A DNA stretch of 64,000 nucleotides from positions 4,849,001 through 4,913,000 of the forward strand of contig NZ_CP147020.1 of assembly GCF_037126435.1 (NCBI RefSeq), given 5' to 3'. The stretch is from Bernardetia sp. ABR2-2B. GTDB taxonomy: Bacteria; Bacteroidota; Bacteroidia; Cytophagales; Bernardetiaceae. Numbering within the stretch: position 1 is the stretch's first letter; each line of letters starts with the position of its first letter. A program made the translations under genes and the position numbers. Shown here in pieces: positions 1 through 64,000 of the stretch. The notes beneath the pieces are model-generated. The model was given only the letters and a program-made list of their open reading frames with translations, was not told the origin of the DNA and did not search any database.

Positions 1-306
1 TAGGTCAGTCTCGTTAGAGCAGACCAAAAGTAACTTTCAGATAACACGAACTTGGTATTATACTTTTCGTTTTCTACGCCGTTAGGAATTACATATCAAC
101 TAGCTGATGGCAAAAATTTATGTAAAGTTCCTACGGAACAATTTGATATTTATTTCTATTTTTTACCAATATAGAGTTCCAATGGAATAAAATACAAAAA
201 AAATAGCATATAAGTTATTGATATATAATGTGTTAAAAACCTATTTTACGTTAGATAGAGAAAAGTTTTAGAGTATTTCTGATACTTATTTGATACTGAA
301 TAAAAA
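1..306. other. Intergenic region at the window edge, no gene recognised
   Basis: This stretch lies downstream of the minus-strand kdsD stop codon. I find no convincing reading frame on either strand. It is AT-rich and contains small imperfect palindromes, for example GTTCCTACGGAAC near position 126. The left neighbour is outside the window, so a promoter or the end of a gene further left cannot be excluded. Confidence 0.5.
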
Positions 307-1284
307 TCAATAACTCAAAATATCATGCATTCTGACGATTCCTAAACAGTTATTTTCCTTATCAACGACAGGCGCAACATAAATCTGACGCTTCTTATTT
401 TCCATCACACTCAAAACTTCTGAAAGTCGCATTTGAGGATTTAATGAAATAGGATTTTTAGTCATTATTTCCTCGGCTTTTGCTGTCAATGTATCTGAAT
501 GAGTGAGAAAACGTCGCACATCTCCATCTGTAATTATTCCTTCTAGTTTATTGTTTTCTGATTCATCCATTGATTTTTCACAAACACAAACAGCACCCAA
601 ATTATACTTAGTCATCACAATGACAACCTCTTTGAGGGAATTTTGAGCCATAACAATAGGTAGATTTTCTCTACTGTGCATTACGTCAGCAGCCGTTAGT
701 AAAAGATTTCTTCCAAGCTGACCAGCAGGATGAAAGACAGCAAAATCAGTTTCTTTAAAGTTTCGTGCTTTTATAAGTGCAGCAGCCAACGCATCGCCAA
801 TGACAAGCGAAACCGTTGTGCTACTCATCGGTGCAAGGTTCAGAGGACAGGCTTCACGCTCAACAGTTGCATCTAAAAGTAAATCTAAGTTTTGAGCAAG
901 ACGAGTTTCTGTATTGCTAAAAATACCGATTGTTTTTGCGCCTACTTTATGCAGCGTTGGAAGCATTTTCACAAGCTCAATGGTAGTTCCACTTTTAGAA
1001 AGCATAATAACAATATCGCCCTTTGATACCATTCCTAAATCTCCATGAAGAGCTTCCGAAGCATTCAGAAAAACAGAAGGCGTTCCTGTACTTGCGAAAG
1101 TAGCCGAAATTTTGTGAGCAATAATTCCAGATTTGCCTACGCCTGTTACTACTATTTTTCCTTTTGAGGAGAGAATAAGTTCAATAGCTTTGTCAAAGGT
1201 GATAGAAATTTGTTGTTTTGCATTTTGAAGAGCTTCAATTTCTAAATTAAAGACTTCGTTGGCTGAATCTAGGTGGAATTGCAT
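307..1284 (-). CDS. kdsD: Arabinose-5-phosphate isomerase (KpsF/GutQ/KdsD family)
   Basis: Probably interconverts D-ribulose 5-phosphate and D-arabinose 5-phosphate, the first committed step to Kdo, the inner-core sugar of lipopolysaccharide; cytoplasmic. Residues ~40-175 form a SIS sugar-isomerase domain with the phosphate-binding stretch TGVGKSG (47-53) and the Ser/Thr-rich loop LSKSGTT. The family motif HPAGQLGR is at ~185-192, and two CBS domains fill ~200-325. The length of 325 aa matches the usual ~325-330 aa of E. coli KdsD. The ATG start gives a complete SIS fold. The next minus-strand gene upstream is a small membrane protein 160 bp away, so kdsD is probably transcribed on its own or read through. 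Assignment to KdsD rather than the capsule- or glucitol-linked KpsF/GutQ paralogues is by default; no capsule genes are nearby. Confidence 0.93.
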   Translation of the reverse strand: MQFHLDSANEVFNLEIEALQNAKQQISITFDKAIELILSSKGKIVVTGVGKSGIIAHKISATFASTGTPSVFLNASEALHGDLGMVSKGDIVIMLSKSGTTIELVKMLPTLHKVGAKTIGIFSNTETRLAQNLDLLLDATVEREACPLNLAPMSSTTVSLVIGDALAAALIKARNFKETDFAVFHPAGQLGRNLLLTAADVMHSRENLPIVMAQNSLKEVVIVMTKYNLGAVCVCEKSMDESENNKLEGIITDGDVRRFLTHSDTLTAKAEEIMTKNPISLNPQMRLSEVLSVMENKKRQIYVAPVVDKENNCLGIVRMHDILSY

Positions 1285-1382
1285 TATTACTTTTTTAGGC
1301 TGTTTTTTTCTAACTTTTCATTAGCCAAAAGTAGTAAAAATAGTCTTATGGATTTGATATTTAGAATAGATTTGAAGTTTTT

Positions 1383-1431
1383 TAAACTATTGTCAGAGTT
1401 CTTTTGGATTACCAAAAAACTACTGACAATT
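1383..1431 (-). repeat. Dispersed ~45-bp dyad repeat, copy 1
   Basis: Inverted-repeat element with outer arms ATTGTCAG...CTGACAAT (1389-1430) and inner arms around TTTTGG-ATTA-CCAAAA. Read on the minus strand it matches 13567-13614 on the plus strand with about two differences. It follows the stop of the minus-strand gene at 1445. It could fold into a hairpin, but lacks a clean U-tract in that direction. Confidence 0.7.
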
Positions 1432-1444
1432 TTTTTATGAAATA

Positions 1445-1711
1445 TTATTGAGAAAGAGAATTATAAATTTTTCTAAGCATCTTGAATGAAAACAATGAAA
1501 TGAGTAAAGGAAATAAGAATAAAACCATGTTTATTCCTACTAAAAAATTAATTCTACTTCTAGTAGATGATTGAAAGCTTACATATTTTTCTAAACTAAA
1601 ATCTCCTAATTGAGAAATCAAAGAATAGAGAAATAAAAATGAAATTACAAAACAAGTTACTGTGATAATTCCCAATAAAAATATTTTCAAAAACAGAATT
1701 GTATCTTTCAT
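1445..1711 (-). CDS. Small two-helix membrane protein, unknown
   Basis: An 88-residue protein of no recognised family. Two strongly hydrophobic segments are visible, at ~8-32 and ~56-75, separated by a short polar stretch with YVSFQSSTRSR. The likely topology is a small hairpin inner-membrane protein with a short basic C-terminus (MLRKIYNSLSQ). It lies 29 bp downstream of the TPR/PP2C phosphatase gene on the same strand, so the two could be co-transcribed. That is the only hint to a role, and the phosphatase itself has a membrane segment. Base composition is as in the neighbours. It could be an over-called frame, but the hydrophobic pattern and the spacing favour a real gene. Confidence 0.6.
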   Translation of the reverse strand: MKDTILFLKIFLLGIITVTCFVISFLFLYSLISQLGDFSLEKYVSFQSSTRSRINFLVGINMVLFLFPLLISLFSFKMLRKIYNSLSQ

Positions 1712-1740
1712 AATTCAACAAAATAAAAATATAATTTATT

Positions 1741-4197
1741 CTAACCAATTCTAAAACCCATCAAAAGAATATCATCAATTTGTTCTTCATTTTTCATCCA
1801 ATCTACTATGGTTTCATCTAGTATTTTATGCTGTTCTTCCATTGGTTTTTGATGAATTTCTTGTAAAAGATTTCTTAGTTTTTTTATCATAAATTTTCTT
1901 CCCTGCACTCCTCCAAATTGGTCTTGATAACCATCTGAAAACATGTAGAAAGTTTTAGGAGCAGTTGAATCATTCAAATCTAAGGTATGTGTTTTGAAAG
2001 AGTCTTTTTCGTAAAAATCCTTTCCTCCAATTGGTTTTTTATCTCCTTTTATGGTTTGTATTTGTCCATCCTGAATATATAGAAGGGGGTTTTTTGCTCC
2101 TGCAAACTCTAGTATGTTTTTTTCTTTGTCATAGACACATAGAGCCATATCCATTCCGTCTCTGTTTTCAGTTTCTTGTTGTTTGAGCGTACCTTGAACG
2201 CCTTTATGAAGTTCATTAAGAATCTCATGAGGCGCAGTAATTCCTCTTAAATTTACAATTTCATTCAACAAGTCATTTCCAATAAGCGACATAAATGCCC
2301 CTGGAACACCGTGTCCTGTACAGTCAATAGCCGTCAAAACTATTCGGTTGTCTTTTTCAGTTGTCCAATAAAAATCTCCACTTACAATATCACGAGGCTT
2401 GAACAAGACAAAACCCTCTGTTTTTTTACCAAAACCAGTAAAAACCTGTGCAGGAGGAACTAAAATTGCATCTTGAATACGCTGTGCATACCGAACACTA
2501 TCCGTAACTTTTAGATAAAGTTCACTAATTTCTTCATTTTTGTGTGCCACAGCATCACGCTGCATCTGGATTTCTTCAGTTTGTTGTTCTAGCTCTGTGT
2601 TCTTAGATTCAATTTGATTTTTTTGTTCTGCGAGGGCTTTATTTTTCTTTCTTGAATTGATAAAAGCAAAACCAATAATTAGCAAGATTAATAAGGATAA
2701 AATAGCTGCAATGGTAAATATTTTTTGCTGTGCTTCTTTTTCTGCTTCTTTTATATTGGCTTCTGCTTTTGCTTCTGCTTGTTTTTTTTCTGCCTCTGCT
2801 CTCTCTCGTGCTAAAGTTTGTTTGTTTAGGTCAGCTTGTTGTTCTAATTTTTCTACTTCTCGTTTTCTGTTTATTTCTTTTTGTTGCAAGTCTTCTACTT
2901 CTCGTGCTGCTTTTTGAGCATTAAGTTCTTGTTGTGCAATCAATAACTCTTGTTTAGTGCGCTGTTTTTCTAACGCATCTTTTTCTAATCGTTGTGCTTG
3001 TAACTCTTGTTTTTGTTGCAATAAAGCTAATTCTTGATTTTGCTTTTCTAAGGTAAGTTCTTGTTCTTTTAGTTGTGCTGTTTTGAGTTCTTCATCTACC
3101 ATGTAAAGCTGCAATTCTTTTTCAGTTCGTTCTATCAAAAACTGTTGTTGTAGAAGTTCTTGTTGCTTCAAACGCTCTTCTAAAAGCAATGAATCACGAA
3201 TATCAAGGTGTTTTTCATATGATTTGAGCGCATCTTCATAGTTATTATTAGCTTGATTAATCTGTGAAGCTGTTAGATGAATATCTTGAGCTATTTCACG
3301 TTGCTGGTATTTTTGAGCATAGGCAAGTGCAAGTTCGTTGTATTCTCTTGCATTATGATAATCTCCTAATTGATAATAAATAGCTGCTGTAATATTATAA
3401 AGACGTGCTAACTCTCTAGGTTGATTTCTTGTTTCTACGAGTTTTATTGATTGCTTCAAAAAGCGTAAGGCATTATCATATTGAGATAAGTTTTGATAAA
3501 CAATAGCCGTATTAGTGAGTGTTATTGGGTCTTCTTCTAAGCCTAATTTTTTTTCTATTTTTCTGGCTTGTTCAAAATTAGTAATTGCTTTATTATAATT
3601 TCCCAAAAATTTGTGGGCATATCCAATATTATTAAGCGTTGCTGCAACAGCTGCCGAATCTCCGATGATTCTATCCATTTCCAAAACCTCTTGATTTGCT
3701 TCTAAGGCTGTTTGATAGTCTTTATTAGCTTGATATGCCGTGATTAATTGGCGTAATGCTTGAATTGTAGCATATGGCTTTCGTTGTGGCTGATAAATTT
3801 GTTTTGCGTTTTGATAGGCTGCAATAGCTTGTGAATAATCTTTTTGAGCCAAATAAGATTCTCCTAATCGCATAGAAACAACAGCTTGAGAAGATGAATT
3901 TTCGCTAATTACTTCTTGAGATTTAGTAAAATATTCGATGGCTTTATCGTGCAAACCTCCATTTTGATAAATAATTCCAATTTCTGTATAAACTTGAAAA
4001 AGAGCTTCTTTATCATTTTGCTTTTCTAATTTATTGACAGCTTGAAGATAATAACGCAATGAACTTGCAAGTTTTTGTTCACTTTGTTCATGACGTGCAG
4101 ATTTCAGCAACTCATCTACTGTTTGACTACTTTGAGCAAAAATAGAAAAGTTGATTCCGATAACCAAGAAAAAAATAAAACAAAAACGCATATACAA
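1741..4197 (-). CDS. TPR / coiled-coil / membrane-anchored PP2C (SpoIIE-type) phosphatase
   Basis: An 818-residue signalling protein. It has a signal sequence (to ~22, ending FSIFAQ), then at least six tetratricopeptide repeats (~35-330), then a long Gln/Glu-rich coiled coil (~335-490). A transmembrane helix (~493-513), a short second coiled coil (~520-560) and a PP2C-type SpoIIE phosphatase domain (~595-818) complete it. Visible phosphatase motifs are SGDFYW, DCTGHGVPGAFMS with the metal-binding Asp, and MFSDGYQDQFGG. The periplasmic TPR sensor and cytoplasmic Ser/Thr phosphatase architecture is common in Bacteroidota, where partners are often anti-sigma/anti-anti-sigma proteins or two-component systems; no such partner is adjacent here. 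The upstream 128 bp to the stress-protein gene contain two heptamer arrays. Substrate unknown. Confidence 0.88.
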   Translation of the reverse strand: MYMRFCFIFFLVIGINFSIFAQSSQTVDELLKSARHEQSEQKLASSLRYYLQAVNKLEKQNDKEALFQVYTEIGIIYQNGGLHDKAIEYFTKSQEVISENSSSQAVVSMRLGESYLAQKDYSQAIAAYQNAKQIYQPQRKPYATIQALRQLITAYQANKDYQTALEANQEVLEMDRIIGDSAAVAATLNNIGYAHKFLGNYNKAITNFEQARKIEKKLGLEEDPITLTNTAIVYQNLSQYDNALRFLKQSIKLVETRNQPRELARLYNITAAIYYQLGDYHNAREYNELALAYAQKYQQREIAQDIHLTASQINQANNNYEDALKSYEKHLDIRDSLLLEERLKQQELLQQQFLIERTEKELQLYMVDEELKTAQLKEQELTLEKQNQELALLQQKQELQAQRLEKDALEKQRTKQELLIAQQELNAQKAAREVEDLQQKEINRKREVEKLEQQADLNKQTLARERAEAEKKQAEAKAEANIKEAEKEAQQKIFTIAAILSLLILLIIGFAFINSRKKNKALAEQKNQIESKNTELEQQTEEIQMQRDAVAHKNEEISELYLKVTDSVRYAQRIQDAILVPPAQVFTGFGKKTEGFVLFKPRDIVSGDFYWTTEKDNRIVLTAIDCTGHGVPGAFMSLIGNDLLNEIVNLRGITAPHEILNELHKGVQGTLKQQETENRDGMDMALCVYDKEKNILEFAGAKNPLLYIQDGQIQTIKGDKKPIGGKDFYEKDSFKTHTLDLNDSTAPKTFYMFSDGYQDQFGGVQGRKFMIKKLRNLLQEIHQKPMEEQHKILDETIVDWMKNEEQIDDILLMGFRIG

Positions 4198-4201
4198 ATT
4201 T

Positions 4202-4229
4202 AGATTTTAGAAGTCAGATTTTAGAATTA
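4202..4229. repeat. Heptamer-phased repeat AGATTTT-AGAANTN (x2)
   Basis: Four consecutive 7-bp units: AGATTTT AGAAGTC AGATTTT AGAATTA. It starts 4 bp upstream of the minus-strand phosphatase start codon (4197). It shares the 7-bp period of the other arrays in this window. Confidence 0.6.
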
Positions 4230-4285
4230 AATTAATCCAAAATTATTTTCTTTTACATTTAGCTGTCCCTTTGATTTATCTCAAT

Positions 4286-4313
4286 TCCCATGTCCTAGCT
4301 CCCAATTCCCAAT
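4286..4313. repeat. Heptamer array, TCCCAAT family
   Basis: Four consecutive 7-bp units: TCCCATG TCCTAGC TCCCAAT TCCCAAT. It lies just beyond the stop codon of the minus-strand universal stress protein gene (stop at 4326). The same heptamer family occurs inside the coding sequence at 48187-48248. Confidence 0.75.
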
Positions 4314-4325
4314 TTCTACTCCTCC

Positions 4326-5135
4326 CTACAACTTCACAATCATTACAGGTACTTTGCTTTGAAAACTCATTCCTTGAGAAACACTTCTATGAAAAAGACC
4401 TTCAAAAAATGAACGCTCTTTTGTTAGCATAACTAATAGTTGAGCAGGTTTTTTATCTAAGAAATTACTGATTCCTTCCTGAATGCTTTTGTTGTAATTT
4501 ATTTCAAAACTCATTTTTTTCTTTGAAATAGAGGAGTAAGTTTCTTGTAGAGGGTTTAGTTGATAAGCAATTAAATTCATATCTTCTTTGCTTGTCGAAA
4601 CGTGAAGGCAAGTCAAGTGCGCTCCTAATACCTCACAGAAGAGCAACAAAGAATCTATAATATCAGCATCTCCATCATCTAAAGAAAGCGCAAAAACAAC
4701 GTGTTTAATGCTATTTTGCATTTCAATTTCAGAAGGCACAATTAGGATAGAAGAAAGCGTTTGTTCTAAAGTTTGAGAGATAAGCCGTTCGAAGGGGATT
4801 CCTTCCCATTGTGAACGGTCTTTTGCAGAAAGAATCAAAATATCAGCATCGTGTTTTTTGATGATTTTGATGATATTTTCTTTTTCTCTTCCTTGTTGAA
4901 TAGAAGTTTCTATTTTAAGATAATGTTCTGAATCTGTATAACGCTCAAAATCATATTCACTTACAAAAACGTGAAGTTGATTTTCCAAATCAGATAATAA
5001 ATGAATCGGACTGTTTTGAGGATATGTATGATGAACAATTATTTTCGAACCAAACTCTTTTGCAAGTAACGTAGCATACTGCAATGATTTTGCAGAAGAT
5101 ACAGAAAAGTTAGTTGGAACGAGTAGAGTTTTCAT
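4326..5135 (-). CDS. Universal stress protein with two UspA domains
   Basis: A 269-residue cytoplasmic protein made of two tandem UspA-like domains (~1-145 and ~146-269). The first begins with the typical MKTLLVPTNFS strand and contains DADILILSAK. The second has the matching HVVFALSLDDGDADI strand and ends in VPVMIVKL. Tandem Usp proteins of this size are usual in Bacteroidota. They bind nucleotides or respond to stress, but no single reaction is known. An ATP-binding G-2x-G-9x-G-S/T motif is not obvious in either half, so nucleotide binding is uncertain. It is followed 41 bp upstream (minus sense) by a small lipoprotein gene. No specific regulatory site was seen. Confidence 0.85.
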   Translation of the reverse strand: MKTLLVPTNFSVSSAKSLQYATLLAKEFGSKIIVHHTYPQNSPIHLLSDLENQLHVFVSEYDFERYTDSEHYLKIETSIQQGREKENIIKIIKKHDADILILSAKDRSQWEGIPFERLISQTLEQTLSSILIVPSEIEMQNSIKHVVFALSLDDGDADIIDSLLLFCEVLGAHLTCLHVSTSKEDMNLIAYQLNPLQETYSSISKKKMSFEINYNKSIQEGISNFLDKKPAQLLVMLTKERSFFEGLFHRSVSQGMSFQSKVPVMIVKL

Positions 5136-5176
5136 AATTTATTGATTACTCAAAATAAATAAGTGCTATAAATATA

Positions 5177-5542
5177 TTAATTTTTATTCAGATTTTCTAT
5201 CAAAATATCTCTTGCACAATCTGTGCTTATAATTTTCATTTGCGATTGAGACTTTTTTTCTTCCATTTCTAAAGGTGCAAATTCTTTCTCAGCTTTTGCT
5301 GCTACACAATCACAGATGTTAGAAATTGTTAGAGAATCTAGTTTTAATACAGATTTTTCATTTTCTTTATTTATTTCTGCCTTACAATCTGCCTTAAACG
5401 CTACTTTGTATTCTGATTTCCACTCTCCCTTTTCTCCTAAACTATTACAAGAAACCAAGACAATAAAAAACATGAAATAAATAATTAAGACGGATTTTTT
5501 TTCTACGAGTTTTCTTTTTAACAGATTGATACTATTTTTCAT
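5177..5542 (-). CDS. Small predicted lipoprotein, unknown
   Basis: A 121-residue protein with a long basic N-terminus, a hydrophobic segment (~18-31) and a lipobox-like VLVSC (Cys at ~32), so probably an exported lipoprotein. The mature part contains a paired-cysteine motif, NICDCVAAKAEKEF, and a later Cys in STDCARDIL. The CxC-then-C pattern resembles that of the 204-aa exported protein at 11960, and may belong to a loose Bacteroidota family of small Cys-containing periplasmic proteins. I recognise no enzyme. It lies between the universal stress protein gene and the THUMP methyltransferase gene, 21 bp from the latter, all on the minus strand, so a three-gene transcript is plausible. Confidence 0.7.
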   Translation of the reverse strand: MKNSINLLKRKLVEKKSVLIIYFMFFIVLVSCNSLGEKGEWKSEYKVAFKADCKAEINKENEKSVLKLDSLTISNICDCVAAKAEKEFAPLEMEEKKSQSQMKIISTDCARDILIENLNKN

Positions 5543-5563
5543 AAATTGTTTAACCTACTTCAA

Positions 5564-6649
5564 TTAAATTTTTTCTATTACAAAAATATGAAGATACAAA
5601 CCTCCTGCTTCAGTTACATATTCTTTTGTGATTTTATACTTTTTTATCATAAAAATAACTTCTCTAAAAACGCCTTGCCTCATTGTCAAGACAACTATTT
5701 TTCCATTTTTAGATAAAATTTTATTAGCTGAACTCAAAAACTGGTCGTAAAGCCCTCGCATATTTACTTGCTTGGCAGACTGTATTCCGAAAGGCAAATT
5801 ACAGACAATTTTATCTAGTTGCCCATTTTCCTCCACGTAATCTTCAATTGTTTCCTCTAAATGACGAGCATTTAGCTCCCTTACTTCTACAAAATCAAAA
5901 TTATTTAGTTTCAGATTTTCTTTTGTTCCTTTAATTGCTTTCTCGTGCATATCTCCAGCCAAAATCTTGATTTTATTTCCAAACATACTTGCAGCCTCTA
6001 AAATAATTGTTCCACCTCCACAAGTACAATCCAGTAAAGAATCTCCTTCTTGAAGTCCTGCCAAAGTAAGTAGATGATAAGCTAGAGTGTGTTTTGTGGC
6101 TGCTCTGTGATGAAAAATTCGCTCAATTTTATTATAATTTCCTTGTCTATGAGCCAGAGTATCATCAGTTATTTGATAACCTACAAAAACAAAACTTCCA
6201 ATTACATCAACTCTCAAGTTATATTCATATTCAGTCAAAGAAACAGGTGTTTTATAACGCATAATTACAGTATGTCCGATATGTTTTGCCATTTCCATTG
6301 ACGTAAAATCATGTGTTCCATAACGTTCTGCACTTGCACGAAATGATTTTGCTGTTTTGAGTTCTGACAAATCTATTTCCATTATTTTTTCTTTTAGATT
6401 TTCCAAAGTTGGCTTATCTAAATAAAAACTTCCTTTTAGTTCTATGACAGAATGAATACTTCTAAGAGAAAGAATCTTTTGGAGAATAGAATTATTTTTT
6501 TCTTTATCAAAATTAGGAACAAGAAAAGAAACACGATGAGAAAAATTTTCAAACTGTTTTATTTCTGTTGCCTCTGTTATGTTTTGTTTTATTTCTTCTA
6601 TGACTAATTCTTCTAAATTATAATCACAGGTTACTAAATATTTTTTCAA
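5564..6649 (-). CDS. THUMP-domain RNA (guanine-N2) methyltransferase
   Basis: A 361-residue SAM-dependent RNA methyltransferase. The N-terminal ~1-160 is the ferredoxin-like plus THUMP RNA-binding part typical of Trm14/TrmN and RlmL-like enzymes. Residues ~165-361 are a Rossmann methyltransferase with motif I DCTCGGGTIILEA, a motif II-like AGDMHEKAIKG and the catalytic motif CNLPFG (an N-L-P-F variant of the N-P-P-Y/F signature of amino-group methylation). The most likely product is m2G in tRNA (position 6 by analogy with Trm14) or in 23S rRNA. At this length it has only one methyltransferase domain, unlike the fused E. coli RlmKL. I cannot choose the RNA target from sequence alone. Confidence 0.85.
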   Translation of the reverse strand: MKKYLVTCDYNLEELVIEEIKQNITEATEIKQFENFSHRVSFLVPNFDKEKNNSILQKILSLRSIHSVIELKGSFYLDKPTLENLKEKIMEIDLSELKTAKSFRASAERYGTHDFTSMEMAKHIGHTVIMRYKTPVSLTEYEYNLRVDVIGSFVFVGYQITDDTLAHRQGNYNKIERIFHHRAATKHTLAYHLLTLAGLQEGDSLLDCTCGGGTIILEAASMFGNKIKILAGDMHEKAIKGTKENLKLNNFDFVEVRELNARHLEETIEDYVEENGQLDKIVCNLPFGIQSAKQVNMRGLYDQFLSSANKILSKNGKIVVLTMRQGVFREVIFMIKKYKITKEYVTEAGGLYLHIFVIEKI

Positions 6650-6995
6650 GTGGTATTGTTTTTTGGTTTAATTGTAGGGAAAAGACACGTCTTTTTCTTA
6701 GCAGTAAGTAATTTTATAAACGTAGAACAGACTATACTTGACTATTTCAAGAAAAGGCATACCTTCTAGCCTTTGTTGGTGTTTTAGCGTAGCGACACCA
6801 ACAAATTACAGACCATCAGCTATATGGGTACAAAAATAGAATAAAGTTTGTTAAGCTAACTTATAAAAAATGAATTCTTGCGTTTTTTCTGCATTCTGTT
6901 TTATTTATATCTGACTATTCATGTATTTTTGTCTATAATTTTTAAAAACTCTAAGTGTTTTCGAATATACTTAAGGTTTGAATAAACGATTCTAT
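6650..6995. other. Divergent intergenic region with dispersed palindromes
   Basis: About 345 bp between divergently transcribed genes (methyltransferase, minus; LptF/G permease, plus). It contains a short palindrome AAAAGAC-AC-GTCTTTT near 6680-6695 and the perfect hairpin described at 6772-6805. I could not find a convincing TTG/TAnnTTTG promoter pair here, although both flanking genes must start from this region. Confidence 0.5.
6772..6805. repeat. Dispersed palindrome TTTGTTGGTGT...ACACCAACAAA, copy 1
   Basis: A perfect 11-bp inverted repeat with a 12-nt loop (TTTAGCGTAGCG). A second copy with almost the same loop is at 43538-43571, and a shorter relative at 55121-55136. Not followed by a T-run, so it is not an ordinary terminator. 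Confidence 0.75.
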
Positions 6996-8792
6996 ATGTT
7001 CAAAAAAATAGATAAACTGGTCGCTCATTCCTTTTTTGGGCTTTTCTTTCTTACTTTTTCAGTAGTTTTATTTATTCTACTGATGGTTTTTATGTCCAAA
7101 TATTTTGAAGATTTGGTAGGTAAAGGTTTGGGAGCAGAAGTTTTTGCAGAGCTTTTTTTCTATTTTTCACTTACTCTTGTTCCACAGGCATTGCCATTGG
7201 CTATCCTTTTGGCTTCCTTGATGGCGTTTGGGAATATGGGAGAGCATAATGAACTGACTGCCGTAAAAGGGTGTGGTATTTCACTGATTAGAATACTTAT
7301 GCCTGTTGGGCTTTTTGCTGTTTTCATGACAGGAGTAGCTTATGTTTTTAATGATAGTATTGTTCCAGAAGTGAATTTGAAAGCTTATCGTTTGCTTTAT
7401 GATGTTAGGCAAAAAGAACCTACTTTAGATTTTCCAGAAGGTTCTTTCTATAATGGTTTGCCCGGTTGGAGTATAAGAATAGGAGAAAAAGTAAAAGGAA
7501 CAGATAGCTTAAAAGATTTGATTATCTATGACCACCGAAGCGCAAGAGGAAATACAGATGTCATTATTGCTGACAAAGGTTTGATGATAAATAAGCAAGA
7601 TGAGCAAGTTTTGCAGTTTCATATAGAAAATGGCTATCATTATTCCGAACAGCTTACCAATGGAGGAAGAGACAAAAATGCTTTTATGAGAGATAAATTT
7701 GAACAAGCAACATTCAATTTTGACTTGTCTTTCTTACAAATGAATGAAACTTCAGAAGAGTTATTTCAGCAAAATAGATATATGATGACTGTTTCTCAAC
7801 TTGATGCAGAAGCAGATTCTCTACTACAAGACGCTAGAGAAGTAGAAGAGGAAAATGCAAGCCGAGCAAGAAGTTATTTTGATTATACTTTTTTTGTAGA
7901 ATTTGAGAGAGAAAGATTAGAACAACGAGCCGAACGAGAAAAAATAAAGGCTGAACAAGAAAAAGCAAAACTAGATTCTATAAATCAAAATACTTTATCA
8001 AAAGATTCATTAAAAATTCAAGAAGATAATTCTAACAGTAATTCAGATAGTTCAGGTTTGATAACAGATACTAAGCAACAAGAAGCGTTAGATTCTATCA
8101 AAAGACTCAATCCAGAGGATAATATAGATACAACTAATTCTTTCTCTTCTACTGAAAATTTTTCAAACAATAACTCTCAGAACCAAATAATGCGAGAGGC
8201 ATTGAGAGTAAATGACAAACCTGCAATCATTCCTAATGCCTTAGATGGACTAGATACGATTGATTGGAAAAACCTCCCTGATACCATTACGGTAGCTAAT
8301 CAAAATTTTACAGCAAAGAGTAGTGATGTGATATTAGAAAGAGCTCTAACAAAAGTTAGAAACATGCGCTCATTTGCCAAAACAAACGGAGAACGAATCG
8401 AACGTTTTGAGTATAACTCAAGAAGAGCTTTATTAGAAAAAAATAAACGCTTTTCTCTTGCTGTGTCTTGTTTTATTATGTTTTTGATAGGTGCGCCACT
8501 TGGAGCAATTATTAAAAAAGGAGGACTGGGAGTTCCTGTTCTGATTTCAATTGTCTTTTTTATCTTATTTTATATCATGACAATTACAGGCGATAAGTGG
8601 GCAAGAGAGGAAATTGTTTCTATTTTCATGGGTTCTTGGGCTGCAAATATATTACTCTCAATTTTTGGAGTTATATTTCTATTACAAGCAAGAGCAGATT
8701 CAAGGCTTTTTGAAATAGATGCTTATGTAGTTCTTTTTGGAAAAATCAAAAAAATATTTGTAAAAGAAAAAAAGATAGAGAAAAAGTCATAA
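6996..8792 (+). CDS. LptF/LptG-type lipopolysaccharide export permease
   Basis: A 598-residue YjgP/YjgQ-family permease, the membrane half of the LptB2FG transporter that extracts LPS from the inner membrane. N-terminal helices occupy ~1-130, beginning FKKIDKLVAHSFFGLF and with LVPQALPLAILLASLMAFG. A periplasmic beta-rich region follows, and the last helices are at ~490-580 with FLIGAPLGAIIKKGGLG, a family hallmark. Between them (~270-440) is a long, highly charged, Asn/Ser-rich insertion absent from the ~360-aa E. coli proteins and known to vary in Bacteroidota. The ATG at 6996 is preferred over an in-frame TTG at 6978, because homologues start at the K-K-x-D-K sequence. Whether it plays the F or the G role cannot be told. 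No other lpt gene is adjacent. Confidence 0.88.
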   Translation: MFKKIDKLVAHSFFGLFFLTFSVVLFILLMVFMSKYFEDLVGKGLGAEVFAELFFYFSLTLVPQALPLAILLASLMAFGNMGEHNELTAVKGCGISLIRILMPVGLFAVFMTGVAYVFNDSIVPEVNLKAYRLLYDVRQKEPTLDFPEGSFYNGLPGWSIRIGEKVKGTDSLKDLIIYDHRSARGNTDVIIADKGLMINKQDEQVLQFHIENGYHYSEQLTNGGRDKNAFMRDKFEQATFNFDLSFLQMNETSEELFQQNRYMMTVSQLDAEADSLLQDAREVEEENASRARSYFDYTFFVEFERERLEQRAEREKIKAEQEKAKLDSINQNTLSKDSLKIQEDNSNSNSDSSGLITDTKQQEALDSIKRLNPEDNIDTTNSFSSTENFSNNNSQNQIMREALRVNDKPAIIPNALDGLDTIDWKNLPDTITVANQNFTAKSSDVILERALTKVRNMRSFAKTNGERIERFEYNSRRALLEKNKRFSLAVSCFIMFLIGAPLGAIIKKGGLGVPVLISIVFFILFYIMTITGDKWAREEIVSIFMGSWAANILLSIFGVIFLLQARADSRLFEIDAYVVLFGKIKKIFVKEKKIEKKS

Positions 8793-8832
8793 AAAAATAG
8801 CTTCAAGAACATTCAAATAGCAATCAAGTAAG

Positions 8833-9390
8833 ATGAATATAGAAAATGTAAAAAATGATTGGCAGACCAATTCTACAAAGACAGTATATGAAAATAACTG
8901 GATTCATGTAAAAGAGAATCAAGTCATTAATCCAAGTGGAAACAATGGAATTTATGGTGTAGTTCATTTCAAAAACGCAGCCATCGGAATTGTCCCTTTA
9001 GACGAGGAAAATAACACCTATTTGGTTGGTCAATGGCGTTATGCACTCAATGAATATTCATGGGAATTGCCAATGGGAGGCGCACCAACAGAGGATTATT
9101 TGTTACATGCACAGCGAGAATTAGAAGAAGAAACAGGACTGAAAGCTAAGAAGTGGAAAAACATCATGAAACTCCATACTTCTAATTCTATTTGTGATGA
9201 AGTAGGTTATGTTTTTTTGGCACAAGAACTGACACAAGGAGAGATGCAATGGGAGGAGACTGAAAATTTAGCAATAAAAAAACTACCCTTTAGTGATGCC
9301 TATAAAATGGTTTTGAACGGACAAATCACAGATGCCATCAGTATTGCAGGTATTTTGAGAGTCAAAATTATTTTAGACGAAGAAGTGTAA
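8833..9390 (+). CDS. NUDIX hydrolase (ADP-ribose pyrophosphatase-like)
   Basis: A 185-residue cytoplasmic NUDIX protein. The Nudix box is recognisable from ELPMGGAPTED through REELEEETGL-like helix residues (REL-EEETGL at ~102-110), which carries the catalytic glutamates. The glycine-rich loop before it is one or two residues shorter than the textbook GX5E pattern. Preceding WELPMGG and the N-terminal domain (IHVKENQVINPSGN) resemble ADP-ribose/nucleoside-diphosphate-sugar pyrophosphatases, which split ADP-ribose into AMP and ribose 5-phosphate. It follows the LPS permease by 40 bp on the same strand and is probably co-transcribed, though no functional link is evident. Exact substrate is uncertain. 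Confidence 0.85.
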   Translation: MNIENVKNDWQTNSTKTVYENNWIHVKENQVINPSGNNGIYGVVHFKNAAIGIVPLDEENNTYLVGQWRYALNEYSWELPMGGAPTEDYLLHAQRELEEETGLKAKKWKNIMKLHTSNSICDEVGYVFLAQELTQGEMQWEETENLAIKKLPFSDAYKMVLNGQITDAISIAGILRVKIILDEEV

Positions 9391-9661
9391 AAAGTAAAAT
9401 ACTTGAAGCTTTTTGTCAAAAAATAACTTAACTACAAAAACGATTAAAAACCTTCAGTTTAATTTAATTTTTCTAACTTTGCTTTTAACTGTATTTTATG
9501 ATACAGCTATAAAATAACGCCTTTCTAATTTTGTATCTAAATTTTATTTTTTTACAGAAAAAGAAGTCTTTTTTTATAAAACGCCTTACGTATATTGTTT
9601 TGATTGAAAAGTCAGAAACAATACTTTATTAATTATTTGCTGATTTTATCTTGTAACTATT
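9391..9661 (+). promoter_or_regulatory. Leader region of the DUF349 gene with a -7-like element
   Basis: This 271-bp gap precedes the DUF349 gene. TAACTTTG at 9474-9481 matches the Bacteroidota -7 consensus TAnnTTTG. No TTG lies at the expected ~20-bp distance upstream, so the call is weak. If used, it would give a leader of about 170 nt. Confidence 0.3.
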
Positions 9662-11836
9662 ATGATGAACGAAGAAAACGAGAACTTGAACAACGAAACT
9701 ACTCAAAATAGTATTGAAGACAATACAAAAGACATTGAAGTAGGAAGCGAAGCAAGTGTAAGTATGGATAATACCATCTCTAAAGAGATTATTCAAGAAG
9801 CTGAAAGTAATATCGAAGCAACTGCAAAGCCAGACTTTAAAGACGAGTCAGCAGAAGAAGCTGAAGAAGAAGTCAGTCAAGAAGATTTGGAATCTATCAA
9901 AAAAGAAAGCGAAGAAACAAACGCTTCTGACGATGAAAAATCGGATGACACAGAAAACGAAAATTCTGAAAAAGAACAACGAGAAGAAAAACAAAAGAAA
10001 GAAGAGCTTCCTCAAGAAGATTATTCTACTTTTTCTAAAGAAGAATTAGTTGCCAAAAGTGCATTATTTGCTGCACAAGCAACAACAGCAACAGAAGAGA
10101 GAATAAACTTTCGTTATTTAGATGACCAAGTTTCAAAAATTAGAGAATTTATAGATGGCTTTAACGAAGCAGAGCGCAAAGAAGCACGTCAGAAATACGA
10201 AGAATCAGTAAATACAGATGAAGAGAAAGAAGGATTTTCATTCCAACAAGACGACCTTACTGGAATGTTTTATGAAAACTTCAAGGCAATAAAAGAAGCT
10301 AAACGAAATCATTACGCAAAATTAGAAGGGGAGAAACAAGCTAACTTGAAGAAAAAACAAGCCATTATTGAAGAGCTTCGTTCACTTACTGATACTTCAA
10401 AACCAAGTGAGCTTTCAAGAAAAGGAGAATTTGACAAAGTAAAAGCCATTCAATCAGAATTTAAAACTATTGGTTATGTACCAATGCAGGAGGCTGATGA
10501 GATTTATAGAAACTATAAAGCCTTGCTTGACCTCTTTTACAATCAAAAATCACAAGAGCGTGAACTTCTAACACTTGACCGTGAGCGTAATTTGGAAGCC
10601 AAAGTAGCTATTGTTGTTAAGGCTGAAGAACTTCTCAATCATGATAAATTAAATGAGGCTGTAAACGAACTTAACCGTTTGCACCAAGAATACAAGCGTA
10701 TAGGTCCTGTTCCTAGAGCAGACCGTGAGCAACTTTGGGAGCGTTTCAAACTAGCTTCTGACAAAATTTATGATGCTCGTAGAGAATATGCAGAAAAGTT
10801 TAAGGCACAGTTAGAAGAAAACATGAAACTCAAACAAGACCTTTGTTTGAAAGTAGAAGAGTTTGTAAACTTTGATACAGATAGAATCAGAGAATGGAAT
10901 CTGAAAACAAAAGAACTCGTTGAGCTTCAAAAACAATGGGATGCTATCGGACCTGCCCCTCGTGAAGTAGCTAAAAGTTTGAATAAGCAGTTTTGGGATA
11001 ATTTCAAAAAGTTCTTTAATAATAAATCTAAATTCTTTGAGAAATTGGATGCAGCTAGAGACGAGAATTTACTCAAAAAACAAGAACTCATCAAACAAGC
11101 TGAAGCACTTAAAGAAAGTACGGATTGGGATAGCGCAGCAAATACATTAAAAAGATTACAAAGCGAATGGAGAGAAATTGGACACGTTCCTGAAAAACAG
11201 CGTGAAACAGTTTATCAAGAGTTTAAAGGAGCTGCTGATTATTTCTTTGAGCGTCGTCGTAATCGTTACAAAGAACAAGATGCTGCTCAAGAAGAAAACT
11301 TGAAACAAAAATTAGAAATTTGTAGTCAAATAGAAGAACTTGCAAAAGCAAAGTCGAATGATACAAAGAAATTGCAAGAGCTACATTTGAAGTTTCATGA
11401 AATTGGATTTGTTCCACGCAAGAATATCCGTACAATTCAAGACCGTTTTGATGAAGTGAATGCAATGTTTATGAAAAATTCGGAATTGAGCAATGAAGAA
11501 GCTCAAACGTTCCATTTTAAAACACAAGCAAAAGCTATCAAGAAAAATCCGAAAATGGCTGGCGATTTCAAACAAAGTGAAAACAAACTCAAACGCAAAA
11601 TCACAGACCTAGAAAACGAAATCAATTTGTGGCAAAACAATATTGAGTTTTTTGCAAAATCAAAAACGGCTGATAAACTTCGTGAAGAATTTAATGAAAA
11701 AATAGCGAATGCAAAAACTGAAATTGCAGCTATCGAAAATCAAATCAAAATCTTGACAACACCTCCAAAAGAAGAAAAAGAAAATCAGAATACAGAAGTA
11801 GAGGCAAAAACTGAATCTTCAACAGATAAAAATTAA
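9662..11836 (+). CDS. DUF349 repeat protein, large acidic/coiled-coil
   Basis: A 724-residue cytoplasmic protein. The first ~130 residues are very acidic and low-complexity (Glu/Asp/Ser/Asn). After that come about five to six repeats of the DUF349 type, each a helical hairpin with the recurring pattern W-x-x-I/L-G-x-V/A-P-R/K. Examples are FKTIGYVPMQEAD, YKRIGPVPRADREQLWERF, WDAIGPAPREV, WREIGHVPEKQRE and FHEIGFVPRKN. The C-terminus (~600-700) is a predicted coiled coil. DUF349 proteins are almost universal in Bacteroidota. Their biochemical function is not established as far as I know, and the fold suggests a scaffold or nucleic-acid-associated role. A strong terminator follows. Start could be either of two adjacent ATGs (9662 or 9665). 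Confidence 0.9.
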   Translation: MMNEENENLNNETTQNSIEDNTKDIEVGSEASVSMDNTISKEIIQEAESNIEATAKPDFKDESAEEAEEEVSQEDLESIKKESEETNASDDEKSDDTENENSEKEQREEKQKKEELPQEDYSTFSKEELVAKSALFAAQATTATEERINFRYLDDQVSKIREFIDGFNEAERKEARQKYEESVNTDEEKEGFSFQQDDLTGMFYENFKAIKEAKRNHYAKLEGEKQANLKKKQAIIEELRSLTDTSKPSELSRKGEFDKVKAIQSEFKTIGYVPMQEADEIYRNYKALLDLFYNQKSQERELLTLDRERNLEAKVAIVVKAEELLNHDKLNEAVNELNRLHQEYKRIGPVPRADREQLWERFKLASDKIYDARREYAEKFKAQLEENMKLKQDLCLKVEEFVNFDTDRIREWNLKTKELVELQKQWDAIGPAPREVAKSLNKQFWDNFKKFFNNKSKFFEKLDAARDENLLKKQELIKQAEALKESTDWDSAANTLKRLQSEWREIGHVPEKQRETVYQEFKGAADYFFERRRNRYKEQDAAQEENLKQKLEICSQIEELAKAKSNDTKKLQELHLKFHEIGFVPRKNIRTIQDRFDEVNAMFMKNSELSNEEAQTFHFKTQAKAIKKNPKMAGDFKQSENKLKRKITDLENEINLWQNNIEFFAKSKTADKLREEFNEKIANAKTEIAAIENQIKILTTPPKEEKENQNTEVEAKTESSTDKN

Positions 11837-11860
11837 TTCTAAACTTCTTTTTTCACAATT

Positions 11861-11898
11861 AAAAAGCATTTTATTCTTTTTTGAATAAAATGCTTTTT
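11861..11898 (+). terminator. Rho-independent terminator after the DUF349 gene
   Basis: A perfect 16-bp stem (AAAAAGCATTTTATTC with its complement), a 6-nt T loop and a T-run on the right arm. It begins 25 bp after the stop codon at 11836. The A-run on the left makes it potentially bidirectional. Confidence 0.85.
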
Positions 11899-11913
11899 AT
11901 ATTATATAATTTC

Positions 11914-11921
11914 TATTTTTG
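11914..11921 (+). promoter_or_regulatory. Candidate -7 promoter element TATTTTTG
   Basis: Matches TAnnTTTG. It would place a start of transcription about 30 nt before the ATG at 11960. No clear TTG was found at the -33 distance, so this is a partial match only. Confidence 0.3.
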
Positions 11922-11959
11922 CATAAATTTTTATTCAACTATTTTATAATTTTATTATA

Positions 11960-12574
11960 ATGAAAAAAATACTTTTATTTCTGTTGTTATCTGTGATGTC
12001 CTTTTCAACTTTTGCACAGAATGATGACAAACAAGCTATCAAAGAAAAAATAGCAGAACAAACATGTGAATGTATTGAAAACTCTGATATAGATTTAGAA
12101 GACAAAGCAGCCATTGAAGCTCAGTTTGGTGCGTGTATATTACAGGCTATTGGAGCGAATGAAGATGCTGTCGTTAAGCTAGATTTAGATTTTAGTAGTG
12201 AAGAAACAATGCATAGTTTTGGAAGAGAAATAGGCTTACTCGTTGCTGGAAAATGTCCTAGTATTTTTATAGGATTAGCAAAGCAAAAGCTAGAAGATAA
12301 AAACAAAAAAGAAAGCACTATCTCTACTATATCTGGAGCTATAGAAAAAGTAGAAGAAGGAGAGTTTGTAGTAATTATAGTAAAAGATGACAACGGACGC
12401 TCACATAAACTCTACTGGCTTGACTTTTTTGAGAATGCAGACCAATTAAAGGATAATTATAAATCTCTGAAAGGCAAAAAGCTAGAAGTAAGTTATAAGG
12501 AACAAGAGTATTATCATCCAAAACTACAGGACTATAGCACTATAAAAGTTATGACCAAAATAGAGTTGAAGTAA
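11960..12574 (+). CDS. Exported protein of unknown function
   Basis: A 204-residue protein with a classical signal peptide (MKKILLFLLLSVMSFSTFAQ, cleavage after ~20). The mature N-terminus carries a Cys motif EQTCECIENSDIDLEDK followed by a further Cys (GACILQ), similar in style to the small lipoprotein at 5177. The C-terminal half (~115-204) looks like a small beta-barrel/OB-like domain (GEFVVIIVKDDNGRSHKLYW ... KLEVSYKEQEYY). I recognise no named family, and it is probably periplasmic. It stands alone between two strong terminators, so it should be monocistronic. Confidence 0.75.
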   Translation: MKKILLFLLLSVMSFSTFAQNDDKQAIKEKIAEQTCECIENSDIDLEDKAAIEAQFGACILQAIGANEDAVVKLDLDFSSEETMHSFGREIGLLVAGKCPSIFIGLAKQKLEDKNKKESTISTISGAIEKVEEGEFVVIIVKDDNGRSHKLYWLDFFENADQLKDNYKSLKGKKLEVSYKEQEYYHPKLQDYSTIKVMTKIELK

Positions 12575-12606
12575 TCGAATCCTGTTATTGTAAACTACCA
12601 GCATAA

Positions 12607-12645
12607 AAAAAGCAGTCTATAAATAAATTTTATAGACTGCTTTTT
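12607..12645 (+). terminator. Rho-independent terminator
   Basis: A perfect 17-bp stem containing GCAGTCTATAAA and its complement, with a short AT loop and a T-run. It starts 33 bp after the stop at 12574. The A-run on the other side would let it serve as a bidirectional terminator, since the next gene (OmpH-like, stop at 12786) converges on it. Confidence 0.85.
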
Positions 12646-12743
12646 ATAAAACAATTGTAAGAAGTAGAGAATAAACAAATTACTATTTTTGAATTTTTAA
12701 TCGTTTGATAACCAATAGTTTGAACTAGCTACGCTGGATATCC

Positions 12744-12775
12744 ATTTCGTAATTCGTAATTTTTAATTCGTAATT
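12744..12775. repeat. Heptamer array, ATTCGTA/TACGAAT family
   Basis: Units ATTTCGT AATTCGT AATTTTT AATTCGT AATT. Read on the minus strand it begins about 10 bp after the stop codon of the OmpH-like gene. There it is almost identical, over ~35 bp, to 43329-43365 on the plus strand, including the variant unit order. Confidence 0.8.
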
Positions 12776-12785
12776 GTTCCTAGAA

Positions 12786-13421
12786 TTACTGAGCTGCTTC
12801 TGTGCTATCTTTTTCAGCTTTGTAGTTTGCATTCAGACGCTCCAAAACAGTTTTTGTAATATCTAATTCTTTATCTGTATAAAGAATCATTGACATGCCT
12901 TTTTGAGTTCCTAAAACAACCTTATATCCTTTTTCAGCTTTATATTCTTCCAAAACAGATTCAATATTTGAGTACGCTTGGTTCATATCTTTTTCGCCTT
13001 GTAACATAAGAGCTTCTGACATAGAACCTTTTTGTCTTTCTAACATTTGGTATTTTGTTTGAAGGTCTTGCTGTTCTTTTTTTGCAGCATTTTCAGACAA
13101 AAGACCTTGAGAAGCACGTTTTTGAAAACTTTCAGCCTCACTTTGCAATTGAATTTCGCTTTGCTCTAGTTGTCTTCTCATTTCTGTTTGCTTCTTTTCT
13201 GTCTTATTTTTTATATCTACTAAATAGTCGTAATAAGTATTTAACGTATCAAGATTGACATAAGCAATATCGCCATTATTTGTAGCGTTTGACGAGCTAG
13301 TAGTTGTTGTTGTAGCATTTGCAGTCTTAGAGTCTTTTGGCTGACAACTTGTGAAAGCAACAAAAGAAATGATTAGAGTAAGTGCAAAGTAAAATGAATT
13401 AGTGAATGTATTTTTCATCAT
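12786..13421 (-). CDS. OmpH/Skp-like lipoprotein, periplasmic chaperone family
   Basis: A 211-residue OmpH-family protein. The N-terminus is a lipoprotein signal with lipobox AFTSC (Cys ~26), followed by a Thr/Ser/Asn-rich linker. The mature domain starts IAYVNLDTLNTYYDYLVD, the diagnostic N-terminal strand and helix of Skp/OmpH. A long charged helical hairpin follows (~75-165), then the closing strand GYKVVLGTQKGMSMILYTDKELDIT. The E. coli protein holds unfolded outer-membrane proteins in the periplasm as a jellyfish-shaped trimer. The lipoprotein form suggests membrane attachment here. A -7-like TATCTTTG (minus strand) at 13477-13484 would give a leader of ~50 nt. Confidence 0.88.
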   Translation of the reverse strand: MMKNTFTNSFYFALTLIISFVAFTSCQPKDSKTANATTTTTSSSNATNNGDIAYVNLDTLNTYYDYLVDIKNKTEKKQTEMRRQLEQSEIQLQSEAESFQKRASQGLLSENAAKKEQQDLQTKYQMLERQKGSMSEALMLQGEKDMNQAYSNIESVLEEYKAEKGYKVVLGTQKGMSMILYTDKELDITKTVLERLNANYKAEKDSTEAAQ

Positions 13422-13476
13422 TGAAATTGAAATTGAGAAAATTGAATTAATTTTTTATTTAAAATAAATGAAGGCA

Positions 13477-13484
13477 CAAAGATA
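13477..13484 (-). promoter_or_regulatory. Candidate -7 promoter element TATCTTTG for the OmpH-like gene
   Basis: Read on the minus strand this matches TAnnTTTG. The distance to the ATG at 13421 (about 55 nt) is plausible. A TTG at the -33 distance is missing. Confidence 0.3.
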
Positions 13485-13566
13485 ATAGAATTTTATGGAT
13501 TAAGACGTTTCGAACGAATCTTTAAAATAGAATCCTTGATTGATAAATACAGAGTGTTTTCATAAA

Positions 13567-13614
13567 AACTTTGTCAGTAGTTTTTGGTAATCCAAAATAA
13601 CTCTGACAATAGTT
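13567..13614 (+). repeat. Dispersed ~45-bp dyad repeat, copy 2
   Basis: Arms TTGTCAG...CTGACAA (13571-13609) with an inner dyad TTTTGG-TAAT-CCAAAA. The same sequence is at 1383-1431 in the opposite orientation, with about two differences. It lies in a 318-bp gap between two minus-strand lipoprotein genes. Relative to the local genes its orientation is opposite to that of copy 1, so it is not simply a directional terminator. Confidence 0.7.
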
Positions 13615-13643
13615 TAGGTACAGAAGAACTTATTTTTCAGCTA

Positions 13644-13671
13644 TTGACAGCCTTCTAAAAAGGACTGTCAA
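13644..13671. repeat. Hairpin TTGACAGCCTT...AAGGACTGTCAA
   Basis: An 11-bp stem with a single bulged A and a 5-nt loop, in the same gap as the dyad repeat and between two minus-strand genes. No U-run follows on the minus strand, so termination by this structure alone is doubtful. The rest of the 13422-13739 gap shows nothing I can name. Confidence 0.5.
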
Positions 13672-13739
13672 AGTTAAAGAAATGCTATAATTTATTTACA
13701 AACTCAATTATTATTTATGCTTTTATTTTAAGAATACTT

Positions 13740-14354
13740 TTATGTAGCAGGATTTCGGATAACCATTTTGGTACGGAAAGAGCCCATAACATTTAATAGA
13801 GTGCCTGTTTCTTTATCCCTCATCATACCTTTAAAACTACCTTGATAAATATCGCCTTCTATTTTTTCGATAGTCATTTCAAAGGGTTCAGCATCTTGCA
13901 TTTGATTTTTGAACTTTCCTTTATTGTTAGTGCGTATTAAGTTCACGATTATATCCTTTTTCAACTTTCCTTCACTGCCTTCTTGCAAAACAAAAGGAGT
14001 TTCCTGATTGAAATCGAAGTTATGAGCTTGTAAATAAATACTTTCCTTACAGTGGTCATCAGCACAGCGTTCGATTCTGAATAAATTGTTTTTCAATAAA
14101 TTATATCTAGCAACATTATCAAGAGGCAAATAATTGAAATTATATTCTTTTCCTTCAATAGTAGCTTTGATATAAAAGTCATTATCTATGGCAGCCGAAG
14201 CAGGACGAGTATCAGGTTCTTCTACTTCTTCTGTTTGCGTAGAATCAGAAGTTGATGTAGTTTCAGAAGTGCCAGTATTTGTACACGCCCAAAGTCCGTA
14301 AGAACTAATGGCTGCAAAAACAAATAATATATAAATAGACTTAATCTTTTTCAT
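13740..14354 (-). CDS. Predicted lipoprotein, unknown
   Basis: A 204-residue protein with a lipoprotein signal peptide ending GLWAC (Cys ~24). A Thr/Ser/Glu-rich linker follows to ~52, then a ~150-residue mature domain beginning ASAAIDNDFYIKATIEGKEYNF. Two cysteines in CADDHCKES (~107-112) might form a disulfide or bind metal. The pattern of alternating strands (FEMTIEKIEGDIYQGSFKGMM) resembles the small beta-sandwich lipoproteins often annotated only as hypothetical in Bacteroidota. I do not recognise a named family. Probably anchored in a membrane facing the periplasm. Confidence 0.75.
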   Translation of the reverse strand: MKKIKSIYILFVFAAISSYGLWACTNTGTSETTSTSDSTQTEEVEEPDTRPASAAIDNDFYIKATIEGKEYNFNYLPLDNVARYNLLKNNLFRIERCADDHCKESIYLQAHNFDFNQETPFVLQEGSEGKLKKDIIVNLIRTNNKGKFKNQMQDAEPFEMTIEKIEGDIYQGSFKGMMRDKETGTLLNVMGSFRTKMVIRNPAT

Positions 14355-14596
14355 AAATTTTGATTGATTTAAAAAGGTATTGATTAAAAAATAAAATGAA
14401 TTTTCTTTAATTTTAGAAATACAAAATTCTAAAAAAAAAGTCTCTTATCAAATTCATTTTGAAATATTTAGGGAATGATAAAAATCTTTTAGTTCGATAC
14501 TCTACTTTATTTTTTATAGCTCAACATTTTCTTAAATACCACGTATATAAAAAGGTAAATATTTCTCATTTCAATAACTATAACTACTTTACCATT

Positions 14597-14896
14597 ATGG
14601 CTAATGAATACTTAGAAAAAATGTACAAAGAGTTTTTAGAAAAATTTGAAGAAAGTAATTTGGAACAACTAATAGAAGCATTCAATAGAGAGGTAGGTAA
14701 TAGAGGTTGGGCTGGAGTTCGTGGTGCTTATCTTATGGCAATGAAAGATGCTTTTCTCAAATATAAAGACTTGGATAGTAGTTCTATCATTGCTAAAGAT
14801 GGAAAAGGAATTTCATTAGCAAGAAAAGTAAGGTTAGAAGGTAATACTTTAATTGCTGAGGGTGAAAACTTTGGAGGAGCAGCTCGTGCTATATAA
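14597..14896 (+). CDS. Small hypothetical protein
   Basis: A 99-residue soluble protein starting MANEYLEKMYKEFLEKF. The open frame extends upstream to 14459, but the extra 46 codons are rich in Phe, Tyr and Asn, unlike a conserved domain. The ATG at 14597 begins the amphipathic helical part, so I chose that start. The sequence has a helical N-half (to ~70) and a short C-terminal strand pair (ARKVRLEGNTLIAEGENFGG). No family recognised. A clear terminator follows 26 bp after the stop codon, which supports the gene being real. Confidence 0.6.
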   Translation: MANEYLEKMYKEFLEKFEESNLEQLIEAFNREVGNRGWAGVRGAYLMAMKDAFLKYKDLDSSSIIAKDGKGISLARKVRLEGNTLIAEGENFGGAARAI

Positions 14897-14921
14897 TACA
14901 ATCAGAGAAATAAAATTTCAA

Positions 14922-14957
14922 AAAACCAGCTATTTTACTTAATAACTGGTTTTTTGA
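14922..14957 (+). terminator. Rho-independent terminator
   Basis: Stem AAAAAACCAGCTATT with its near-perfect complement (one mismatch), short loop and T-run. It lies between the convergent genes ending at 14896 (plus) and 14988 (minus) and could serve both. Confidence 0.8.
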
Positions 14958-14987
14958 TGTACGGAAGGTAAATGAAAATAAAGTTTA

Positions 14988-15659
14988 TTACTTCAACGTA
15001 GCAATTATAGTTTTTCCTCCTTTTGTTTTTTGCTCTAAGTTTACATTTATTTCTGCATCAAGAGGAACAAAAATATCTACACGAGAACCAAATTTGATAA
15101 AACCAAACTCGTTGCCTTGTACTACAGGCTGTCCTTCTTTTACATACCAACAAATACGACGAGCCAACGCACCAGCAATCTGACGAAATAAAATTTCTGT
15201 ATTTGTATTAGGTTGTTTTACCACAACAGTTGTGCGTTCGTTGTCTGTACTTGCCTTCGGATGCCAAGCTACTAAATACTTTCCAGGGTGATATTTGAAA
15301 TAAGATACAATACCAGACAAAGGATTACGATTGACATGAACATTGATAGGAGACATAAAAATTGAAATCTGACGACGCTTTTCATTAAAATATTCTGTTT
15401 CCTCTACTTCTTCTATAACAACTACTTTTCCATCAGCAGGTGCAATGATATGCTTTTCATTACGTTCTACTTCTACATGAGGATTTCTAAAAAATTGAAG
15501 AATAATCAAGAAAAAAGCAACTCCAATAATAACAGCTATTGCTTCAATGAGTTGAGGATTTGAAAAAGAACTTGAAAAATAATACCCTGCACCAATAACG
15601 AGTGCAGCAAAAATAGTAACGATGAGCAGACTAGGGTAACCTTCTTTATGAATTTTCAT
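14988..15659 (-). CDS. psd: Phosphatidylserine decarboxylase, short (archaeal-type) form
   Basis: A 223-residue membrane-associated proenzyme converting phosphatidylserine to phosphatidylethanolamine. Two hydrophobic segments (~9-30 and ~36-56) precede the catalytic domain. Conserved stretches are IIAPADGKVV (~71-80), MSPINVHVNR (~102-111) and WHPKASTDNERT (~132-143). The self-cleavage site is G191-S192 in KFGSRVDIF, where the new N-terminal Ser becomes the pyruvoyl group. The size is that of the short family rather than the ~320-aa E. coli form. No phosphatidylserine synthase gene is adjacent in the window. It is divergent from the JAMM protease gene at 15887. Confidence 0.93.
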   Translation of the reverse strand: MKIHKEGYPSLLIVTIFAALVIGAGYYFSSSFSNPQLIEAIAVIIGVAFFLIILQFFRNPHVEVERNEKHIIAPADGKVVVIEEVEETEYFNEKRRQISIFMSPINVHVNRNPLSGIVSYFKYHPGKYLVAWHPKASTDNERTTVVVKQPNTNTEILFRQIAGALARRICWYVKEGQPVVQGNEFGFIKFGSRVDIFVPLDAEINVNLEQKTKGGKTIIATLK

Positions 15660-15886
15660 GTATTTTGATAATTAAATTGTGTTGTGTGCTGAATTTGTAC
15701 CAGCAAAGCCAAAAAAGAGAATGGAAATGTTTTTTTATAAAATTAAAATAGACAAAAACACTATTTTAAAAATTTTGATACAAACATACGGCATTTTCAA
15801 TAAATTTGCTTACTTTTAACTGTATAGATGCAGATAAGTTCCTTTTTTTATCTGAAAATAAATAAAAAACAAAAACGATTTCCATT

Positions 15887-16477
15887 TTGTCAAAATTCAA
15901 AATAAATACCGTTTCGGAAGCCTACAAGCCTGAAAATCAGACTGAACCTGCTTTTTTGATTGACCCATCGCTCAACTCAAAGAGTAAAAACGATGCAAAA
16001 AACACAAAGCTCTACATTAAGCCAAAAGCCATAAAACAGATTTTTGATCATATTTCTTGGGGAGAAACCACGAAGGAAAATGTTGTCGAACAGGGTGGTG
16101 TTTTGTTAGGAAAAGTATTCTTTGATGAAAAAAAGAATCTTATGTATGGAGTTGTAGAAGAAGCTTTAGCAGGAAAACAAGCTAAGGGAAGTTCTGCCTA
16201 TTTAGAAATGGATCACGAGGTCTGGAAAGAAATGCTTGATGAGTTTGATGATATTTTGGATAAAGATGAAGATAAAAAATGGCAAATGATAGGTTGGTAT
16301 CACACGCACCCAAACAACCTTTCTGTTTTTATGTCGGGAACAGATATGGGAACGCAACAGCGTTTTTTCTCCAACGACTGGCAATATGCCATCATTTTCA
16401 ATCCTCACAAACAAATTTGGAAGTCTTTTGTAGGTAATGAAGCCGTAGAATGTGCTGGAATGATTGTAAAAGACTAG
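15887..16477 (+). CDS. Stand-alone JAMM/JAB (MPN+) metalloprotease
   Basis: A 196-residue protein with an MPN+/JAB1 domain (~43-180), the zinc isopeptidase fold of eukaryotic Rpn11 and AMSH and of several bacterial proteins. Visible elements are E68 before GGVLLG, then GWYHTHP with H139 and H141, and SGTD with S150 and D153. The distance between H141 and S150 is eight residues, where the textbook JAMM motif has seven (HxHx7Sx2D). The first ~40 residues are a polar, likely disordered tail. The start codon used is TTG at 15887 in AT-rich DNA with no clear alternative. No ubiquitin-like or E1/E2-like gene is next to it, so it is not an obvious prokaryotic ubiquitin operon. Substrate unknown. Confidence 0.85.
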   Translation: MSKFKINTVSEAYKPENQTEPAFLIDPSLNSKSKNDAKNTKLYIKPKAIKQIFDHISWGETTKENVVEQGGVLLGKVFFDEKKNLMYGVVEEALAGKQAKGSSAYLEMDHEVWKEMLDEFDDILDKDEDKKWQMIGWYHTHPNNLSVFMSGTDMGTQQRFFSNDWQYAIIFNPHKQIWKSFVGNEAVECAGMIVKD

Positions 16478-16564
16478 GTTTTTTTATAGCTTGTAAAATT
16501 ATTTTTTAAAATCAGTTTGCCTATGTGTATTAATTAAAAGTTAAGCAAATATCGTTTTGTATTC

Positions 16565-16599
16565 ACTGGTAACTGAAAACTGGTAACTGATAACTGTAA
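16565..16599. repeat. Heptamer array, ACTGATA family, abutting the rsmE start codon
   Basis: Five consecutive units: ACTGGTA ACTGAAA ACTGGTA ACTGATA ACTGTAA, ending 3 bp before the ATG at 16603. It occupies the place where a ribosome binding site would be expected. Confidence 0.8.
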
Positions 16600-16602
16600 T
16601 AT

Positions 16603-17352
16603 ATGGATACTTATTTTTTCTATCCTGATTTAGAACTCGGACAACAAATTACACTTCCAGAAGAGGAAGCCAAACATCTCAAAACGCTTAGAGTAAAAGA
16701 AGGCGATTTTATAGATATTGTAAATGGAAAAGGAATTTTAGCGAAAGGAAAAGTGCTTTCTCCAAATGTCAAAAACTCTTTGATAGAAATTACACAAATA
16801 TTTGATACAGAGGCAAAACGACCTTTTTATATTCATATTGCTGTTGCTGCCACGAAAAGTTCGGATAGAATAGAATGGTTTTTGGAAAAAGCTATCGAAA
16901 TAGGAATTGATGAAATTTCATTTATAGAAACAAGTAGAAGCGAATATAATCATTTAAAGTCTGACCGATTAGTAAAGAAAAGTATCGCTGCTATCAAGCA
17001 ATCTCTTCGTGCTACACTTCCAAAAATAAATGCTCCTAAAGAATTTAAAGATTTCATAAAAAAATACCATTCTGATAGAAAAAATCAAACGAAACACGGA
17101 GAAGAAACGTTAGAAATCCAACGCTTTATAGCTTACACACCTACTGATACAACGGCTGTTTTGGAAAATTGCGCTACCAAAAATGCTTATTATTTGGTTT
17201 TGATAGGAAGTGAAGGAGGTTTTAGTCCAGAAGAAGCACATCAAGCGCAAATATCTGGTTTCGAATGTGTAAGTTTAGGAGAGTACAGACTCAGAACCGA
17301 AACGGCTGCACTTTATTCTTGTATGGCTCTAAATAGTCTGAATAGAAGTTAG
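16603..17352 (+). CDS. rsmE: 16S rRNA (uracil-1498-N3)-methyltransferase RsmE
   Basis: A 249-residue SPOUT-class methyltransferase that modifies U1498 of 16S rRNA in the 30S subunit. The N-terminal ~1-70 is the PUA-like domain (EEEAKHLKTLRVKEGDFIDIVNGKG). The C-terminal knotted domain has the family motifs ATKSSDRIEWFLEKAIEIG, LIGSEGGFSPEE (~202-213) and SLGEYRLRTETA (~225-236). Length fits the family (~240-250). The start codon is preceded by a heptamer array instead of any ribosome binding site. It is followed closely by a DUF4159 gene on the same strand. Confidence 0.95.
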   Translation: MDTYFFYPDLELGQQITLPEEEAKHLKTLRVKEGDFIDIVNGKGILAKGKVLSPNVKNSLIEITQIFDTEAKRPFYIHIAVAATKSSDRIEWFLEKAIEIGIDEISFIETSRSEYNHLKSDRLVKKSIAAIKQSLRATLPKINAPKEFKDFIKKYHSDRKNQTKHGEETLEIQRFIAYTPTDTTAVLENCATKNAYYLVLIGSEGGFSPEEAHQAQISGFECVSLGEYRLRTETAALYSCMALNSLNRS

Positions 17353-17454
17353 GAATTAAATATTGGGAAATCGAAGCCAAAAAAGTGTACTCGTATTTTC
17401 TTGTGTTTCTTACTTTCTCTCAGTGCCTTAGTGTTAAAAATAATCCTACCAAAA

Positions 17455-18129
17455 ATGAAATATATAATAATTGTCCTTACTCTAGTTTTATTCTCATTTA
17501 TTCCAAATAAGTCAGTTTTAAAGCCAACTGCTACTTACAAAATAGCTAAATTAAAGTATAATGGAGGAGGAGATTGGTATTCTAATAAAACTTCTTTGCC
17601 TAATCTAATAGAATTTTGTAATGAAAATTTAAAGACTCAGATAGCAAAAGATGAAGAAGTGGTAGAAGTAGGAAGTGCAGAACTTTTTAGTTATCCTTTT
17701 GTGCATATGACAGGGCACGGAAATGTTATTTTTTCAGCGCAAGAAGCTCAAAATCTCCGTAATTATTTGATTGGAGGAGGTTTTTTGCATATTGATGATA
17801 ATTATGGAATGGATAAATTTGTTCGCTTAGAAATGAAAAAAGTATTTCCAGAATTAGAGTTTATCGAACTTCCTTATTCTCACGATGTCTATAACATCAA
17901 TTACAAATTTTCAGAAGGCTTACCAAAAATCCACGAACACGATGGCAAACCAGCACAGGGTTTTGGACTTATTTATGAAGGTCGTTTGGTTTGTTTTTAT
18001 TCGTATGAATCTGACTTAGGAAACGGTTGGGAAGATGCTTCTATCCACAATGACCCAGAGGAAAAACGCCAAGCTGCTCTCAAAATGGGTGCAAATTTGG
18101 TGCTTTTTGCTTTTATGCAACTTCAATAA
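17455..18129 (+). CDS. DUF4159 domain protein
   Basis: A 224-residue exported protein with a signal sequence (MKYIIIVLTLVLFSFIP). The mature part is a DUF4159 domain, recognisable by KLKYNGGGDWYSNKTSLPNL near its start, then FVHMTGHGNVIFS, LRNYLIGGGFLHIDDNYG and LPYSHDVYNINYKF. The domain resembles class I glutamine-amidotransferase-like or GATase-type alpha/beta folds in secondary-structure order. In other Bacteroidota it often sits near MoxR/BatA-type genes, which are absent here. The frame is open upstream to a TTG at 17401, but the ATG at 17455 directly precedes the signal peptide and is preferred. Function not established. Confidence 0.85.
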   Translation: MKYIIIVLTLVLFSFIPNKSVLKPTATYKIAKLKYNGGGDWYSNKTSLPNLIEFCNENLKTQIAKDEEVVEVGSAELFSYPFVHMTGHGNVIFSAQEAQNLRNYLIGGGFLHIDDNYGMDKFVRLEMKKVFPELEFIELPYSHDVYNINYKFSEGLPKIHEHDGKPAQGFGLIYEGRLVCFYSYESDLGNGWEDASIHNDPEEKRQAALKMGANLVLFAFMQLQ

Positions 18130-18133
18130 GAAG

Positions 18134-18174
18134 TAATTACAAATTAAAGATTACAAATTACGAATTTAAATTAC
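18134..18174. repeat. Heptamer array, TAATTAC/TACGAAT family
   Basis: Units TAATTAC AAATTAA AGATTAC AAATTAC GAATTTA AATTAC, starting 4 bp after the stop codon of the DUF4159 gene. The order of variant units parallels the arrays at 43331-43372 and (reversed) 12744-12775. Confidence 0.7.
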
Positions 18175-18181
18175 TAAAACC

Positions 18182-18204
18182 GTGTTCTGTGATACACAGA
18201 ACAC
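18182..18204. repeat. Perfect hairpin GTGTTCTGTG-ATA-CACAGAACAC
   Basis: A 10-bp perfect inverted repeat with a 3-nt loop, between the DUF4159 gene and the next plus-strand gene. No T-run follows, so it may be a dispersed palindrome or a weak terminator. Confidence 0.5.
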
Positions 18205-18247
18205 TAAGTTGAATAACATCAGGAATAAATACAACTAAAAAATAAGA

Positions 18248-18688
18248 ATGCAGATATTGAAAAATAAGTGGTTAGGATTATCGTCAATCATTGTTTTATG
18301 TTTTGTTCAATTTTCTTATAAGGCTCAAAAATGTAACACATTATTTATCAATAATATAGAAGTAGCAAAGATTAAATTTTTAAAAATAGATTGTCCATCT
18401 GAAAAGAAAGTCGTTGAATCAATCAGATATACTGATAGTACAATAGATTCAATGAGAATAAGTATCATTAGACATAATGGAATGATAGCAGAAAGTTTTT
18501 TATGTAATGAAATAGGGGTAAGTATCCCAACTATGGACAACAAGGCTAGTCTTTATACTTATGTTGATGACTTAGAAATTCTAATAAGTATTGCTTCAAA
18601 TATGGATTTACTTGGCTTCACTATATTTAAGGAAGGAGAAGAAAGTTACTTTTATATTCCATTAATAGTAAATGATAACTGCCATTAA
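18248..18688 (+). CDS. Hypothetical protein with N-terminal hydrophobic segment
   Basis: A 146-residue protein. Residues ~9-25 are hydrophobic (LGLSSIIVLCFVQFSY) and may be a signal anchor or signal peptide. The rest is a Ser/Ile/Asp-rich, probably beta-structured domain with several cysteines (QKCNTLF, IDCPSEKK, LCNEIG, NDNCH). No family recognised. It lies between the DUF4159 gene and a bidirectional terminator, converging on the giant minus-strand gene. Being short and lacking homologues I can name, it is a moderate call. Confidence 0.6.
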   Translation: MQILKNKWLGLSSIIVLCFVQFSYKAQKCNTLFINNIEVAKIKFLKIDCPSEKKVVESIRYTDSTIDSMRISIIRHNGMIAESFLCNEIGVSIPTMDNKASLYTYVDDLEILISIASNMDLLGFTIFKEGEESYFYIPLIVNDNCH

Positions 18689-18769
18689 CGATAAGAATAC
18701 TTTCTAGCTCATTTTTTCATATTTTTGAGCTACAAATCATTGATTTTTAGCTAATAATGAGCTACAAAC

Positions 18770-18808
18770 AAAACCTCTTATCAAAATGCAGTTCTGATAA
18801 GAGGTTTT
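18770..18808. terminator. Bidirectional rho-independent terminator
   Basis: A perfect 14-bp stem AAAACCTCTTATCA with its complement and an 11-nt loop. It has A-run and T-run flanks, between the plus gene ending at 18688 and the minus gene ending at 18831. Confidence 0.85.
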
Positions 18809-18830
18809 CTAATTTAAAAAAGAAAGTATT

Positions 18831-21800
18831 TTAATAAATAATTGTAACTGTTCCAGTTTGTTTTATGGTCTTACTTCTATCTGTTGGATTTGTATAAGTT
18901 ACTTCGTAATAATAGACTCCAGCAGGTACTTTTTTACCTTTGTACGTTCCGTCCCAAAACGTAATTTGTTCATCACTTCTTTTTTGAAGAGCAGAATAAA
19001 CTTCCATTCCCCAACGGTCAAGAACTTTTATACGAAGGTTAGAATAAAAACGTCCGAATATTTCCCATTCTTCATTCAAGTTGTCATTGTTTGGTGTAAA
19101 TGCACTTGGAATAAAGATTTGAGGGTCGCAATTTGATTCTATTTCCAAACTAGTAATTCCGTTACACGCATTTGGATAAGCTGCCGTTACTCTTACTAAA
19201 AATGTTCCTCCAAATTCAGTAGAAAGTAAAGAATCTTGTCCTACTAGCTCATTATTTTCATCAAACCATTGATAACGATATGTTGCCGTAGAGTCATAAT
19301 TATTGATAGTTACGCCAATTTGATGGAAAATACGGTTTGAGTTTTCATCTTCAAAACACAAAATCGTATCTTTTGCTGACAACATAGGTCCTTCTTTGAA
19401 ATCTACACGGATACTGTCTGTATAACTACATTCATTGATACTCACTTCTACATAATACAAACCACTTTTTCTGACACGAATAGAATCTGAAATTTGCCCT
19501 GTGTTCCATAAATAAGTTGCTCCTTCTGGACGTTCTGCCCCTATAATTGCCGTATCTCCTTCACAAAGCTGCTTGTCTGCCCCTAAATCTATTTTAGGTT
19601 GAACCAAAATAACTGTTGTATCGGTAGAAGAACAACCCAATGTATCAAAGCCTGTAACAATATAGGTTGTTGTATTAGCAGGACTAACAACTACTGTATC
19701 TCCACTTGCTGCTGGGGAATGCGACCACGTATAAGTTGCCCCTCCATTTGCAATAAACTCAACTGATTCACCTGCACAAATACTGACACTATCAGGCGTA
19801 TTTAGTGTAATTGTTGGAAGGGGTTTAAATTGAACTAAAATGCTTTTTTCTGTGCTTTGACAGACATTTTGATTTGTTGCATCGCCATAACTTCCCACTA
19901 CAGTATATCTGAAAATACCTGCTGAATCAGAAGAAAATGTTATTTCTTGTGTTGTCTCACCAGTATTCCACAGAAAGTTAGTTGCACCCGTTGCACTTAG
20001 GGTAATTTCTTCGCCCACACAAACAAGCGTATCAGATGCTATTATTTCTGTAGTTGCACTACGATTAAATGTAACTGTAATCAGACTTTCTGCACCACAA
20101 CGACCACCTCCAAGCGTATCATAAACGCCTACTTTATAGGTTTGTGTTTCGTAATTGATATTTGAAGTATCTTGTTTGAATGTATAACTCGCTGTAGAAT
20201 CAAGTAATTCTCCTGTATTTTCATTTGTCCATTCATAAATGTAACGAGGCTGATGAGAAGGCAAAAAGGCATTTACCTCAACTGAATCATTCTCACAGAT
20301 TACTAAACTTTCAGGAACATCTATTTCAGGAACAGGCACAACTCTAAATTTGATGGTATCTGCACTTGCACCACAACGATTTGGCGTAGAGAAAATTCCT
20401 TTTACAATAAAAGTATAAAAACCTGCTTCGGTGGGTGTAATTTCAATGCTTTCTGTTGTTTCTCCATTACTCCACTCGTAGGAATCTGCACCAACGGCTG
20501 AGAGTGTTTGTGTTTGTCCTAAGCATAATGTTTTGATAAAAGTAGAATCAATTTGAACGCCTGATTTTCTGTCAAAACGAACAATTACTGTATCTAAAAT
20601 AGAACAATTTCCTCCTCCTGTTAAATTAGGGTCTGTTACCTTTATTTCAAAACGATTAGCACTATAATTATCTACCATAGATTGTTTGATAGCAATTTTT
20701 GAGTTAGTAGAAATCGTTTGATTAGTCTCAATTACTCGCCATTGATAGCTAAAGTTATTATTATGTTCTGGACGGAAAGCATTCAAGACTAAAGAATCCC
20801 CTTCACAAATACGAATGGTATCGCTGGTTGAGCTTATTCCTAAATCAATAGTTGGACGAACAAAAACCTCTACTGATTGAGAATAAGAACAGTTTGCACT
20901 TGTTGTTGTGTCGGTTATGGTGACTTTATATATTCCACTTACATTTACGATGGCTACTTTTGAAGAATCAGAAGTAGAAACAATTCCATTTCCGAACCAA
21001 TTGATAATCATTCCTTTGACGTTACTTCTTTCGATGGTTAGCGTATCAAAAGTAGAACAATTTGGATTTTCAGCTCCTGTAATTACAAAATCAGGAGTGG
21101 GAGCAAAATTAATACGAACAGTATCACTAATTCTACATCCTCTTGGGTCTTGAACGACAAGACTGTATGTATTTTCTTCTGTAACGTCAAAGATAGAATC
21201 TGTTGCAATGATTGTATTTTCTCCTGCTACATACCATTCATAGGTTGTTCCTGCAAGGTGTGATAAATCACTTCCAATCAGTCTATAAGGTAAATCGGCT
21301 GGAGAACAGACTGTTTTGTCTTCTCCTAAATCTACCACTACCTCATCATCAAAATTAAATACTTTTACTCGGTTACTAGTAGATGCACAACGTGTGATAG
21401 CATTTTCTAAGCGAATAAAATATGTTCCTGTATCCAAAACAAAAAGAGTATCATTGCCATTTCCAACAGAAATTATATCGCCATTTTCATCTAGGCTTTT
21501 CCAATCGTAAATAAAATCTCCTTCTGGTGCAACAATAAAAGCTGTATCAGTTTTACATTTATATTTATCTACCCCCAAATCTACCACAGGCAAAGGATAG
21601 ACAATCATTGTCATAACTCGGCTTGTATCTGGACAGCCGTTTGTTTCTCCGATGACCCAAATTTCATCACCATTTTGGAAAGTACCTGCGATGGGTTCAT
21701 ATTCATTTGGAACTGCACCTGCTGGCATTGGTAATCCATTTTTATAAAAAACATAATTAGTTGCTCCGTCGGCTACAAACTTTGTGGTTTGGTTGGCACA

Positions 21801-24800
21801 AATGGACGTGTCAGGAGAGGAGATATTGACATTTGGTTTTGGAGTAACTGTAACTTCTACTTCTGTTGTCGGAACTGGCGATAATTCACAAAGGTCATTT
21901 GTGAGTGAAAGTGCTTGATATGTTCCCCCTTGTGATTGTACAATATAATCAAACGGACTTGATGTAGTAGCTGTTCCTACCGTTACTTGTTCTGTAACAG
22001 GACTTCCTATTAATGGAGTTTTGAGATAGGTAAGTATCATTGGAAACGAACCACTAAGTCTAAATGTAATAGGCGTTTGGTCTCCATCACAAATATCTGT
22101 ACTTCCTGTTAAGCCAAGCCCCAAAGGAGGAAGGAAATTAATAATAATTTCATCTTCTGAAATACAATCTACTCGTGGGTTTGATATTTGAACTACATAC
22201 GTTTTGGTTACTACAACATTTGGCTGAAACTCATCAACATTTAATGATGCTCCTGTTCCTAGTTCTGTTAAATTTGTTCCATTTTTTTCAAACCATTTTA
22301 TTTCTGAAAAAGGTAATAAAGCAGGACTGACTACAACCTCTAGCCCTCTTTCTCCGTCTTCGGCACAGAATGTCAGTTCATCTAGTTCATCTGTTTGCCC
22401 TATTTCCCTAATTTGACTCTCAAAGAAAGTAACTGTTACTTCATCTGATAATGGACACGTATTATTAGCTCCATTTGCTAAATCAGTTATGGTAATTTCG
22501 TACGTTTTAGTGCTTGAAAAATTATCTACAACTAACTCAAAATCTGTCCCTAAATCAATTGGATTAGCTGGGTCTGTAATATCTCTCCATTGATAATCTA
22601 AGTTAGGGTCATCTACAACTCCTGTACGGATAGTTTGCGCTCCTTGTGCATTACAGAAAAATAATTCTGTATCACTCACTAATCCATCGTGTTGGACAAG
22701 TGCTACTGGATAGAAAGTAACTACGATTTCATCTGTTTGAAGACAAGAAAGCGTCTGGTCTGGGCGCAGAGCTTCTACTCTATAACGAGTAGTAGCTGAA
22801 AATTCGTTTACGATAAGCGTACTTGAAGTTTCTGTTGGCATAAATACACCATCTTTAAACCATCTATAGGTTACATCACTAGGTAAAGAATTTAGAGATG
22901 CTCTTATGGTTTGTTCGCCTTCTGTATCACAAAAAGTAATTACATCAGGAGTAGCACCATCAAAAACAATATCTACATCGTGAGTTGGGTCAAAAATAAC
23001 AGTTATTTCATCAAATGTACTTCCATTTCCTGCCGAACTACATTGAGTAGCTGCATTAAGAACTTCAAGCTCATAAACTGTCGTAGCCGAAAAATTATCT
23101 ACTACCAAATTAACATCTGTGCCTATTATTGTTGGGTCTCCTGCTATTCTCCAAACGTATGAATTATCTGTAGTATGAGAAATATCAAAACCACTAATAG
23201 TTTGTTGTCCTAAGCTATCACAAAAACGAATTTCATCTGTTGAAAAGCCTTGATATTTAATATCTGCAATAGAAGGAGGACTAAAGATTACTTCTGTTAT
23301 ATCCTTTTTTACACATCCATCGGCATTTTCGGTAGTCAATTCATAGCTTCCCGAAACACTAACCGTAATATCTTGGTCTGTGCTGATAATAGTTGGGTCA
23401 GGCAAAAGACGCCATTCATAACGAATAAATCCATCAGGAGCTTCTAGCGTATTATCTGTGGTTGTTCCATCACAAAAAGCCACATCATCAGCTACATCTA
23501 CTACTGTTTCTAGGCTGCTTCCTGCTAGATAACCATAAGATTCAAAATTTCCATATCCATATACATAAGCAATAAAACCATCATTTGCTGGGTCAGAATT
23601 AGTAAGTGTGTAAGTACCTGGACTGATATTTCTACGTGCATAAGACATATCCGAACCTGCAATAGCCTCAAAAGTCATGGGAGTTCCTGCCAAAAGAATA
23701 TTTGCTGTATTTGTAGTCTTGGTAACTACATCAACGTGAAATGTATTTATATTTCCAGTTGCTAGTGCTTCTAAGTTAATATCTTTTAGAGTTTGCTGGT
23801 TTGGAGAAAGAATAATGAAGTAAGGGTCTGCATCTTCTGTTCCCCCAAACTGGTCAGATATTGTAAATTGCCCTACCATTACTGGCTCAGTAGCACTAAT
23901 TGTTCTCGGCGTATTATTTCCTTGTGTGCTAAATGTATGGTATTCTCCTGCATTTAATGTAACAGGAGCTGGTTCTCCACTAATCGTTACTACTGTCCCA
24001 TCAGTTTGAGCAATAACTCTGAAATAATCATAACCACGAAGCACAGCAGGGTTTTGTCTTACCGACGGAATAGTTACAAAATTTCTTCCCCATGTATTGA
24101 CAGAAGGTATTTGTTCATACGCATGGTCTGATGAGTTTCCATCTATATTAACCCTTACATTTCCTGAAAAAACAGCAATTGGTTTGTCTGAACTAATAAA
24201 ACTTCCTGTTAAATCATTATTTGTACCATTTGTACCTGGTGAACGCACTAAGTAAGTTTGTCCTCTATCAAGAGTAATATTAATAGGATTATTAGCTGGA
24301 CTTCCTGTTGAAGTATTTCTTGACGGAGTAATTGAAACAGCTGTATTATCTTCTGTGGCTACCACTAAAAATACAGATTGTAAAAAATTAGGAGTAAATG
24401 ACATTGTATAATACTCTGTTCCTAATGCTTCCAAAGGAAAAATCAAGGCTGCATCTGCCGAATTTAATTTTCTATTAAGTGCATATAAGCTGATAGGATC
24501 GTTTGTCTCCACAAAAACACCTCTATCTTGTGGAAGTTGAGCTGCACTAACAATAAAGGAGGAGGGAGGTGTAAGTTCTATAAGCTGAGAACCGTTTGCA
24601 GCAACATTAATATTTATATCTCCACCTGCTGTGAAAACTGTACCTGTCGTAGCTACACGAGAAGTTACATAGAGGCGTGTATTACTACTTGTAGCAGTTC
24701 CGTCATGATCCATAAATCCTACCCAAAACTCTCTTCCCTCAGAAGTACGAATACAAGGGTCTTGAGCTAAAACGGAAAGTGAATGAGAGAAAAATAATGT

Positions 24801-24830
24801 AGAGAGTAGAAGTAAAAATATTTTTTTCAT
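18831..24830 (-). CDS. Giant secreted T9SS type B substrate with IgGFc-binding-like N-terminus
   Basis: A 1999-residue protein exported by Sec and then by the type IX secretion system. The signal peptide ends SVLAQ (~23). Residues ~25-440 resemble the IgGFc-binding repeat domain (EGREFWVGFMDHDG, PISLYALNRKL, VFSGNVRVNI, DQFGGTEDADPYF). About 1400 residues of PKD-like/Ig-like modules follow, each with recurrent CDGT/ICAN/CEGDS-type cysteine turns and strands such as SDEVTVTFFES. The last ~95 residues are a gliding-motility-associated C-terminal (type B sorting) domain: FIPSAFTPNNDNLNEEW, LRIKVLDRWGMEVY, WDGTYKGKKVPAGVYYYEV. Likely a surface adhesin or part of the external matrix. The gene stands alone; there is a 365-bp upstream gap. 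Confidence 0.9.
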   Translation of the reverse strand: MKKIFLLLLSTLFFSHSLSVLAQDPCIRTSEGREFWVGFMDHDGTATSSNTRLYVTSRVATTGTVFTAGGDININVAANGSQLIELTPPSSFIVSAAQLPQDRGVFVETNDPISLYALNRKLNSADAALIFPLEALGTEYYTMSFTPNFLQSVFLVVATEDNTAVSITPSRNTSTGSPANNPINITLDRGQTYLVRSPGTNGTNNDLTGSFISSDKPIAVFSGNVRVNIDGNSSDHAYEQIPSVNTWGRNFVTIPSVRQNPAVLRGYDYFRVIAQTDGTVVTISGEPAPVTLNAGEYHTFSTQGNNTPRTISATEPVMVGQFTISDQFGGTEDADPYFIILSPNQQTLKDINLEALATGNINTFHVDVVTKTTNTANILLAGTPMTFEAIAGSDMSYARRNISPGTYTLTNSDPANDGFIAYVYGYGNFESYGYLAGSSLETVVDVADDVAFCDGTTTDNTLEAPDGFIRYEWRLLPDPTIISTDQDITVSVSGSYELTTENADGCVKKDITEVIFSPPSIADIKYQGFSTDEIRFCDSLGQQTISGFDISHTTDNSYVWRIAGDPTIIGTDVNLVVDNFSATTVYELEVLNAATQCSSAGNGSTFDEITVIFDPTHDVDIVFDGATPDVITFCDTEGEQTIRASLNSLPSDVTYRWFKDGVFMPTETSSTLIVNEFSATTRYRVEALRPDQTLSCLQTDEIVVTFYPVALVQHDGLVSDTELFFCNAQGAQTIRTGVVDDPNLDYQWRDITDPANPIDLGTDFELVVDNFSSTKTYEITITDLANGANNTCPLSDEVTVTFFESQIREIGQTDELDELTFCAEDGERGLEVVVSPALLPFSEIKWFEKNGTNLTELGTGASLNVDEFQPNVVVTKTYVVQISNPRVDCISEDEIIINFLPPLGLGLTGSTDICDGDQTPITFRLSGSFPMILTYLKTPLIGSPVTEQVTVGTATTSSPFDYIVQSQGGTYQALSLTNDLCELSPVPTTEVEVTVTPKPNVNISSPDTSICANQTTKFVADGATNYVFYKNGLPMPAGAVPNEYEPIAGTFQNGDEIWVIGETNGCPDTSRVMTMIVYPLPVVDLGVDKYKCKTDTAFIVAPEGDFIYDWKSLDENGDIISVGNGNDTLFVLDTGTYFIRLENAITRCASTSNRVKVFNFDDEVVVDLGEDKTVCSPADLPYRLIGSDLSHLAGTTYEWYVAGENTIIATDSIFDVTEENTYSLVVQDPRGCRISDTVRINFAPTPDFVITGAENPNCSTFDTLTIERSNVKGMIINWFGNGIVSTSDSSKVAIVNVSGIYKVTITDTTTSANCSYSQSVEVFVRPTIDLGISSTSDTIRICEGDSLVLNAFRPEHNNNFSYQWRVIETNQTISTNSKIAIKQSMVDNYSANRFEIKVTDPNLTGGGNCSILDTVIVRFDRKSGVQIDSTFIKTLCLGQTQTLSAVGADSYEWSNGETTESIEITPTEAGFYTFIVKGIFSTPNRCGASADTIKFRVVPVPEIDVPESLVICENDSVEVNAFLPSHQPRYIYEWTNENTGELLDSTASYTFKQDTSNINYETQTYKVGVYDTLGGGRCGAESLITVTFNRSATTEIIASDTLVCVGEEITLSATGATNFLWNTGETTQEITFSSDSAGIFRYTVVGSYGDATNQNVCQSTEKSILVQFKPLPTITLNTPDSVSICAGESVEFIANGGATYTWSHSPAASGDTVVVSPANTTTYIVTGFDTLGCSSTDTTVILVQPKIDLGADKQLCEGDTAIIGAERPEGATYLWNTGQISDSIRVRKSGLYYVEVSINECSYTDSIRVDFKEGPMLSAKDTILCFEDENSNRIFHQIGVTINNYDSTATYRYQWFDENNELVGQDSLLSTEFGGTFLVRVTAAYPNACNGITSLEIESNCDPQIFIPSAFTPNNDNLNEEWEIFGRFYSNLRIKVLDRWGMEVYSALQKRSDEQITFWDGTYKGKKVPAGVYYYEVTYTNPTDRSKTIKQTGTVTIIY

Positions 24831-25195
24831 TTTTTGGTCGAAATTGTAGTGAGCAGACTTTAATTAATTTATTACTATTTCTTATAAAGTAAATGAGTTA
24901 TTCCCTTAGAAAAGAAGATTATTTAACAAAATGTAGTTAAGTTAGTTAACTATATCAAAGTAATAGTTTTTTTTAATAAAACGAAATAAGGGCTTATAAA
25001 ATTTTCTATTAGGTAATTTTATAAATGCAATGAATTATCCTGTTGTTAGTTAAATGTAGCTACAAATATACTAATATCTTATTTAAAGACGTATAATAAT
25101 TTTTTTAAGTTAGTATTTTACTTATCAAAACAAAAAACGGCTCACTAAAAAGCAAACCGTTTAAAAAATAAGTAGTTGTGAGTTATAACTGAGCT
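24831..25195. other. Intergenic region upstream of the giant T9SS substrate
   Basis: No gene seen. It holds a terminator for the next minus-strand gene (25135-25162) and a minus-strand -7-like TATATTTG at 25063-25070. That element is ~230 bp before the start codon and has no TTG partner at the right distance. The rest is AT-rich without recognisable structure. Confidence 0.45.
25135..25162 (-). terminator. Terminator after the ferredoxin-reductase gene
   Basis: On the minus strand AAACGGTTTGCT, a TTTT loop and AGTGAGCCGTTT form a 12-bp stem that uses several G-U pairs in RNA. It is followed by a T-rich tail. It lies 34 bp after the stop at 25196. Confidence 0.65.
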
Positions 25196-26269
25196 TTAAG
25201 CATCCATATCTACTTTTACATCCTCTGTAAGTGGGTGTGCTTGGCACGTTAGAATATAACCTTCTGTAATTTCAGCTTCACTAAGAGCTTCGTTCGAATC
25301 CATTGTAACTTTTCCAGACAAACAAAGACCACGACAGGCCGTACAAAGACCACTCTGACACGAATATGGCATATCAATTTCACTATCTAAAGCAGCATCT
25401 AAAATTGTCTTTTTTGCATCGACAGCTACTTCTGACTCTTCGCCATTCAAGACGATTTTTACTGTTTTTCTTCCATCAGGAACTACTTCTCCATTTTCAT
25501 CATCAGAATTAACAGGCGCAAAAAAGTTTTCCTTATGAACAGTATCACTAGCTACATTCATTTCGGATAGTGTTTCTTCTACGGTATCCATCATTCCTTC
25601 AGGACCACACAAATAGAAAGTTCTATCTTTTATGTTTGGAAGCTTTTCTAGAGTTGTTTTGATAAACTCTTTTGTGATGCGACCTTCAAAATGATTTTCT
25701 TTAGTAGATAAATCTGTCTTTGGCTGTGTCAAAGAATAAATTAAATTGAATCTATCTCCATGTTTTTCTTTTAGTTGGTCTAACTGATTTTTGAAAATAG
25801 TGCTTTCTTCATCTCTACACGTATAAATCAAAGAAACAACACTGTTTTGTTCATAACTTAAAGCTACTTTTAGCATTGACATAAGTGGCGTGATTCCACT
25901 ACCCCCACCAAAAAGAACAATATGACGATTGTTATCTGGATGTGTTCGTAAGATAAAATTGCCCATTGGCTCCATAATATCTAGTTTTTCTCCTGCTTTT
26001 AGCGTATCGTTCAAAAGATTCGAAACTATACCTCCTTCTACACGTTTTACAGTTACGGCAAGTGTACTATCCAAATGAGGAGCAGAACAAAGGGAATAGG
26101 CACGACGATATTTTTTACCAGTCGAATCCTTGACAATCAGCGTCAGAAACTGACCTGCATAATAAGGAATTTTTCTAAAAAGAGGTTGTTTGAGATGTAT
26201 AGTGATAGTGTCAGGTGTTTCTCTGACAATTTCTTTTATTTTTAAGGTTTGATAACGATTAGATGACAT
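25196..26269 (-). CDS. Ferredoxin-NAD(P)H reductase with C-terminal 2Fe-2S domain (PaaE-like)
   Basis: A 357-residue electron-transfer flavoprotein. Residues ~5-105 are the FAD-binding barrel with RAYS at 56-59. Residues ~115-235 are the NAD(P)-binding domain (GGGSGITPLMSM from 121; YLCGPEGMMD). Residues ~268-357 are a plant-type ferredoxin domain with C304, C309, C312 and C342. This order is that of PaaE/HcaD-type reductases, which pass electrons from NAD(P)H to an oxygenase. No oxygenase gene (such as paaABCD) is adjacent, so the partner is unknown. It may serve a fatty-acid or sterol-type desaturase elsewhere. A terminator follows; a -7-like TATCTTTG on the minus strand is at 26401-26408. 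Confidence 0.9.
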   Translation of the reverse strand: MSSNRYQTLKIKEIVRETPDTITIHLKQPLFRKIPYYAGQFLTLIVKDSTGKKYRRAYSLCSAPHLDSTLAVTVKRVEGGIVSNLLNDTLKAGEKLDIMEPMGNFILRTHPDNNRHIVLFGGGSGITPLMSMLKVALSYEQNSVVSLIYTCRDEESTIFKNQLDQLKEKHGDRFNLIYSLTQPKTDLSTKENHFEGRITKEFIKTTLEKLPNIKDRTFYLCGPEGMMDTVEETLSEMNVASDTVHKENFFAPVNSDDENGEVVPDGRKTVKIVLNGEESEVAVDAKKTILDAALDSEIDMPYSCQSGLCTACRGLCLSGKVTMDSNEALSEAEITEGYILTCQAHPLTEDVKVDMDA

Positions 26270-26536
26270 AAAAACAAATTATGATTATTAATTGTATAAA
26301 TTGGCTAAGTTATTACTAATTTGTACAGAACAAATTGTTTTCACTTTTTTGCAAATTGACTATTGCACTACGTAATAATTTCTTAAATTTAAGGAATATA
26401 CAAAGATAGGCATTCAATCAAACTTAAAACAGCTTGAAAAGCAAAAAAAGAATAGAAATATTTTGCATAAGTAGCTCTAAATAGCCTGTGTAATAGAAAA
26501 GACATAGAAAAACAAACTTGGTCAAATCAATCTCTT

Positions 26537-29041
26537 ATGATAAAGATAGAAAATTTTTTACCTCCTGCTTCAGTATCAGATTTTTCTGTGCCTTCTCAAA
26601 ATCAAGCACAAGCACTTTTTTCTTTTTTAAAATCAGTAAATCATTCTAGCTCATCTAATGAACTTTATAATACTATTTATACTCATCTAAATTCAGTTTT
26701 TGAAATAGATTTTATTCTTATTACGGCATCAAACCAAGCTCTTTATTACAAAAATAACACTGAAAGTAGCCTTCCTTTGAGTAGTGGAAGTATCTCTGAT
26801 TTAGAAGATGCAATAAGAAATGAAACTTTAAAAAAGCTTGTCTTGACAGAGAAAGAGAACAGATACCATTTTATTTGTCTTTCTATCCAACATTCTAATC
26901 AGTTGGTACATGTTTTTGTTTGTATTACCAAAGATAGTTTTGAAAAAATAGATAGCCAGACTACTACTTTTTTAAATTGCTTTTTGGAAATGGTTTTGTC
27001 AGCTTTTATTCAGTTAGACAAAAAAGAAAACGATATAAAATTCAAAACTATTTTTGATGCTTTTCAAGATATTTATTTCCAAGCTAATCAAGATGGAATT
27101 ATTAATACGATAAGTCCGTCTTTAAAACCTATTTTGGGATATGAAACAAATGAGGTAATTGGTAAAGCTCTTCATACCTTTTTATTGTCAAAGGAAACAT
27201 TAGAAAACTTATTTTTTATTTTAAAAGAACGAAAAAAGATAAAAAATTATGAAATAAAATTAATCTCAAAATTAGGAACTCCAAAAACACTTCTTTGTAA
27301 CTTTCAAATAATAGAAGACAAAACAAATAATCAAATTATAGGAATAGAAGGAGTAGCACGAGAAATAAACGAAGCAAAAAAAGTAAATCAAGAAGCTCAA
27401 AAATCAAAACAAAATATAGAGAGAATCTTAGAAAGTAAGAAACAGTTTTTGGCTGATATGGGACACGAAATCCGAACACCTATGAACGGAATTATAGGAA
27501 TGATTGATTTACTGCGTACTACAAAGTTAGATGAAGAACAAAATCATTTTTTAGATACCATTGAATCTTCTTCAAACGATTTATTAGTCATTCTGAATAA
27601 TGTACTAGACCTATCTAAGATAGAAGCAAATAAAATGCTTCTGAAACCAGAAGCCTTTGAACTTAAATCACTTCTAGAACAGCTAAAATTATTATTCGAA
27701 AAAGAAATTCAAAAAAAATCTATTCATCTTACTTTAAAAATTACTGAAAAAACTCCTCCTAGAATAATTGCTGATAAAAGCCGATTGTTACAAATCTTTA
27801 GTTACTTATTATCAAATGCTATAAAATATAATTTTCATAATGGAGAAATAAATATTTTCATAGATACTCTTAAAGAAGAAGAGGGCAAACTGCTTTTACA
27901 AGGTGAAGTAAAAGATACAGGAATTGGAATTTCGGAAGAAAATCAAGAATTTTTATTTGATTCTTTTTCTAAACTACAACATAATTATCAAAAAACAGTA
28001 AGTGGAACAGGATTAGGACTTACAATAGCCAAGCAGCTTGTTGAGATAATGGGAGGAACGATGCAGGTTTGGGCGAAAGAAAAAGAAGGAAGTACGTTTT
28101 ATTTTTCTTTTGAAGCATTGAAAAGTACAGAAATAAGTGAAAATAAATCTGATAATCAAAGTGAAAAAGAAGAACAAAAAGTAATTTCTGAAATAGATTC
28201 AGAATGGGAAAACTCGTTTGTAAATAACCCTCTTATTTTGGTAGTAGATGACAATACAACTAATCTAACAGTTGCCAAAAAAATACTGGAAAAGTCAGGG
28301 TGTCAGATAATGACAGCTATAAATGGAAAAGAAGCAATTCAAAAAATAAAAGATAATAAGTTTGAACTTGTCTATATGGATATTCAAATGCCAGAAATGG
28401 ATGGGGTAACAGCTACTCGTTTTGTAAAAAGGCTCAAAATTCAGATTCCTCCTATCATTGCCTTGACAGCCTTTACTGTGGCAGAAGAAAAAGAACGCTT
28501 TATTAATGCTGGAATGGATGATTATTTGTCCAAACCTGTAAAAGCAGGAGTACTTATCCAAAAAACAAAAAAATGGATAGACCAAAAATTTTATAATATA
28601 AATGATAAAAAACTAAAAGAAAAAAACATAGAACAATCTCAAAATGATAGCAAAAAGGTAAGTTCACAGGCTTTATTCAGTTCAGAATCTTTAAAATACT
28701 TACCTATCGTAAATACACAAACAGCCCAACAGCTCCAAAAATGGGGAGGGCGAGAGCTTGTAGATGAGTCTTATCAACTTTTTGAGGAAGAAACAACAGG
28801 GCTTTTGATTGAGGCAATTATGGCATACAATCAAAAGGATAGAAAAACGTTGAAACTACATGTGCATACGATAAAAGGAAGTGCTGCAACTTTAGGAATA
28901 GATAGAATGGCAACCATCGCTACCGAAATAGATGCTATGCTGAAAGATAATATTGATGCTGAAGTTTCTGAACAAATGGAAGCCTTTGAACATTCTTTTG
29001 AAGAATATAGATTGAATTACCGAATTATATTGAATTTGTAA
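26537..29041 (+). CDS. Hybrid sensor histidine kinase with REC and Hpt domains
   Basis: An 834-residue soluble hybrid kinase. Residues ~30-160 look like a GAF-type sensor region. A PAS domain follows (~165-285), then HisKA (~295-365) with the phospho-acceptor H310 in MGHEIRTPMNG. The HATPase domain spans ~375-525 (N427 in SNAIKYN, DTGIGI, GTGLGL). A receiver domain (~565-680) has D571/D572, phospho-acceptor D615 in MDIQMPEMDG and K666. The C-terminal Hpt (~735-830) has H777 in HTIKGSA. All catalytic residues are present, so an internal His-Asp-His relay is expected. No separate output regulator is adjacent. No transmembrane helix, so it probably senses a cytoplasmic signal. A cupin gene follows 23 bp later. 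Confidence 0.92.
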   Translation: MIKIENFLPPASVSDFSVPSQNQAQALFSFLKSVNHSSSSNELYNTIYTHLNSVFEIDFILITASNQALYYKNNTESSLPLSSGSISDLEDAIRNETLKKLVLTEKENRYHFICLSIQHSNQLVHVFVCITKDSFEKIDSQTTTFLNCFLEMVLSAFIQLDKKENDIKFKTIFDAFQDIYFQANQDGIINTISPSLKPILGYETNEVIGKALHTFLLSKETLENLFFILKERKKIKNYEIKLISKLGTPKTLLCNFQIIEDKTNNQIIGIEGVAREINEAKKVNQEAQKSKQNIERILESKKQFLADMGHEIRTPMNGIIGMIDLLRTTKLDEEQNHFLDTIESSSNDLLVILNNVLDLSKIEANKMLLKPEAFELKSLLEQLKLLFEKEIQKKSIHLTLKITEKTPPRIIADKSRLLQIFSYLLSNAIKYNFHNGEINIFIDTLKEEEGKLLLQGEVKDTGIGISEENQEFLFDSFSKLQHNYQKTVSGTGLGLTIAKQLVEIMGGTMQVWAKEKEGSTFYFSFEALKSTEISENKSDNQSEKEEQKVISEIDSEWENSFVNNPLILVVDDNTTNLTVAKKILEKSGCQIMTAINGKEAIQKIKDNKFELVYMDIQMPEMDGVTATRFVKRLKIQIPPIIALTAFTVAEEKERFINAGMDDYLSKPVKAGVLIQKTKKWIDQKFYNINDKKLKEKNIEQSQNDSKKVSSQALFSSESLKYLPIVNTQTAQQLQKWGGRELVDESYQLFEEETTGLLIEAIMAYNQKDRKTLKLHVHTIKGSAATLGIDRMATIATEIDAMLKDNIDAEVSEQMEAFEHSFEEYRLNYRIILNL

Positions 29042-29064
29042 ATTAACTTAATTGAGAAATATTT

Positions 29065-29526
29065 ATGAATAGAAAAATAGAAAGCACCGATAAAAAACTC
29101 ATCGTAAAACAATGGGAGGCTAGTAAAAAATATTGGATGACTGAAAATGAATTCACTGGTATCGTAGTTGGTAAAGAGGCAACCAACTCTGAATATGTAA
29201 TAACAGATGGTGTGATTGAGCCAGAGAATTTTATACCAAATCATTATCATAAATGGGAAGACCAAACTTTTCACATAATTAAAGGAAAATTAGAAGTGAA
29301 AATAGGCGACCAAAATTTAATTATAGACGCTGGTGCTTCAGTACATTGTCCAAGAGGAATTCCTCATTATATGAAAAACATTGGAACTGAAAATGCTCAC
29401 ATTATTAGTTATATTTTTCCAGGAGATTGGACTGAAGATTTTTTTATAGAAACTAGTAAGCAAGTAAAGTCTGGTAAGATTGATTATAAAATAATAGAAG
29501 AAAAATTTGGAGTTGTATATCTATAA
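29065..29526 (+). CDS. Cupin-domain protein
   Basis: A 153-residue protein with one cupin barrel (~45-130). The metal-binding motif 1 is visible as NHYHKWEDQTFHIIKGKLEV (H-x-H with a later Glu/Asp and His). Motif 2 is PRGIPHYMKNIG with its His. Such single-domain cupins may be small-molecule oxygenases, isomerases or ligand binders, and the substrate cannot be told. It lies 23 bp after the hybrid kinase gene in the same direction, so co-transcription is likely. A role as ligand-binding partner of the kinase is only a possibility. It converges with the minus-strand gene ending at 29595 across an AT-rich palindrome (29574-29591). Confidence 0.85.
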   Translation: MNRKIESTDKKLIVKQWEASKKYWMTENEFTGIVVGKEATNSEYVITDGVIEPENFIPNHYHKWEDQTFHIIKGKLEVKIGDQNLIIDAGASVHCPRGIPHYMKNIGTENAHIISYIFPGDWTEDFFIETSKQVKSGKIDYKIIEEKFGVVYL

Positions 29527-29594
29527 AAAATACTTATTCTCTTATTTAAATGTCAATTAAAATTTCTTTACAAAATTCTATTAATAGAATTATT

Positions 29595-30212
29595 TCAACT
29601 CACAGAAGTTACATGACTACTCACAATTTTCCATTTGTTATTTATTTTATCTAGGAAAACAGCCAATCGATGTCCCCAGTTTCTACCCTGTGTAATGCCT
29701 ATTTCTAAAGAAGCCTTATCTCTTCTGTCATTAAATTCTATATCAGAAAAAGAAACTATCAAAACATTTAGAGTATCAATTTTCTGAAACTCTATATATT
29801 TTTTTAAGCGATACTTATTGGTGTGTATTATCTTACTCAAATCTAAATAATCATAACTTATTTGTTCTGAATTTGGGTTTTGATAACAACCTGAATATTG
29901 AATATCTACCAAAACAGTTCTTTTTCTACTTTTTATTTCTTTGAGCCATTCTTGATTTCTAATTTCTTGTTCGTTTTGAAATTGTACAATAATTAAAGAA
30001 TCTTCATAAGTTGTTTCAATACTGTCATTAAGAAAACTTTCAGGATATTTTGGTGGAGGTGGTGGTATTTCACCACCCCATTCTACACTCTCTATTAGCT
30101 CTGTATAAACTAGTGATAAAATTTTATACTCATCATTTGTTTGACTAGCTAAATTACAGGAATAAAGACAAATAGTGAAAAAACAAGGTAAGCGAAACGA
30201 AGCATTATACAT
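29595..30212 (-). CDS. Predicted exported protein, unknown
   Basis: A 205-residue protein with a short hydrophobic N-terminus (FRLPCFFTICLYSCNLAS). It may be a lipoprotein signal, with C19 as the modified residue after LYS. A proline-rich stretch IPPPPPKYPES lies at ~49-59. The C-terminal half has beta-structure (NVLIVSFSDIEFN, GHRLAVFLDKINNKWKIV) and may be an NTF2-like fold, but I cannot assign a family with confidence. It is divergent from ettA at 30328 across 115 bp. Not obviously linked to any neighbour. Confidence 0.65.
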   Translation of the reverse strand: MYNASFRLPCFFTICLYSCNLASQTNDEYKILSLVYTELIESVEWGGEIPPPPPKYPESFLNDSIETTYEDSLIIVQFQNEQEIRNQEWLKEIKSRKRTVLVDIQYSGCYQNPNSEQISYDYLDLSKIIHTNKYRLKKYIEFQKIDTLNVLIVSFSDIEFNDRRDKASLEIGITQGRNWGHRLAVFLDKINNKWKIVSSHVTSVS

Positions 30213-30327
30213 AAATTTTGAAAGAAAGAAATAAGAAAAATCAAATTCTATTGTTCAAATCACACTTTTTTGAGTAATTTAGTGATATAATTAGAAATCA
30301 CAGTTTTATAAAAATATAAATTCATTT

Positions 30328-32013
30328 ATGAGTACAGTTGATAATAAAGTTATTTTTTCGATGGCAGGTGTGAGCAAAACTTATCCTCCTCAAAAACAAG
30401 TATTAAAAGATATTTATCTTTCGTTTTTTTATGGTGCTAAAATTGGCGTTATTGGTCTGAATGGGGCAGGTAAATCTACTATTCTCAAAATTATTGCAGG
30501 GTTAGAAACAGAATATCAAGGAGAAGTAGTTTTTTCCCCAGGTTATTCGGTGGGTTATTTGGAGCAAGAACCAAAACTTGACCCAACCAAAACAGTAAAA
30601 GACATCGTACAAGAAGGTGCACAAGAAACCGTAGATTTACTCAAAGAGTTTGAAGATATTAATTTAAAATTTGGCGACCCAGAAGTTTTGGACGACCCAG
30701 ATAAAATGGAAAAACTCATCGAAAAACAAGCAAAAGTTCAAGAAAAGCTAGATGCCTTAGATGCTTGGAGTTTAGACACAAAGCTAGAAAAAGCGATGGA
30801 TGCACTTCGCACACCTCCAGAAGACGCCATTATCGGTAATCTATCGGGTGGAGAAAAAAGACGTGTTGCACTTTGTCGTTTGCTTTTGAAAGAACCAGAT
30901 GTTTTATTATTGGATGAGCCTACCAACCACTTGGATGCAGAATCTGTACATTGGCTAGAGCATCATTTGAGAGAGTATAAAGGAACAGTAATTATCGTTA
31001 CGCACGACCGTTATTTCTTGGATAATGTAACGAGCTGGATTTTGGAGCTGGAAAATGGAAAAGGTATTCCGTGGAAAGCAAATTATTCAGATTGGTTAGA
31101 CCAAAAGCAACAAAAAATGTCTGAAAATGAAAAAACAGCTTCTCGTTATCAAAAGGCACTACAAAAAGAGTTGGAATGGTCAAGAATGAACTCAAAAGGT
31201 AAACAAGCAAAATCGAAAGCTCGTATGTCTTCGTATGATAAAATGATGAGTGAAGATCAATCTCAAAAAGATGAAAAACTAGAAATTTTCATTCCTGCAA
31301 GTGAGCGTTTGGGAGATGTAGTTATTGAAGCTAATGATGTTTCGAAAGCATTTGGAGACAAACTACTCTTTGAAAATCTTAATTTTTCTTTGCCTAAAGG
31401 TGGAATTGTTGGAGTCATAGGACCAAATGGAGCAGGAAAAACAACCCTTTTCAAAATGATTATGGGAACAGAAAATCCTGATGCTGGAACATTTAAAGTT
31501 GGAGAAACCGTACAGGTAGGTTACGCAGACCAAGAACACGTACACATTGACAACGAAAAATCTATCTTCGAAACCATCACAGGAGGAAACGAATTGATGA
31601 TGCTAGGAGGAAAGGAAACAAATTCTCGTGCCTACGTAAGTCGCTTTAACTTTGGAGGTTCAGACCAACAGAAAAAATTAAAAGAACTCTCTGGTGGAGA
31701 ACGTAACCGAGTGCATTTAGCATTGACACTAAAAGAAGGTGCAAACTTACTTCTACTAGATGAGCCTACCAATGATTTGGACGTAAAAACATTGCGTGCC
31801 TTAGAGGAAGGTTTGGATAATTTTGCAGGTTGTGCTGTTGTTATTTCTCACGATAGATGGTTTTTGGACAGAGTAGCCACTCATATTTTGGCTTTTGAAG
31901 GCGATTCACAAGTTCGTTTTTATGAAGGAAACTTTAGCGAGTATATGGAAGACCGTCAGAAAAGATTGGGAGATGAAATTCCTAAACGTTTGAAATACAA
32001 AAAATTAGTTTAA
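30328..32013 (+). CDS. ettA: Energy-dependent translational throttle protein EttA (ABC-F ATPase)
   Basis: A 561-residue soluble protein with two ATP-binding cassettes and no membrane part. The first cassette has Walker A GLNGAGKST (43-51), signature LSGGEKRR and Walker B LLLDEPTNHLD. The linker (~240-320) is charged and helical, as in the P-site tRNA interaction motif. The second cassette has GPNGAGKTT, LSGGERNR and LLLDEPTNDLD. Length and linker match EttA, which binds the ribosomal E site and tunes the first elongation step according to ATP level. It is followed by a good terminator, so it is probably monocistronic. Confidence 0.95.
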   Translation: MSTVDNKVIFSMAGVSKTYPPQKQVLKDIYLSFFYGAKIGVIGLNGAGKSTILKIIAGLETEYQGEVVFSPGYSVGYLEQEPKLDPTKTVKDIVQEGAQETVDLLKEFEDINLKFGDPEVLDDPDKMEKLIEKQAKVQEKLDALDAWSLDTKLEKAMDALRTPPEDAIIGNLSGGEKRRVALCRLLLKEPDVLLLDEPTNHLDAESVHWLEHHLREYKGTVIIVTHDRYFLDNVTSWILELENGKGIPWKANYSDWLDQKQQKMSENEKTASRYQKALQKELEWSRMNSKGKQAKSKARMSSYDKMMSEDQSQKDEKLEIFIPASERLGDVVIEANDVSKAFGDKLLFENLNFSLPKGGIVGVIGPNGAGKTTLFKMIMGTENPDAGTFKVGETVQVGYADQEHVHIDNEKSIFETITGGNELMMLGGKETNSRAYVSRFNFGGSDQQKKLKELSGGERNRVHLALTLKEGANLLLLDEPTNDLDVKTLRALEEGLDNFAGCAVVISHDRWFLDRVATHILAFEGDSQVRFYEGNFSEYMEDRQKRLGDEIPKRLKYKKLV

Positions 32014-32037
32014 AATAACAACTGGTTATTAATTTTC

Positions 32038-32071
32038 AACCCTAAGTGTCTCAAAGATGCTTAGGGTTTTT
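32038..32071 (+). terminator. Rho-independent terminator after ettA
   Basis: Stem AACCCTAAG with its perfect complement CTTAGGGTT, a 13-nt loop and a T-run (32067-32071). It starts 24 bp after the stop codon. Confidence 0.8.
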
Positions 32072-32159
32072 ACGTAAAAAATAAATTTAACATTTTCAAG
32101 ACTATTTACGTACTAGGTAATACCAACTACTACAACTTATTTTTTCATTAACTTACTCT

Positions 32160-33446
32160 ATGCCTACTCAACTTCCTACTAAAACAGTTTGTCTTAATTG
32201 TGATTATCCAGTAAAAACTGAAAACAAATACTGCCCAAATTGTGGACAAGAAAATGCCGACAAACGCATTTCTTTAGGATTATTACTACAAGATGCTTTT
32301 GCAACAGCTTTCAATCTTGAGTCAAGGGTTTTTAAAACCATTCCTTATTTTCTATTTTATCCAGGACGACTAACCAATGAGTTTTTAGATGGAAAAAGAG
32401 TGCGTTATATGCACCCTTTCAAGATTTATTTACTTTCTAGTATTCTTTTCTTTTTTGTGGTTATCAAATTATTTACTCCTAGCATTGAAGAAGCTATTAG
32501 AGGTTTGAAGAGTGGTGCTGATGAAAGTGAATTAAATCTTGGGATTACACTAAATGACTCTACGATAGCGAGTACTAAGAATAAAGATTCATTGGAAAAT
32601 ATAAGAAGTGCTTTTATTACAGGTTTGGAGGAAGGAGTAAAGCATAAGGAAACAAGCAGCTCAACAGAAATCCTAAAAAAATTCGAAGAAGGTTGGAACA
32701 AATCTGAAATAGAAGACTCTATTTCAGATGAAGTATTACAAAAAATTACTCAGAAGCAATCTATTATTAAAGACTCCTTATCCAAAGTTCTTGAAGCTTT
32801 TAAGCGAGGAGAATTAAATGATTCTACAATAAATATAGATTCCTTAGAAGTTCTTGTAACAGATAGTGTGTTATTAGCAAAATCTATTTTCATGCTTGAT
32901 AAAAAAGTAAAGGAAAAACAAGGAACACTACGTAGATTTTTTGATTTGATTCAAGATAGAAATATGACACCAAAAGTGTTGTTAGATTCCATTGGTAGCA
33001 AACGAAAAGATGGTTTGTACATACCATTTGCAGAACAATTACTCAAAATTGGTAGAAACGACCCTGCTATATTTTTAGCTGACATCATCAATAACATAGG
33101 AACGCTTATGTTTTTTACGCTACCAATATTGGCTCTATTTTTTAAGCCCTTTTATATTCGACGAAATAAATATTATATAGACCACCTCATTTTTACGCTT
33201 CATTTACAAGCATTTACGTTTATTATTCTGACTTTAGCAGCTATATTCTTTCACTGGGACTTGCTACCAATCAGTATAATACTATTTTTTGGGCTAATGA
33301 TTTATGTTTGGTTAGCTTTCAAAAAAGTGTATAAGCAAGGCTTCTTCAAGACGACTATCAAAGCCTACATGATTTCTTTCTTATACGCTATGATACTTAT
33401 TTTTATGCTTTCTATCAATCTTATCTACTCCTTCTTTATGTTTTAA
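32160..33446 (+). CDS. DUF3667 zinc-ribbon membrane protein
   Basis: A 428-residue protein of the DUF3667 family. The N-terminus has a zinc ribbon with two CxxC knuckles (CLNCDYP at ~11-17 and CPNCGQE at ~25-31). The conserved block RVFKTIPYFLFYPGRL (~58-73) is followed by FLDGKRVRYMHPFKIYLLSS. A hydrophobic helix (~95-110), a long charged insertion (~115-300) and about four further helices (~315-428) complete the protein. DUF3667 is widespread in Bacteroidota and its function is not established. The usual family core is ~250-360 aa, so the charged insertion makes this one longer. The gene converges with the TPR gene at 33451, only 4 bp apart. Confidence 0.88.
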   Translation: MPTQLPTKTVCLNCDYPVKTENKYCPNCGQENADKRISLGLLLQDAFATAFNLESRVFKTIPYFLFYPGRLTNEFLDGKRVRYMHPFKIYLLSSILFFFVVIKLFTPSIEEAIRGLKSGADESELNLGITLNDSTIASTKNKDSLENIRSAFITGLEEGVKHKETSSSTEILKKFEEGWNKSEIEDSISDEVLQKITQKQSIIKDSLSKVLEAFKRGELNDSTINIDSLEVLVTDSVLLAKSIFMLDKKVKEKQGTLRRFFDLIQDRNMTPKVLLDSIGSKRKDGLYIPFAEQLLKIGRNDPAIFLADIINNIGTLMFFTLPILALFFKPFYIRRNKYYIDHLIFTLHLQAFTFIILTLAAIFFHWDLLPISIILFFGLMIYVWLAFKKVYKQGFFKTTIKAYMISFLYAMILIFMLSINLIYSFFMF

Positions 33447-33450
33447 AAGA

Positions 33451-33816
33451 CTAAAACTCGTCTTCAAACTCCATCAAAAAAAGCTCATAAGCAGATTTTA
33501 GTTCTTGATGTGATTTCAAAGTTACTTTATCAGCTTCTTTATTTTTTTTTTGAGCTTTTTGGATTTTTTTTTCACAAACTTCAATTCCTTTCAAATACGT
33601 TTTATTAGCTTTTTTGTAACTTTCTAAAGTTACATATAATTCTGCTGCATGATAATAAGTAGCAATATAATCAGTGTGATTTTGAAGCAAGTTTTCGAAG
33701 TATTCTAATGCTTTTTTTGTGTCTGTTTTAAGATACTCAGTAGCAAGAGCATATAATAAAAAAGTATCGTTGGGTTCTTTTTCTAAAAGTTCTAAGAGTT
33801 GTTTTAATCTATTCAT
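33451..33816 (-). CDS. Small tetratricopeptide-repeat protein
   Basis: A 121-residue soluble protein with two to three TPR-like helical hairpins (~1-85: LLYALATEYLKTDTKKALEYF and YYHAAELYVTLESYKKANKTYLKGI) and a Lys-rich helix. Small TPR proteins of this length are common in Bacteroidota and act as adaptors; no partner can be named. The stop codon is 4 bp from the end of the convergent DUF3667 gene. The divergent Uma2 gene starts ~100 bp away. Confidence 0.8.
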   Translation of the reverse strand: MNRLKQLLELLEKEPNDTFLLYALATEYLKTDTKKALEYFENLLQNHTDYIATYYHAAELYVTLESYKKANKTYLKGIEVCEKKIQKAQKKNKEADKVTLKSHQELKSAYELFLMEFEDEF

Positions 33817-33865
33817 AATGCGTTTTGAGAAGTTAAAAGGTTTATTTAATAATTACCTAAATTAT

Positions 33866-33873
33866 TATTTTTG
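33866..33873 (+). promoter_or_regulatory. Candidate -7 promoter element TATTTTTG
   Basis: Matches TAnnTTTG and lies 41 bp before the ATG of the Uma2-type gene (33915). No TTG is seen at the -33 position, so only partial support. Confidence 0.3.
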
Positions 33874-33914
33874 TATCTTTAAGTAGAAAATAAAACTACA
33901 TAAATTTTTTAAAA

Positions 33915-34517
33915 ATGGGAATTTCGAAAAGAGCAGATTTAGAGGAATATTTATTGATGGAATTGATATCAGATGAAAAACTAGAATACATCAATGGTAC
34001 AATTCGCTCAATGGCAGGAACTACTGTCGAACACAATATCATAATGAGCAATCTAAACAGATTATTGTTTAGGTGCTTAAAAGAAAAAGGTTGTTTATTA
34101 ATAACAGGAGATGTAAAACTATTTATAGAAGTCTGTGATAAAGCTTTTTTATATCCAGACATTCATATTTATTGTGGTGATTTGAAAAAGGAAAAAATGA
34201 AGCGAGGTTCATATGCACTCAAAGAACCAAAAATTATTATAGAAATTCTTTCTTCTGCTACAACAGCCTACGATAAAGATGAAAAATTTGAATGTTACAG
34301 GCAAATCAAATCTGTAGAGAAGTACATTATGATAGAAAGTGATTTGTCTGGAGAAGATGAAGAAGGAAATCCGAAAACTAATAAAGAACCTAAAGTATAT
34401 GTTCGGGATATAGAAAATGAAAATAAATTCACAGAAGAAGTCTTTACTATAGAAGGAGTTTTAGAGATTTTGGGATGCCAAATAAAAATAAAGGATATTT
34501 ACGAATTTGTAATCTAA
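33915..34517 (+). CDS. Uma2-family putative restriction endonuclease
   Basis: A 200-residue protein of the Uma2/DUF820 family (PD-(D/E)XK nuclease fold). Recognisable stretches are LEEYLLMELISDEKLEYINGTI (split here by a less conserved pair), HNIIMSNLNRLLF, YPDIHIYCGD with the catalytic Asp, and EPKIIIEILSSATTAYDKDEKFECYRQI. The last is the most conserved block of the family, with the active-site Glu. Uma2 proteins are greatly expanded in cyanobacteria and also frequent in Cytophagales. Nuclease activity is predicted from the fold; I know of no established biological role. No methyltransferase is next to it. Confidence 0.88.
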   Translation: MGISKRADLEEYLLMELISDEKLEYINGTIRSMAGTTVEHNIIMSNLNRLLFRCLKEKGCLLITGDVKLFIEVCDKAFLYPDIHIYCGDLKKEKMKRGSYALKEPKIIIEILSSATTAYDKDEKFECYRQIKSVEKYIMIESDLSGEDEEGNPKTNKEPKVYVRDIENENKFTEEVFTIEGVLEILGCQIKIKDIYEFVI

Positions 34518-34550
34518 AAAATGAACATTTACCTCTCAAAAAGATTCCCA

Positions 34551-34599
34551 CTAATCACTAATCACTAATCACTAATCACTAATCACTAATCACTAATCA
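34551..34599. repeat. Seven perfect heptamers (CTAATCA)7 abutting a start codon
   Basis: Seven identical 7-bp units without a mismatch, ending 1 bp before the ATG at 34601. This perfect array would be expected to vary in copy number by slippage. Confidence 0.9.
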
Positions 34600-34600
34600 A

Positions 34601-35005
34601 ATGCAAAGAGAAAAAGATTATTTGAAAAAGAAAATAGACAAATTAGCTGTAGCTTTGGCAGAACTTTTAGCTAAAGTAACCAAAACAGAAGTTGCCTTCA
34701 CAAAAGAAGGGTTTGTTGCTGAGTTTGACCAAATTTTACAAGAAGAAACCAACTTAAACTTAAACGTAATTTTGGAAATGGAAGAGAACGACTTTTTAAA
34801 AAAATTACAAGAAAAAAATGAGTTCATGCCTAGCCAGTTACACATCTTAACAGATTTATTGTATCAATATTATCGTAATTTTGGAAATATAAATGGTCTG
34901 AATAAAAAAATAGTAACTCTTTATGAGTCTTGTATTGAAAATGGGATTGCACTCTCATTAGAAAAATACAAACTAATAGACAGTCTGAAAGAAAATAATG
35001 GATAA
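34601..35005 (+). CDS. Hypothetical helical protein
   Basis: A 134-residue, Lys/Glu/Leu-rich protein that appears entirely helical (MQREKDYLKKKIDKLAVALAELLAK). No signal peptide and no recognised family. It overlaps the DUF1415 gene by 8 bp at its 3' end, so the two are almost certainly translated from one mRNA. The start codon is directly preceded by the seven-unit CTAATCA array, so array length could influence its translation. Confidence 0.75.
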   Translation: MQREKDYLKKKIDKLAVALAELLAKVTKTEVAFTKEGFVAEFDQILQEETNLNLNVILEMEENDFLKKLQEKNEFMPSQLHILTDLLYQYYRNFGNINGLNKKIVTLYESCIENGIALSLEKYKLIDSLKENNG

Positions 35006-35591
35006 AAAAAATATAGAAACCACTACCAAAAAATGGCTAGAAGATTGGATTTTAAGGCTAAATCTTTGTCCGTTTGCTCATTCTGTGTACGCAAAAAATC
35101 AAATTCGTTTTGAGATAGAAGAAAGCAATAGTTTTGAGAAATGCGTACAAAAGGCTGTTTCTGAAATTGTGTTTTTAGAAGAAAATAATAATGATAAAAG
35201 TCAAAATTATATAGATACAACGCTTTTAGTTTTTCCAAATACTTTTTTAAACCCTAATGAAAAGCTAAATGACGAAGAAAATACTTCATTCAACGATTTT
35301 TTAGATTTTGTAGCTTTATTGGATTTATATTTGGAGCAAAATAACTTAGAAAGTAAATTTCAACTTGTTGCTTTTCATCCAAATTATATTTTTGAAGGAG
35401 AAGACAAAAACTCAAAAAGTCATTTTACCAATCGCAGTCCTTATCCTATTTTACATGTTTTGAGAGAAGAAAGCGTAGAAAAAGTAATTGAAAATTATAA
35501 TCAAGTAGCATCTATTCCTCAAAAAAATATAGAAAAATTAGAAAAAATGAAAGATGCTGATTTTGAATGGTTAGAATCTTTTAAAAAGTAA
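34998..35591 (+). CDS. DUF1415 domain protein
   Basis: A 197-residue soluble protein of the DUF1415 family. It begins with TTKKWLEDWILRLNLCPFAHSV, a typical opening. VAFHPNYIFEG and FTNRSPYPILHVLREESVEKV in the C-terminal part are the other conserved blocks; the invariant Cys and His residues (NLCPFAH, AFHP) might form an active or metal site. Function is not established. It overlaps the upstream 134-aa gene by 8 bp, implying translational coupling. 'Transcriptional operon of unknown purpose' is all the context shows. Confidence 0.85.
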   Translation: MDKKNIETTTKKWLEDWILRLNLCPFAHSVYAKNQIRFEIEESNSFEKCVQKAVSEIVFLEENNNDKSQNYIDTTLLVFPNTFLNPNEKLNDEENTSFNDFLDFVALLDLYLEQNNLESKFQLVAFHPNYIFEGEDKNSKSHFTNRSPYPILHVLREESVEKVIENYNQVASIPQKNIEKLEKMKDADFEWLESFKK

Positions 35592-35640
35592 ATCAAGTTA
35601 AGTTTATAAGATATATATAGTTAAATTAAATAGTTTAGAA

Positions 35641-35648
35641 TAACTTTG
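35641..35648 (+). promoter_or_regulatory. Candidate -7 promoter element TAACTTTG for rodA
   Basis: Matches TAnnTTTG, 45 bp before the rodA ATG. A TTA (not TTG) lies 17 bp upstream at 35621-35623. The heptamer array at 35659-35693 would then lie in the untranslated leader. Confidence 0.35.
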
Positions 35649-35658
35649 TTAGTTATTT

Positions 35659-35693
35659 AATTCGTAATTTTTAATCCGTAATTCGTAATTGTC
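35659..35693. repeat. Heptamer array, ATTCGTA family, fused to the rodA start codon
   Basis: Units AATTCGT AATTTTT AATCCGT AATTCGT AATTGTC. The ATG at 35694 follows with no spacing, so the array is the immediate translation-initiation region. Confidence 0.8.
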
Positions 35694-37226
35694 ATGTATG
35701 GTTCATCTTCCTCTTCTCGTTCGCCTTTCTCTCAACTAGATTGGATGACAATTTTATTGTTTTTTGGTCTTCTCACTTGGGGCTGGATTAGTATCTACGC
35801 AGCCATTTATGATGCTGAAAAAACGTATTCTATAACAGAGTTTTTATTCAAGACCAATGCAGGAAAACAAATCGTGTGGATTGGACTGGCTACGGTTCTT
35901 GCCTTCGTTCTGACCCTCTTAGATGTTCGGCTTTTTGCTTCCTTCTCTCCCTTTTTTTATATCATTACGATGGCTTTGCTAGTCGGGGTTTTGCTTTTTG
36001 GTAGAGAAATAGCAGGTTCTAAGTCGTGGTTTGATTTTGGGGGAATCCGTTTCCAACCTGCCGAACTTGCCAAAGTAGGAACGGCTCTGATGATAGCCTT
36101 TTTCTTAGGAAATAAACGTGTTAGTGCCGAAAAATGGAAGTATATCGGCATTCTGATGGTCATTATTGGTATTCCTGCTGTCCTTACCATCTTACAAGGC
36201 GATACAGGTTCTGCAATGGTTTTTGCTAGTTTTTTCATCGTTTTTTATCGTGAAGGTTTGCCTTCTTTCATTATGGTAATTGGTCTTTCAGCGATTATAC
36301 TTTTGGTGGCTACGCTCGTTATGCTTTCGGATTTATGGGGATTGATGCAACGGATTATCGTGGCAGGAGGAACTATTCTACTTTTTATTCAGCTTATAGA
36401 CTTTTTTAGGAGACGAGCCGAAGACCGTCCGAAGTGGTTTGTTTTTATGATAGAAATAGGTTTGAATGTGGCACTACTAACAATGCCTTGGTGGCTTCCT
36501 GTGCAAGAGTATCAATCAGAAGATATTGCGCTTGTCAAATCTGAATCTTTCAAAGAAAATTTGATGTGGTTAGCAGGAATTTTTGGAATATGGCTATTAA
36601 TTAAAGGAATTTTTTCGGTTACGGTAGATAAAAAATACAAACCTATTTGGCTTACTGGCTTTATCGTAATGGCTACTGTGGCTATCGTGGGAGGATTAGA
36701 CTTTTTTGTGAAAGATGTTTTGAAAGAATATCAGCGCAAAAGATTAGAAGTTTTGGTCGACCCAACACAAGGAAAACAAGATTTTGGATGGCAAGTTTAT
36801 AACTCAAAAAGTGCCATTAGTTCTGGAGGACTCACAGGAAAAGGATTCTTAGAAGGAACACATACAAAACTAAATTACGTACCCGACCAAAGCACCGACT
36901 TTATTTATTGTACTATCGGAGAAGAACAAGGCTGGGTAGGAAGTTTTGGCGTTTTGGTGCTTTTTGTCTTGCTATTTTTTAGGCTTATTCACGTAGCAGA
37001 ACGGCAAAAATCAAAATTTTCTAGGGTGTACGCTTATGGTGTAGTTTCTATTTTATTTTATCATTTTGTTGTAAATATTGGAATGACCATTGGACTTTTT
37101 CCTGTAATTGGTATTCCGTTGCCGTTTTTTAGTTATGGAGGTTCGTCGCTTTGGGGTTTTACGTTATTGCTTTTTATTCTGGTAAAATTAGATATGCACC
37201 GTAAAACAGAAGTGAAAATAGATTAA
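35694..37226 (+). CDS. rodA: RodA (SEDS family) with an enlarged central region
   Basis: A 510-residue inner-membrane protein of the SEDS family that polymerises glycan strands during cell elongation. The N-terminal helices carry GREIAGSKSWFDFGGIRFQPAEL (a longer family block, here ~105-127, with the conserved FQPAEL). The C-terminus holds QSTDFIYCTIGEEQGWVGS and PFFSYGGSSLWG, both classical SEDS motifs. Typical RodA is ~370-420 aa. Here ~100 extra residues (~235-345) include additional hydrophobic helices between the conserved halves (MIEIGLNVALLTMPWWL; LMWLAGIFGIWLLIKGIF; LTGFIVMATVAIVGGL). No PBP2 or mre genes are adjacent. The RodA choice over FtsW is based on the absence of division genes and is not certain. 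Confidence 0.9.
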   Translation: MYGSSSSSRSPFSQLDWMTILLFFGLLTWGWISIYAAIYDAEKTYSITEFLFKTNAGKQIVWIGLATVLAFVLTLLDVRLFASFSPFFYIITMALLVGVLLFGREIAGSKSWFDFGGIRFQPAELAKVGTALMIAFFLGNKRVSAEKWKYIGILMVIIGIPAVLTILQGDTGSAMVFASFFIVFYREGLPSFIMVIGLSAIILLVATLVMLSDLWGLMQRIIVAGGTILLFIQLIDFFRRRAEDRPKWFVFMIEIGLNVALLTMPWWLPVQEYQSEDIALVKSESFKENLMWLAGIFGIWLLIKGIFSVTVDKKYKPIWLTGFIVMATVAIVGGLDFFVKDVLKEYQRKRLEVLVDPTQGKQDFGWQVYNSKSAISSGGLTGKGFLEGTHTKLNYVPDQSTDFIYCTIGEEQGWVGSFGVLVLFVLLFFRLIHVAERQKSKFSRVYAYGVVSILFYHFVVNIGMTIGLFPVIGIPLPFFSYGGSSLWGFTLLLFILVKLDMHRKTEVKID

Positions 37227-37254
37227 ATCAGTTACCAGTCATCAGTTATCAATA
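37227..37254. repeat. Heptamer array, ATCAGTT family, abutting the rodA stop codon
   Basis: Units ATCAGTT ACCAGTC ATCAGTT ATCAATA directly after the rodA stop codon. It is the reverse complement type of the array before rsmE. A small palindrome AAAGAC-TT-GTCTTT follows at ~37260. Confidence 0.75.
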
Positions 37255-37309
37255 GAACAAAAGACTTGTCTTTAAGCGAGTAGTAATCAGTTGTAATTTC
37301 AATTAAGAT

Positions 37310-37819
37310 ATGAATAAAATATCCACAAAAACATATAAAAATACGTTTAGTAAAGCTAATTTCTATATTATTGAAATTGATAATAAGTCATTGGAAGATA
37401 TTATACTAGAAAGCCAAACTGATATTGCTAGAGGTTTAGTTCCTACTCTTTTGAATTGGTTAGATAATCCTCTTGAACAGAAGGTTGTGTGGGAGCGTAC
37501 ATTACCATCGATAAATGAAAAATTAAACCTTCCTATATTAATGTGTTCTGAAGATATAGACTTGTGGTGTACATTAATTATAGTTGAAGTTGAAGTAAAA
37601 GGAAATTTTGTGTACTGGAATAAATTTGGGATAGAAAATTCTGATGCCGTAACTCCTCAAGAAATTGGCAAGAGTATTAATTGGTTTTTAAGCTCCCCAA
37701 GTTTTGTTTTTGATAAAAATAACTACATTAATGTTTTAGATGAATTTAGGCTTAGGTTAGATGAAAATATAGACTATACTCCTAAACATAAAGAAATGGT
37801 AGAAGACTATAAACTGTAA
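37310..37819 (+). CDS. Hypothetical protein
   Basis: A 169-residue soluble protein with no signal peptide. It seems alpha/beta (KANFYIIEIDNKSLEDIILES; DLWCTLIIVEVEVKGNFVYWNKFG; EIGKSINWFLSSPSFVFDKNNY). The size, Trp and acidic content recall immunity or SMI1-like small proteins, but I see no diagnostic motif and no toxin gene nearby, so I do not assign a family. It lies between rodA and a glycosyltransferase gene on the same strand; both intergenic gaps contain heptamer arrays. Confidence 0.65.
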   Translation: MNKISTKTYKNTFSKANFYIIEIDNKSLEDIILESQTDIARGLVPTLLNWLDNPLEQKVVWERTLPSINEKLNLPILMCSEDIDLWCTLIIVEVEVKGNFVYWNKFGIENSDAVTPQEIGKSINWFLSSPSFVFDKNNYINVLDEFRLRLDENIDYTPKHKEMVEDYKL

Positions 37820-37830
37820 GCTTTATCTTA

Positions 37831-37858
37831 CCATTTATCACTAACCATTTATCACTAA
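37831..37858. repeat. Heptamer array, alternating CCATTTA and TCACTAA, before a start codon
   Basis: Four consecutive units: CCATTTA TCACTAA CCATTTA TCACTAA, ending 5 bp before the TTG start of the glycosyltransferase gene. Confidence 0.75.
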
Positions 37859-37863
37859 AAAAA

Positions 37864-38652
37864 TTGAAATTAAGTATTATTACCGTTGTCCGAAATGCAA
37901 AAGAATTATTTTCTCAAACCTTTGAATCTGTCAAAAATCAAACGTATCAAAACATAGAATATATAGTCATTGATGGAAATTCTACTGATGGAACAAAACA
38001 ACTCATTGAAGAAAATCAAGAGTTTATTACGACTTGGATAAGCGAAAAAGACAAAAGTCTTTATGATGCAATGAATAAAGGTTTGAAACTCAGTACAGGC
38101 GATTTTGTGTGGTTTCTACACGCAGGAGATACTATTCCAACTCCTCAAACAGTAGAAGATTTGATAAAATCAATTCTTTATAAAAATAAATCTGAAAGTC
38201 AAAGTGAAATAGAAGATATAGATTTTATTTATGGAAAAGTGAAAATCAAACAGTTGGATAACTCTTTTACAGATTATCATAAAATTGCTCCCACAGAAAA
38301 GGAATTAGCCAAAAAAGGCTACAAAAATTTCTTAGAAGGAATGGTAATTTGTCATCAAGCAATGTTTGTTCGTAGAGAAATTGCGCCTTTGTATGATTTG
38401 GATTTTAGATTAGCTGGAGATATAGATTGGTCTATTCGGCTTTTTAAAGAAATAGAAAAGCGTAAAAATAATAAGCAAGAGGTTAGAGTAAGACAATCAG
38501 AAATAATAGTTGCTCATTTTTTGGCAGGAGGAATCTCAACTTCACAAAAGAAAAAATCACTCAAAGAGCGTTTCAAAATATTTCAAAAGCATATCGGATT
38601 CGTAGGAGCAATTTGGCAGCATTTTGTTATTTTTGGAAAGCGAATTTTTTAG
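37864..38652 (+). CDS. Family 2 glycosyltransferase
   Basis: A 262-residue GT-A-fold glycosyltransferase, likely acting on a lipid-linked or envelope glycan at the cytoplasmic face. The start MKLSIITVVRNAKELFSQT with IEYIVIDGNSTDGTKQLIEE is typical of GT2. The acidic metal-binding turn seems to be the HAGDT region (~85-89). RLAGDIDWSIRLF (~178-190) corresponds to the conserved E/D-x-x-x-W acceptor region. The start codon is TTG. Its stop codon is only 14 bp before the first of four tandem paralogous genes, suggesting a common transcript. Donor and acceptor sugars are unknown. Confidence 0.88.
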   Translation: MKLSIITVVRNAKELFSQTFESVKNQTYQNIEYIVIDGNSTDGTKQLIEENQEFITTWISEKDKSLYDAMNKGLKLSTGDFVWFLHAGDTIPTPQTVEDLIKSILYKNKSESQSEIEDIDFIYGKVKIKQLDNSFTDYHKIAPTEKELAKKGYKNFLEGMVICHQAMFVRREIAPLYDLDFRLAGDIDWSIRLFKEIEKRKNNKQEVRVRQSEIIVAHFLAGGISTSQKKKSLKERFKIFQKHIGFVGAIWQHFVIFGKRIF

Positions 38653-38666
38653 CAAATTCTTTCATT

Positions 38667-39359
38667 ATGAATTATTCATCAAAAGAAGTTTCATCTGCTA
38701 TCGGTATTTTATTATTGATGGGTATAATTATCTTTACAGTTTATATTAATCTTCCTACTAAAAAAGAAGTAGAAGACTTGTCAGAAATAGAAGAGAAAAT
38801 AGATTTTAATTCTTTTACTGAACATGATTTAGCTCAACTTTGGGCATTAGAGTATCTAAATACAGATTCTTTAACTATTGATAATACAAAAAAAAGAACA
38901 TACATAAAAATTGATAAAAATCTACATTATTCTTTAGTAAAAGATTCTACTTTTAATGGGTTATTAGATTTTAAAGAAAAACAGATTAAAGATTTTTATA
39001 AAGTAGAAACAAATATAGACGAAGATACGATAGTTAATTATGGAGTAATAAGTTTCAGAAATATGGATTATAAATATGGTGCAATGAAACTTGACGCTGT
39101 TGAAATAAGTTCTATAAATGGTTTACAAACTAATTCTGCCAAGTTGTTAGGAATAGGAAGACTAATTTTAAAATATCAAATTCAATCGATTAGTACAGAA
39201 TCAATATATGGTGATTTTACTCGTATTACATTGAAAGATGGTAGAGAAATATTTTTAATAAAACCAAATGCAAAAATTGAAACAGAGTATCAAAAAGTTA
39301 TTGAAAGTACAGAACTTTTGAATGACAGCACAAGATTAATGCTGCCTTGGAACGAATAA
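38667..39359 (+). CDS. Tandem paralogue 1 of a membrane-anchored family, unknown
   Basis: A 230-residue protein with one N-terminal transmembrane segment (AIGILLLMGIIIFTVYINLP) and an extracytoplasmic domain. It is the first of four consecutive paralogues (38667-41363). Shared landmarks are a FT...LxxLWALExL block after the linker, then LILKYQIQSISTES, YGDFTRITLKDGREIFLIK and LLNDSTRLMLP at the C-terminus. I recognise no family. I start it at the ATG 38667, in line with the other three; the frame is open to 38613, but that part overlaps the glycosyltransferase gene. The last strands (KDGREIFLI) resemble an LRV/PepSY-like or DUF4837-like beta-rich module, which I cannot confirm. Confidence 0.75.
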   Translation: MNYSSKEVSSAIGILLLMGIIIFTVYINLPTKKEVEDLSEIEEKIDFNSFTEHDLAQLWALEYLNTDSLTIDNTKKRTYIKIDKNLHYSLVKDSTFNGLLDFKEKQIKDFYKVETNIDEDTIVNYGVISFRNMDYKYGAMKLDAVEISSINGLQTNSAKLLGIGRLILKYQIQSISTESIYGDFTRITLKDGREIFLIKPNAKIETEYQKVIESTELLNDSTRLMLPWNE

Positions 39360-39369
39360 AAAATAAAAT

Positions 39370-40017
39370 ATGCCACAAAATCAATCATCAAATAAACTTT
39401 CATCGCTTATTGGATTTCTTTTACTGATTGGAATCATCGGTTTTACTATTTTTACAAACATTCCTATCAAAGAAGTAGAAAAGGAATTTAAACCATTTAC
39501 TCAAAATGAATTAGATAATTTTTGGGAGTTAGATAGTATCGAAACTAAGGCAGGTAGAGCAATACAGCGAGAAAGAAAATATTCCATACATTTTGAAAAA
39601 AAAATAAAAATAAATTGGGATACTATTAAGTTTAAAATCGAAACAGAAAAAGATACAACGACAGTAATCCGTCCTAATGACAGTACCTATTATTTGGGGA
39701 CAATACTATTCAAATCTAAAGTTCATAGAGAAAAGGCTAAGCCTTTACTATTTCAAAAGTTTAGACTAGAATATTATAAATCTGAAAAAGATTCTTTGTT
39801 TTTAAAGCGTTTAGGTAAAATATTCCTAAAATATCAAATCAGTTATATTACTACTCGCTCTGATTATGGGAACTTTACCACTATTAAATTAAAAGATGGA
39901 AGAAAAATCTTTTTATTAAAAAAAGATTCTGAAATAGTAGAAGGCTACAAAGAATTACTGGAAAGTGCAGAATATTTAAATGACAGTACAAGAATTATTT
40001 TTCCATCACACAAATAA
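39370..40017 (+). CDS. Tandem paralogue 2 of the same family
   Basis: A 215-residue paralogue starting MPQNQSSNKLSSLIGF, 10 bp after paralogue 1. It has the N-terminal anchor helix, the FTQNELDNFWELDSIET block, and C-terminal IFLKYQISYITTRS, YGNFTTIKLKDGRKIFLLK and YLNDSTRIIFP. The leader AAATAAAATATGCCACAAAA is shared almost exactly with paralogues 3 and 4, which supports descent by tandem duplication. Likely exported and anchored in the inner membrane. Role unknown. Confidence 0.75.
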   Translation: MPQNQSSNKLSSLIGFLLLIGIIGFTIFTNIPIKEVEKEFKPFTQNELDNFWELDSIETKAGRAIQRERKYSIHFEKKIKINWDTIKFKIETEKDTTTVIRPNDSTYYLGTILFKSKVHREKAKPLLFQKFRLEYYKSEKDSLFLKRLGKIFLKYQISYITTRSDYGNFTTIKLKDGRKIFLLKKDSEIVEGYKELLESAEYLNDSTRIIFPSHK

Positions 40018-40020
40018 AAT

Positions 40021-40722
40021 ATGCCACAAAACCCAACATCAAATAAATTTTCTTCGCTTATTGGAATAACACTTCTTTTCTTAGTTATTGCTTTTACTGT
40101 TTTTATAAATTTCTTTGTTGAAGAACCAATAGAAGAAATAGTAGAGGAAGAAGCAATAACAGAAATAGAAGAACCCGAATTTAGTATTTTAGATTCTGCT
40201 GACTTGGCAAACCTTTGGAAATTAGAAAAATTACAAACAGATTCTATAAACTTTCATTATGAGAAGCTAAGAAAGCATATTCAAATCAATAAAAACTTTG
40301 GTTATATAACTGCTGAACTTATTAATAACTCCAACAACTTAGAACCTAATACGAAAAGACGTTTACAAGAAGCATACAATAACTTCGACCAAGATAAGGT
40401 TATTATCAATTATGGAATGTTAGATTTTGAATATTCTTACCCTACAAGCTATACTACTAAACTTGAAGAGTTCGATATCAAAGAATCTGACTCTAGTTAT
40501 TATTATCAGCTTAAAGAGATTGGAATGTTGTTTTTAAAGTATCAGATAAAATCTATTTTTACCGAATCAAAGGCAGGAGATTTTACTAAAATTGAATTAA
40601 AAGATGGAAGACAGTTATTTTTGATAAGACAAAATGCAGAAATAAAAACGGAGTATTCCAAAAAACTCATCGAAAGAGCAGAGTTTATAAATGACAGTAC
40701 GAAAGTAATTTATCCTTATTAG
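40021..40722 (+). CDS. Tandem paralogue 3 of the same family
   Basis: A 233-residue paralogue starting MPQNPTSNKFSSLIGI, 3 bp after paralogue 2. A very acidic linker (EEPIEEIVEEEAITEIEEPE, ~35-54) follows the membrane helix. The C-terminal motifs are LFLKYQIKSIFTES, AGDFTKIELKDGRQLFLIR and FINDSTKVIYP. Same likely topology as its neighbours; unknown function. Confidence 0.75.
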   Translation: MPQNPTSNKFSSLIGITLLFLVIAFTVFINFFVEEPIEEIVEEEAITEIEEPEFSILDSADLANLWKLEKLQTDSINFHYEKLRKHIQINKNFGYITAELINNSNNLEPNTKRRLQEAYNNFDQDKVIINYGMLDFEYSYPTSYTTKLEEFDIKESDSSYYYQLKEIGMLFLKYQIKSIFTESKAGDFTKIELKDGRQLFLIRQNAEIKTEYSKKLIERAEFINDSTKVIYPY

Positions 40723-40730
40723 AATAAAAT

Positions 40731-41363
40731 ATGCCACAAAATCAATTTACAAATAAAATTTCTGCTTTTATTGGAATAGCTTTATTACTTGGAATCATTG
40801 CTTTTACTATTTTTATAAATTTCTATCAAAAGAATACTATAAAAGAAATAAAAAAGGAGAAATTTAAAAAAAGAAGAAATCAACCATTTGCTCCAAACGA
40901 GTTACTAAAATTTTGGGAATTAGAAGGGCTAAGAGCTGATAAAATAGCACTAAGAACTAAAAAGCAATCTAATATATACATTAGTATTAGTAAAACAATA
41001 CACTCTTTAGAATCTGATTCGTCAAAAGATAGTCTTTTTATTCATTACGGTGCGGTTCGATTCAGTACGATAAATAGTGGTGAGAATGATGAAGAACTGA
41101 CAGACTTTAAGATAACAATTATAAATGATACATATCTTGACTTAGTTCAGCGAATAGGTAATTTATTTATTGATTACCAAATACATTCTGTTTCCATTCT
41201 GCCAAAAAGCAATTATTCTACCTGTATTAATTTGAAAGACAGTTCAAAGGTATTCTTGATAAAAGGTAATAAGAAAATAGAGAATAGCTATTATAAGGAA
41301 TTTGTAAAAGAAGCAAGATTTCTGAATGATAGTACAAAATTATATTTGCCTAAATCAAAATAG
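40731..41363 (+). CDS. Tandem paralogue 4 of the same family, most diverged
   Basis: A 210-residue paralogue starting MPQNQFTNKISAFIGI, 8 bp after paralogue 3. The anchor helix and the FAPNELLKFWELEGL block are kept. The C-terminal block is more diverged (LFIDYQIHSVSILP; the YGDF element is replaced by NYST; INLKDSSKVFLIK; FLNDSTKLYLP). The linker is Lys-rich, unlike the acidic linker of paralogue 3, so the pair might differ in partner charge. Function unknown. Confidence 0.72.
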   Translation: MPQNQFTNKISAFIGIALLLGIIAFTIFINFYQKNTIKEIKKEKFKKRRNQPFAPNELLKFWELEGLRADKIALRTKKQSNIYISISKTIHSLESDSSKDSLFIHYGAVRFSTINSGENDEELTDFKITIINDTYLDLVQRIGNLFIDYQIHSVSILPKSNYSTCINLKDSSKVFLIKGNKKIENSYYKEFVKEARFLNDSTKLYLPKSK

Positions 41364-41446
41364 AAATTAGTTTTCCCTTTTTAAGGAATTGAAATTAAAT
41401 AGCACACTTATTTTAAATAGTAAGTTGTTGATATTCAATGTATTAT

Positions 41447-41488
41447 ATTCGTAATTCGTAATCTTTAATTCGTAATCTTTCCTAATCA
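41447..41488. repeat. Heptamer array, ATTCGTA family
   Basis: Units ATTCGTA ATTCGTA ATCTTTA ATTCGTA ATCTTTC CTAATCA. The last unit is the heptamer that forms the array at 34551. Its reverse complement has the same unit order as 43338-43365. It lies ~90 bp before the carboxyltransferase gene. Confidence 0.75.
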
Positions 41489-41579
41489 AAACTTTCTATT
41501 GTAAAATAGCAAATAAATCGTTTTTTTTGTAGAACCTAAAAAAAGAAAAAAGTAAAACCTAGCATACACAACACAAACT

Positions 41580-43301
41580 ATGGCAGATAACTCAAAAGAA
41601 AAAAGCAAAGACAAAAAAGCTAACACTACGCATAGTAGTCCTTCCAAGTCTGAAAAAGAAAATATACAGCTCAATATCAATGAAGATGCGAATAAACAAC
41701 TTCTTATTCAGCTTCAAGGAAAACTAGACAAAGTAAAACTAGGTGGAGGGCAAAAAAAGATAGACAAACACAAATCTAAAGGAAAACTAACAGCTAGGGA
41801 ACGCATAAATTACCTTTTAGATAAAGACGAAGAAGGAAATACGACTTATTTTAATGAAATCGGAGCTTTTGTGGGTGATGATATGTACAACGAGTGGGGA
41901 GGTTGTCCGTCAGGTGGTGTAGTTACTGGTATGGGACATGTAAGTGGAAGACTTTGCGTAATTGTGGCAAATGATGCGACTGTAAAAGCTGGAGCGTGGT
42001 TTCCAATTACAGGAAAAAAGAATTTGAGAGCGCAAGAAATAGCCATGGAGAACCGTATTCCTATTATTTATTTGGTAGATAGTGCAGGAATATTTTTACC
42101 ATTGCAAGATGAAATTTTTGCAGATAAAGAGCATTTTGGTAGAGTTTTTAGAAATAATGCTCACATGTCAGCCGAAGGAATCGTTCAAGTTTCTGCTATT
42201 ATGGGAAGCTGTGTGGCAGGTGGCGCATATTTGCCGATTATGTCTGACGAGGCTTTGATTGTAGAGGGAACAGGTTCAGTATTTTTGGCAGGTCCTTATC
42301 TTGTAAAGTCTGCCATAGGCGAAGATATAGACCAAGAAACATTGGGTGGAGCTTCTACGCATTGCGAAATTTCAGGAGTAACAGACAATAAATATCCAAA
42401 TGACGAAGCATGTCTTGATGCCATTCGTAATATTATGGATAAAATTGGAGAGCCTGATAGTGCAGGTTTTAATCGTTCAGAGCCAAAACTTCCTACCAAA
42501 AGTATGGAAGAAATTTACAGACTTTTACCTGCTGACCGTACCAAGCCGTATGATATGCGAGATATTATCGAAAGAATTGTAGATGATTCTGATTTTGAGG
42601 AGTATAAAAAAGATTATGGCAAAACTATCTTGTGTGGACATGCAAGAATAGATGGTTGGTCAGTTGGAATAGTAGCCAACCAGAGAACGATTTTGAAAAG
42701 TGGCAAAAAAGAAATGCAAATGGGTGGAGTTGTTTATTCTGACTCTGCTGATAAAGCTGCTCGTTTTATAATGACGTGTAACCAAAAGAAAATTCCACTT
42801 TTATTTTTGCACGATGTTACTGGTTTTATGGTTGGAAGCCGTTCCGAACACGGAGGAATCATTAAAGATGGTGCAAAGCTCGTCTCTGCAATGGCAAATA
42901 GTGTCGTTCCTAAGTTCACTATCGTAGTAGGTAATTCGTATGGCGCAGGAAATTATGCCATGTGTGGAAAAGCGTATGATCCTCGTTTGATGTTAGCTTT
43001 TCCAACAGCAAAAATAGCTGTTATGAGTGGTGCTTCGGCTGCAAAAACGCTTTTACAGATAAAAGTAGGTTCTGAAAAAGCAAAAGGAAGAGAAGTTTCA
43101 AAAGAAGACGAAGAAAAATTATTAGCAGAAATTACGGCGAGTTATGAAAAGCAAACCACTCCTTATTATGCTGCTGCACGTCTTTGGATTGATGCGATTA
43201 TTGACCCAATGGAAACTCGTCAGATTATTTCAATGGGAATTGAAGCTGCTAATCAAGCACCAATTACAAAGCGTTATAATGTAGGTGCAATTCAGACCTA
43301 G
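41580..43301 (+). CDS. Acyl-CoA carboxylase beta subunit (methylcrotonyl-CoA carboxylase-like)
   Basis: A 573-residue biotin-dependent carboxyltransferase subunit. The first ~35 residues are a Lys/Ser-rich extension. The N-domain holds YLVDSAGIFLPLQDEIFADK, HFGRVFRNNAHMSAEGI, IMGSCVAGGAYLPIMSDE and VFLAGPYLVKSAIGEDID. The C-domain has FLHDVTGFMVGS and VVGNSYGAGNYAM. The 'PLQDE-F-D' and 'GSC-AGGAY-P-MSDE' pattern is that of methylcrotonyl-CoA carboxylase beta, with propionyl- or geranyl-CoA carboxylase the alternatives. It would transfer CO2 from biotin to an acyl-CoA, for example in leucine breakdown. The biotin carboxylase/carrier subunit is not in this neighbourhood. Confidence 0.9.
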   Translation: MADNSKEKSKDKKANTTHSSPSKSEKENIQLNINEDANKQLLIQLQGKLDKVKLGGGQKKIDKHKSKGKLTARERINYLLDKDEEGNTTYFNEIGAFVGDDMYNEWGGCPSGGVVTGMGHVSGRLCVIVANDATVKAGAWFPITGKKNLRAQEIAMENRIPIIYLVDSAGIFLPLQDEIFADKEHFGRVFRNNAHMSAEGIVQVSAIMGSCVAGGAYLPIMSDEALIVEGTGSVFLAGPYLVKSAIGEDIDQETLGGASTHCEISGVTDNKYPNDEACLDAIRNIMDKIGEPDSAGFNRSEPKLPTKSMEEIYRLLPADRTKPYDMRDIIERIVDDSDFEEYKKDYGKTILCGHARIDGWSVGIVANQRTILKSGKKEMQMGGVVYSDSADKAARFIMTCNQKKIPLLFLHDVTGFMVGSRSEHGGIIKDGAKLVSAMANSVVPKFTIVVGNSYGAGNYAMCGKAYDPRLMLAFPTAKIAVMSGASAAKTLLQIKVGSEKAKGREVSKEDEEKLLAEITASYEKQTTPYYAAARLWIDAIIDPMETRQIISMGIEAANQAPITKRYNVGAIQT

Positions 43302-43302
43302 A

Positions 43303-43386
43303 AATCAGTTACTAGTTATCAGTAAGTAGGGAACAATTACGAATTAAAGATTACGAATTACGAATTAAACTTCTGACTACTAGTTA
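43303..43386. repeat. Composite heptamer array, ATCAGT and TACGAAT families
   Basis: About twelve consecutive 7-bp units starting 1 bp after the carboxyltransferase stop codon. First come AATCAGT TACTAGT TATCAGT AAGTAGG GAACAAT, then TACGAAT TAAAGAT TACGAAT TACGAAT TAAACTT CTGACTA CTAGTTA. It is the longest array in the window and joins two heptamer families in one phase. Confidence 0.8.
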
Positions 43387-43445
43387 ATTATATAATTAAA
43401 AGTATCAATTTATTTAATTTCTATTCCTAGTAGCCAGTTAAATAC

Positions 43446-43481
43446 AAAAGTCAATCATTTTTATAATGATTGACTTTTTTT
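43446..43481 (+). terminator. Rho-independent terminator
   Basis: A perfect 14-bp stem containing AGTCAATCATT and its complement, a 5-nt loop and a T-run. It lies 145 bp after the carboxyltransferase stop codon, beyond the heptamer array. Confidence 0.8.
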
Positions 43482-43537
43482 GTGACGTACACTTTAATGT
43501 GAGAGTGTCTATTCTATTGTTATTCGTATTTGTTGCC

Positions 43538-43571
43538 GTTGTTGATGTTTTAGCGAAGCGACACCAACAAC
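43538..43571. repeat. Dispersed palindrome GTTGTTGATGT...ACACCAACAAC, copy 2
   Basis: An 11-bp inverted repeat with one mismatch and loop TTTAGCGAAGCG, nearly identical to the loop at 6783-6794. It lies 11 bp after the stop codon of the minus-strand gene ending at 43582. Confidence 0.75.
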
Positions 43572-43581
43572 TAAATTGATT

Positions 43582-45828
43582 CTAAAGATTAAACCAGTAA
43601 GAAATCTTTGCCACGATAGCACGATTTTTTGAGCCAAAATTTTCAGGTAAATAATTTTCTGAATAGACTAAGAAAAAGTCTGAAACAGGCTTGAAACGCC
43701 ATTGAAAACGAGCATTCAAATTTACATTGTCAGCTTGTGTATTGTATTGTAAGAAGGTTGTCAAGAAAAGGCTACGAGTAAATGAAACATCTAAACGAGG
43801 ACTAATAATCCAAAAATTAGCATCATTATAAGGTTCTGGCAAATCAATGATATTATGGTCAAAACTTATGGCAAACTGTCCGTAAGGCTGAAAACGGTAA
43901 CGAATTGTTCCATCTACATTAAAACGAGTGCCTGTAAAATAAGTACGATAAGATGCTGAAGTAGAAAGGTTGAAACGTTTACGAGAATCAGAACTATAAT
44001 AAATATATGCTCCTGTATTTGTGAACTCTTCTCCTTCTTCAAACTGTTTTCCTCCTGAATTAGTAGGGTCAAAGGAAAAGAATAAATACGTATAATCATT
44101 AAAAACACCTGCTCCCATTTCACTAGTGTTGAATAAATCAGCGTTGTATTCAAACGACATATTTCTGTCAGTAACTTTCCAATTTAGGTCAGTATAGGTG
44201 TTAAAATATACATGGAAGTTATGACGTTGAAACTTTCCTTTTTTGGGATACATATTATAACCTACCCAATCTTCAAAACGTATGAGACCTTTTCGAAGGA
44301 CAAAACCAATATCATCAATATTATAATTTTCTCCTACAACTTCGTGATTCCAAGCAGCATAAAATTTGCGAGTATTGTATGCTAAAAAACCAGCATGAGC
44401 AAAAGTTCCATTGGTTTCATTTGGTAAAAAAGCGTGATGATAAAATATTTTTCCTCTCCACTTGCTGTCCTTTGATTGCATATTATAATCAACTCCTGCC
44501 ATTCTTGTATAAGGTTTGTCAGAAGTTTCATTGCCAGTTTCTTGACGATTGACAAAAATTCCTGCAATATTCGAACGAGAAAAAACTTGTCTTTGAAAGG
44601 CTGCAACCGTATAATTATTACCAATGATTCCTTTTTCTTTATCTTGTCCTGTCTGAATATTCAAAAGTCCGACACGCCAATCTTTATTTACCTTTCCACT
44701 CAATCTTGCACCATATAAAATAGGATTCTGAACATTTTGATTAATAGTAGTATCAAAGCCAATTCCGACACGACGAGAAAAAAATGGACGCATTCGGCTA
44801 AAACCAAAGTTGGCAAACAAATCACTATTTTCTAAAAAAAACTGTCTTCGTTCAGGAAAAAATATCTCAAAGCGACTCAAGTTTGTTACTTGTTGATCGA
44901 CTTCTACCTGAGAGAAATCAGGATTTACTGTTAAATCTAAATTTAGAGAAGGCGTAACAGCAATTTTTGCATCTCCTCCAATATTTCCACTTGTTTCGTA
45001 AGGTGTATTATTAATATTATCTTTTGCAGCTGAACCAGCCAAATAAGGAATAATAGAAATATTTGAACCTGCTTTTTTTAAGTTATCATCAAAGATAAGT
45101 TCGCCAGTAAAGGCAAGTGAAACCGTCGAAAACTGAATAGGAACAGGCACCCACGCCGAAATTTCATTTCTAAAAGCATCATTACGAGCAAAATTCACTT
45201 TCCATTTAGATTTGTCTTTTGGATAACGAAGCGTTTTGAAAGGAATCGCAATTTCACAAGTCCAAGAACCATCAGGTAAATCTGAAACTGCACTATACCA
45301 TTTGTTATCCCAATTAGAAGCATCTCTATCGCCTTCAAAAATAAGCCCTTCAAGTTGCGCCCCCACAGGAGAAACTGTAAAATAAACACCATTCAAACCA
45401 TCTCCAAAAGGGTCTAAATTAACCGAAAAGTTATCGTTTTGTCCCCAATTATAATCTCTACGCATAGAAGATACAATATAATTTTGTTCTGGGTTTCCTT
45501 TACAGATAGCAGCTACATAAAAGTAATTTTCATCGTAGGCAACTCTAACTTCAGTTTGAGAAAGAGCAATCAATGTATCGGTCGGAAAGTTTTGAGTGAA
45601 GCCAGTAGCGACTTCCGAAGTTTGCCATATTTCTTCATCTAATGCTCCATCTATACGAATAGCTGTCGTTTTTCTGACCGAAAGTTGATAGGGAGAAATA
45701 GAAAGCGAATCATTTTTTGAAACAATTTTTTCTTGTAAGATTGTTTCTGTTTTGTTGGGAGTAGTTTGGGAAGAAGCTGAAAAGGTAAGGCAAAAAAATA
45801 GAAGAAAAAAGAGATAAAAGTGTTTCAT
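43582..45828 (-). CDS. DUF5916 outer-membrane-type protein with CBM9-like N-terminus
   Basis: A 748-residue exported protein. The signal peptide (~1-20, ending SASSQ) is followed by a carbohydrate-binding family 9-like domain (~50-235), recognised by IDGALDEEIWQTSEVATGF, TEVRVAYDENYFYVAAICK and DGSWTCEIAIPFKTLRY. The remainder (~240-748) is a DUF5916 domain. It has VDQQVTNLSRFEIFFPERRQ-like residues, 'FFLENSDLF' and 'RMRPFFSRRVG', followed by amphipathic strands ending in a C-terminal Phe/Trp pattern (AIVAKISYWFNL), as in outer-membrane beta-barrels. So an outer-membrane barrel with a periplasmic or surface glycan-binding domain is plausible. Substrate unknown. A minus-strand -7-like TATTTTTG is at 45877-45884. 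Confidence 0.87.
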   Translation of the reverse strand: MKHFYLFFLLFFCLTFSASSQTTPNKTETILQEKIVSKNDSLSISPYQLSVRKTTAIRIDGALDEEIWQTSEVATGFTQNFPTDTLIALSQTEVRVAYDENYFYVAAICKGNPEQNYIVSSMRRDYNWGQNDNFSVNLDPFGDGLNGVYFTVSPVGAQLEGLIFEGDRDASNWDNKWYSAVSDLPDGSWTCEIAIPFKTLRYPKDKSKWKVNFARNDAFRNEISAWVPVPIQFSTVSLAFTGELIFDDNLKKAGSNISIIPYLAGSAAKDNINNTPYETSGNIGGDAKIAVTPSLNLDLTVNPDFSQVEVDQQVTNLSRFEIFFPERRQFFLENSDLFANFGFSRMRPFFSRRVGIGFDTTINQNVQNPILYGARLSGKVNKDWRVGLLNIQTGQDKEKGIIGNNYTVAAFQRQVFSRSNIAGIFVNRQETGNETSDKPYTRMAGVDYNMQSKDSKWRGKIFYHHAFLPNETNGTFAHAGFLAYNTRKFYAAWNHEVVGENYNIDDIGFVLRKGLIRFEDWVGYNMYPKKGKFQRHNFHVYFNTYTDLNWKVTDRNMSFEYNADLFNTSEMGAGVFNDYTYLFFSFDPTNSGGKQFEEGEEFTNTGAYIYYSSDSRKRFNLSTSASYRTYFTGTRFNVDGTIRYRFQPYGQFAISFDHNIIDLPEPYNDANFWIISPRLDVSFTRSLFLTTFLQYNTQADNVNLNARFQWRFKPVSDFFLVYSENYLPENFGSKNRAIVAKISYWFNL

Positions 45829-46296
45829 CAGAGGAGGTTATGAAGTAGTGGAGTGTGTTTAGTTAATTAAATTAAACAAAAATACTCGCTAATAATTTTT
45901 CTTCTTGTTAAGAAATTCAAAAATGATGTTTCTTTAAGAGAATTTAATAAAGATAGAAAACTGATTTTTATTTTTTTAAACTATTTTGAATTATCTGTGT
46001 TCTATATATTGAAATTATCTTGTCAAATAAAATTTGGCATTTTTAATCCTCAAAAAACAATTATTTACTACAAATCATCATAAGATTATGTCATTTTTAT
46101 TTATACAATCCTGTGTTTTTTATGATTTGTTTAATTAAATGACTAAATTCGTCATAGAATAAGCCAAAATTTTAAACACCTTTTAAAGTGGTTTATATTA
46201 CAAATAGAGTTAGTATATTTTTAGAAAGCTCATCTAATTTATTTATTTTCCTTATAATTTGAAAAGGAATTATTTTTTTAACAATTATTTTTTATT
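45829..46296. other. Long intergenic region between divergent genes
   Basis: A 468-bp very AT-rich gap between the DUF5916 gene (minus) and the first coiled-coil lipoprotein gene (plus). It contains a minus-strand TATTTTTG (45877-45884, a possible -7 element) and a short palindrome ATGAC...GTCAT near 46139-46155. I see no gene and no repeat of the heptamer type in it. Confidence 0.5.
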
Positions 46297-46761
46297 ATGA
46301 ATACTAAAATTTCTGTATTTTTATTTGCTCTTTTATTATCTTCAACAACTCTTTTCTCTGCATGTTCTCCTTCTGAAAGAAAAGATGCACGTCAAGAAGC
46401 AAACGAAGAAATGAAAGAAGCCAATGCTGCAATTACTGAAGCAGGTAATGAGTTTGAGCAAGAACGTATGGAGTTCAAAAATGAATGGGACACTAAAATG
46501 GAAGCTTGGGATGCTCGTTTGGCTGAATTAGATGCTAAAATTGAAGCACAAGGTGATGAAGCATCTGCTGAACTTAGAGAAGAGCGTCAAGAGCTTGGAA
46601 GAGAGTATGCAGAGTTCAAAGCAAACATGGAAAACGTAGAGAACAAAACTGAAGCTGAATGGGCTGAGTTTAAAGCTGATGTGAATACAACAGCTAATAA
46701 GATTGCTACTGATGTAGATAATGCCTTGAAAAATATTGACGTAAATGGTGACGGCAAATAG
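46297..46761 (+). CDS. Coiled-coil lipoprotein, tandem copy 1
   Basis: A 154-residue lipoprotein. The signal peptide ends with lipobox LFSAC (Cys ~23), then CSPSERKDARQE begins the mature part. The rest is a single charged helix rich in Ala, Glu and Lys, with repeated W and F residues every ~11 or 22 positions (EFKNEWDTKMEAWDARL; EFKANMEN; EAEWAEFKADVN). The C-terminus is NIDVNGDGK, which looks like the first half of an EF-hand/dockerin calcium loop. Likely periplasmic, membrane-tethered, perhaps peptidoglycan- or stress-related like short apolipophorin/LEA-type helical proteins. No named family. A near-copy follows at 46868. Confidence 0.75.
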   Translation: MNTKISVFLFALLLSSTTLFSACSPSERKDARQEANEEMKEANAAITEAGNEFEQERMEFKNEWDTKMEAWDARLAELDAKIEAQGDEASAELREERQELGREYAEFKANMENVENKTEAEWAEFKADVNTTANKIATDVDNALKNIDVNGDGK

Positions 46762-46786
46762 TCTAGCTGTTATAATAAATTGACAA

Positions 46787-46826
46787 AAAAATCTGTTTCT
46801 TTTTAATTTTAAGGAAACAGATTTTT
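46787..46826 (+). terminator. Rho-independent terminator between the two lipoprotein genes
   Basis: A perfect 13-bp stem AAAAATCTGTTTC with its complement, a 14-nt loop and a T-run. So the two tandem genes are probably transcribed separately, or copy 2 relies on partial read-through. Confidence 0.75.
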
Positions 46827-46867
46827 ACTTTTAAGATTTTATTTAAAAATTAACCCTATTTTTTATT

Positions 46868-47332
46868 ATGAATACTAAAATTTCTGTATTTTTATTTGCT
46901 CTTTTATTATCTTCAACAACTCTTTTTTCATCTTGCTCACCTTCTGAAAGAAAAGATGCACAAGCAGAAGTAAATGAAGAAATGACGGAAATGAATAACG
47001 AAATTACTGAAGCAGGTAATGAGTTTGAACAAAAACGTATGGATTGGAAAAATGAATGGCAAAATAAAACAGACATGTGGGATACTCGCTTGGAAAAACT
47101 AGACACCAAGATTGAAACTTTAGGTGATGCAGCATCTGCTGAAATGATTCAAGAGCGTGAAGAACTTCGCAATGAATATGCAGAGTTTAAAACTAAAATG
47201 GAAAATACTGAAAATATAACAGAAGCTGAATGGGCTGAATTTAAAGCCGACATAAATCAACGTGGTGAAAAAATTGCTACTGACGTAGATAATTTCTTGA
47301 AAAATATTGATGTAAATGGTGATGGAAAATAA
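46868..47332 (+). CDS. Coiled-coil lipoprotein, tandem copy 2
   Basis: A 154-residue paralogue of the gene at 46297, same length. The first ~68 bp of coding DNA and some 10 bp before the ATG (TTTTTTATTATG) are identical at the nucleotide level, silent sites included. The mature part differs at many positions (EKLDTKIETLGDAASAEMIQ; ADINQRGEKIATDVDNFLKN). Lipobox LFSSC, same charged helix with periodic Trp/Phe, same C-terminal NIDVNGDGK. A strong bidirectional terminator follows. Confidence 0.75.
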   Translation: MNTKISVFLFALLLSSTTLFSSCSPSERKDAQAEVNEEMTEMNNEITEAGNEFEQKRMDWKNEWQNKTDMWDTRLEKLDTKIETLGDAASAEMIQEREELRNEYAEFKTKMENTENITEAEWAEFKADINQRGEKIATDVDNFLKNIDVNGDGK

Positions 47333-47356
47333 TCTGTTGTTTTTCCAATAAGACTG

Positions 47357-47393
47357 AAAACGGATTTGAGTAAAAACTACTCGAATCCGTTTT
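47357..47393. terminator. Bidirectional rho-independent terminator
   Basis: A 16-bp stem AAAACGGATTTGAGTA with its near-perfect complement and a 5-nt loop. A- and T-runs flank it, between the convergent genes ending at 47332 (plus) and 47401 (minus). Confidence 0.85.
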
Positions 47394-47400
47394 TTTCTAT

Positions 47401-48666
47401 TTAAAATACTTTTCCATGTGTTAGACTAACCACCTTACGAGCCACTGAAGGGATATATTTGAATGTATTTATTAAAAGTTCACTAGATTGGCGTCCTCCA
47501 AAAAAATGTTGAACTGTTCTCCCTGCCTTTAATCGTAACTGAAACTGACTATTCCAATGCTTTTGATAGTCTGTTTTTAAAGTGTTGAAGTTTATTTGAT
47601 TGTCAAAGTGGCTAATTAGTAAATCACTCAAAATCTTTGAGCTATGAAGAGCCATTGCCATTCCATTTCCACACAAAGGCGTTATCATTCCTGCCGAATC
47701 TCCACACATCAAAATATCATCTTCAATTAATTTCTTAGGGGAAAAAGAAACTTGATTGATTATTTCTGGCTTATCATACAAAAATTCTGCTTCTTTTAAT
47801 ATTTTGCTAAGGAAAGGATTTTCTGTAAAAAGCTGTTTTTCTATGTTTTCTACTTTCTTAAAATCTGTAATATTGTCTTTATGAGAAAGATAACAAAAAC
47901 AAAATTTGTCATCTTCAATTCTTGAAATTCCACAGTAGCCACGCCAAAAATTATGTAGCGCAATTACATTATTAGGCATTAAATCCGTTTTGAGATGATA
48001 TTTTACACCGATATACGGAAAATTTTTGCTAGAGAAATCTCTTTGTAGTTTGTTATCCAAGTTGCTCCGTTTTCCATAAGAACCAATTACAACCTGACTT
48101 TTGATATTTCCATTTGAAGTCTCAATCAAGAATTTATTTTCAGCTTGTCTTTTTTTATTTGTTTCACTCAATTTATTACTCTCATTTCCTAACTCCCAAT
48201 TCCCAAGTCCTAATTCCTCTTTTGTATTCCCATTTCCCATTTCCTTATTCACATCTTTCACAAACGTTCCTTCCCAAATCTGAACCCCTTCTTTTGTTGC
48301 GATTTTTGATAATTCATAATCTAATGTATAACGACTGATTCCGAAACCACCCAACGGTAAATCTAACTCTAGCTTGTTTCCAGAAGGCGAAGAAAGCCAA
48401 AATTTGTCTAAAGCGACTGCACCAAAATCAAAAGGATTTACGCCTAAAGATTTTACATAGTCTAAGGCTTCATTCGAAATATATTCTCCACAAACTTTAT
48501 GAAATGGATAAGTGTTTTTTTCTATTAAAACGACTTTTATTCCTTTTCTAGCTAACCGAATACTACACGCCAAACCAGCCAAACCACCTCCGATGATGGC
48601 TATTTGAGTAGAAATAGTTTTTTTATTTTCTGTTTTAGCTGTTTCTTTTTGCTTAATTTTTATCAT
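47401..48666 (-). CDS. FAD-dependent oxidoreductase (geranylgeranyl-reductase family) with in-frame repeat insertion
   Basis: A 421-residue flavoprotein. FAD motif GGGLAGLACSIRLARKG (~26-42), then KVCGEYISNEAL (~57-68), a hallmark of the geranylgeranyl reductase/digeranylgeranylglycerophospholipid reductase group. The second FAD motif MCGDSAGMITPLCGNGMAMA is near the C-terminus. It probably reduces a polyprenyl or unsaturated lipid double bond or oxidises a small hydrophobic substrate; the exact reaction is unknown. Residues ~139-176 (EMGNGN, ELGLGNWELGNESN and so on) are a low-complexity insertion. At residues ~140-161 it is encoded by a heptamer array of the TCCCAAT family (48187-48248). 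The insertion keeps frame. It lies 44 bp after the first paralogue of the zinc-motif family, probably in the same transcript. Confidence 0.85.
   Translation of the reverse strand: MIKIKQKETAKTENKKTISTQIAIIGGGLAGLACSIRLARKGIKVVLIEKNTYPFHKVCGEYISNEALDYVKSLGVNPFDFGAVALDKFWLSSPSGNKLELDLPLGGFGISRYTLDYELSKIATKEGVQIWEGTFVKDVNKEMGNGNTKEELGLGNWELGNESNKLSETNKKRQAENKFLIETSNGNIKSQVVIGSYGKRSNLDNKLQRDFSSKNFPYIGVKYHLKTDLMPNNVIALHNFWRGYCGISRIEDDKFCFCYLSHKDNITDFKKVENIEKQLFTENPFLSKILKEAEFLYDKPEIINQVSFSPKKLIEDDILMCGDSAGMITPLCGNGMAMALHSSKILSDLLISHFDNQINFNTLKTDYQKHWNSQFQLRLKAGRTVQHFFGGRQSSELLINTFKYIPSVARKVVSLTHGKVF
48187..48248. repeat. Heptamer array, TCCCAAT family, inside a coding sequence
   Basis: Units TCCTAAC TCCCAAT TCCCAAG TCCTAAT, a 13-bp interruption, then TCCCATT TCCCATT TCCTTAT. 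Same heptamer family as the intergenic array at 4286-4313. On the minus strand it codes for Gly/Asn/Glu/Leu-rich residues of the FAD oxidoreductase. Confidence 0.85.
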
Positions 48667-48710
48667 TTTGTTTGTAATATATTTCGGACAGTTAATAAAC
48701 TGTCAGCTAC

Positions 48711-49496
48711 TTATGAACCCAAATCTAATCTATTGTTTGTATTATCTAGGCTAGGAGGTATATTCTGAACAGGAATTTGAGAATGATTCGGAGTAGCATA
48801 TTTTTTTAGAATATTTGTTGCTTCTTCTATTCTCCTTTTCTCTCTTTCAGCAATAAAGAATCTATGTGTTTTGTTATCTTTTGTCGTAATAACTAGATGA
48901 TAAAAATCTTCTTCTTTATTGAATAAAATAGAATTAGCTAGAAACGAAAAAAAAGTGTCTTTTTCTGTACTAATTGTTTTGACATCTACACCTTCTATAA
49001 GTTCATTTTTTTGACCATTATTAATAATAAAATGACCTGAATCTAAAATAAGTTGTTTCTGTTTGTACATCTTTTTTCCTATTCCAATACCTACCAAAAC
49101 AGCAGCAACACCCACCAAAATAAAATTCATATTAAGAAGGTAAGAGAAGTAGGAAGCGATTGCGCCTATCAGAGCAAAAAAACCTGTATAAATGCTAGTA
49201 ATTTCTGATTGCTTGACTGTCCGAAACTGAAAAAAAGCAAGTTTATCTAACCTTTCAGTTCTTGATTCTCTATCAATTTTTACAGCTTCTTGTCTTGGTA
49301 TTTCTCTTAAAGTATGTGTTTGATTACAATGTTTATAATCCATATAACTCCAAGAATCTACCAAAAAAGCAGATTTGCAACTGGCACAAATTACAACATT
49401 ATCGCCTTCCTGTAAAATGTCTCCTGTGATGGGGTCTATTCGTTCTTGTTTTAAGAAATCACTGTGTTTTTCTTGTTCTAAAGTGTGGGTGGTCAT
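48711..49496 (-). CDS. Zinc-motif membrane protein, paralogue A
   Basis: A 261-residue member of a four-copy family in this window (also 50257, 51028, 51827). The N-terminal ~60 residues are nearly invariant: DPITGD at 21-26 and C37-x2-C40 in CASCKSAFLVDSW. H56-C57 follow, a likely single treble-clef or zinc-ribbon-like site. A double hydrophobic segment (~103-143) suggests two membrane helices. The C-terminal ~90 residues (HLVITTKDNKTHRFFIAERE) are strand-rich and may be a bacterial PH-like domain; this part diverges most. I recognise no named family. The motif order and 'E-R-I-D-P-I-T-G-D' recall U-box/RING openings but only one metal site is seen. It follows the toxin gene by 20 bp. Confidence 0.75.
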   Translation of the reverse strand: MTTHTLEQEKHSDFLKQERIDPITGDILQEGDNVVICASCKSAFLVDSWSYMDYKHCNQTHTLREIPRQEAVKIDRESRTERLDKLAFFQFRTVKQSEITSIYTGFFALIGAIASYFSYLLNMNFILVGVAAVLVGIGIGKKMYKQKQLILDSGHFIINNGQKNELIEGVDVKTISTEKDTFFSFLANSILFNKEEDFYHLVITTKDNKTHRFFIAEREKRRIEEATNILKKYATPNHSQIPVQNIPPSLDNTNNRLDLGS

Positions 49497-49516
49497 TTTT
49501 ATATAAAAAATTGAAA

Positions 49517-49993
49517 TTATAATTCATTTACTTTTTGTAAAACGATTCTTATAAGACTTGGCTTTATTCTAAAGCCAATAGTTACCAATTTGTCGATATG
49601 AGGTTTAACTAAAGGAATTATATTATTTTGTTTGGCTTTAATCAAAATTCCTAAAACTCCAATTATTTTTACACCACGTTGTTCTGCAATCACTCTACCT
49701 TTATACTCGTCTATAATAAGAAATTTTGCATTTGTTTCTAAAGCCAAAATAATAGAATGTGCTTCCCCAATATCTAACTCTTCTAATAATTCTTCTACCA
49801 AAGTTTGATTTTGAGGGTTTTGAGTTTTTATCCAATCCAAAGATTCAATTATTTTTTTTTGTTTTGGTAACACATACAATTCTTCTCTTACACTAGAAGT
49901 AATATAAATGTCTTCAAATAATTCTTGTAAAATATAAATTAAATCTATCTGAATAAGATTTGAAATAGAAGAAGTATCACTAATTATAATCAT
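49517..49993 (-). CDS. PIN-domain toxin (DUF3368) of a toxin-antitoxin pair
   Basis: A 158-residue PIN-fold protein, likely an RNase toxin. The N-terminus MIIISDTSSISNLIQID gives the first Asp (D6). LDIGEAHSIILALE (~90-103) supplies a conserved Glu, and KFLIIDEYKGRVIAEQRG (~108-125) the next acidic residues, as in DUF3368. The start codon overlaps the stop codon of the antitoxin gene (ATGA, 4 bp). The target RNA is not known. It lies between paralogues B and A of the zinc-motif family, apparently inserted into that row. Confidence 0.85.
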   Translation of the reverse strand: MIIISDTSSISNLIQIDLIYILQELFEDIYITSSVREELYVLPKQKKIIESLDWIKTQNPQNQTLVEELLEELDIGEAHSIILALETNAKFLIIDEYKGRVIAEQRGVKIIGVLGILIKAKQNNIIPLVKPHIDKLVTIGFRIKPSLIRIVLQKVNEL

Positions 49994-50229
49994 AAATCAA
50001 TTCCTAAATTATTAAGTTCTGTATTCAAATCATTTTCTGAATAATGAATATAAATATTCCTTTTAGCTAACTCTCTTTGAAAACTAACTTGGTCTAATCC
50101 TGCTAATTTCCTTGCTTTTCCTGTACTAATTGTCTTTTTTTCGTATAGATAACAAGCAAAATCGATGCGTAGTTGGTCTTCATTTAACCTTAAATCTTCT
50201 AATAATTTGTCATTGATTACAAGTGCCAT
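49990..50229 (-). CDS. UPF0175-family antitoxin
   Basis: A 79-residue protein of the UPF0175 family. It has a short helical N-terminus followed by a helix-turn-helix-like part, LRIDFACYLYEKKTISTGKARKLAGLDQVSFQREL (shown here as pieces: LRIDFACYLYEKK, TGKARKLAGL, FQRELAKRNI). UPF0175 proteins are found directly upstream of DUF3368/PIN genes, as here with a 4-bp overlap, and are thought to be the DNA-binding antitoxins that repress their own operon. The gap to paralogue B upstream is only 27 bp, leaving little room for an own promoter. Confidence 0.85.
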   Translation of the reverse strand: MALVINDKLLEDLRLNEDQLRIDFACYLYEKKTISTGKARKLAGLDQVSFQRELAKRNIYIHYSENDLNTELNNLGIDL

Positions 50230-50256
50230 AATTTATATAAAGTTTAATATTGTTTT

Positions 50257-51009
50257 TTATGTTAATCTCTTTTCATTAACGGAAAGAAAAGGAAGAGAGT
50301 TTTTATCGAATTTTTGTAGAAAATTGGTTTCTTTTGAAACACGTTCTAGTTCTTTCTTTTGAAGAAGTAATTTATATACTGATTTATTTTTAGCTGTTAT
50401 TTTTATTGTATAACGAGAATTTTTTGATAAAAAAATATCTCTTATTACATTGTCAAACCAATGTCGCCTAGATTTGTATAATTCTATAGTTTGAATTTCT
50501 TTAACTTTCATCTTAGTCTCTGTATTTTCTTTTAAATTAAAAAATAGAGTGTTGTCTTCTATTTTAAAACTATTTTTATAATAGGATTTTTTAGAGCCAA
50601 AATAAACATAACAATAACAAATCAACATAACTAGAAATGCACTGTAACTGATATTTATGAGTGAGAAATGGTCAAGTAGAAAAGAAACAAAATAACCTAA
50701 GAGAAAATAAGGAAAGATAGTTATACGAGCTTCTTGATAATTTGCAAAAATTTTCACAGTTTTTAAATCAATCAAATAAGGTCTTTCAATCCTAACAACT
50801 TCACTTACAGGAATTTCTTTCAAAGTAATTTTCTGATTACAATGCTTTCTATCCATATACTCCCAAGAGTCCACCAAAAAAGCAGATTTACAAGCAGCAC
50901 AAATTACAATCTCATCATTTTCTTTTAATAAATCTCCTGTAATTGGGTCAATTCTGTTTTGAGCTAAGAAATCGTTGTGTTTTTCTTTTTGTAGGGTGTG
51001 AGTGGTCAT
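50257..51009 (-). CDS. Zinc-motif membrane protein, paralogue B
   Basis: A 250-residue paralogue. N-terminal DPITGD (21-26) and CAACKSAFLVDSW with C37, C40, H56, C57 as in the other three. Two membrane helices (~98-145; PYFLLGYFVSFLLDHF and AFLVMLICYCYVYFG). The C-terminal strand-rich domain has YTIKITAKNKSVYKLLLQKKE and ends NFLQKFDKNSLPFLSVNEKRLT. That last part matches the end of paralogue C (NSLTSPSVNSK), so B and C are the closest pair at the C-terminus. It lies 18 bp after paralogue C. Confidence 0.75.
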   Translation of the reverse strand: MTTHTLQKEKHNDFLAQNRIDPITGDLLKENDEIVICAACKSAFLVDSWEYMDRKHCNQKITLKEIPVSEVVRIERPYLIDLKTVKIFANYQEARITIFPYFLLGYFVSFLLDHFSLINISYSAFLVMLICYCYVYFGSKKSYYKNSFKIEDNTLFFNLKENTETKMKVKEIQTIELYKSRRHWFDNVIRDIFLSKNSRYTIKITAKNKSVYKLLLQKKELERVSKETNFLQKFDKNSLPFLSVNEKRLT

Positions 51010-51027
51010 TTTTTATGCTAATGTGTT

Positions 51028-51810
51028 TTATTCAGCTATTTCTATTGATTTTGAATTAACGGAAGGAGAGGTAAGAGAGTTTTTATCAAATCGCTGTAAA
51101 AGATTAGTTTCGCTTTTGATACGTTCTATTGTTTTTTTAGTTATCAAAACTTTGTGTCTTGTTTTATCTTTTAGTGTGAATTTTAACGTGTAAATTTCTT
51201 TTTGTTCATATTTTTTTAGTCTTTTTCTGAAAAAATTATAAATCCAATAACGGCTTGGTTTGTAATAACTAATATTTTTTATTGAATTGAGTGTAATATT
51301 ATTATTCCAATTTTTATCATTCAATGAAAAAGAAAGAACATTACCTTTTATATTCAACTGTTCTTTATAATCACTAATTGTCCAAAATATAAATTGTGGT
51401 ATCCAAACAATAGAAAGCATTATTAATAAATTATAGAAATAATTCAGAAAATCATGAAAGTTAAGCGCATAAATTATGTAAATAATAACACCCAAAAAAG
51501 AGATAAATGAAGATGCTTTTTTCGCAGCGTCTTTATTTGAAATTGCCTTTATTTCAAGGTTTACATTTAGATAAATACTAGACTTATCAATAATGACTAC
51601 TTCTTGTTTTGGAATCTCCTTTAATGTAAGACTTTGCTCACAATGCTTTCTATCCATATATTTCCAAGAGTCAGCCAAAAAAGCAGATTTACAACTTGCA
51701 CAAATCACAATCCTATCTCCTTCTTGAAGAATATCTCCTGTAATCGGGTCAATTCGTTCTTGTTTTAGGAAATCACTGTGTTTTTCTTTTTGTAAGGTGT
51801 GGGTTGTCAT
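51028..51810 (-). CDS. Zinc-motif membrane protein, paralogue C
   Basis: A 260-residue paralogue. N-terminal motifs identical in spacing (DPITGD, CASCKSAFLADSW, H56-C57). Membrane helices at ~105-150 (ASSFISFLGVIIYIIYAL; LLIMLSIVWIPQFIFWTI). The C-terminal domain includes YTLKFTLKDKTRHKVLITKK. It ends with KSIEIAE. It is 16 bp after paralogue D. Function unknown. Confidence 0.75.
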   Translation of the reverse strand: MTTHTLQKEKHSDFLKQERIDPITGDILQEGDRIVICASCKSAFLADSWKYMDRKHCEQSLTLKEIPKQEVVIIDKSSIYLNVNLEIKAISNKDAAKKASSFISFLGVIIYIIYALNFHDFLNYFYNLLIMLSIVWIPQFIFWTISDYKEQLNIKGNVLSFSLNDKNWNNNITLNSIKNISYYKPSRYWIYNFFRKRLKKYEQKEIYTLKFTLKDKTRHKVLITKKTIERIKSETNLLQRFDKNSLTSPSVNSKSIEIAE

Positions 51811-51826
51811 TTTATGTATAAAGTTT

Positions 51827-52591
51827 TCAAATATAACGCACAGGAATTACAAGAGGGATACTTTGACCTTGATATAATTCAGTATATTTTCTCAAAAAAT
51901 TTGTTTCTATATTAATTCGTTTGACTTCACTCTCCGAAATAAGAACCTTGTGTACTTCTCCAGTTTTTGTTGTAATTATAAAATCATAGAAATCTTTTTT
52001 TTGCTTAAAAAGAATAGAGTTAGCGAGGCGAGAAAGTAACTTTACTTTTGTAGCTTTTATTGTTTTGATAGCTTTGTAATTAATTTTTATACGGTATTGG
52101 CTTTCCTTATTAACTATGAAATAACCTTTGCTCAAACAAAGTGATTTTTGTGTATATGTAATTTTATTAAAAGCACCAAAGAAAAAATAAGATAAAAAAA
52201 CAAATATAAAAACATAGCCTATATGAGTAAAGTAGATTATTAATACTGCAATGCTTCCTCCTATCAATGCAAAGAATCTTAAATAAATTGCTGAAACTTC
52301 ATCTTCACTTACAGTATTAAAATCAAATGAAGATAAACTATCCAGTTTTTTATTTCTCGTTTCCCAACTTATTTTTACATTTTTCTGTTTCGGAATTTCC
52401 TTTAAAGTATCTGTTTGCTCACAATGTGTTCTGTCAATATATTCCCACGAATCCACCAAAAAAGCAGACTTACAACTTGCACAAATTACAATATTATCTC
52501 CTTCTTGTAGAATATCTCCAGTAATTGGGTCAATTCGTTCCTGTTTTAGGAAATCTTGGTGTTTTTCTTTTTGTAGGGTGTGGGCTATCAT
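51827..52591 (-). CDS. Zinc-motif membrane protein, paralogue D
   Basis: A 254-residue paralogue, first of the row in the direction of transcription. Start MIAHTLQKEKHQDF differs from MTTHTL of the others. C37, C40, H56 and C57 are conserved (CASCKSAFLVDSW, DRTHCEQ). Its membrane part (~100-145) and C-terminal domain (DFYDFIITTKTGEVHKVLIS) are closest to those of paralogue A, so A/D and B/C form two subgroups. It follows a HEAT-like gene by 59 bp. Confidence 0.75.
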   Translation of the reverse strand: MIAHTLQKEKHQDFLKQERIDPITGDILQEGDNIVICASCKSAFLVDSWEYIDRTHCEQTDTLKEIPKQKNVKISWETRNKKLDSLSSFDFNTVSEDEVSAIYLRFFALIGGSIAVLIIYFTHIGYVFIFVFLSYFFFGAFNKITYTQKSLCLSKGYFIVNKESQYRIKINYKAIKTIKATKVKLLSRLANSILFKQKKDFYDFIITTKTGEVHKVLISESEVKRINIETNFLRKYTELYQGQSIPLVIPVRYI

Positions 52592-52650
52592 TTTTTACTT
52601 GTTTTTTTGTTTTTTGAATAGACTAGAAAGTCTGTTATACATAATTCAAG

Positions 52651-53853
52651 TTAATAATACTCTCCCAAATATTCTATCAATTCCTCTTTCTCACTTGGAA
52701 GTCCTGCATCTCTCATCATGAGACTAAAATTTGCAAAAGACATATCGCCTTCTCCCCAACCTTTTGAGTTTGCAATGGCTCTTAGTGCAATTATTTCATT
52801 TTTTTCTAAGTTGTTTACATCAGTTTCTTTTATAGGAATTGTTCTGTTTCTATTCAAAATATCTAAAACAAATCCAGTTGTTTCGGTGGCTTGATACATA
52901 TTCAATTTTTCCAAAACTTGACAAAAAGCTAAAAGTATTCTCTGTTCTTCTTCTTGAGTTTGTGCATAACCAGAAAGCATTCCACTTGCATAACCATTTA
53001 TATTTCCGTCGTTAAATGGAATTTCATTTATTTTTCTTAGCTCCTCATTTGACGTAATTGAATCAATTAATATTTCAATAATTTGATTTGTTAGAGGATA
53101 TTTTATCAGTGCAATCGCTGCCGAAGTTTTTAAAAGTACAGAAGTAGAATCTAAATAGGCTTCTAAAAATGAAATATCTATTTTTGGTTCTGTATTTTTG
53201 GAAAGCAAACCAATCGCTAAAATGCAATTTGCAATATCGTTTTCATGTGTCAGAACAGGAATTTGTCTTTTTATAAGTTCTATCGATGTTGTGCCTTTTT
53301 CAGCAAACCAAGCCGACGCATAAATAGCTGAATTGATTAATTTTCTATTTTTATTATTCTCAACTTCATTATTAAAGCTTTTAGGTGTTTTTTCTATTAT
53401 TTCCCATAAGATAGGGATTCTCTCTTCTACAAAACTATAACAATCCAAAAGAGCCAAATAACTATATCCATACTCTTTACTATCTTTGATTTCTTCCAAA
53501 GACATTGTTTTATGTGCCTCTTTTAGTTCTGCTTTTATTTGTGCTGGATTTATTCCTTCTACTAAATATGCTTCTTCATAACCTAAAGCTAAGTTAATGA
53601 TATAATAAATTAATTCTGCTCTGTTATGAGTAGTTTCGTTTTCAATAAGTTCGAATAAAAACGGAATTGCATAAGGAGTGGCAGTATAACGTGTTCCTTG
53701 ATGAAAGATATTTCCATAAAGTCCACTTAATGCTTGGTCGCAAGTTTTTTCATCAGAACTAGCCAAATTATGTAAATCATTAGGAATATTAGCAGCCGAA
53801 CCATAGGCATGTTTTAGCTCACTCCAAGGAATTGTATCTAGTTTTTCTAGCAT
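52651..53853 (-). CDS. HEAT-like repeat protein
   Basis: A 400-residue, wholly helical soluble protein. It opens with IPWSELKHAYGSAANIPNDL, followed by ALSGLYGNIFHQGTRYTATP and AIPFLFELIE. This opening matches a widely distributed HEAT-repeat-like family that I recall mainly from actinobacteria and myxobacteria, often beside secreted toxins or as a presumed immunity or adaptor protein. The rest is a ladder of helix pairs (IALIKYPLTNQIIEILIDS; GYAQTQEEEQRILLAFCQVL). The gap of 31 bp to lhgO upstream and 59 bp to the zinc-motif row downstream suggests one transcript. No toxin is recognisable next to it. Confidence 0.75.
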   Translation of the reverse strand: MLEKLDTIPWSELKHAYGSAANIPNDLHNLASSDEKTCDQALSGLYGNIFHQGTRYTATPYAIPFLFELIENETTHNRAELIYYIINLALGYEEAYLVEGINPAQIKAELKEAHKTMSLEEIKDSKEYGYSYLALLDCYSFVEERIPILWEIIEKTPKSFNNEVENNKNRKLINSAIYASAWFAEKGTTSIELIKRQIPVLTHENDIANCILAIGLLSKNTEPKIDISFLEAYLDSTSVLLKTSAAIALIKYPLTNQIIEILIDSITSNEELRKINEIPFNDGNINGYASGMLSGYAQTQEEEQRILLAFCQVLEKLNMYQATETTGFVLDILNRNRTIPIKETDVNNLEKNEIIALRAIANSKGWGEGDMSFANFSLMMRDAGLPSEKEELIEYLGEYY

Positions 53854-53884
53854 TTTTTAGTTATATTAAAAAGGGTAGTATTTT

Positions 53885-55099
53885 CTAAACTCTCTCTAAA
53901 GCCATTTCAGAAATTGTTTTTCCAATAGAAAGTGAAGACGTAGCTGCTGGTGAAGGTGCATTTACAACATTGATAACGCCTTGTTTCTCCAAAATCTTGA
54001 AGTCATCTAAAAGACCTCCGTCTTTATCACAGGCTTGTGCTCTCACACCTGCATCGGCAGTAATCAAATCTTGTTTTTCTACTTCTGGTATAAGTTCTTG
54101 TAAGGCTTTTGTAAAGGCATTTTTTGAATAAGAACGATGAATTTCTCCCAAACCTGTTTTCCAATATTTGAAAGCGACCTTTTGAAAACCTCTGAAAGTC
54201 AAAGTTTCTAAAAGTTCAGAAATCGAAATATCTGTTTTCTTATAACCTTCACGTTTGTACGCCAACACAGCATTAGGACCTGCTTCTACATCGCCATTTA
54301 TCATTCTTGTAAAATGAACACCCAAAAACGGAAAATTTGGATCTGGAACAGGATAAATTAAGTTTTTAACTAAATGTTTTTTCTCTGGAACAAGTTTATA
54401 ATATTCTCCTCTAAACGGAATTATTTTGATAGGGGCATCTGGCATCGTCATTTTGGTAACTTTGTCTGAATACAGACCTGCACAATTTATTACTAAACCT
54501 GTTTGATACTCTGAATTTGAAGTAATTACTTTTGCTAAAGTGATATTTCCATTCGTTTCATCATTGAGTTTTATATCTTCTACTTTTTCGGAAAGATGAA
54601 TATGTCCTCCTAGTTGTTCTATTTTTTGAGCCAATTTATGACAAACTGTTTTGTAATCGATAATTCCTGTCTGTGGAACAAAAATTCCTGCTACTCCTTT
54701 TACATGTGGTTCATAATCTGCAATTTCTTCTTGTTTTATGTTTATCATTCCCGTCAGACCATTTTCCAAACCCCTATCATAAATAGTTTTGAGGGCAGGT
54801 AATTCCTCTTCTTTTGTTGCTACGATTATTTTACCACATTTATCGAAAGCTATATTTTCTTTCTCACAAAAATCTAATAGCATTTCATAACCACGGATAC
54901 AGTTTATAGCCTTCAAGCTTTTAGGTTTGTAATAAACGCCAGAGTGAATAACACCACTATTATTTCCAGTTTGATGTTTTGCAATAGAATTTTCTTTTTC
55001 TATCAAGATAATTTTTAGAGAGGGACGAGCCAAAAGAAGTTGGTAGGCTGTCGCAAGTCCGACAATTCCACCTCCAACAATGAGTATATCGTATTTCAT
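53885..55099 (-). CDS. lhgO: L-2-hydroxyglutarate oxidase/dehydrogenase (LhgO family)
   Basis: A 404-residue FAD-dependent oxidoreductase of the DAO fold, converting L-2-hydroxyglutarate to 2-oxoglutarate and feeding electrons to the quinone pool or oxygen. FAD motif GGGIVGLATAYQLL (~9-22), then KHQTGNNSGVIHSGVYYKP (~42-60), the diagnostic block of this family. FRGEYYKLVPEKKHLV, LIYPVPDPNFPFLGVHFTRM and VVNAPSPAATSSLSIGK near the C-terminus agree. Length matches (~400-420 aa). It stands first in the closely spaced minus-strand block 55099-47401. Confidence 0.93.
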   Translation of the reverse strand: MKYDILIVGGGIVGLATAYQLLLARPSLKIILIEKENSIAKHQTGNNSGVIHSGVYYKPKSLKAINCIRGYEMLLDFCEKENIAFDKCGKIIVATKEEELPALKTIYDRGLENGLTGMINIKQEEIADYEPHVKGVAGIFVPQTGIIDYKTVCHKLAQKIEQLGGHIHLSEKVEDIKLNDETNGNITLAKVITSNSEYQTGLVINCAGLYSDKVTKMTMPDAPIKIIPFRGEYYKLVPEKKHLVKNLIYPVPDPNFPFLGVHFTRMINGDVEAGPNAVLAYKREGYKKTDISISELLETLTFRGFQKVAFKYWKTGLGEIHRSYSKNAFTKALQELIPEVEKQDLITADAGVRAQACDKDGGLLDDFKILEKQGVINVVNAPSPAATSSLSIGKTISEMALERV

Positions 55100-55120
55100 T
55101 TTTTATATATAGTTTTGTCA

Positions 55121-55136
55121 TCGGTGGGGACACCGA
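55121..55136. repeat. Short hairpin TCGGTG-GGGA-CACCGA
   Basis: A 6-bp perfect stem followed by ACAAC, resembling a truncated relative of the palindromes at 6772 and 43538. It is just upstream of lhgO. Confidence 0.5.
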
Positions 55137-55203
55137 CAACGGCAAAGTGATTGATTTATATGATTAATTTTAGGATAAAGTCGGACAAACGAATACACAA
55201 ATT

Positions 55204-55410
55204 TTATTCAGTCTCCTTCTCAATATGATATTTTCTTCTAATATCATTTATCAAATGTAGTTTTTGCATAACAAAGCTTTTTGGATGAACAGCAGAAAAT
55301 AAGGTTTGCCATTCTTCAAAACGCTCTTTTTCGGCTTCTTTGAATAATTTTTTACTGATTTTTTTAGAGCGCAAGAAGTTTTCGAATTCTTCTTTCATAT
55401 TTTCTTCCAT
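55204..55410 (-). CDS. Small charged hypothetical protein
   Basis: A 68-residue highly charged helical protein (MEENMKEEFENFLRSKKISKK...). The frame is open to 55458, but the upstream residues (MLFCFKIINVLFCLKI) look like untranslated leader, and the ATG at 55410 begins the soluble part; the ATG at 55398 is equally possible. The pattern NFLRSKKIS...FEEWQTLFSAVHPKSF..K..LIN.IRRKY recalls the short uncharacterised 'DUF-type' Bacteroidota helical proteins, but I assign no family. Confidence 0.65.
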   Translation of the reverse strand: MEENMKEEFENFLRSKKISKKLFKEAEKERFEEWQTLFSAVHPKSFVMQKLHLINDIRRKYHIEKETE

Positions 55411-55459
55411 AATTTTTAAGCAAAACAAGACGTTAATAATCTTAAAACAAAACAACAAT

Positions 55460-55467
55460 TACCTTTG
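55460..55467 (+). promoter_or_regulatory. Candidate -7 promoter element TACCTTTG
   Basis: Matches TAnnTTTG, 57 bp before the ATG of the DCC-family gene (55525), in the gap between divergent genes. No TTG at the -33 distance. Confidence 0.3.
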
Positions 55468-55524
55468 TTTTACGTAGAACAAAATTACAGATTTGTATTT
55501 AATAAATCCAAACAGAATTAATAG

Positions 55525-56001
55525 ATGGAAACTATCACTCAAAGTAAAGAATCAATAATAGAAAAAGTAGATTTTCAAGAAGTAGCCAAAAACAAAACTA
55601 TTATTTTGTTTGATGGTGTTTGCAATCTTTGTAATAGTGCAATTAATTTTGTGATTGACAAAGATGTGAATAATAGTTTTTATTTTGCTTCTCTACAATC
55701 CGAATTTGGACAAGCTCTTTTAACGCACTTTGGTAGAGATACAAGCGATTTTGATTCTATGATTGTTTATGAAAAAGGAAAAATAAAGACAAAATCGACA
55801 GCAGCCCTACGTATTGCAGCAGGACTTTCAGGAGGTTGGAAGTATTTTAGTATTTTCAAAATTATACCTGCTTTTTTAAGAAATGGAATTTATAATCTAG
55901 TTGCCAAAAACAGATATAAATGGTTTGGGCAGAAAAATGAATGTAGAATTCCCACTCCAGAGCTAAAAGCTAAGTTTATAGAGCAATTACCAAATAGGTA
56001 A
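55525..56001 (+). CDS. DCC-family (DUF393) thiol-disulfide oxidoreductase-like protein
   Basis: A 158-residue protein of the DCC/DUF393 family. The diagnostic D-G-x-C-x-x-C motif is seen as ILFDGVCNLCNSAINFV (~28-44). The rest of the ~110-residue domain is FYFASLQSEFGQALLTHFG (~54-72), YEKGKIKTKSTAALRI and WKYFSIFKIIPAFLRNGIYN. Members have a thioredoxin-like fold with a predicted redox CxxC; the natural partner is unknown. The first ~25 residues are a polar extension. A terminator follows. Confidence 0.9.
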   Translation: METITQSKESIIEKVDFQEVAKNKTIILFDGVCNLCNSAINFVIDKDVNNSFYFASLQSEFGQALLTHFGRDTSDFDSMIVYEKGKIKTKSTAALRIAAGLSGGWKYFSIFKIIPAFLRNGIYNLVAKNRYKWFGQKNECRIPTPELKAKFIEQLPNR

Positions 56002-56027
56002 TCAGTCATGAATTTCAATGTTTTTTT

Positions 56028-56063
56028 AAAAAGCCTTATTTCTATTAGAAGTAGGGCTTTTTT
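56028..56063 (+). terminator. Rho-independent terminator after the DCC gene
   Basis: Stem AAAAAGCC...GGCTTTTT extended by imperfect pairing (TTATTTCT/AGAAGTAG), ending in a T-run. It starts 26 bp after the stop codon at 56001. Confidence 0.7.
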
Positions 56064-56425
56064 ATGTCTGAATCTTGAAAATAAATAGCTATCAATATGA
56101 TTTCAAGATATTATACAGTTTATTTTTAATTGATTCAATACTTCAAAGTATCTGAAAAGCTAGTTATCAGACAATAACTACTTTGTACTGATATAACACA
56201 TGTGCGAAAATTGAGAATTAAGTAGATATTTTAAAAAGAATAGAATATTATTATAAAAAAATTAATATTTGATTTTTTTATAAAATTGTTAGTGTAAATT
56301 TTGCTATAAATTACTTTAGTAAAATTTTATTTTGCTTTTTATTATTTAAGAAATTATTTCAATTTGATTTGTTTGGCTTAATAAAGCTAAAGCCTTGATA
56401 TTCAGAAGAAACACTTAATAATTAG

Positions 56426-56456
56426 TTGTATTACTCAAGTATTACACTTACTTTTG
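56426..56456 (+). promoter_or_regulatory. Bacteroidota-type promoter: TTG-N20-TACTTTTG
   Basis: TTG at 56426-56428 and TACTTTTG at 56449-56456, 20 bp apart, as in the -33/-7 consensus TTG-N19-21-TAnnTTTG. It is the only complete pair I found in the window. It lies 33 bp before the ATG of the giant adhesin gene, giving a short leader. Confidence 0.55.
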
Positions 56457-56488
56457 CAGAAGTTTTTAACAAAAAAAATCTTAAATAC

Positions 56489-59400
56489 ATGAGTTCTACT
56501 ACTACTTTTACTTCTTTGAAGCAACAAAAACCTACTTGTTTTAAAGAGCCTTTATTAAAAAAAGTAAAAAAAACATATATAAACTGGAAGCATTATTTCT
56601 TTGTTCTCCTCTTTATGTTCTTCACGCCATTTGGGTATTCGGCTACCTTTACTGTAAGTAGCCTAGCTGATTCGGGAACAGGCTCATTGAGAGAAGCTAT
56701 TACCTTAGCCAATGCAAATGCTGATGCCGATATTATTGAGTTTTCAGTAAATGGAATTATCAATTTAGCTACTCCACTTCCTAGTATTACACGTCCACTT
56801 ACGATAGATGGTACTTCTACACCAGGTTATGTTTTTGAAACAAATATGATTTGGATAAGGACTATTGGTAATGCTATTCAAGCAAATTCTAGTGGAGTGA
56901 CTCAATTAACAATTAAAGGACTTGATTTATCAAACCCTACTACAGATTACTCAGGAACGGGTTTATACATACGCAATGCTTCTAATGTTCTTATAGATGA
57001 ATTGATAATCAAAAAAAGAGGTACTGCTATACTGGTTCAAAATTCTACAGATGTTACTATTACAGATAGTAAGATTGTAGATAACACAGTAGGGGTTCGT
57101 CTAGAAAATTTGTATAGTGGTAGCATTCCTAACGGAATAAGTATGAGTGGTAATTCTATCAAGGGGTCACTAAATAACGATTTATATATAAGAAATATAG
57201 ATAACTTGATAATCTCAGATGGAACAATAGCTAATACAAACATTAGTTTTTCAGAATCATTAGATGGAAATAATGATTTCTATAGTTATAATAATTATAA
57301 TTATGGAGATGGCTCTATTTACATTATACAATGTGATAATATAGAGATTAGAAACATAGATGTTAGTTCATTGACTGAAAGAGGTGCAGGAGTAAACATA
57401 TCAAACTGCCAAAACGTACTTATAGATAATATTACAGCAAAGAATAGAGAAGCTGGAGTGGCTGCTTATAACACAACTGATATCACTATTACAAACTGTG
57501 ATTTTAGAGATAATACACCTAGCTACAGTTATAACGAAAGTGCCATATTTTTATCTACTATTTTGTCCAACACTCTGCAAGGAGGAGTATTAATTGAGGA
57601 TAATCAGTTTGGAATAGAGAATAGAACTACCATTGGTCGTTTACTCTATGTTGCTAATTCAAACAATATAGTAGTATCTGATGGCACCTATATAGGAACT
57701 AATATTGCCCTTCCTAGTCTTTTAGAGATGGATTTTCCTCTTAGTTTCGATAATGTTTTTGCATTAGAAATACACAACCTTACTATAAAGTCTCCTACTC
57801 TCAGAGGAACTGGTATCAGTATAGAAAGTGGTGGTACGACCCAAGTAGATAACATTACATTTGAAAATAAGAATATTGGTATGTATGTAGAGTCATCTTT
57901 AAACACTAATATTACCTGTAGTTCATTTGTTCGTAATGGAAATGCAATAGAAATAAGTGACAATTCAACAGATGTTTCAGTAGAAAATACAACGTTTGTA
58001 TGTAATACACTCGCTATAGAGAATGCTATGATAAACTCTATTGATGCACAGAACAACTATTGGGGGGAGTCAGATGGGTCTATAAGTGCTAGTGGAAGTG
58101 GAGATGCTTATACTGGCTTGGTAGATGCAACAAATCCTTTAGCTTCTCAAAATACTTGTGCGCCAGTAGTTTTAGTTTCTGAAATAGAAATAGAGGGCAA
58201 CAGTTTGGCTATTCCTGATGAAGATACTACACCAATAGTTGGAGATAATACAGACTTTGGAAGTATACTTTTTACTACAGGCTCAATAGAAAAAACTTTT
58301 ACAATCAATAACAATGGAGATGGAATACTAAACATATCCTCTATTAGTAGAAGTGGTACAAATGCAGGTGAATTTGCTATAGGAGGAATTACTTTTCCAG
58401 CAAGTGTAGCTGTTGGAGGAAGTGCTACTTTTACAGTTACTTTTGATCCAATAAGTGTAGGAGACCGTTTTGCTACTATAAGTATTGTTAGTGATGATTG
58501 TGATAAAAGTCCTTATACATTTGCTGTAAAAGGAAAAGGAGACCCACTTACTACAACAGTAACAAACTTAGATGACTCAGGAGTAGGTTCGTTACGCCAG
58601 GCAATTACAAATTCACAAATAAATCCAGGTGCTGATGTTATTGACTTTACTGTACAAGGAATAATTAACCTTACTTCTAGTCTTCCAACGATAAATCAAC
58701 CTTTAACAATAGATGGAACTACTGCTCCTAGCTATGCAGTAGGTAGCCCTACTGTTACAGTAAGTATTAATAATAGAATTTTTTATGTATCTAGTGTAAA
58801 TGGGTTTTCATTATTAGGTTTGAATATTACTTCTAATGGTTCTGTAGTGAATGAAGGGCTTTATATAGTAAATTCTCAGAACGTAACTATTGAAGGTAAT
58901 ATATTTCAGAATAAAACATTCGGTCTTCGTATTCTAAATGCAGGTGTTGGTTATTCTATAGCTTGTAATACCTTTAAAGCAAACCAATATGGAATATACT
59001 TGCAAAGTACTTCAAGTGATTTTGCCTCTTTTATAAATAATTCATTTTACTGCAACACCACGTATGCCATCTATAATACTTCAGGCGTTACAATAGACGC
59101 AGAGAATAATTACTGGGGAAACAGCACAGGCTCTTCAACTGATGGAGGAGTAGGCGATGCTTATTCAGGTAATATTACTGCAACAAATCCATTGGCTACT
59201 GCAAATGCTTGTTCGCCTACCGTACCTTTGTCAGTCATAAACACTCAAGGAAATTCTATTACTATATCAAACGGAGATACTACACCAGCTACTACGGACG
59301 ATACAGATTTTGGCAATACTCTTTTCGTAGGAGGAACAGTAACAAAAACATATACTATACAAAATACAGGAAATGCTCCATTAGTTATTTCAAATATTTA

Positions 59401-62400
59401 TTCTTCAGGAGCAAATTCAAGTGAATTTACTAGAGGTGGCATTTCTTTACCTGCCACTATCGCAGCAGCAGGAAGCACTACTTTTACAATGAGGTTTGAC
59501 CCTTTAACAGTAGGAACTCGTACAGCAACTGTAAATATTGCTAGTAATGATTGTGATAAGAGTCCTTATACATTTAGCGTAAAAGGTATTGGAGATCCAC
59601 TTTCTACGGTCGTAACCAATTTAAATAATAGTGGTGCAGGTTCACTTCGCCAAGCAATGCTTAATTCTGAAACAAATCCAGGTGCTGATGTAATTACATT
59701 TACAGTACAGGGAACAATTTCTCAATCATTTTCATTACCTACACTTACTCAACCTACAGAAATTGATGGTACTTCTGCACCTGGTTATGCAACAGGAGTT
59801 CCAAGTATTACAATTGCTAGAACAAGTACAGTATTTACCATTTCTAATGCAAGTAATGTAGAACTGAAAGCATTAGACATAAGCAATCCATCAAGTAATT
59901 TTTTAGGTAATGCTATTCAAATTACGAATTCAAGTAGAATAACAATTGATGAGGTAATTGCAAAAAAACGTATTCGTTCTGTAAGTGCTACTTCTGTTAC
60001 TGACTTAACGATTACCAATAGTGATTTTAGAGATAGTGGTTCTAGTGATACAAATGGTGCAATCACTATCAATGGTCTTTCTCAAAGTTTACTCTCAGGA
60101 GGTATTTTGATGAATGATAATCAATTTGGAGCAGAGAATCTAACACCTGTTCAAGTGCTAAATATTCAAAGTGCAAATTATTTGAGGATTTCTGATGGAA
60201 CTGTCGGAGGAACAAATATCACAATGGATAATAGTGGATTAGATATGGCAAGTCCATTTAAGTTTGATTTAGTGAACTACTCTCGCATAGACAAATTAGA
60301 TTTTACAAACTCTACTTCTTCTTTTAATGGAATAGCTATAAATTCTACTAACTGTAGAGATCTTAGAATAAATGATATTATTGCCAAAAAACGTCGTATT
60401 GCTATCAAAGGAAGTGATAATATAGATATACGTATCACAAATAGCGATTTGAGAGATAGTGGTTCTAATCCTTCAGAAGGTGCAATTACTATGAACTCTC
60501 CTTTTTCAAGTTCTCTTAATGGAGGCGTTTATTTTGTTGATAATCAGTTTGGAGCAGAGGCTTTAAATCCTACTCATACGCTAGTAATGACAGAAGCATC
60601 AAATCTTATTATTTCAAACTCAACAAGTGGAAGTACAAATATTACTATTGATACTGGTGGAGGACGAGTTCTTTATCCAATTACTTTAAATGATGTTGAT
60701 AACTCAACTATCAGAAACGTGGATTTGAGTCGTGGAGCAGCAGGTTTTGAAGGTTATGGAATTTGGGCATATAATAATTGTCAAGGACTTACCATAACAA
60801 ACACTACTATAAAACGAAGACTTTCAGCTCTTGTAGTGGAAGGTGCTACTGACGTAAGAGTAACAAATAATGACTTTAGAGATAGTGGTTCTAATCGTGC
60901 AGCACTTGTTTTGTGGGATATTACTTCAAGTATTCTGCCTGGTGGAATGTTGGTAGCAGCAAATCAGTTTGGTGCAGAAAATCAAAATCCTGCAAGAACA
61001 ATACATCTTCAACGAGTAAGAGATATTGTTATTTCTGATGGAACAACAACAGGAACAAACATAAACCTTGCTAGTGGTTTGGATGTAGAATATCCTGTGC
61101 TGCTAAGTGATGTAGATAATGTAGCTATTAGTGAGCTAGACTTTTCTTCTTCAGTAGCCAATGCTGGAAACGGAATAGCAATCTATATTAGTGATGTGGC
61201 TAGTAATAGCTCTCAAAATGTTTCAGTAGATAAAGTAACGATTGCAAACAAATTTTATGGAGTTTATGTAGAGCGTTCTGTTGATATTTCACTTACTTGT
61301 AATCTATTTACAGGAAATAATATTGGACTTCAAGTAGTAGGTAACGTACTTATTCCTTCTACATTCACTACTATTAGTAATAATAACTTTGGCTGTAATA
61401 CAGTTGCTATCAATAATACAACTACAAGTAATCTGAATGCACAAAACAATTATTGGGGTGCTGCTGACGGTTCAGTTACGGATGCTGGTTCAGGAGACTC
61501 TTATTTAGGAAATGTAGATGTAAGCAACTTTCTAACGACAGCTAGTGCTTGTGCAAAAGCATTACCTGTAACAGAAATTAATGTAAAAGGAAATACACTT
61601 ACTATATTAGATGGAGACATAACTCCACGTACAGATGACGGAACAGACTTTGAAGGAATACAAGTAACTTCTGGAGTAATTTCTAAAACTTTTACTATCG
61701 AAAACACAGGCTCTAGTCCTTTGACAGTAACTTCTATTTCTACAACAGGAACACATGCTTCTGATTTTACGATTAGTGGAGTTACAATTCCTACAAGTGT
61801 TGCTTCAAATAGTAGTACAACTTTTGTTGTTGATTTTGACCCTTCTGCATTAGGAATCAGAACAGCGACAGTAGTCATCAATAACAATGATTGTAGTGAA
61901 GGAGTTTATGATTTTGCTATTCAAGGTGAAGGTTCTCTTCCAGCTTCTATTACTTTGGAAGCAATCAATCCTACTTCATATTGTTCTGGAACTACAATTA
62001 GTGTTCCTTTCAATACGACAGGGAGTTTTGGAGGAGCAAATACATTTACAGCAGAACTTTCAGATGCTTCTGGTAATTTCCCTGCCATTGCAACGGCAAC
62101 AGGAACAAGTCCAATTGCTTTAACTATTCCAAATTCAGCAACTAGTTCTAGCAATTATGTAGTTCGTGTAGTGGCTTCAAACCCAGCTATACAAAGTGCA
62201 AATAGTTCAGCAATTACAATTACTCAAGATATAACAAATCCTGTTATTACAGCACCTGCTCCTATTTCAGTTGTTGCTGATGCAGGACTTTGTACGGCAG
62301 TAATATCTAATTTAGGAACTCCAACAGCAACAGATAATTGTAACGCACCAACAGTTACAAATAATGCCCTTGCAAACTTTCCTTTAGGAGCAACTACCGT

Positions 62401-64000
62401 AACTTGGACAGCAACTGATGCAAGTGGGAACACAGCAACAGCTACTCAAATCGTAACAGTTATAGATAATCAAGCTCCTTTAGTTCCTGCATTATCAAAT
62501 GTAACCAGCGAATGTTCGGTAACACTTACAGCACCAACCACAACAGATAATTGTGCAGGTACAATCACAGGAACGACAACCACAACATTCCCAATTACAA
62601 CACAAGGAACAACAGTTGTGAATTGGAACTTTAATGATGGAAATGGAAATAGTTCATCGGTAAGTCAAGTAGTAACGATTGCAGATTTGACTCCACCAGC
62701 AACTCCTGTTTTAGCAGATATAAATAGTGAGTGTTCTATTACTCCTACTGCACCAACAACTACTGATAACTGTGCAGGAACAATTACAGGAACAACAACT
62801 ACTGTCTTTCCAATTACAGCACAAGGAACAACCGTTGTTACTTGGAGATTTGTAGATGCAAATGGAAATTCTGTTACAGCAGACCAAAATGTAGTTATCA
62901 ATGATGTAACGCCACCAGCAGTTCCAACTTTGGCAGACGTAAACTCATCTTGTTCTATTACTCCTACTGCACCAACAACTACTGATAACTGTGCAGGAAC
63001 AATTACAGGAACAACAACAACCGTATTTCCAATTACAGCACAAGGAACGACTGTTGTAACTTGGACATTTACCGATGCAAATGGAAACTCTGTTACAGCA
63101 GACCAAAATGTAGTTATCGATGACGTAACACCACCAGTAACACCAGTTTTGGCAGATGTAAATGCTTCTTGTTCGACGATACCAGCAACACCAACCACAA
63201 CAGATAATTGTGGCGCACTAGTTACAGGAACAACAACAACTATTTTCCCAATTACAGCAACAACTGTAATTACTTGGACATTTACAGATGTTAGTGGAAA
63301 CTCTACGACAGCAGATCAAAACGTAATTATTAATGATGCAATTGCTCCAGTAGTTCCAGTTTTACCTGATTTTGTAGCAGAGTGTTCTGCAAACCCAACA
63401 ATACCAACAACAACAGATAATTGTGCAGGTACAGTAATAGGAACAACAACAACTGTATTCCCAATTACAACACAAGGAGCAGTAGTAGTTACTTGGACAT
63501 TTGATGATGGAAATGGAAATTCTGTTACAGCAAATCAAAATGTAATTGTAAATGATATGACACCTCCAGTAGTTCCTTTCTTATCTACTCTTTCTGATGC
63601 TTGTTCGATTACGCCAACAGCACCAACAACAACAGATAACTGTGGTGGGACAATTACAGGAACAACAACAACTGTATTTCCAATTACAACCCAAGGCGTA
63701 ACAATAGTAACTTGGACGTTTACGGATACAAATGGAAATTCTATTACAGCAAATCAAAGTGTCGTTATCAATGACATCATACCACCTGCTGTTCCAACAT
63801 TAGCAGATGTAACGGCTCAATGTTCAGTTACTCCAACTGCGCCAACCACGACAGATAATTGTGGTGCAACAATTACAGGAACAACAACTACTGTATTTCC
63901 AATTACAACTCAAGGAACAACCATAGTAACTTGGACATTTACAGATGCAAATGGAAATACAAGTACAGCAGACCAAAATGTAATTGTTGATGACGTTACG
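56489..64000 (+). CDS. Giant beta-helix/ASH/HYR repeat surface protein, 3' end beyond the window
   Basis: An open frame of at least 2504 codons with no stop before the window ends. A long basic n-region (to ~35) leads into a hydrophobic segment HYFFVLLFMFFTPFGYSA (~35-52), so it is probably exported. Three modules follow (56636-58550, 58550-59602, 59603-61935). Each has an opening SGxGSLREA/SLRQA block, right-handed beta-helix repeats, an NNYWG sequence and a choice-of-anchor D (ASH-like) domain with DFDP-type strands. An Ig-like linker (61936-62225) and one HYR-like domain (to ~62460) come next. Then come exact 73-residue repeats from 62474. A T9SS sorting domain would be expected at the missing C-terminus. 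The likely role is adhesion or matrix formation. Confidence 0.88.
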   Translation, partial: MSSTTTFTSLKQQKPTCFKEPLLKKVKKTYINWKHYFFVLLFMFFTPFGYSATFTVSSLADSGTGSLREAITLANANADADIIEFSVNGIINLATPLPSITRPLTIDGTSTPGYVFETNMIWIRTIGNAIQANSSGVTQLTIKGLDLSNPTTDYSGTGLYIRNASNVLIDELIIKKRGTAILVQNSTDVTITDSKIVDNTVGVRLENLYSGSIPNGISMSGNSIKGSLNNDLYIRNIDNLIISDGTIANTNISFSESLDGNNDFYSYNNYNYGDGSIYIIQCDNIEIRNIDVSSLTERGAGVNISNCQNVLIDNITAKNREAGVAAYNTTDITITNCDFRDNTPSYSYNESAIFLSTILSNTLQGGVLIEDNQFGIENRTTIGRLLYVANSNNIVVSDGTYIGTNIALPSLLEMDFPLSFDNVFALEIHNLTIKSPTLRGTGISIESGGTTQVDNITFENKNIGMYVESSLNTNITCSSFVRNGNAIEISDNSTDVSVENTTFVCNTLAIENAMINSIDAQNNYWGESDGSISASGSGDAYTGLVDATNPLASQNTCAPVVLVSEIEIEGNSLAIPDEDTTPIVGDNTDFGSILFTTGSIEKTFTINNNGDGILNISSISRSGTNAGEFAIGGITFPASVAVGGSATFTVTFDPISVGDRFATISIVSDDCDKSPYTFAVKGKGDPLTTTVTNLDDSGVGSLRQAITNSQINPGADVIDFTVQGIINLTSSLPTINQPLTIDGTTAPSYAVGSPTVTVSINNRIFYVSSVNGFSLLGLNITSNGSVVNEGLYIVNSQNVTIEGNIFQNKTFGLRILNAGVGYSIACNTFKANQYGIYLQSTSSDFASFINNSFYCNTTYAIYNTSGVTIDAENNYWGNSTGSSTDGGVGDAYSGNITATNPLATANACSPTVPLSVINTQGNSITISNGDTTPATTDDTDFGNTLFVGGTVTKTYTIQNTGNAPLVISNIYSSGANSSEFTRGGISLPATIAAAGSTTFTMRFDPLTVGTRTATVNIASNDCDKSPYTFSVKGIGDPLSTVVTNLNNSGAGSLRQAMLNSETNPGADVITFTVQGTISQSFSLPTLTQPTEIDGTSAPGYATGVPSITIARTSTVFTISNASNVELKALDISNPSSNFLGNAIQITNSSRITIDEVIAKKRIRSVSATSVTDLTITNSDFRDSGSSDTNGAITINGLSQSLLSGGILMNDNQFGAENLTPVQVLNIQSANYLRISDGTVGGTNITMDNSGLDMASPFKFDLVNYSRIDKLDFTNSTSSFNGIAINSTNCRDLRINDIIAKKRRIAIKGSDNIDIRITNSDLRDSGSNPSEGAITMNSPFSSSLNGGVYFVDNQFGAEALNPTHTLVMTEASNLIISNSTSGSTNITIDTGGGRVLYPITLNDVDNSTIRNVDLSRGAAGFEGYGIWAYNNCQGLTITNTTIKRRLSALVVEGATDVRVTNNDFRDSGSNRAALVLWDITSSILPGGMLVAANQFGAENQNPARTIHLQRVRDIVISDGTTTGTNINLASGLDVEYPVLLSDVDNVAISELDFSSSVANAGNGIAIYISDVASNSSQNVSVDKVTIANKFYGVYVERSVDISLTCNLFTGNNIGLQVVGNVLIPSTFTTISNNNFGCNTVAINNTTTSNLNAQNNYWGAADGSVTDAGSGDSYLGNVDVSNFLTTASACAKALPVTEINVKGNTLTILDGDITPRTDDGTDFEGIQVTSGVISKTFTIENTGSSPLTVTSISTTGTHASDFTISGVTIPTSVASNSSTTFVVDFDPSALGIRTATVVINNNDCSEGVYDFAIQGEGSLPASITLEAINPTSYCSGTTISVPFNTTGSFGGANTFTAELSDASGNFPAIATATGTSPIALTIPNSATSSSNYVVRVVASNPAIQSANSSAITITQDITNPVITAPAPISVVADAGLCTAVISNLGTPTATDNCNAPTVTNNALANFPLGATTVTWTATDASGNTATATQIVTVIDNQAPLVPALSNVTSECSVTLTAPTTTDNCAGTITGTTTTTFPITTQGTTVVNWNFNDGNGNSSSVSQVVTIADLTPPATPVLADINSECSITPTAPTTTDNCAGTITGTTTTVFPITAQGTTVVTWRFVDANGNSVTADQNVVINDVTPPAVPTLADVNSSCSITPTAPTTTDNCAGTITGTTTTVFPITAQGTTVVTWTFTDANGNSVTADQNVVIDDVTPPVTPVLADVNASCSTIPATPTTTDNCGALVTGTTTTIFPITATTVITWTFTDVSGNSTTADQNVIINDAIAPVVPVLPDFVAECSANPTIPTTTDNCAGTVIGTTTTVFPITTQGAVVVTWTFDDGNGNSVTANQNVIVNDMTPPVVPFLSTLSDACSITPTAPTTTDNCGGTITGTTTTVFPITTQGVTIVTWTFTDTNGNSITANQSVVINDIIPPAVPTLADVTAQCSVTPTAPTTTDNCGATITGTTTTVFPITTQGTTIVTWTFTDANGNTSTADQNVIVDDVT
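57500..61060 (+). repeat. ~141-residue beta-helix units inside the giant protein
   Basis: A unit opening with DFRD (or DLRD) recurs at 57500, 60023, 60446 and 60872. It contains GGxLxxDNQFGAEN (or a variant), ISDGT...GTNI and DVDN. The last three are 423 and 426 bp apart, showing tandem duplication within the third module. Confidence 0.7.
62474..64000 (+). repeat. Tandem 219-bp (73-residue) HYR/Ig-like repeats
   Basis: Seven complete units begin at 62474, 62693, 62912, 63131, 63344, 63563 and 63782. Six are 219 bp and one (63131-63343) is 213 bp, lacking two codons. An eighth would start at 64001. Core residues are C..TPTAPTTTDNC, TITGTTTTVFPIT and WTFTDANGNS. Conserved Cys pairs suggest a disulfide in each unit. 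Confidence 0.9.

Follow-up and report, generated by a model that had tools for sequence, protein, structure and literature searches.

A GGGAATT-family heptamer array in frame within an FAD-dependent oxidoreductase gene of Bernardetia sp. ABR2-2B, and related arrays between genes

A 64,000-nucleotide stretch of the 5.38-Mb genome of Bernardetia sp. ABR2-2B (G000:C1:4849001-4913000, hereafter the window) was analyzed, where positions 47401..48666 of the (-) strand encode a 421-amino acid FAD-dependent oxidoreductase. The gene was identified from its open reading frame (ORF), a PF01494 (FAD_binding_3) match above the cut-off of the profile search, and family matches; the geranylgeranyl reductase family TIGR02032 was its top NCBIfam match, but below the cut-off. 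The protein fold resembles those of flavin-dependent halogenases, hydroxylases, and geranylgeranyl reductase. Upstream of the gene are two similar ORFs (48711-49496 and 50257-51009), both starting with MTTHTL(E/Q)(Q/K)EKH, and the adjacent 154-amino acid ORFs at 46297-46761 and 46868-47332 have near-identical N-terminal parts and are likely paralogues.

The oxidoreductase gene carries a heptamer array at 48181..48249 of the (-) strand, which was recognized from the sequence, array detection, a chance test, and orthologue comparison. Read on the coding strand from 48249 down to 48181, the array is composed of three units (AATAAGG, AAATGGG, and AAATGGG), a 13-nt interruption on the same strand (AATACAAAAGAGG, at 48216..48228 or nucleotides 22-34 of the array), and five further units (AATTAGG, ACTTGGG, AATTGGG, AGTTAGG, and AAATGAG). 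The units belong to a degenerate GGGAATT/TTCCCAA family, and the array is a single arm without an inverted partner. Its length of 69 nt, the sum of eight heptamer units (56 nt) and the 13 nt, is divisible by three, and it occupies codons 140-162 (NKEMGNGNTKEELGLGNWELGNE). The initial annotation had claimed an array inside this gene and in frame, and both are present in the sequence, although its limits (48187-48248, residues about 139-176) were slightly off: the heptamer codons are about 140-162. The 13-nt interruption it described is real, while its proposal that the interruption is there to keep the frame is reasoning after the fact, because any net length that survives must be a multiple of three.

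A second array of the family, previously claimed between genes at 4286-4313, does exist. It was identified at 4282..4317 of the (-) strand from sequence, array detection, and a 19-mer match. To the right of its matched core, at a distance of 8 nt, is the 3' end of a 270-amino acid ORF, and its orthologous region was compared in G001 to G004. The family was probed with the 19-mer TTCCCAATTCCCAATTCCC at up to three mismatches, and the reversed pattern or shuffled sequences served as controls. Five matches were found in the window, four in the oxidoreductase array and one at 4299-4317, while shuffled windows contained a mean of 0.03 matches and none of 100 shuffles reached five. Genome-wide, there were 43 matches versus none for the reversed pattern; a single array accounts for several overlapping matches in some cases, and at least one match (1840604) appears to be due to chance. 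The latter lies in a 350-amino acid ORF, presumably CobT-like, and was treated as chance because its GEMGIGN stretch, which we take to be a motif of that protein, looks native. Among six congeners (G001 to G006), the counts were 286 in G002, ten in G004, eight in G003, six in G006, four in G001, and zero in G005, with reversed controls of zero or one (one in G002). At two mismatches, 57 of the 291 genomes of the order had matches. High counts occurred in few of them (142 in G002, 51 in G067, 31 in G141, 18 in G237, ten in G012, and nine in ABR2-2B), and the low counts among the 57 do not exceed control values reached in other genomes. The GGGAATT family is real and patchy, with large differences between congeners. 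Its unit is GGGAATT with variants, and many arrays have GG instead of GGG in some units, as compared with the four G tracts of a G-quadruplex expected for GGGAATC-type repeats.

Other heptamers showed distinct distributions. The AATTACG pattern had 226 matches in the ABR2-2B genome, possibly including overlaps within arrays, versus none reversed; it had from 74 to 385 matches per congener and none in the four genomes of the family's other three genera. Arrays resembling TAACTGA were found elsewhere in the ABR2-2B genome (six in 604 kb versus none reversed), while CACTAAT (five versus four reversed) and AGATTTT (eight versus nine) were no commoner than their controls. The heptamer array with the highest score in the window is a perfect CACTAAT run of about seven units (34543-34604), which ends at the start codon of the ORF at 34601. 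Strings that combine unlike units are found repeatedly, such as AATTACGAATTAAAAATTACG among the matches listed of G001 and G002. The composite AATTACG AATTAAA AATTACG, or a near variant, was also seen at many intergenic sites of the ABR2-2B genome and among the matches listed of G001 and G002 (for example, 12744-12776, 43335, L070:16943, and L082:5617). Across the genome, a few heptamer families (GGGAATT/TTCCCAA, AATTACG, TCAGTTA, and others) form a population of short, degenerate arrays that are mostly intergenic and near gene edges.

The rarity of the arrays inside genes was assessed in 364 kb, composed of the window and 15 stretches placed regardless of matches, 85% of which was in ORFs of at least 80 amino acids according to a simple caller. 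With a filter that drops arrays fitting another period better or dominated by one base, 16 period-7 arrays were found: 13 were intergenic, two touched a start codon, and only that of the oxidoreductase was inside a gene. When the window was excluded, 11 arrays remained, ten intergenic, one touching, and none inside. The 16 arrays were counted at 16 of 21 matching positions, where periods 4, 5, 8, 10, and 11 had from zero to two arrays and the codon multiples 6, 9, and 12 had four, three, and 12, respectively; at 17 of 21, period 7 had five, period 12 had three, and the others had zero or one. As in dispersed bacterial heptamer repeats, period 7 stood above other periods and chance, and the same unit occurred at many genome sites. 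In a looser, family-specific scan covering stretches partly picked for matches, ten of 40 rows were inside ORFs, showing that look-alikes do occur in genes. Four of these ten were in one repetitive ORF of 1791 amino acids, two in the gene for MutL, and one each in the FAD oxidoreductase, a quinone oxidoreductase-like protein, a doubtful 84-amino acid ORF, and a 179-amino acid ORF. The matches at 1281850 and 960353 were not scored as internal inserts, as they lie at the 3' ends of ORFs of 221 and 500 amino acids.

The FAD oxidoreductase insertion is paralleled in two more genes. In one, whose product we take from its sequence to be a quinone oxidoreductase-like protein, heptamer-like inserts were recognized by eye in a single loop in ABR2-2B, G004, G006, and G002 (L143), while the loop is short in G003, G001, and G005. 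By eye, the inserts of ABR2-2B and G006 look homologous and that of G004 differs. The other gene, presumably mutL from its sequence, had matches in all seven genomes with a linker that varies in all of them, and in ABR2-2B (G000:C1:743692-743745, L051) and G002 the linker contains an inverted pair of heptamer arms. As mutL is a mismatch-repair gene, its own state could affect repeat stability. The initial annotation had also claimed that the arrays spread into genes, which gains from the two additional genes, while the rarity of in-gene arrays (one of 16 in 364 kb) weighs against it; such a spread is plausible.

Matches to the FAD oxidoreductase gene were found in ten of the 11 genomes of the family and not in G002, whose genome is 92% complete. 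The protein is longest in ABR2-2B (421 amino acids), followed by G004 (405), G003 (400), G001 and G005 (394 each), and G006 (385), while it ranges from 371 to 385 in eight aligned sequences of other genera, which came from four genomes of the family, UBA2561, and three of six Hymenobacter loci and have short loops. The length differences fall mainly between FVKDV and ENKFLIET, where the loop of ABR2-2B exceeds that of G003 by 63 nt. In the alignment of orthologues, G004 has a different heptamer stretch (GGGAAGGGAAATTGGGAATTGGGAATTGGAG) at the place of the ABR2-2B array, and no heptamer run occurs at the loop in G003, G001, G005, and G006. The alignment proposed in the initial annotation therefore came out as expected, with the insertion absent or different in all orthologues examined and the loop variable; the same conserved insert was not found in distant genera, whose orthologues have none. 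Only about 21-23 of the roughly 38 residues first taken for an insertion are heptamer-derived, however, and the remainder belongs to a loop that, in all five congeners having the gene, is somewhat longer than in the outgroups.

A phylogeny of three genes (3,834 nt, with the FAD gene missing for G002) placed G003 and G004 as sisters with 100% bootstrap support, while the position of ABR2-2B was weakly supported. Judged from these sequences, the presence of an array in ABR2-2B and G004 and its absence in G003 would mean either two gains, or one gain with losses. For both the FAD and the quinone oxidoreductases, the insert is in ABR2-2B and G004 and missing from G003 even though G003 and G004 are sisters, which calls for more than one gain or loss in this loop and not for one invasion. 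A single old insertion in the ancestor of the genus, kept in ABR2-2B and G004 and lost by contraction elsewhere, could explain why these two genomes have the left junction of the FAD insert in common (GT(G/A)AATAAGG), and the apparent homology of the ABR2-2B and G006 inserts in the quinone oxidoreductase speaks for it as well. However, extra losses would be needed, as the loop of G003 aligns gap-free with those of G006 and G001 across the insertion point despite the close relation of G003 to G004, and the unit make-up differs between ABR2-2B and G004, which leaves the old insertion a rather unlikely history.

The structure of the ABR2-2B protein was predicted with AlphaFold2 from an alignment of nine sequences (mean pLDDT 74.1). 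Residues 141-175, between strands 135-138 and 179-183, had pLDDT below 50, which fits a disordered loop in the model; the shallow alignment may have contributed to the low values. The prediction agrees in part with the expectation of an exposed, tolerated loop: it places a low-confidence loop between two strands, and the surface exposure of this loop is deduced from the low confidence and the loop position.

We consider it likely that a GGGAATT-family array ended up in frame within this tolerant loop and was then changed by slippage and mutation. Heptamer arrays would arise mostly at gene edges, and one of the GGGAATT family would have come to lie in frame between two strands of the oxidoreductase. 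The loop would tolerate a disordered insert rich in Gly, Asn, and Glu, such that selection lets the array stay, while arrays elsewhere in genes would be purged, survival inside a gene requiring both a net length that is a multiple of three and a tolerant loop. The array may subsequently have grown, shrunk, and mutated by slippage. By the genetic code, GGGAATT can be read through without a stop on both strands and in every phase: over 21 nt, TTGGGAA is translated as LGIGNWE and TTCCCAA as FPIPNSQ. Because a 7-nt unit is coprime with three, each strand yields one cyclic translation of seven residues, so a GGGAATT array stays open at any net length that is a multiple of three. AATTACG (NYELRIT) and TCAGTTA (LSVISYQ), by contrast, can each be read through on a single strand only. 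Purifying selection is the probable reason that most arrays lie between genes, and slippage the probable source of changes in array length; the array at 2355443, which has five units in ABR2-2B and 27 in G002 and is orthologous by its flanks, fits the latter.

Such variation in length at a fixed site would also be compatible with an array that arose on the spot by slippage of a short native stretch coding for Asn, Lys, and Glu, without the arrival of a foreign heptamer, all the more as the congeners have an AT-rich loop that varies among them. This origin is nonetheless improbable, given that most of the 43 genome matches share their GGGAATT family with the FAD units, that the four array-less congeners have no such seed at the site, and that many sites have composites of unlike units like AATTACGAATTAAAAATTACG. 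Selection of the insert for protein function, or as a length switch of expression, has a precedent in the in-gene tandem arrays that serve phase variation elsewhere; it is highly improbable here, where the array is degenerate, interrupted, and in frame in both species having one, and where its heptamer part shows no conservation and has no confidently predicted fold. Although drafts assemble repeats badly, an assembly or sequencing artefact is practically negligible for a short array with an intact frame and analogous inserts in the same loops of G004 and other genomes.

The GGGAATT-type arrays between genes showed a marked polarity. In ABR2-2B, 27 of 29 rows had a gene closer to the 5' end of the G-rich strand than to its 3' end, and so did ten of 11 rows in G002. 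One ABR2-2B array contributes two of the rows, a few rows represent other AT-rich units, and many of the stretches had been picked for matches. The median distances from the 5' and 3' ends to the gene were 7 and 86 nt in ABR2-2B, and 1 and 118 nt in G002. The gene facing the 5' side could be on the same strand, with its stop codon toward the array, or on the opposite strand, with its start codon toward it, such that gene direction was indifferent. In a stricter test of six units, the gene was nearer on the 5' side for AATTGGG (13 of 14), AATTACG (14 of 16), and AATTGTG (three of three), while the counts for TAACTGA, CACTAAT, and AGATTTT were zero of four, one of four, and two of six, respectively. 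Given the zero of four for TAACTGA, its complement TCAGTTA fits the rule (four of four, few cases), and no rule can be claimed for CACTAAT and AGATTTT because they are no commoner than their reversed controls. The polarity was tested here after a similar rule was known from Xanthomonas and Nostoc (PMC4692102).

Some arrays have an inverted partner arm. A strict search found inverted arms in two of 23 GGGAATT arrays of ABR2-2B. At an alignment score of at least 13, they were on the 3' side of eight of 22 rows, two of the eight being one pair and one being an AATTGTG-type array, with no inverted arm on the 5' side and no direct copy. At score 13 in G002, four of 13 had an inverted arm on the 3' side and none on the 5' side, and direct copies occurred twice on the 3' and once on the 5' side. 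None of 18 AATTACG arrays had an inverted arm. By these counts, a hairpin reading holds for about a third of the GGGAATT arrays, in addition to cases seen by eye. Across 315 intergenic regions, 29 end-to-end inverted matches were found at score 12 versus 5.0 with shuffled partners, and many of the 29, judged by eye, resemble ordinary terminator hairpins or palindromes of other kinds. A further dispersed intergenic palindrome, of about TTGTTGGTGTCGCTTCGCTAAAACACCAACAA, was seen at 43302-43581 of the window, L082:11703-11901, L084:11327-11429, and L148:17287-17530. The sequence GAATACAAATACATTTT was rejected as a separate conserved motif of the 3' end (30 matches versus 22 reversed at three mismatches and six versus two at two mismatches, in 604 kb); the longer GGGAATACAAATACATTTT had six versus none at three mismatches and 21 versus seven at four, which may only reflect array ends.

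Six ABR2-2B arrays, selected because the gene edges at their sites are clear, were set against the orthologous regions of G001 to G004, except that G002 has no match at 332508 and its contig stops early at 1398811. At 17 of 21 matching positions, a threshold set after the data were seen, three of the six slots clearly hold different heptamer families in different species. Specifically, slot 512936 contains GGGAATT in ABR2-2B and TCAGTTA in G001; slot 332508 contains GGGAATT in ABR2-2B and G003 and TTAGTGA in G004; and slot 467249 contains GGGAATT in ABR2-2B and G002 and AATTACG in G001, G003, and G004. The matches at this threshold keep the polarity, with one borderline exception (the complement of TCAGTTA at 332508 in G004, with 17 matching positions). 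The remaining three slots had GGGAATT in G002 (3073171 and 4853299) or no family at 17 of 21, and partly unrelated palindromes.

Tentatively, an active process in Bernardetia might write polar heptamer tracts at gene edges, where each family starts with a fixed end beside a stop or a start codon and where an inverted partner arm would in some cases turn the intergenic region into an edge-to-edge hairpin. The family in a slot could then be replaced between close species (GGGAATT versus AATTACG, TCAGTTA, or TTAGTGA) with the polarity kept, and coding inserts like that of the FAD oxidoreductase would be rare overshoots into tolerant loops. A search comprising two protein families and one motif revealed neither an insertion machinery nor a duplicated target, and no source copy or footprint of insertion was identified. 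A reverse transcriptase as the writer gained no support, as PF00078 has no match in G002 (92% complete), the congener with the most GGGAATT matches, and such an enzyme is not needed on this evidence. Under mobilization as a REPIN or MITE by a Y1 transposase, copy number would be expected to follow the transposase; the number of PF01797 matches (eight in ABR2-2B, 15 in G001, ten in G002, nine in G003, eight in G004, four in G005, and three in G006) had no evident relation to the GGGAATT counts among these seven genomes.

Heptamer repeats are found in several bacterial lineages. Rickettsia palindromic elements (RPE) are a repeat family that occurs both between genes and in frame inside genes, and they are palindromes of about 100-150 nt with a fixed length and no heptamer periodicity. 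As we understand that definition, the FAD array differs in being one-armed and heptameric, and the MutL array is an inverted pair but again heptameric. Calothrix and other cyanobacteria have short tandemly repeated repetitive (STRR) heptanucleotides, which, as here, have 7-nt units with several families per genome. Three heptanucleotides are mentioned for Calothrix in PMC4692102. The same paper describes the GGGAATC and GGGGA(C/T)T heptamer repeats of Xanthomonas and Nostoc as dispersed, degenerate, of few units, and under-represented in coding regions, and places the GGGAATC repeats of Xanthomonas and the G-rich repeats of Nostoc nearer to an ORF on their 5' side in either ORF direction (PMC4692102). 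The G-rich 7-nt unit and the 5'-side polarity both recur in Bernardetia, whereas the exact GGGAATC or GGGGA(C/T)T unit does not: the unit here is GGGAATT in an AT-rich genome of Bacteroidota. A share of the Bernardetia arrays also has inverted partner arms, and its in-frame enzyme inserts could be compared with insert-less orthologues. Flexibacter litoralis, which we take to be now classified in Bernardetia, provides a second parallel. PMC4679880 reports TAACTGA direct repeats in Beggiatoaceae, Cyanobacteria, and Bacteroidetes including F. litoralis, where 12 of 14 sets are close to start codons and a set of two is inside purC. There, the repeats are mostly intergenic, 11 ORFs of the Maribeggiatoa genome have reverse TAACTGA repeats, and the reverse orientation TCAGTTA can be read as LSVISYQ (PMC4679880). 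Both systems thus have heptamer repeats in Bernardetia that are mostly intergenic and occasionally in ORFs, while the unit of the FAD array, GGGAATT, is open on both strands and TAACTGA only as TCAGTTA. GGGAATT arrays are not treated in the parts of PMC4679880 consulted here, and among the matches listed in a literature search that covered few subscription journals, no title dealt with them in Bernardetia.

Heptamer repeats, also in ORFs and in Bernardetia, have already been published for Cyanobacteria, Beggiatoaceae, Xanthomonas, and Bacteroidetes, and the pattern of slots and polarity is the bolder lead, from a small sample. The pairs of close species with and without an insert present a noncoding repeat becoming an in-frame part of conserved enzymes, and the stop-free phases on both strands show why GGGAATT can enter genes. 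The polarity common to GGGAATT, AATTACG, and TCAGTTA here and to the Xanthomonas and Nostoc units hints at a common mechanism in distant phyla, which seven Bernardetia genomes would make testable. Near the end of the window, a tandem repeat with a much longer unit of 219 bp was also observed, with 6.7 copies at 62528-63982.
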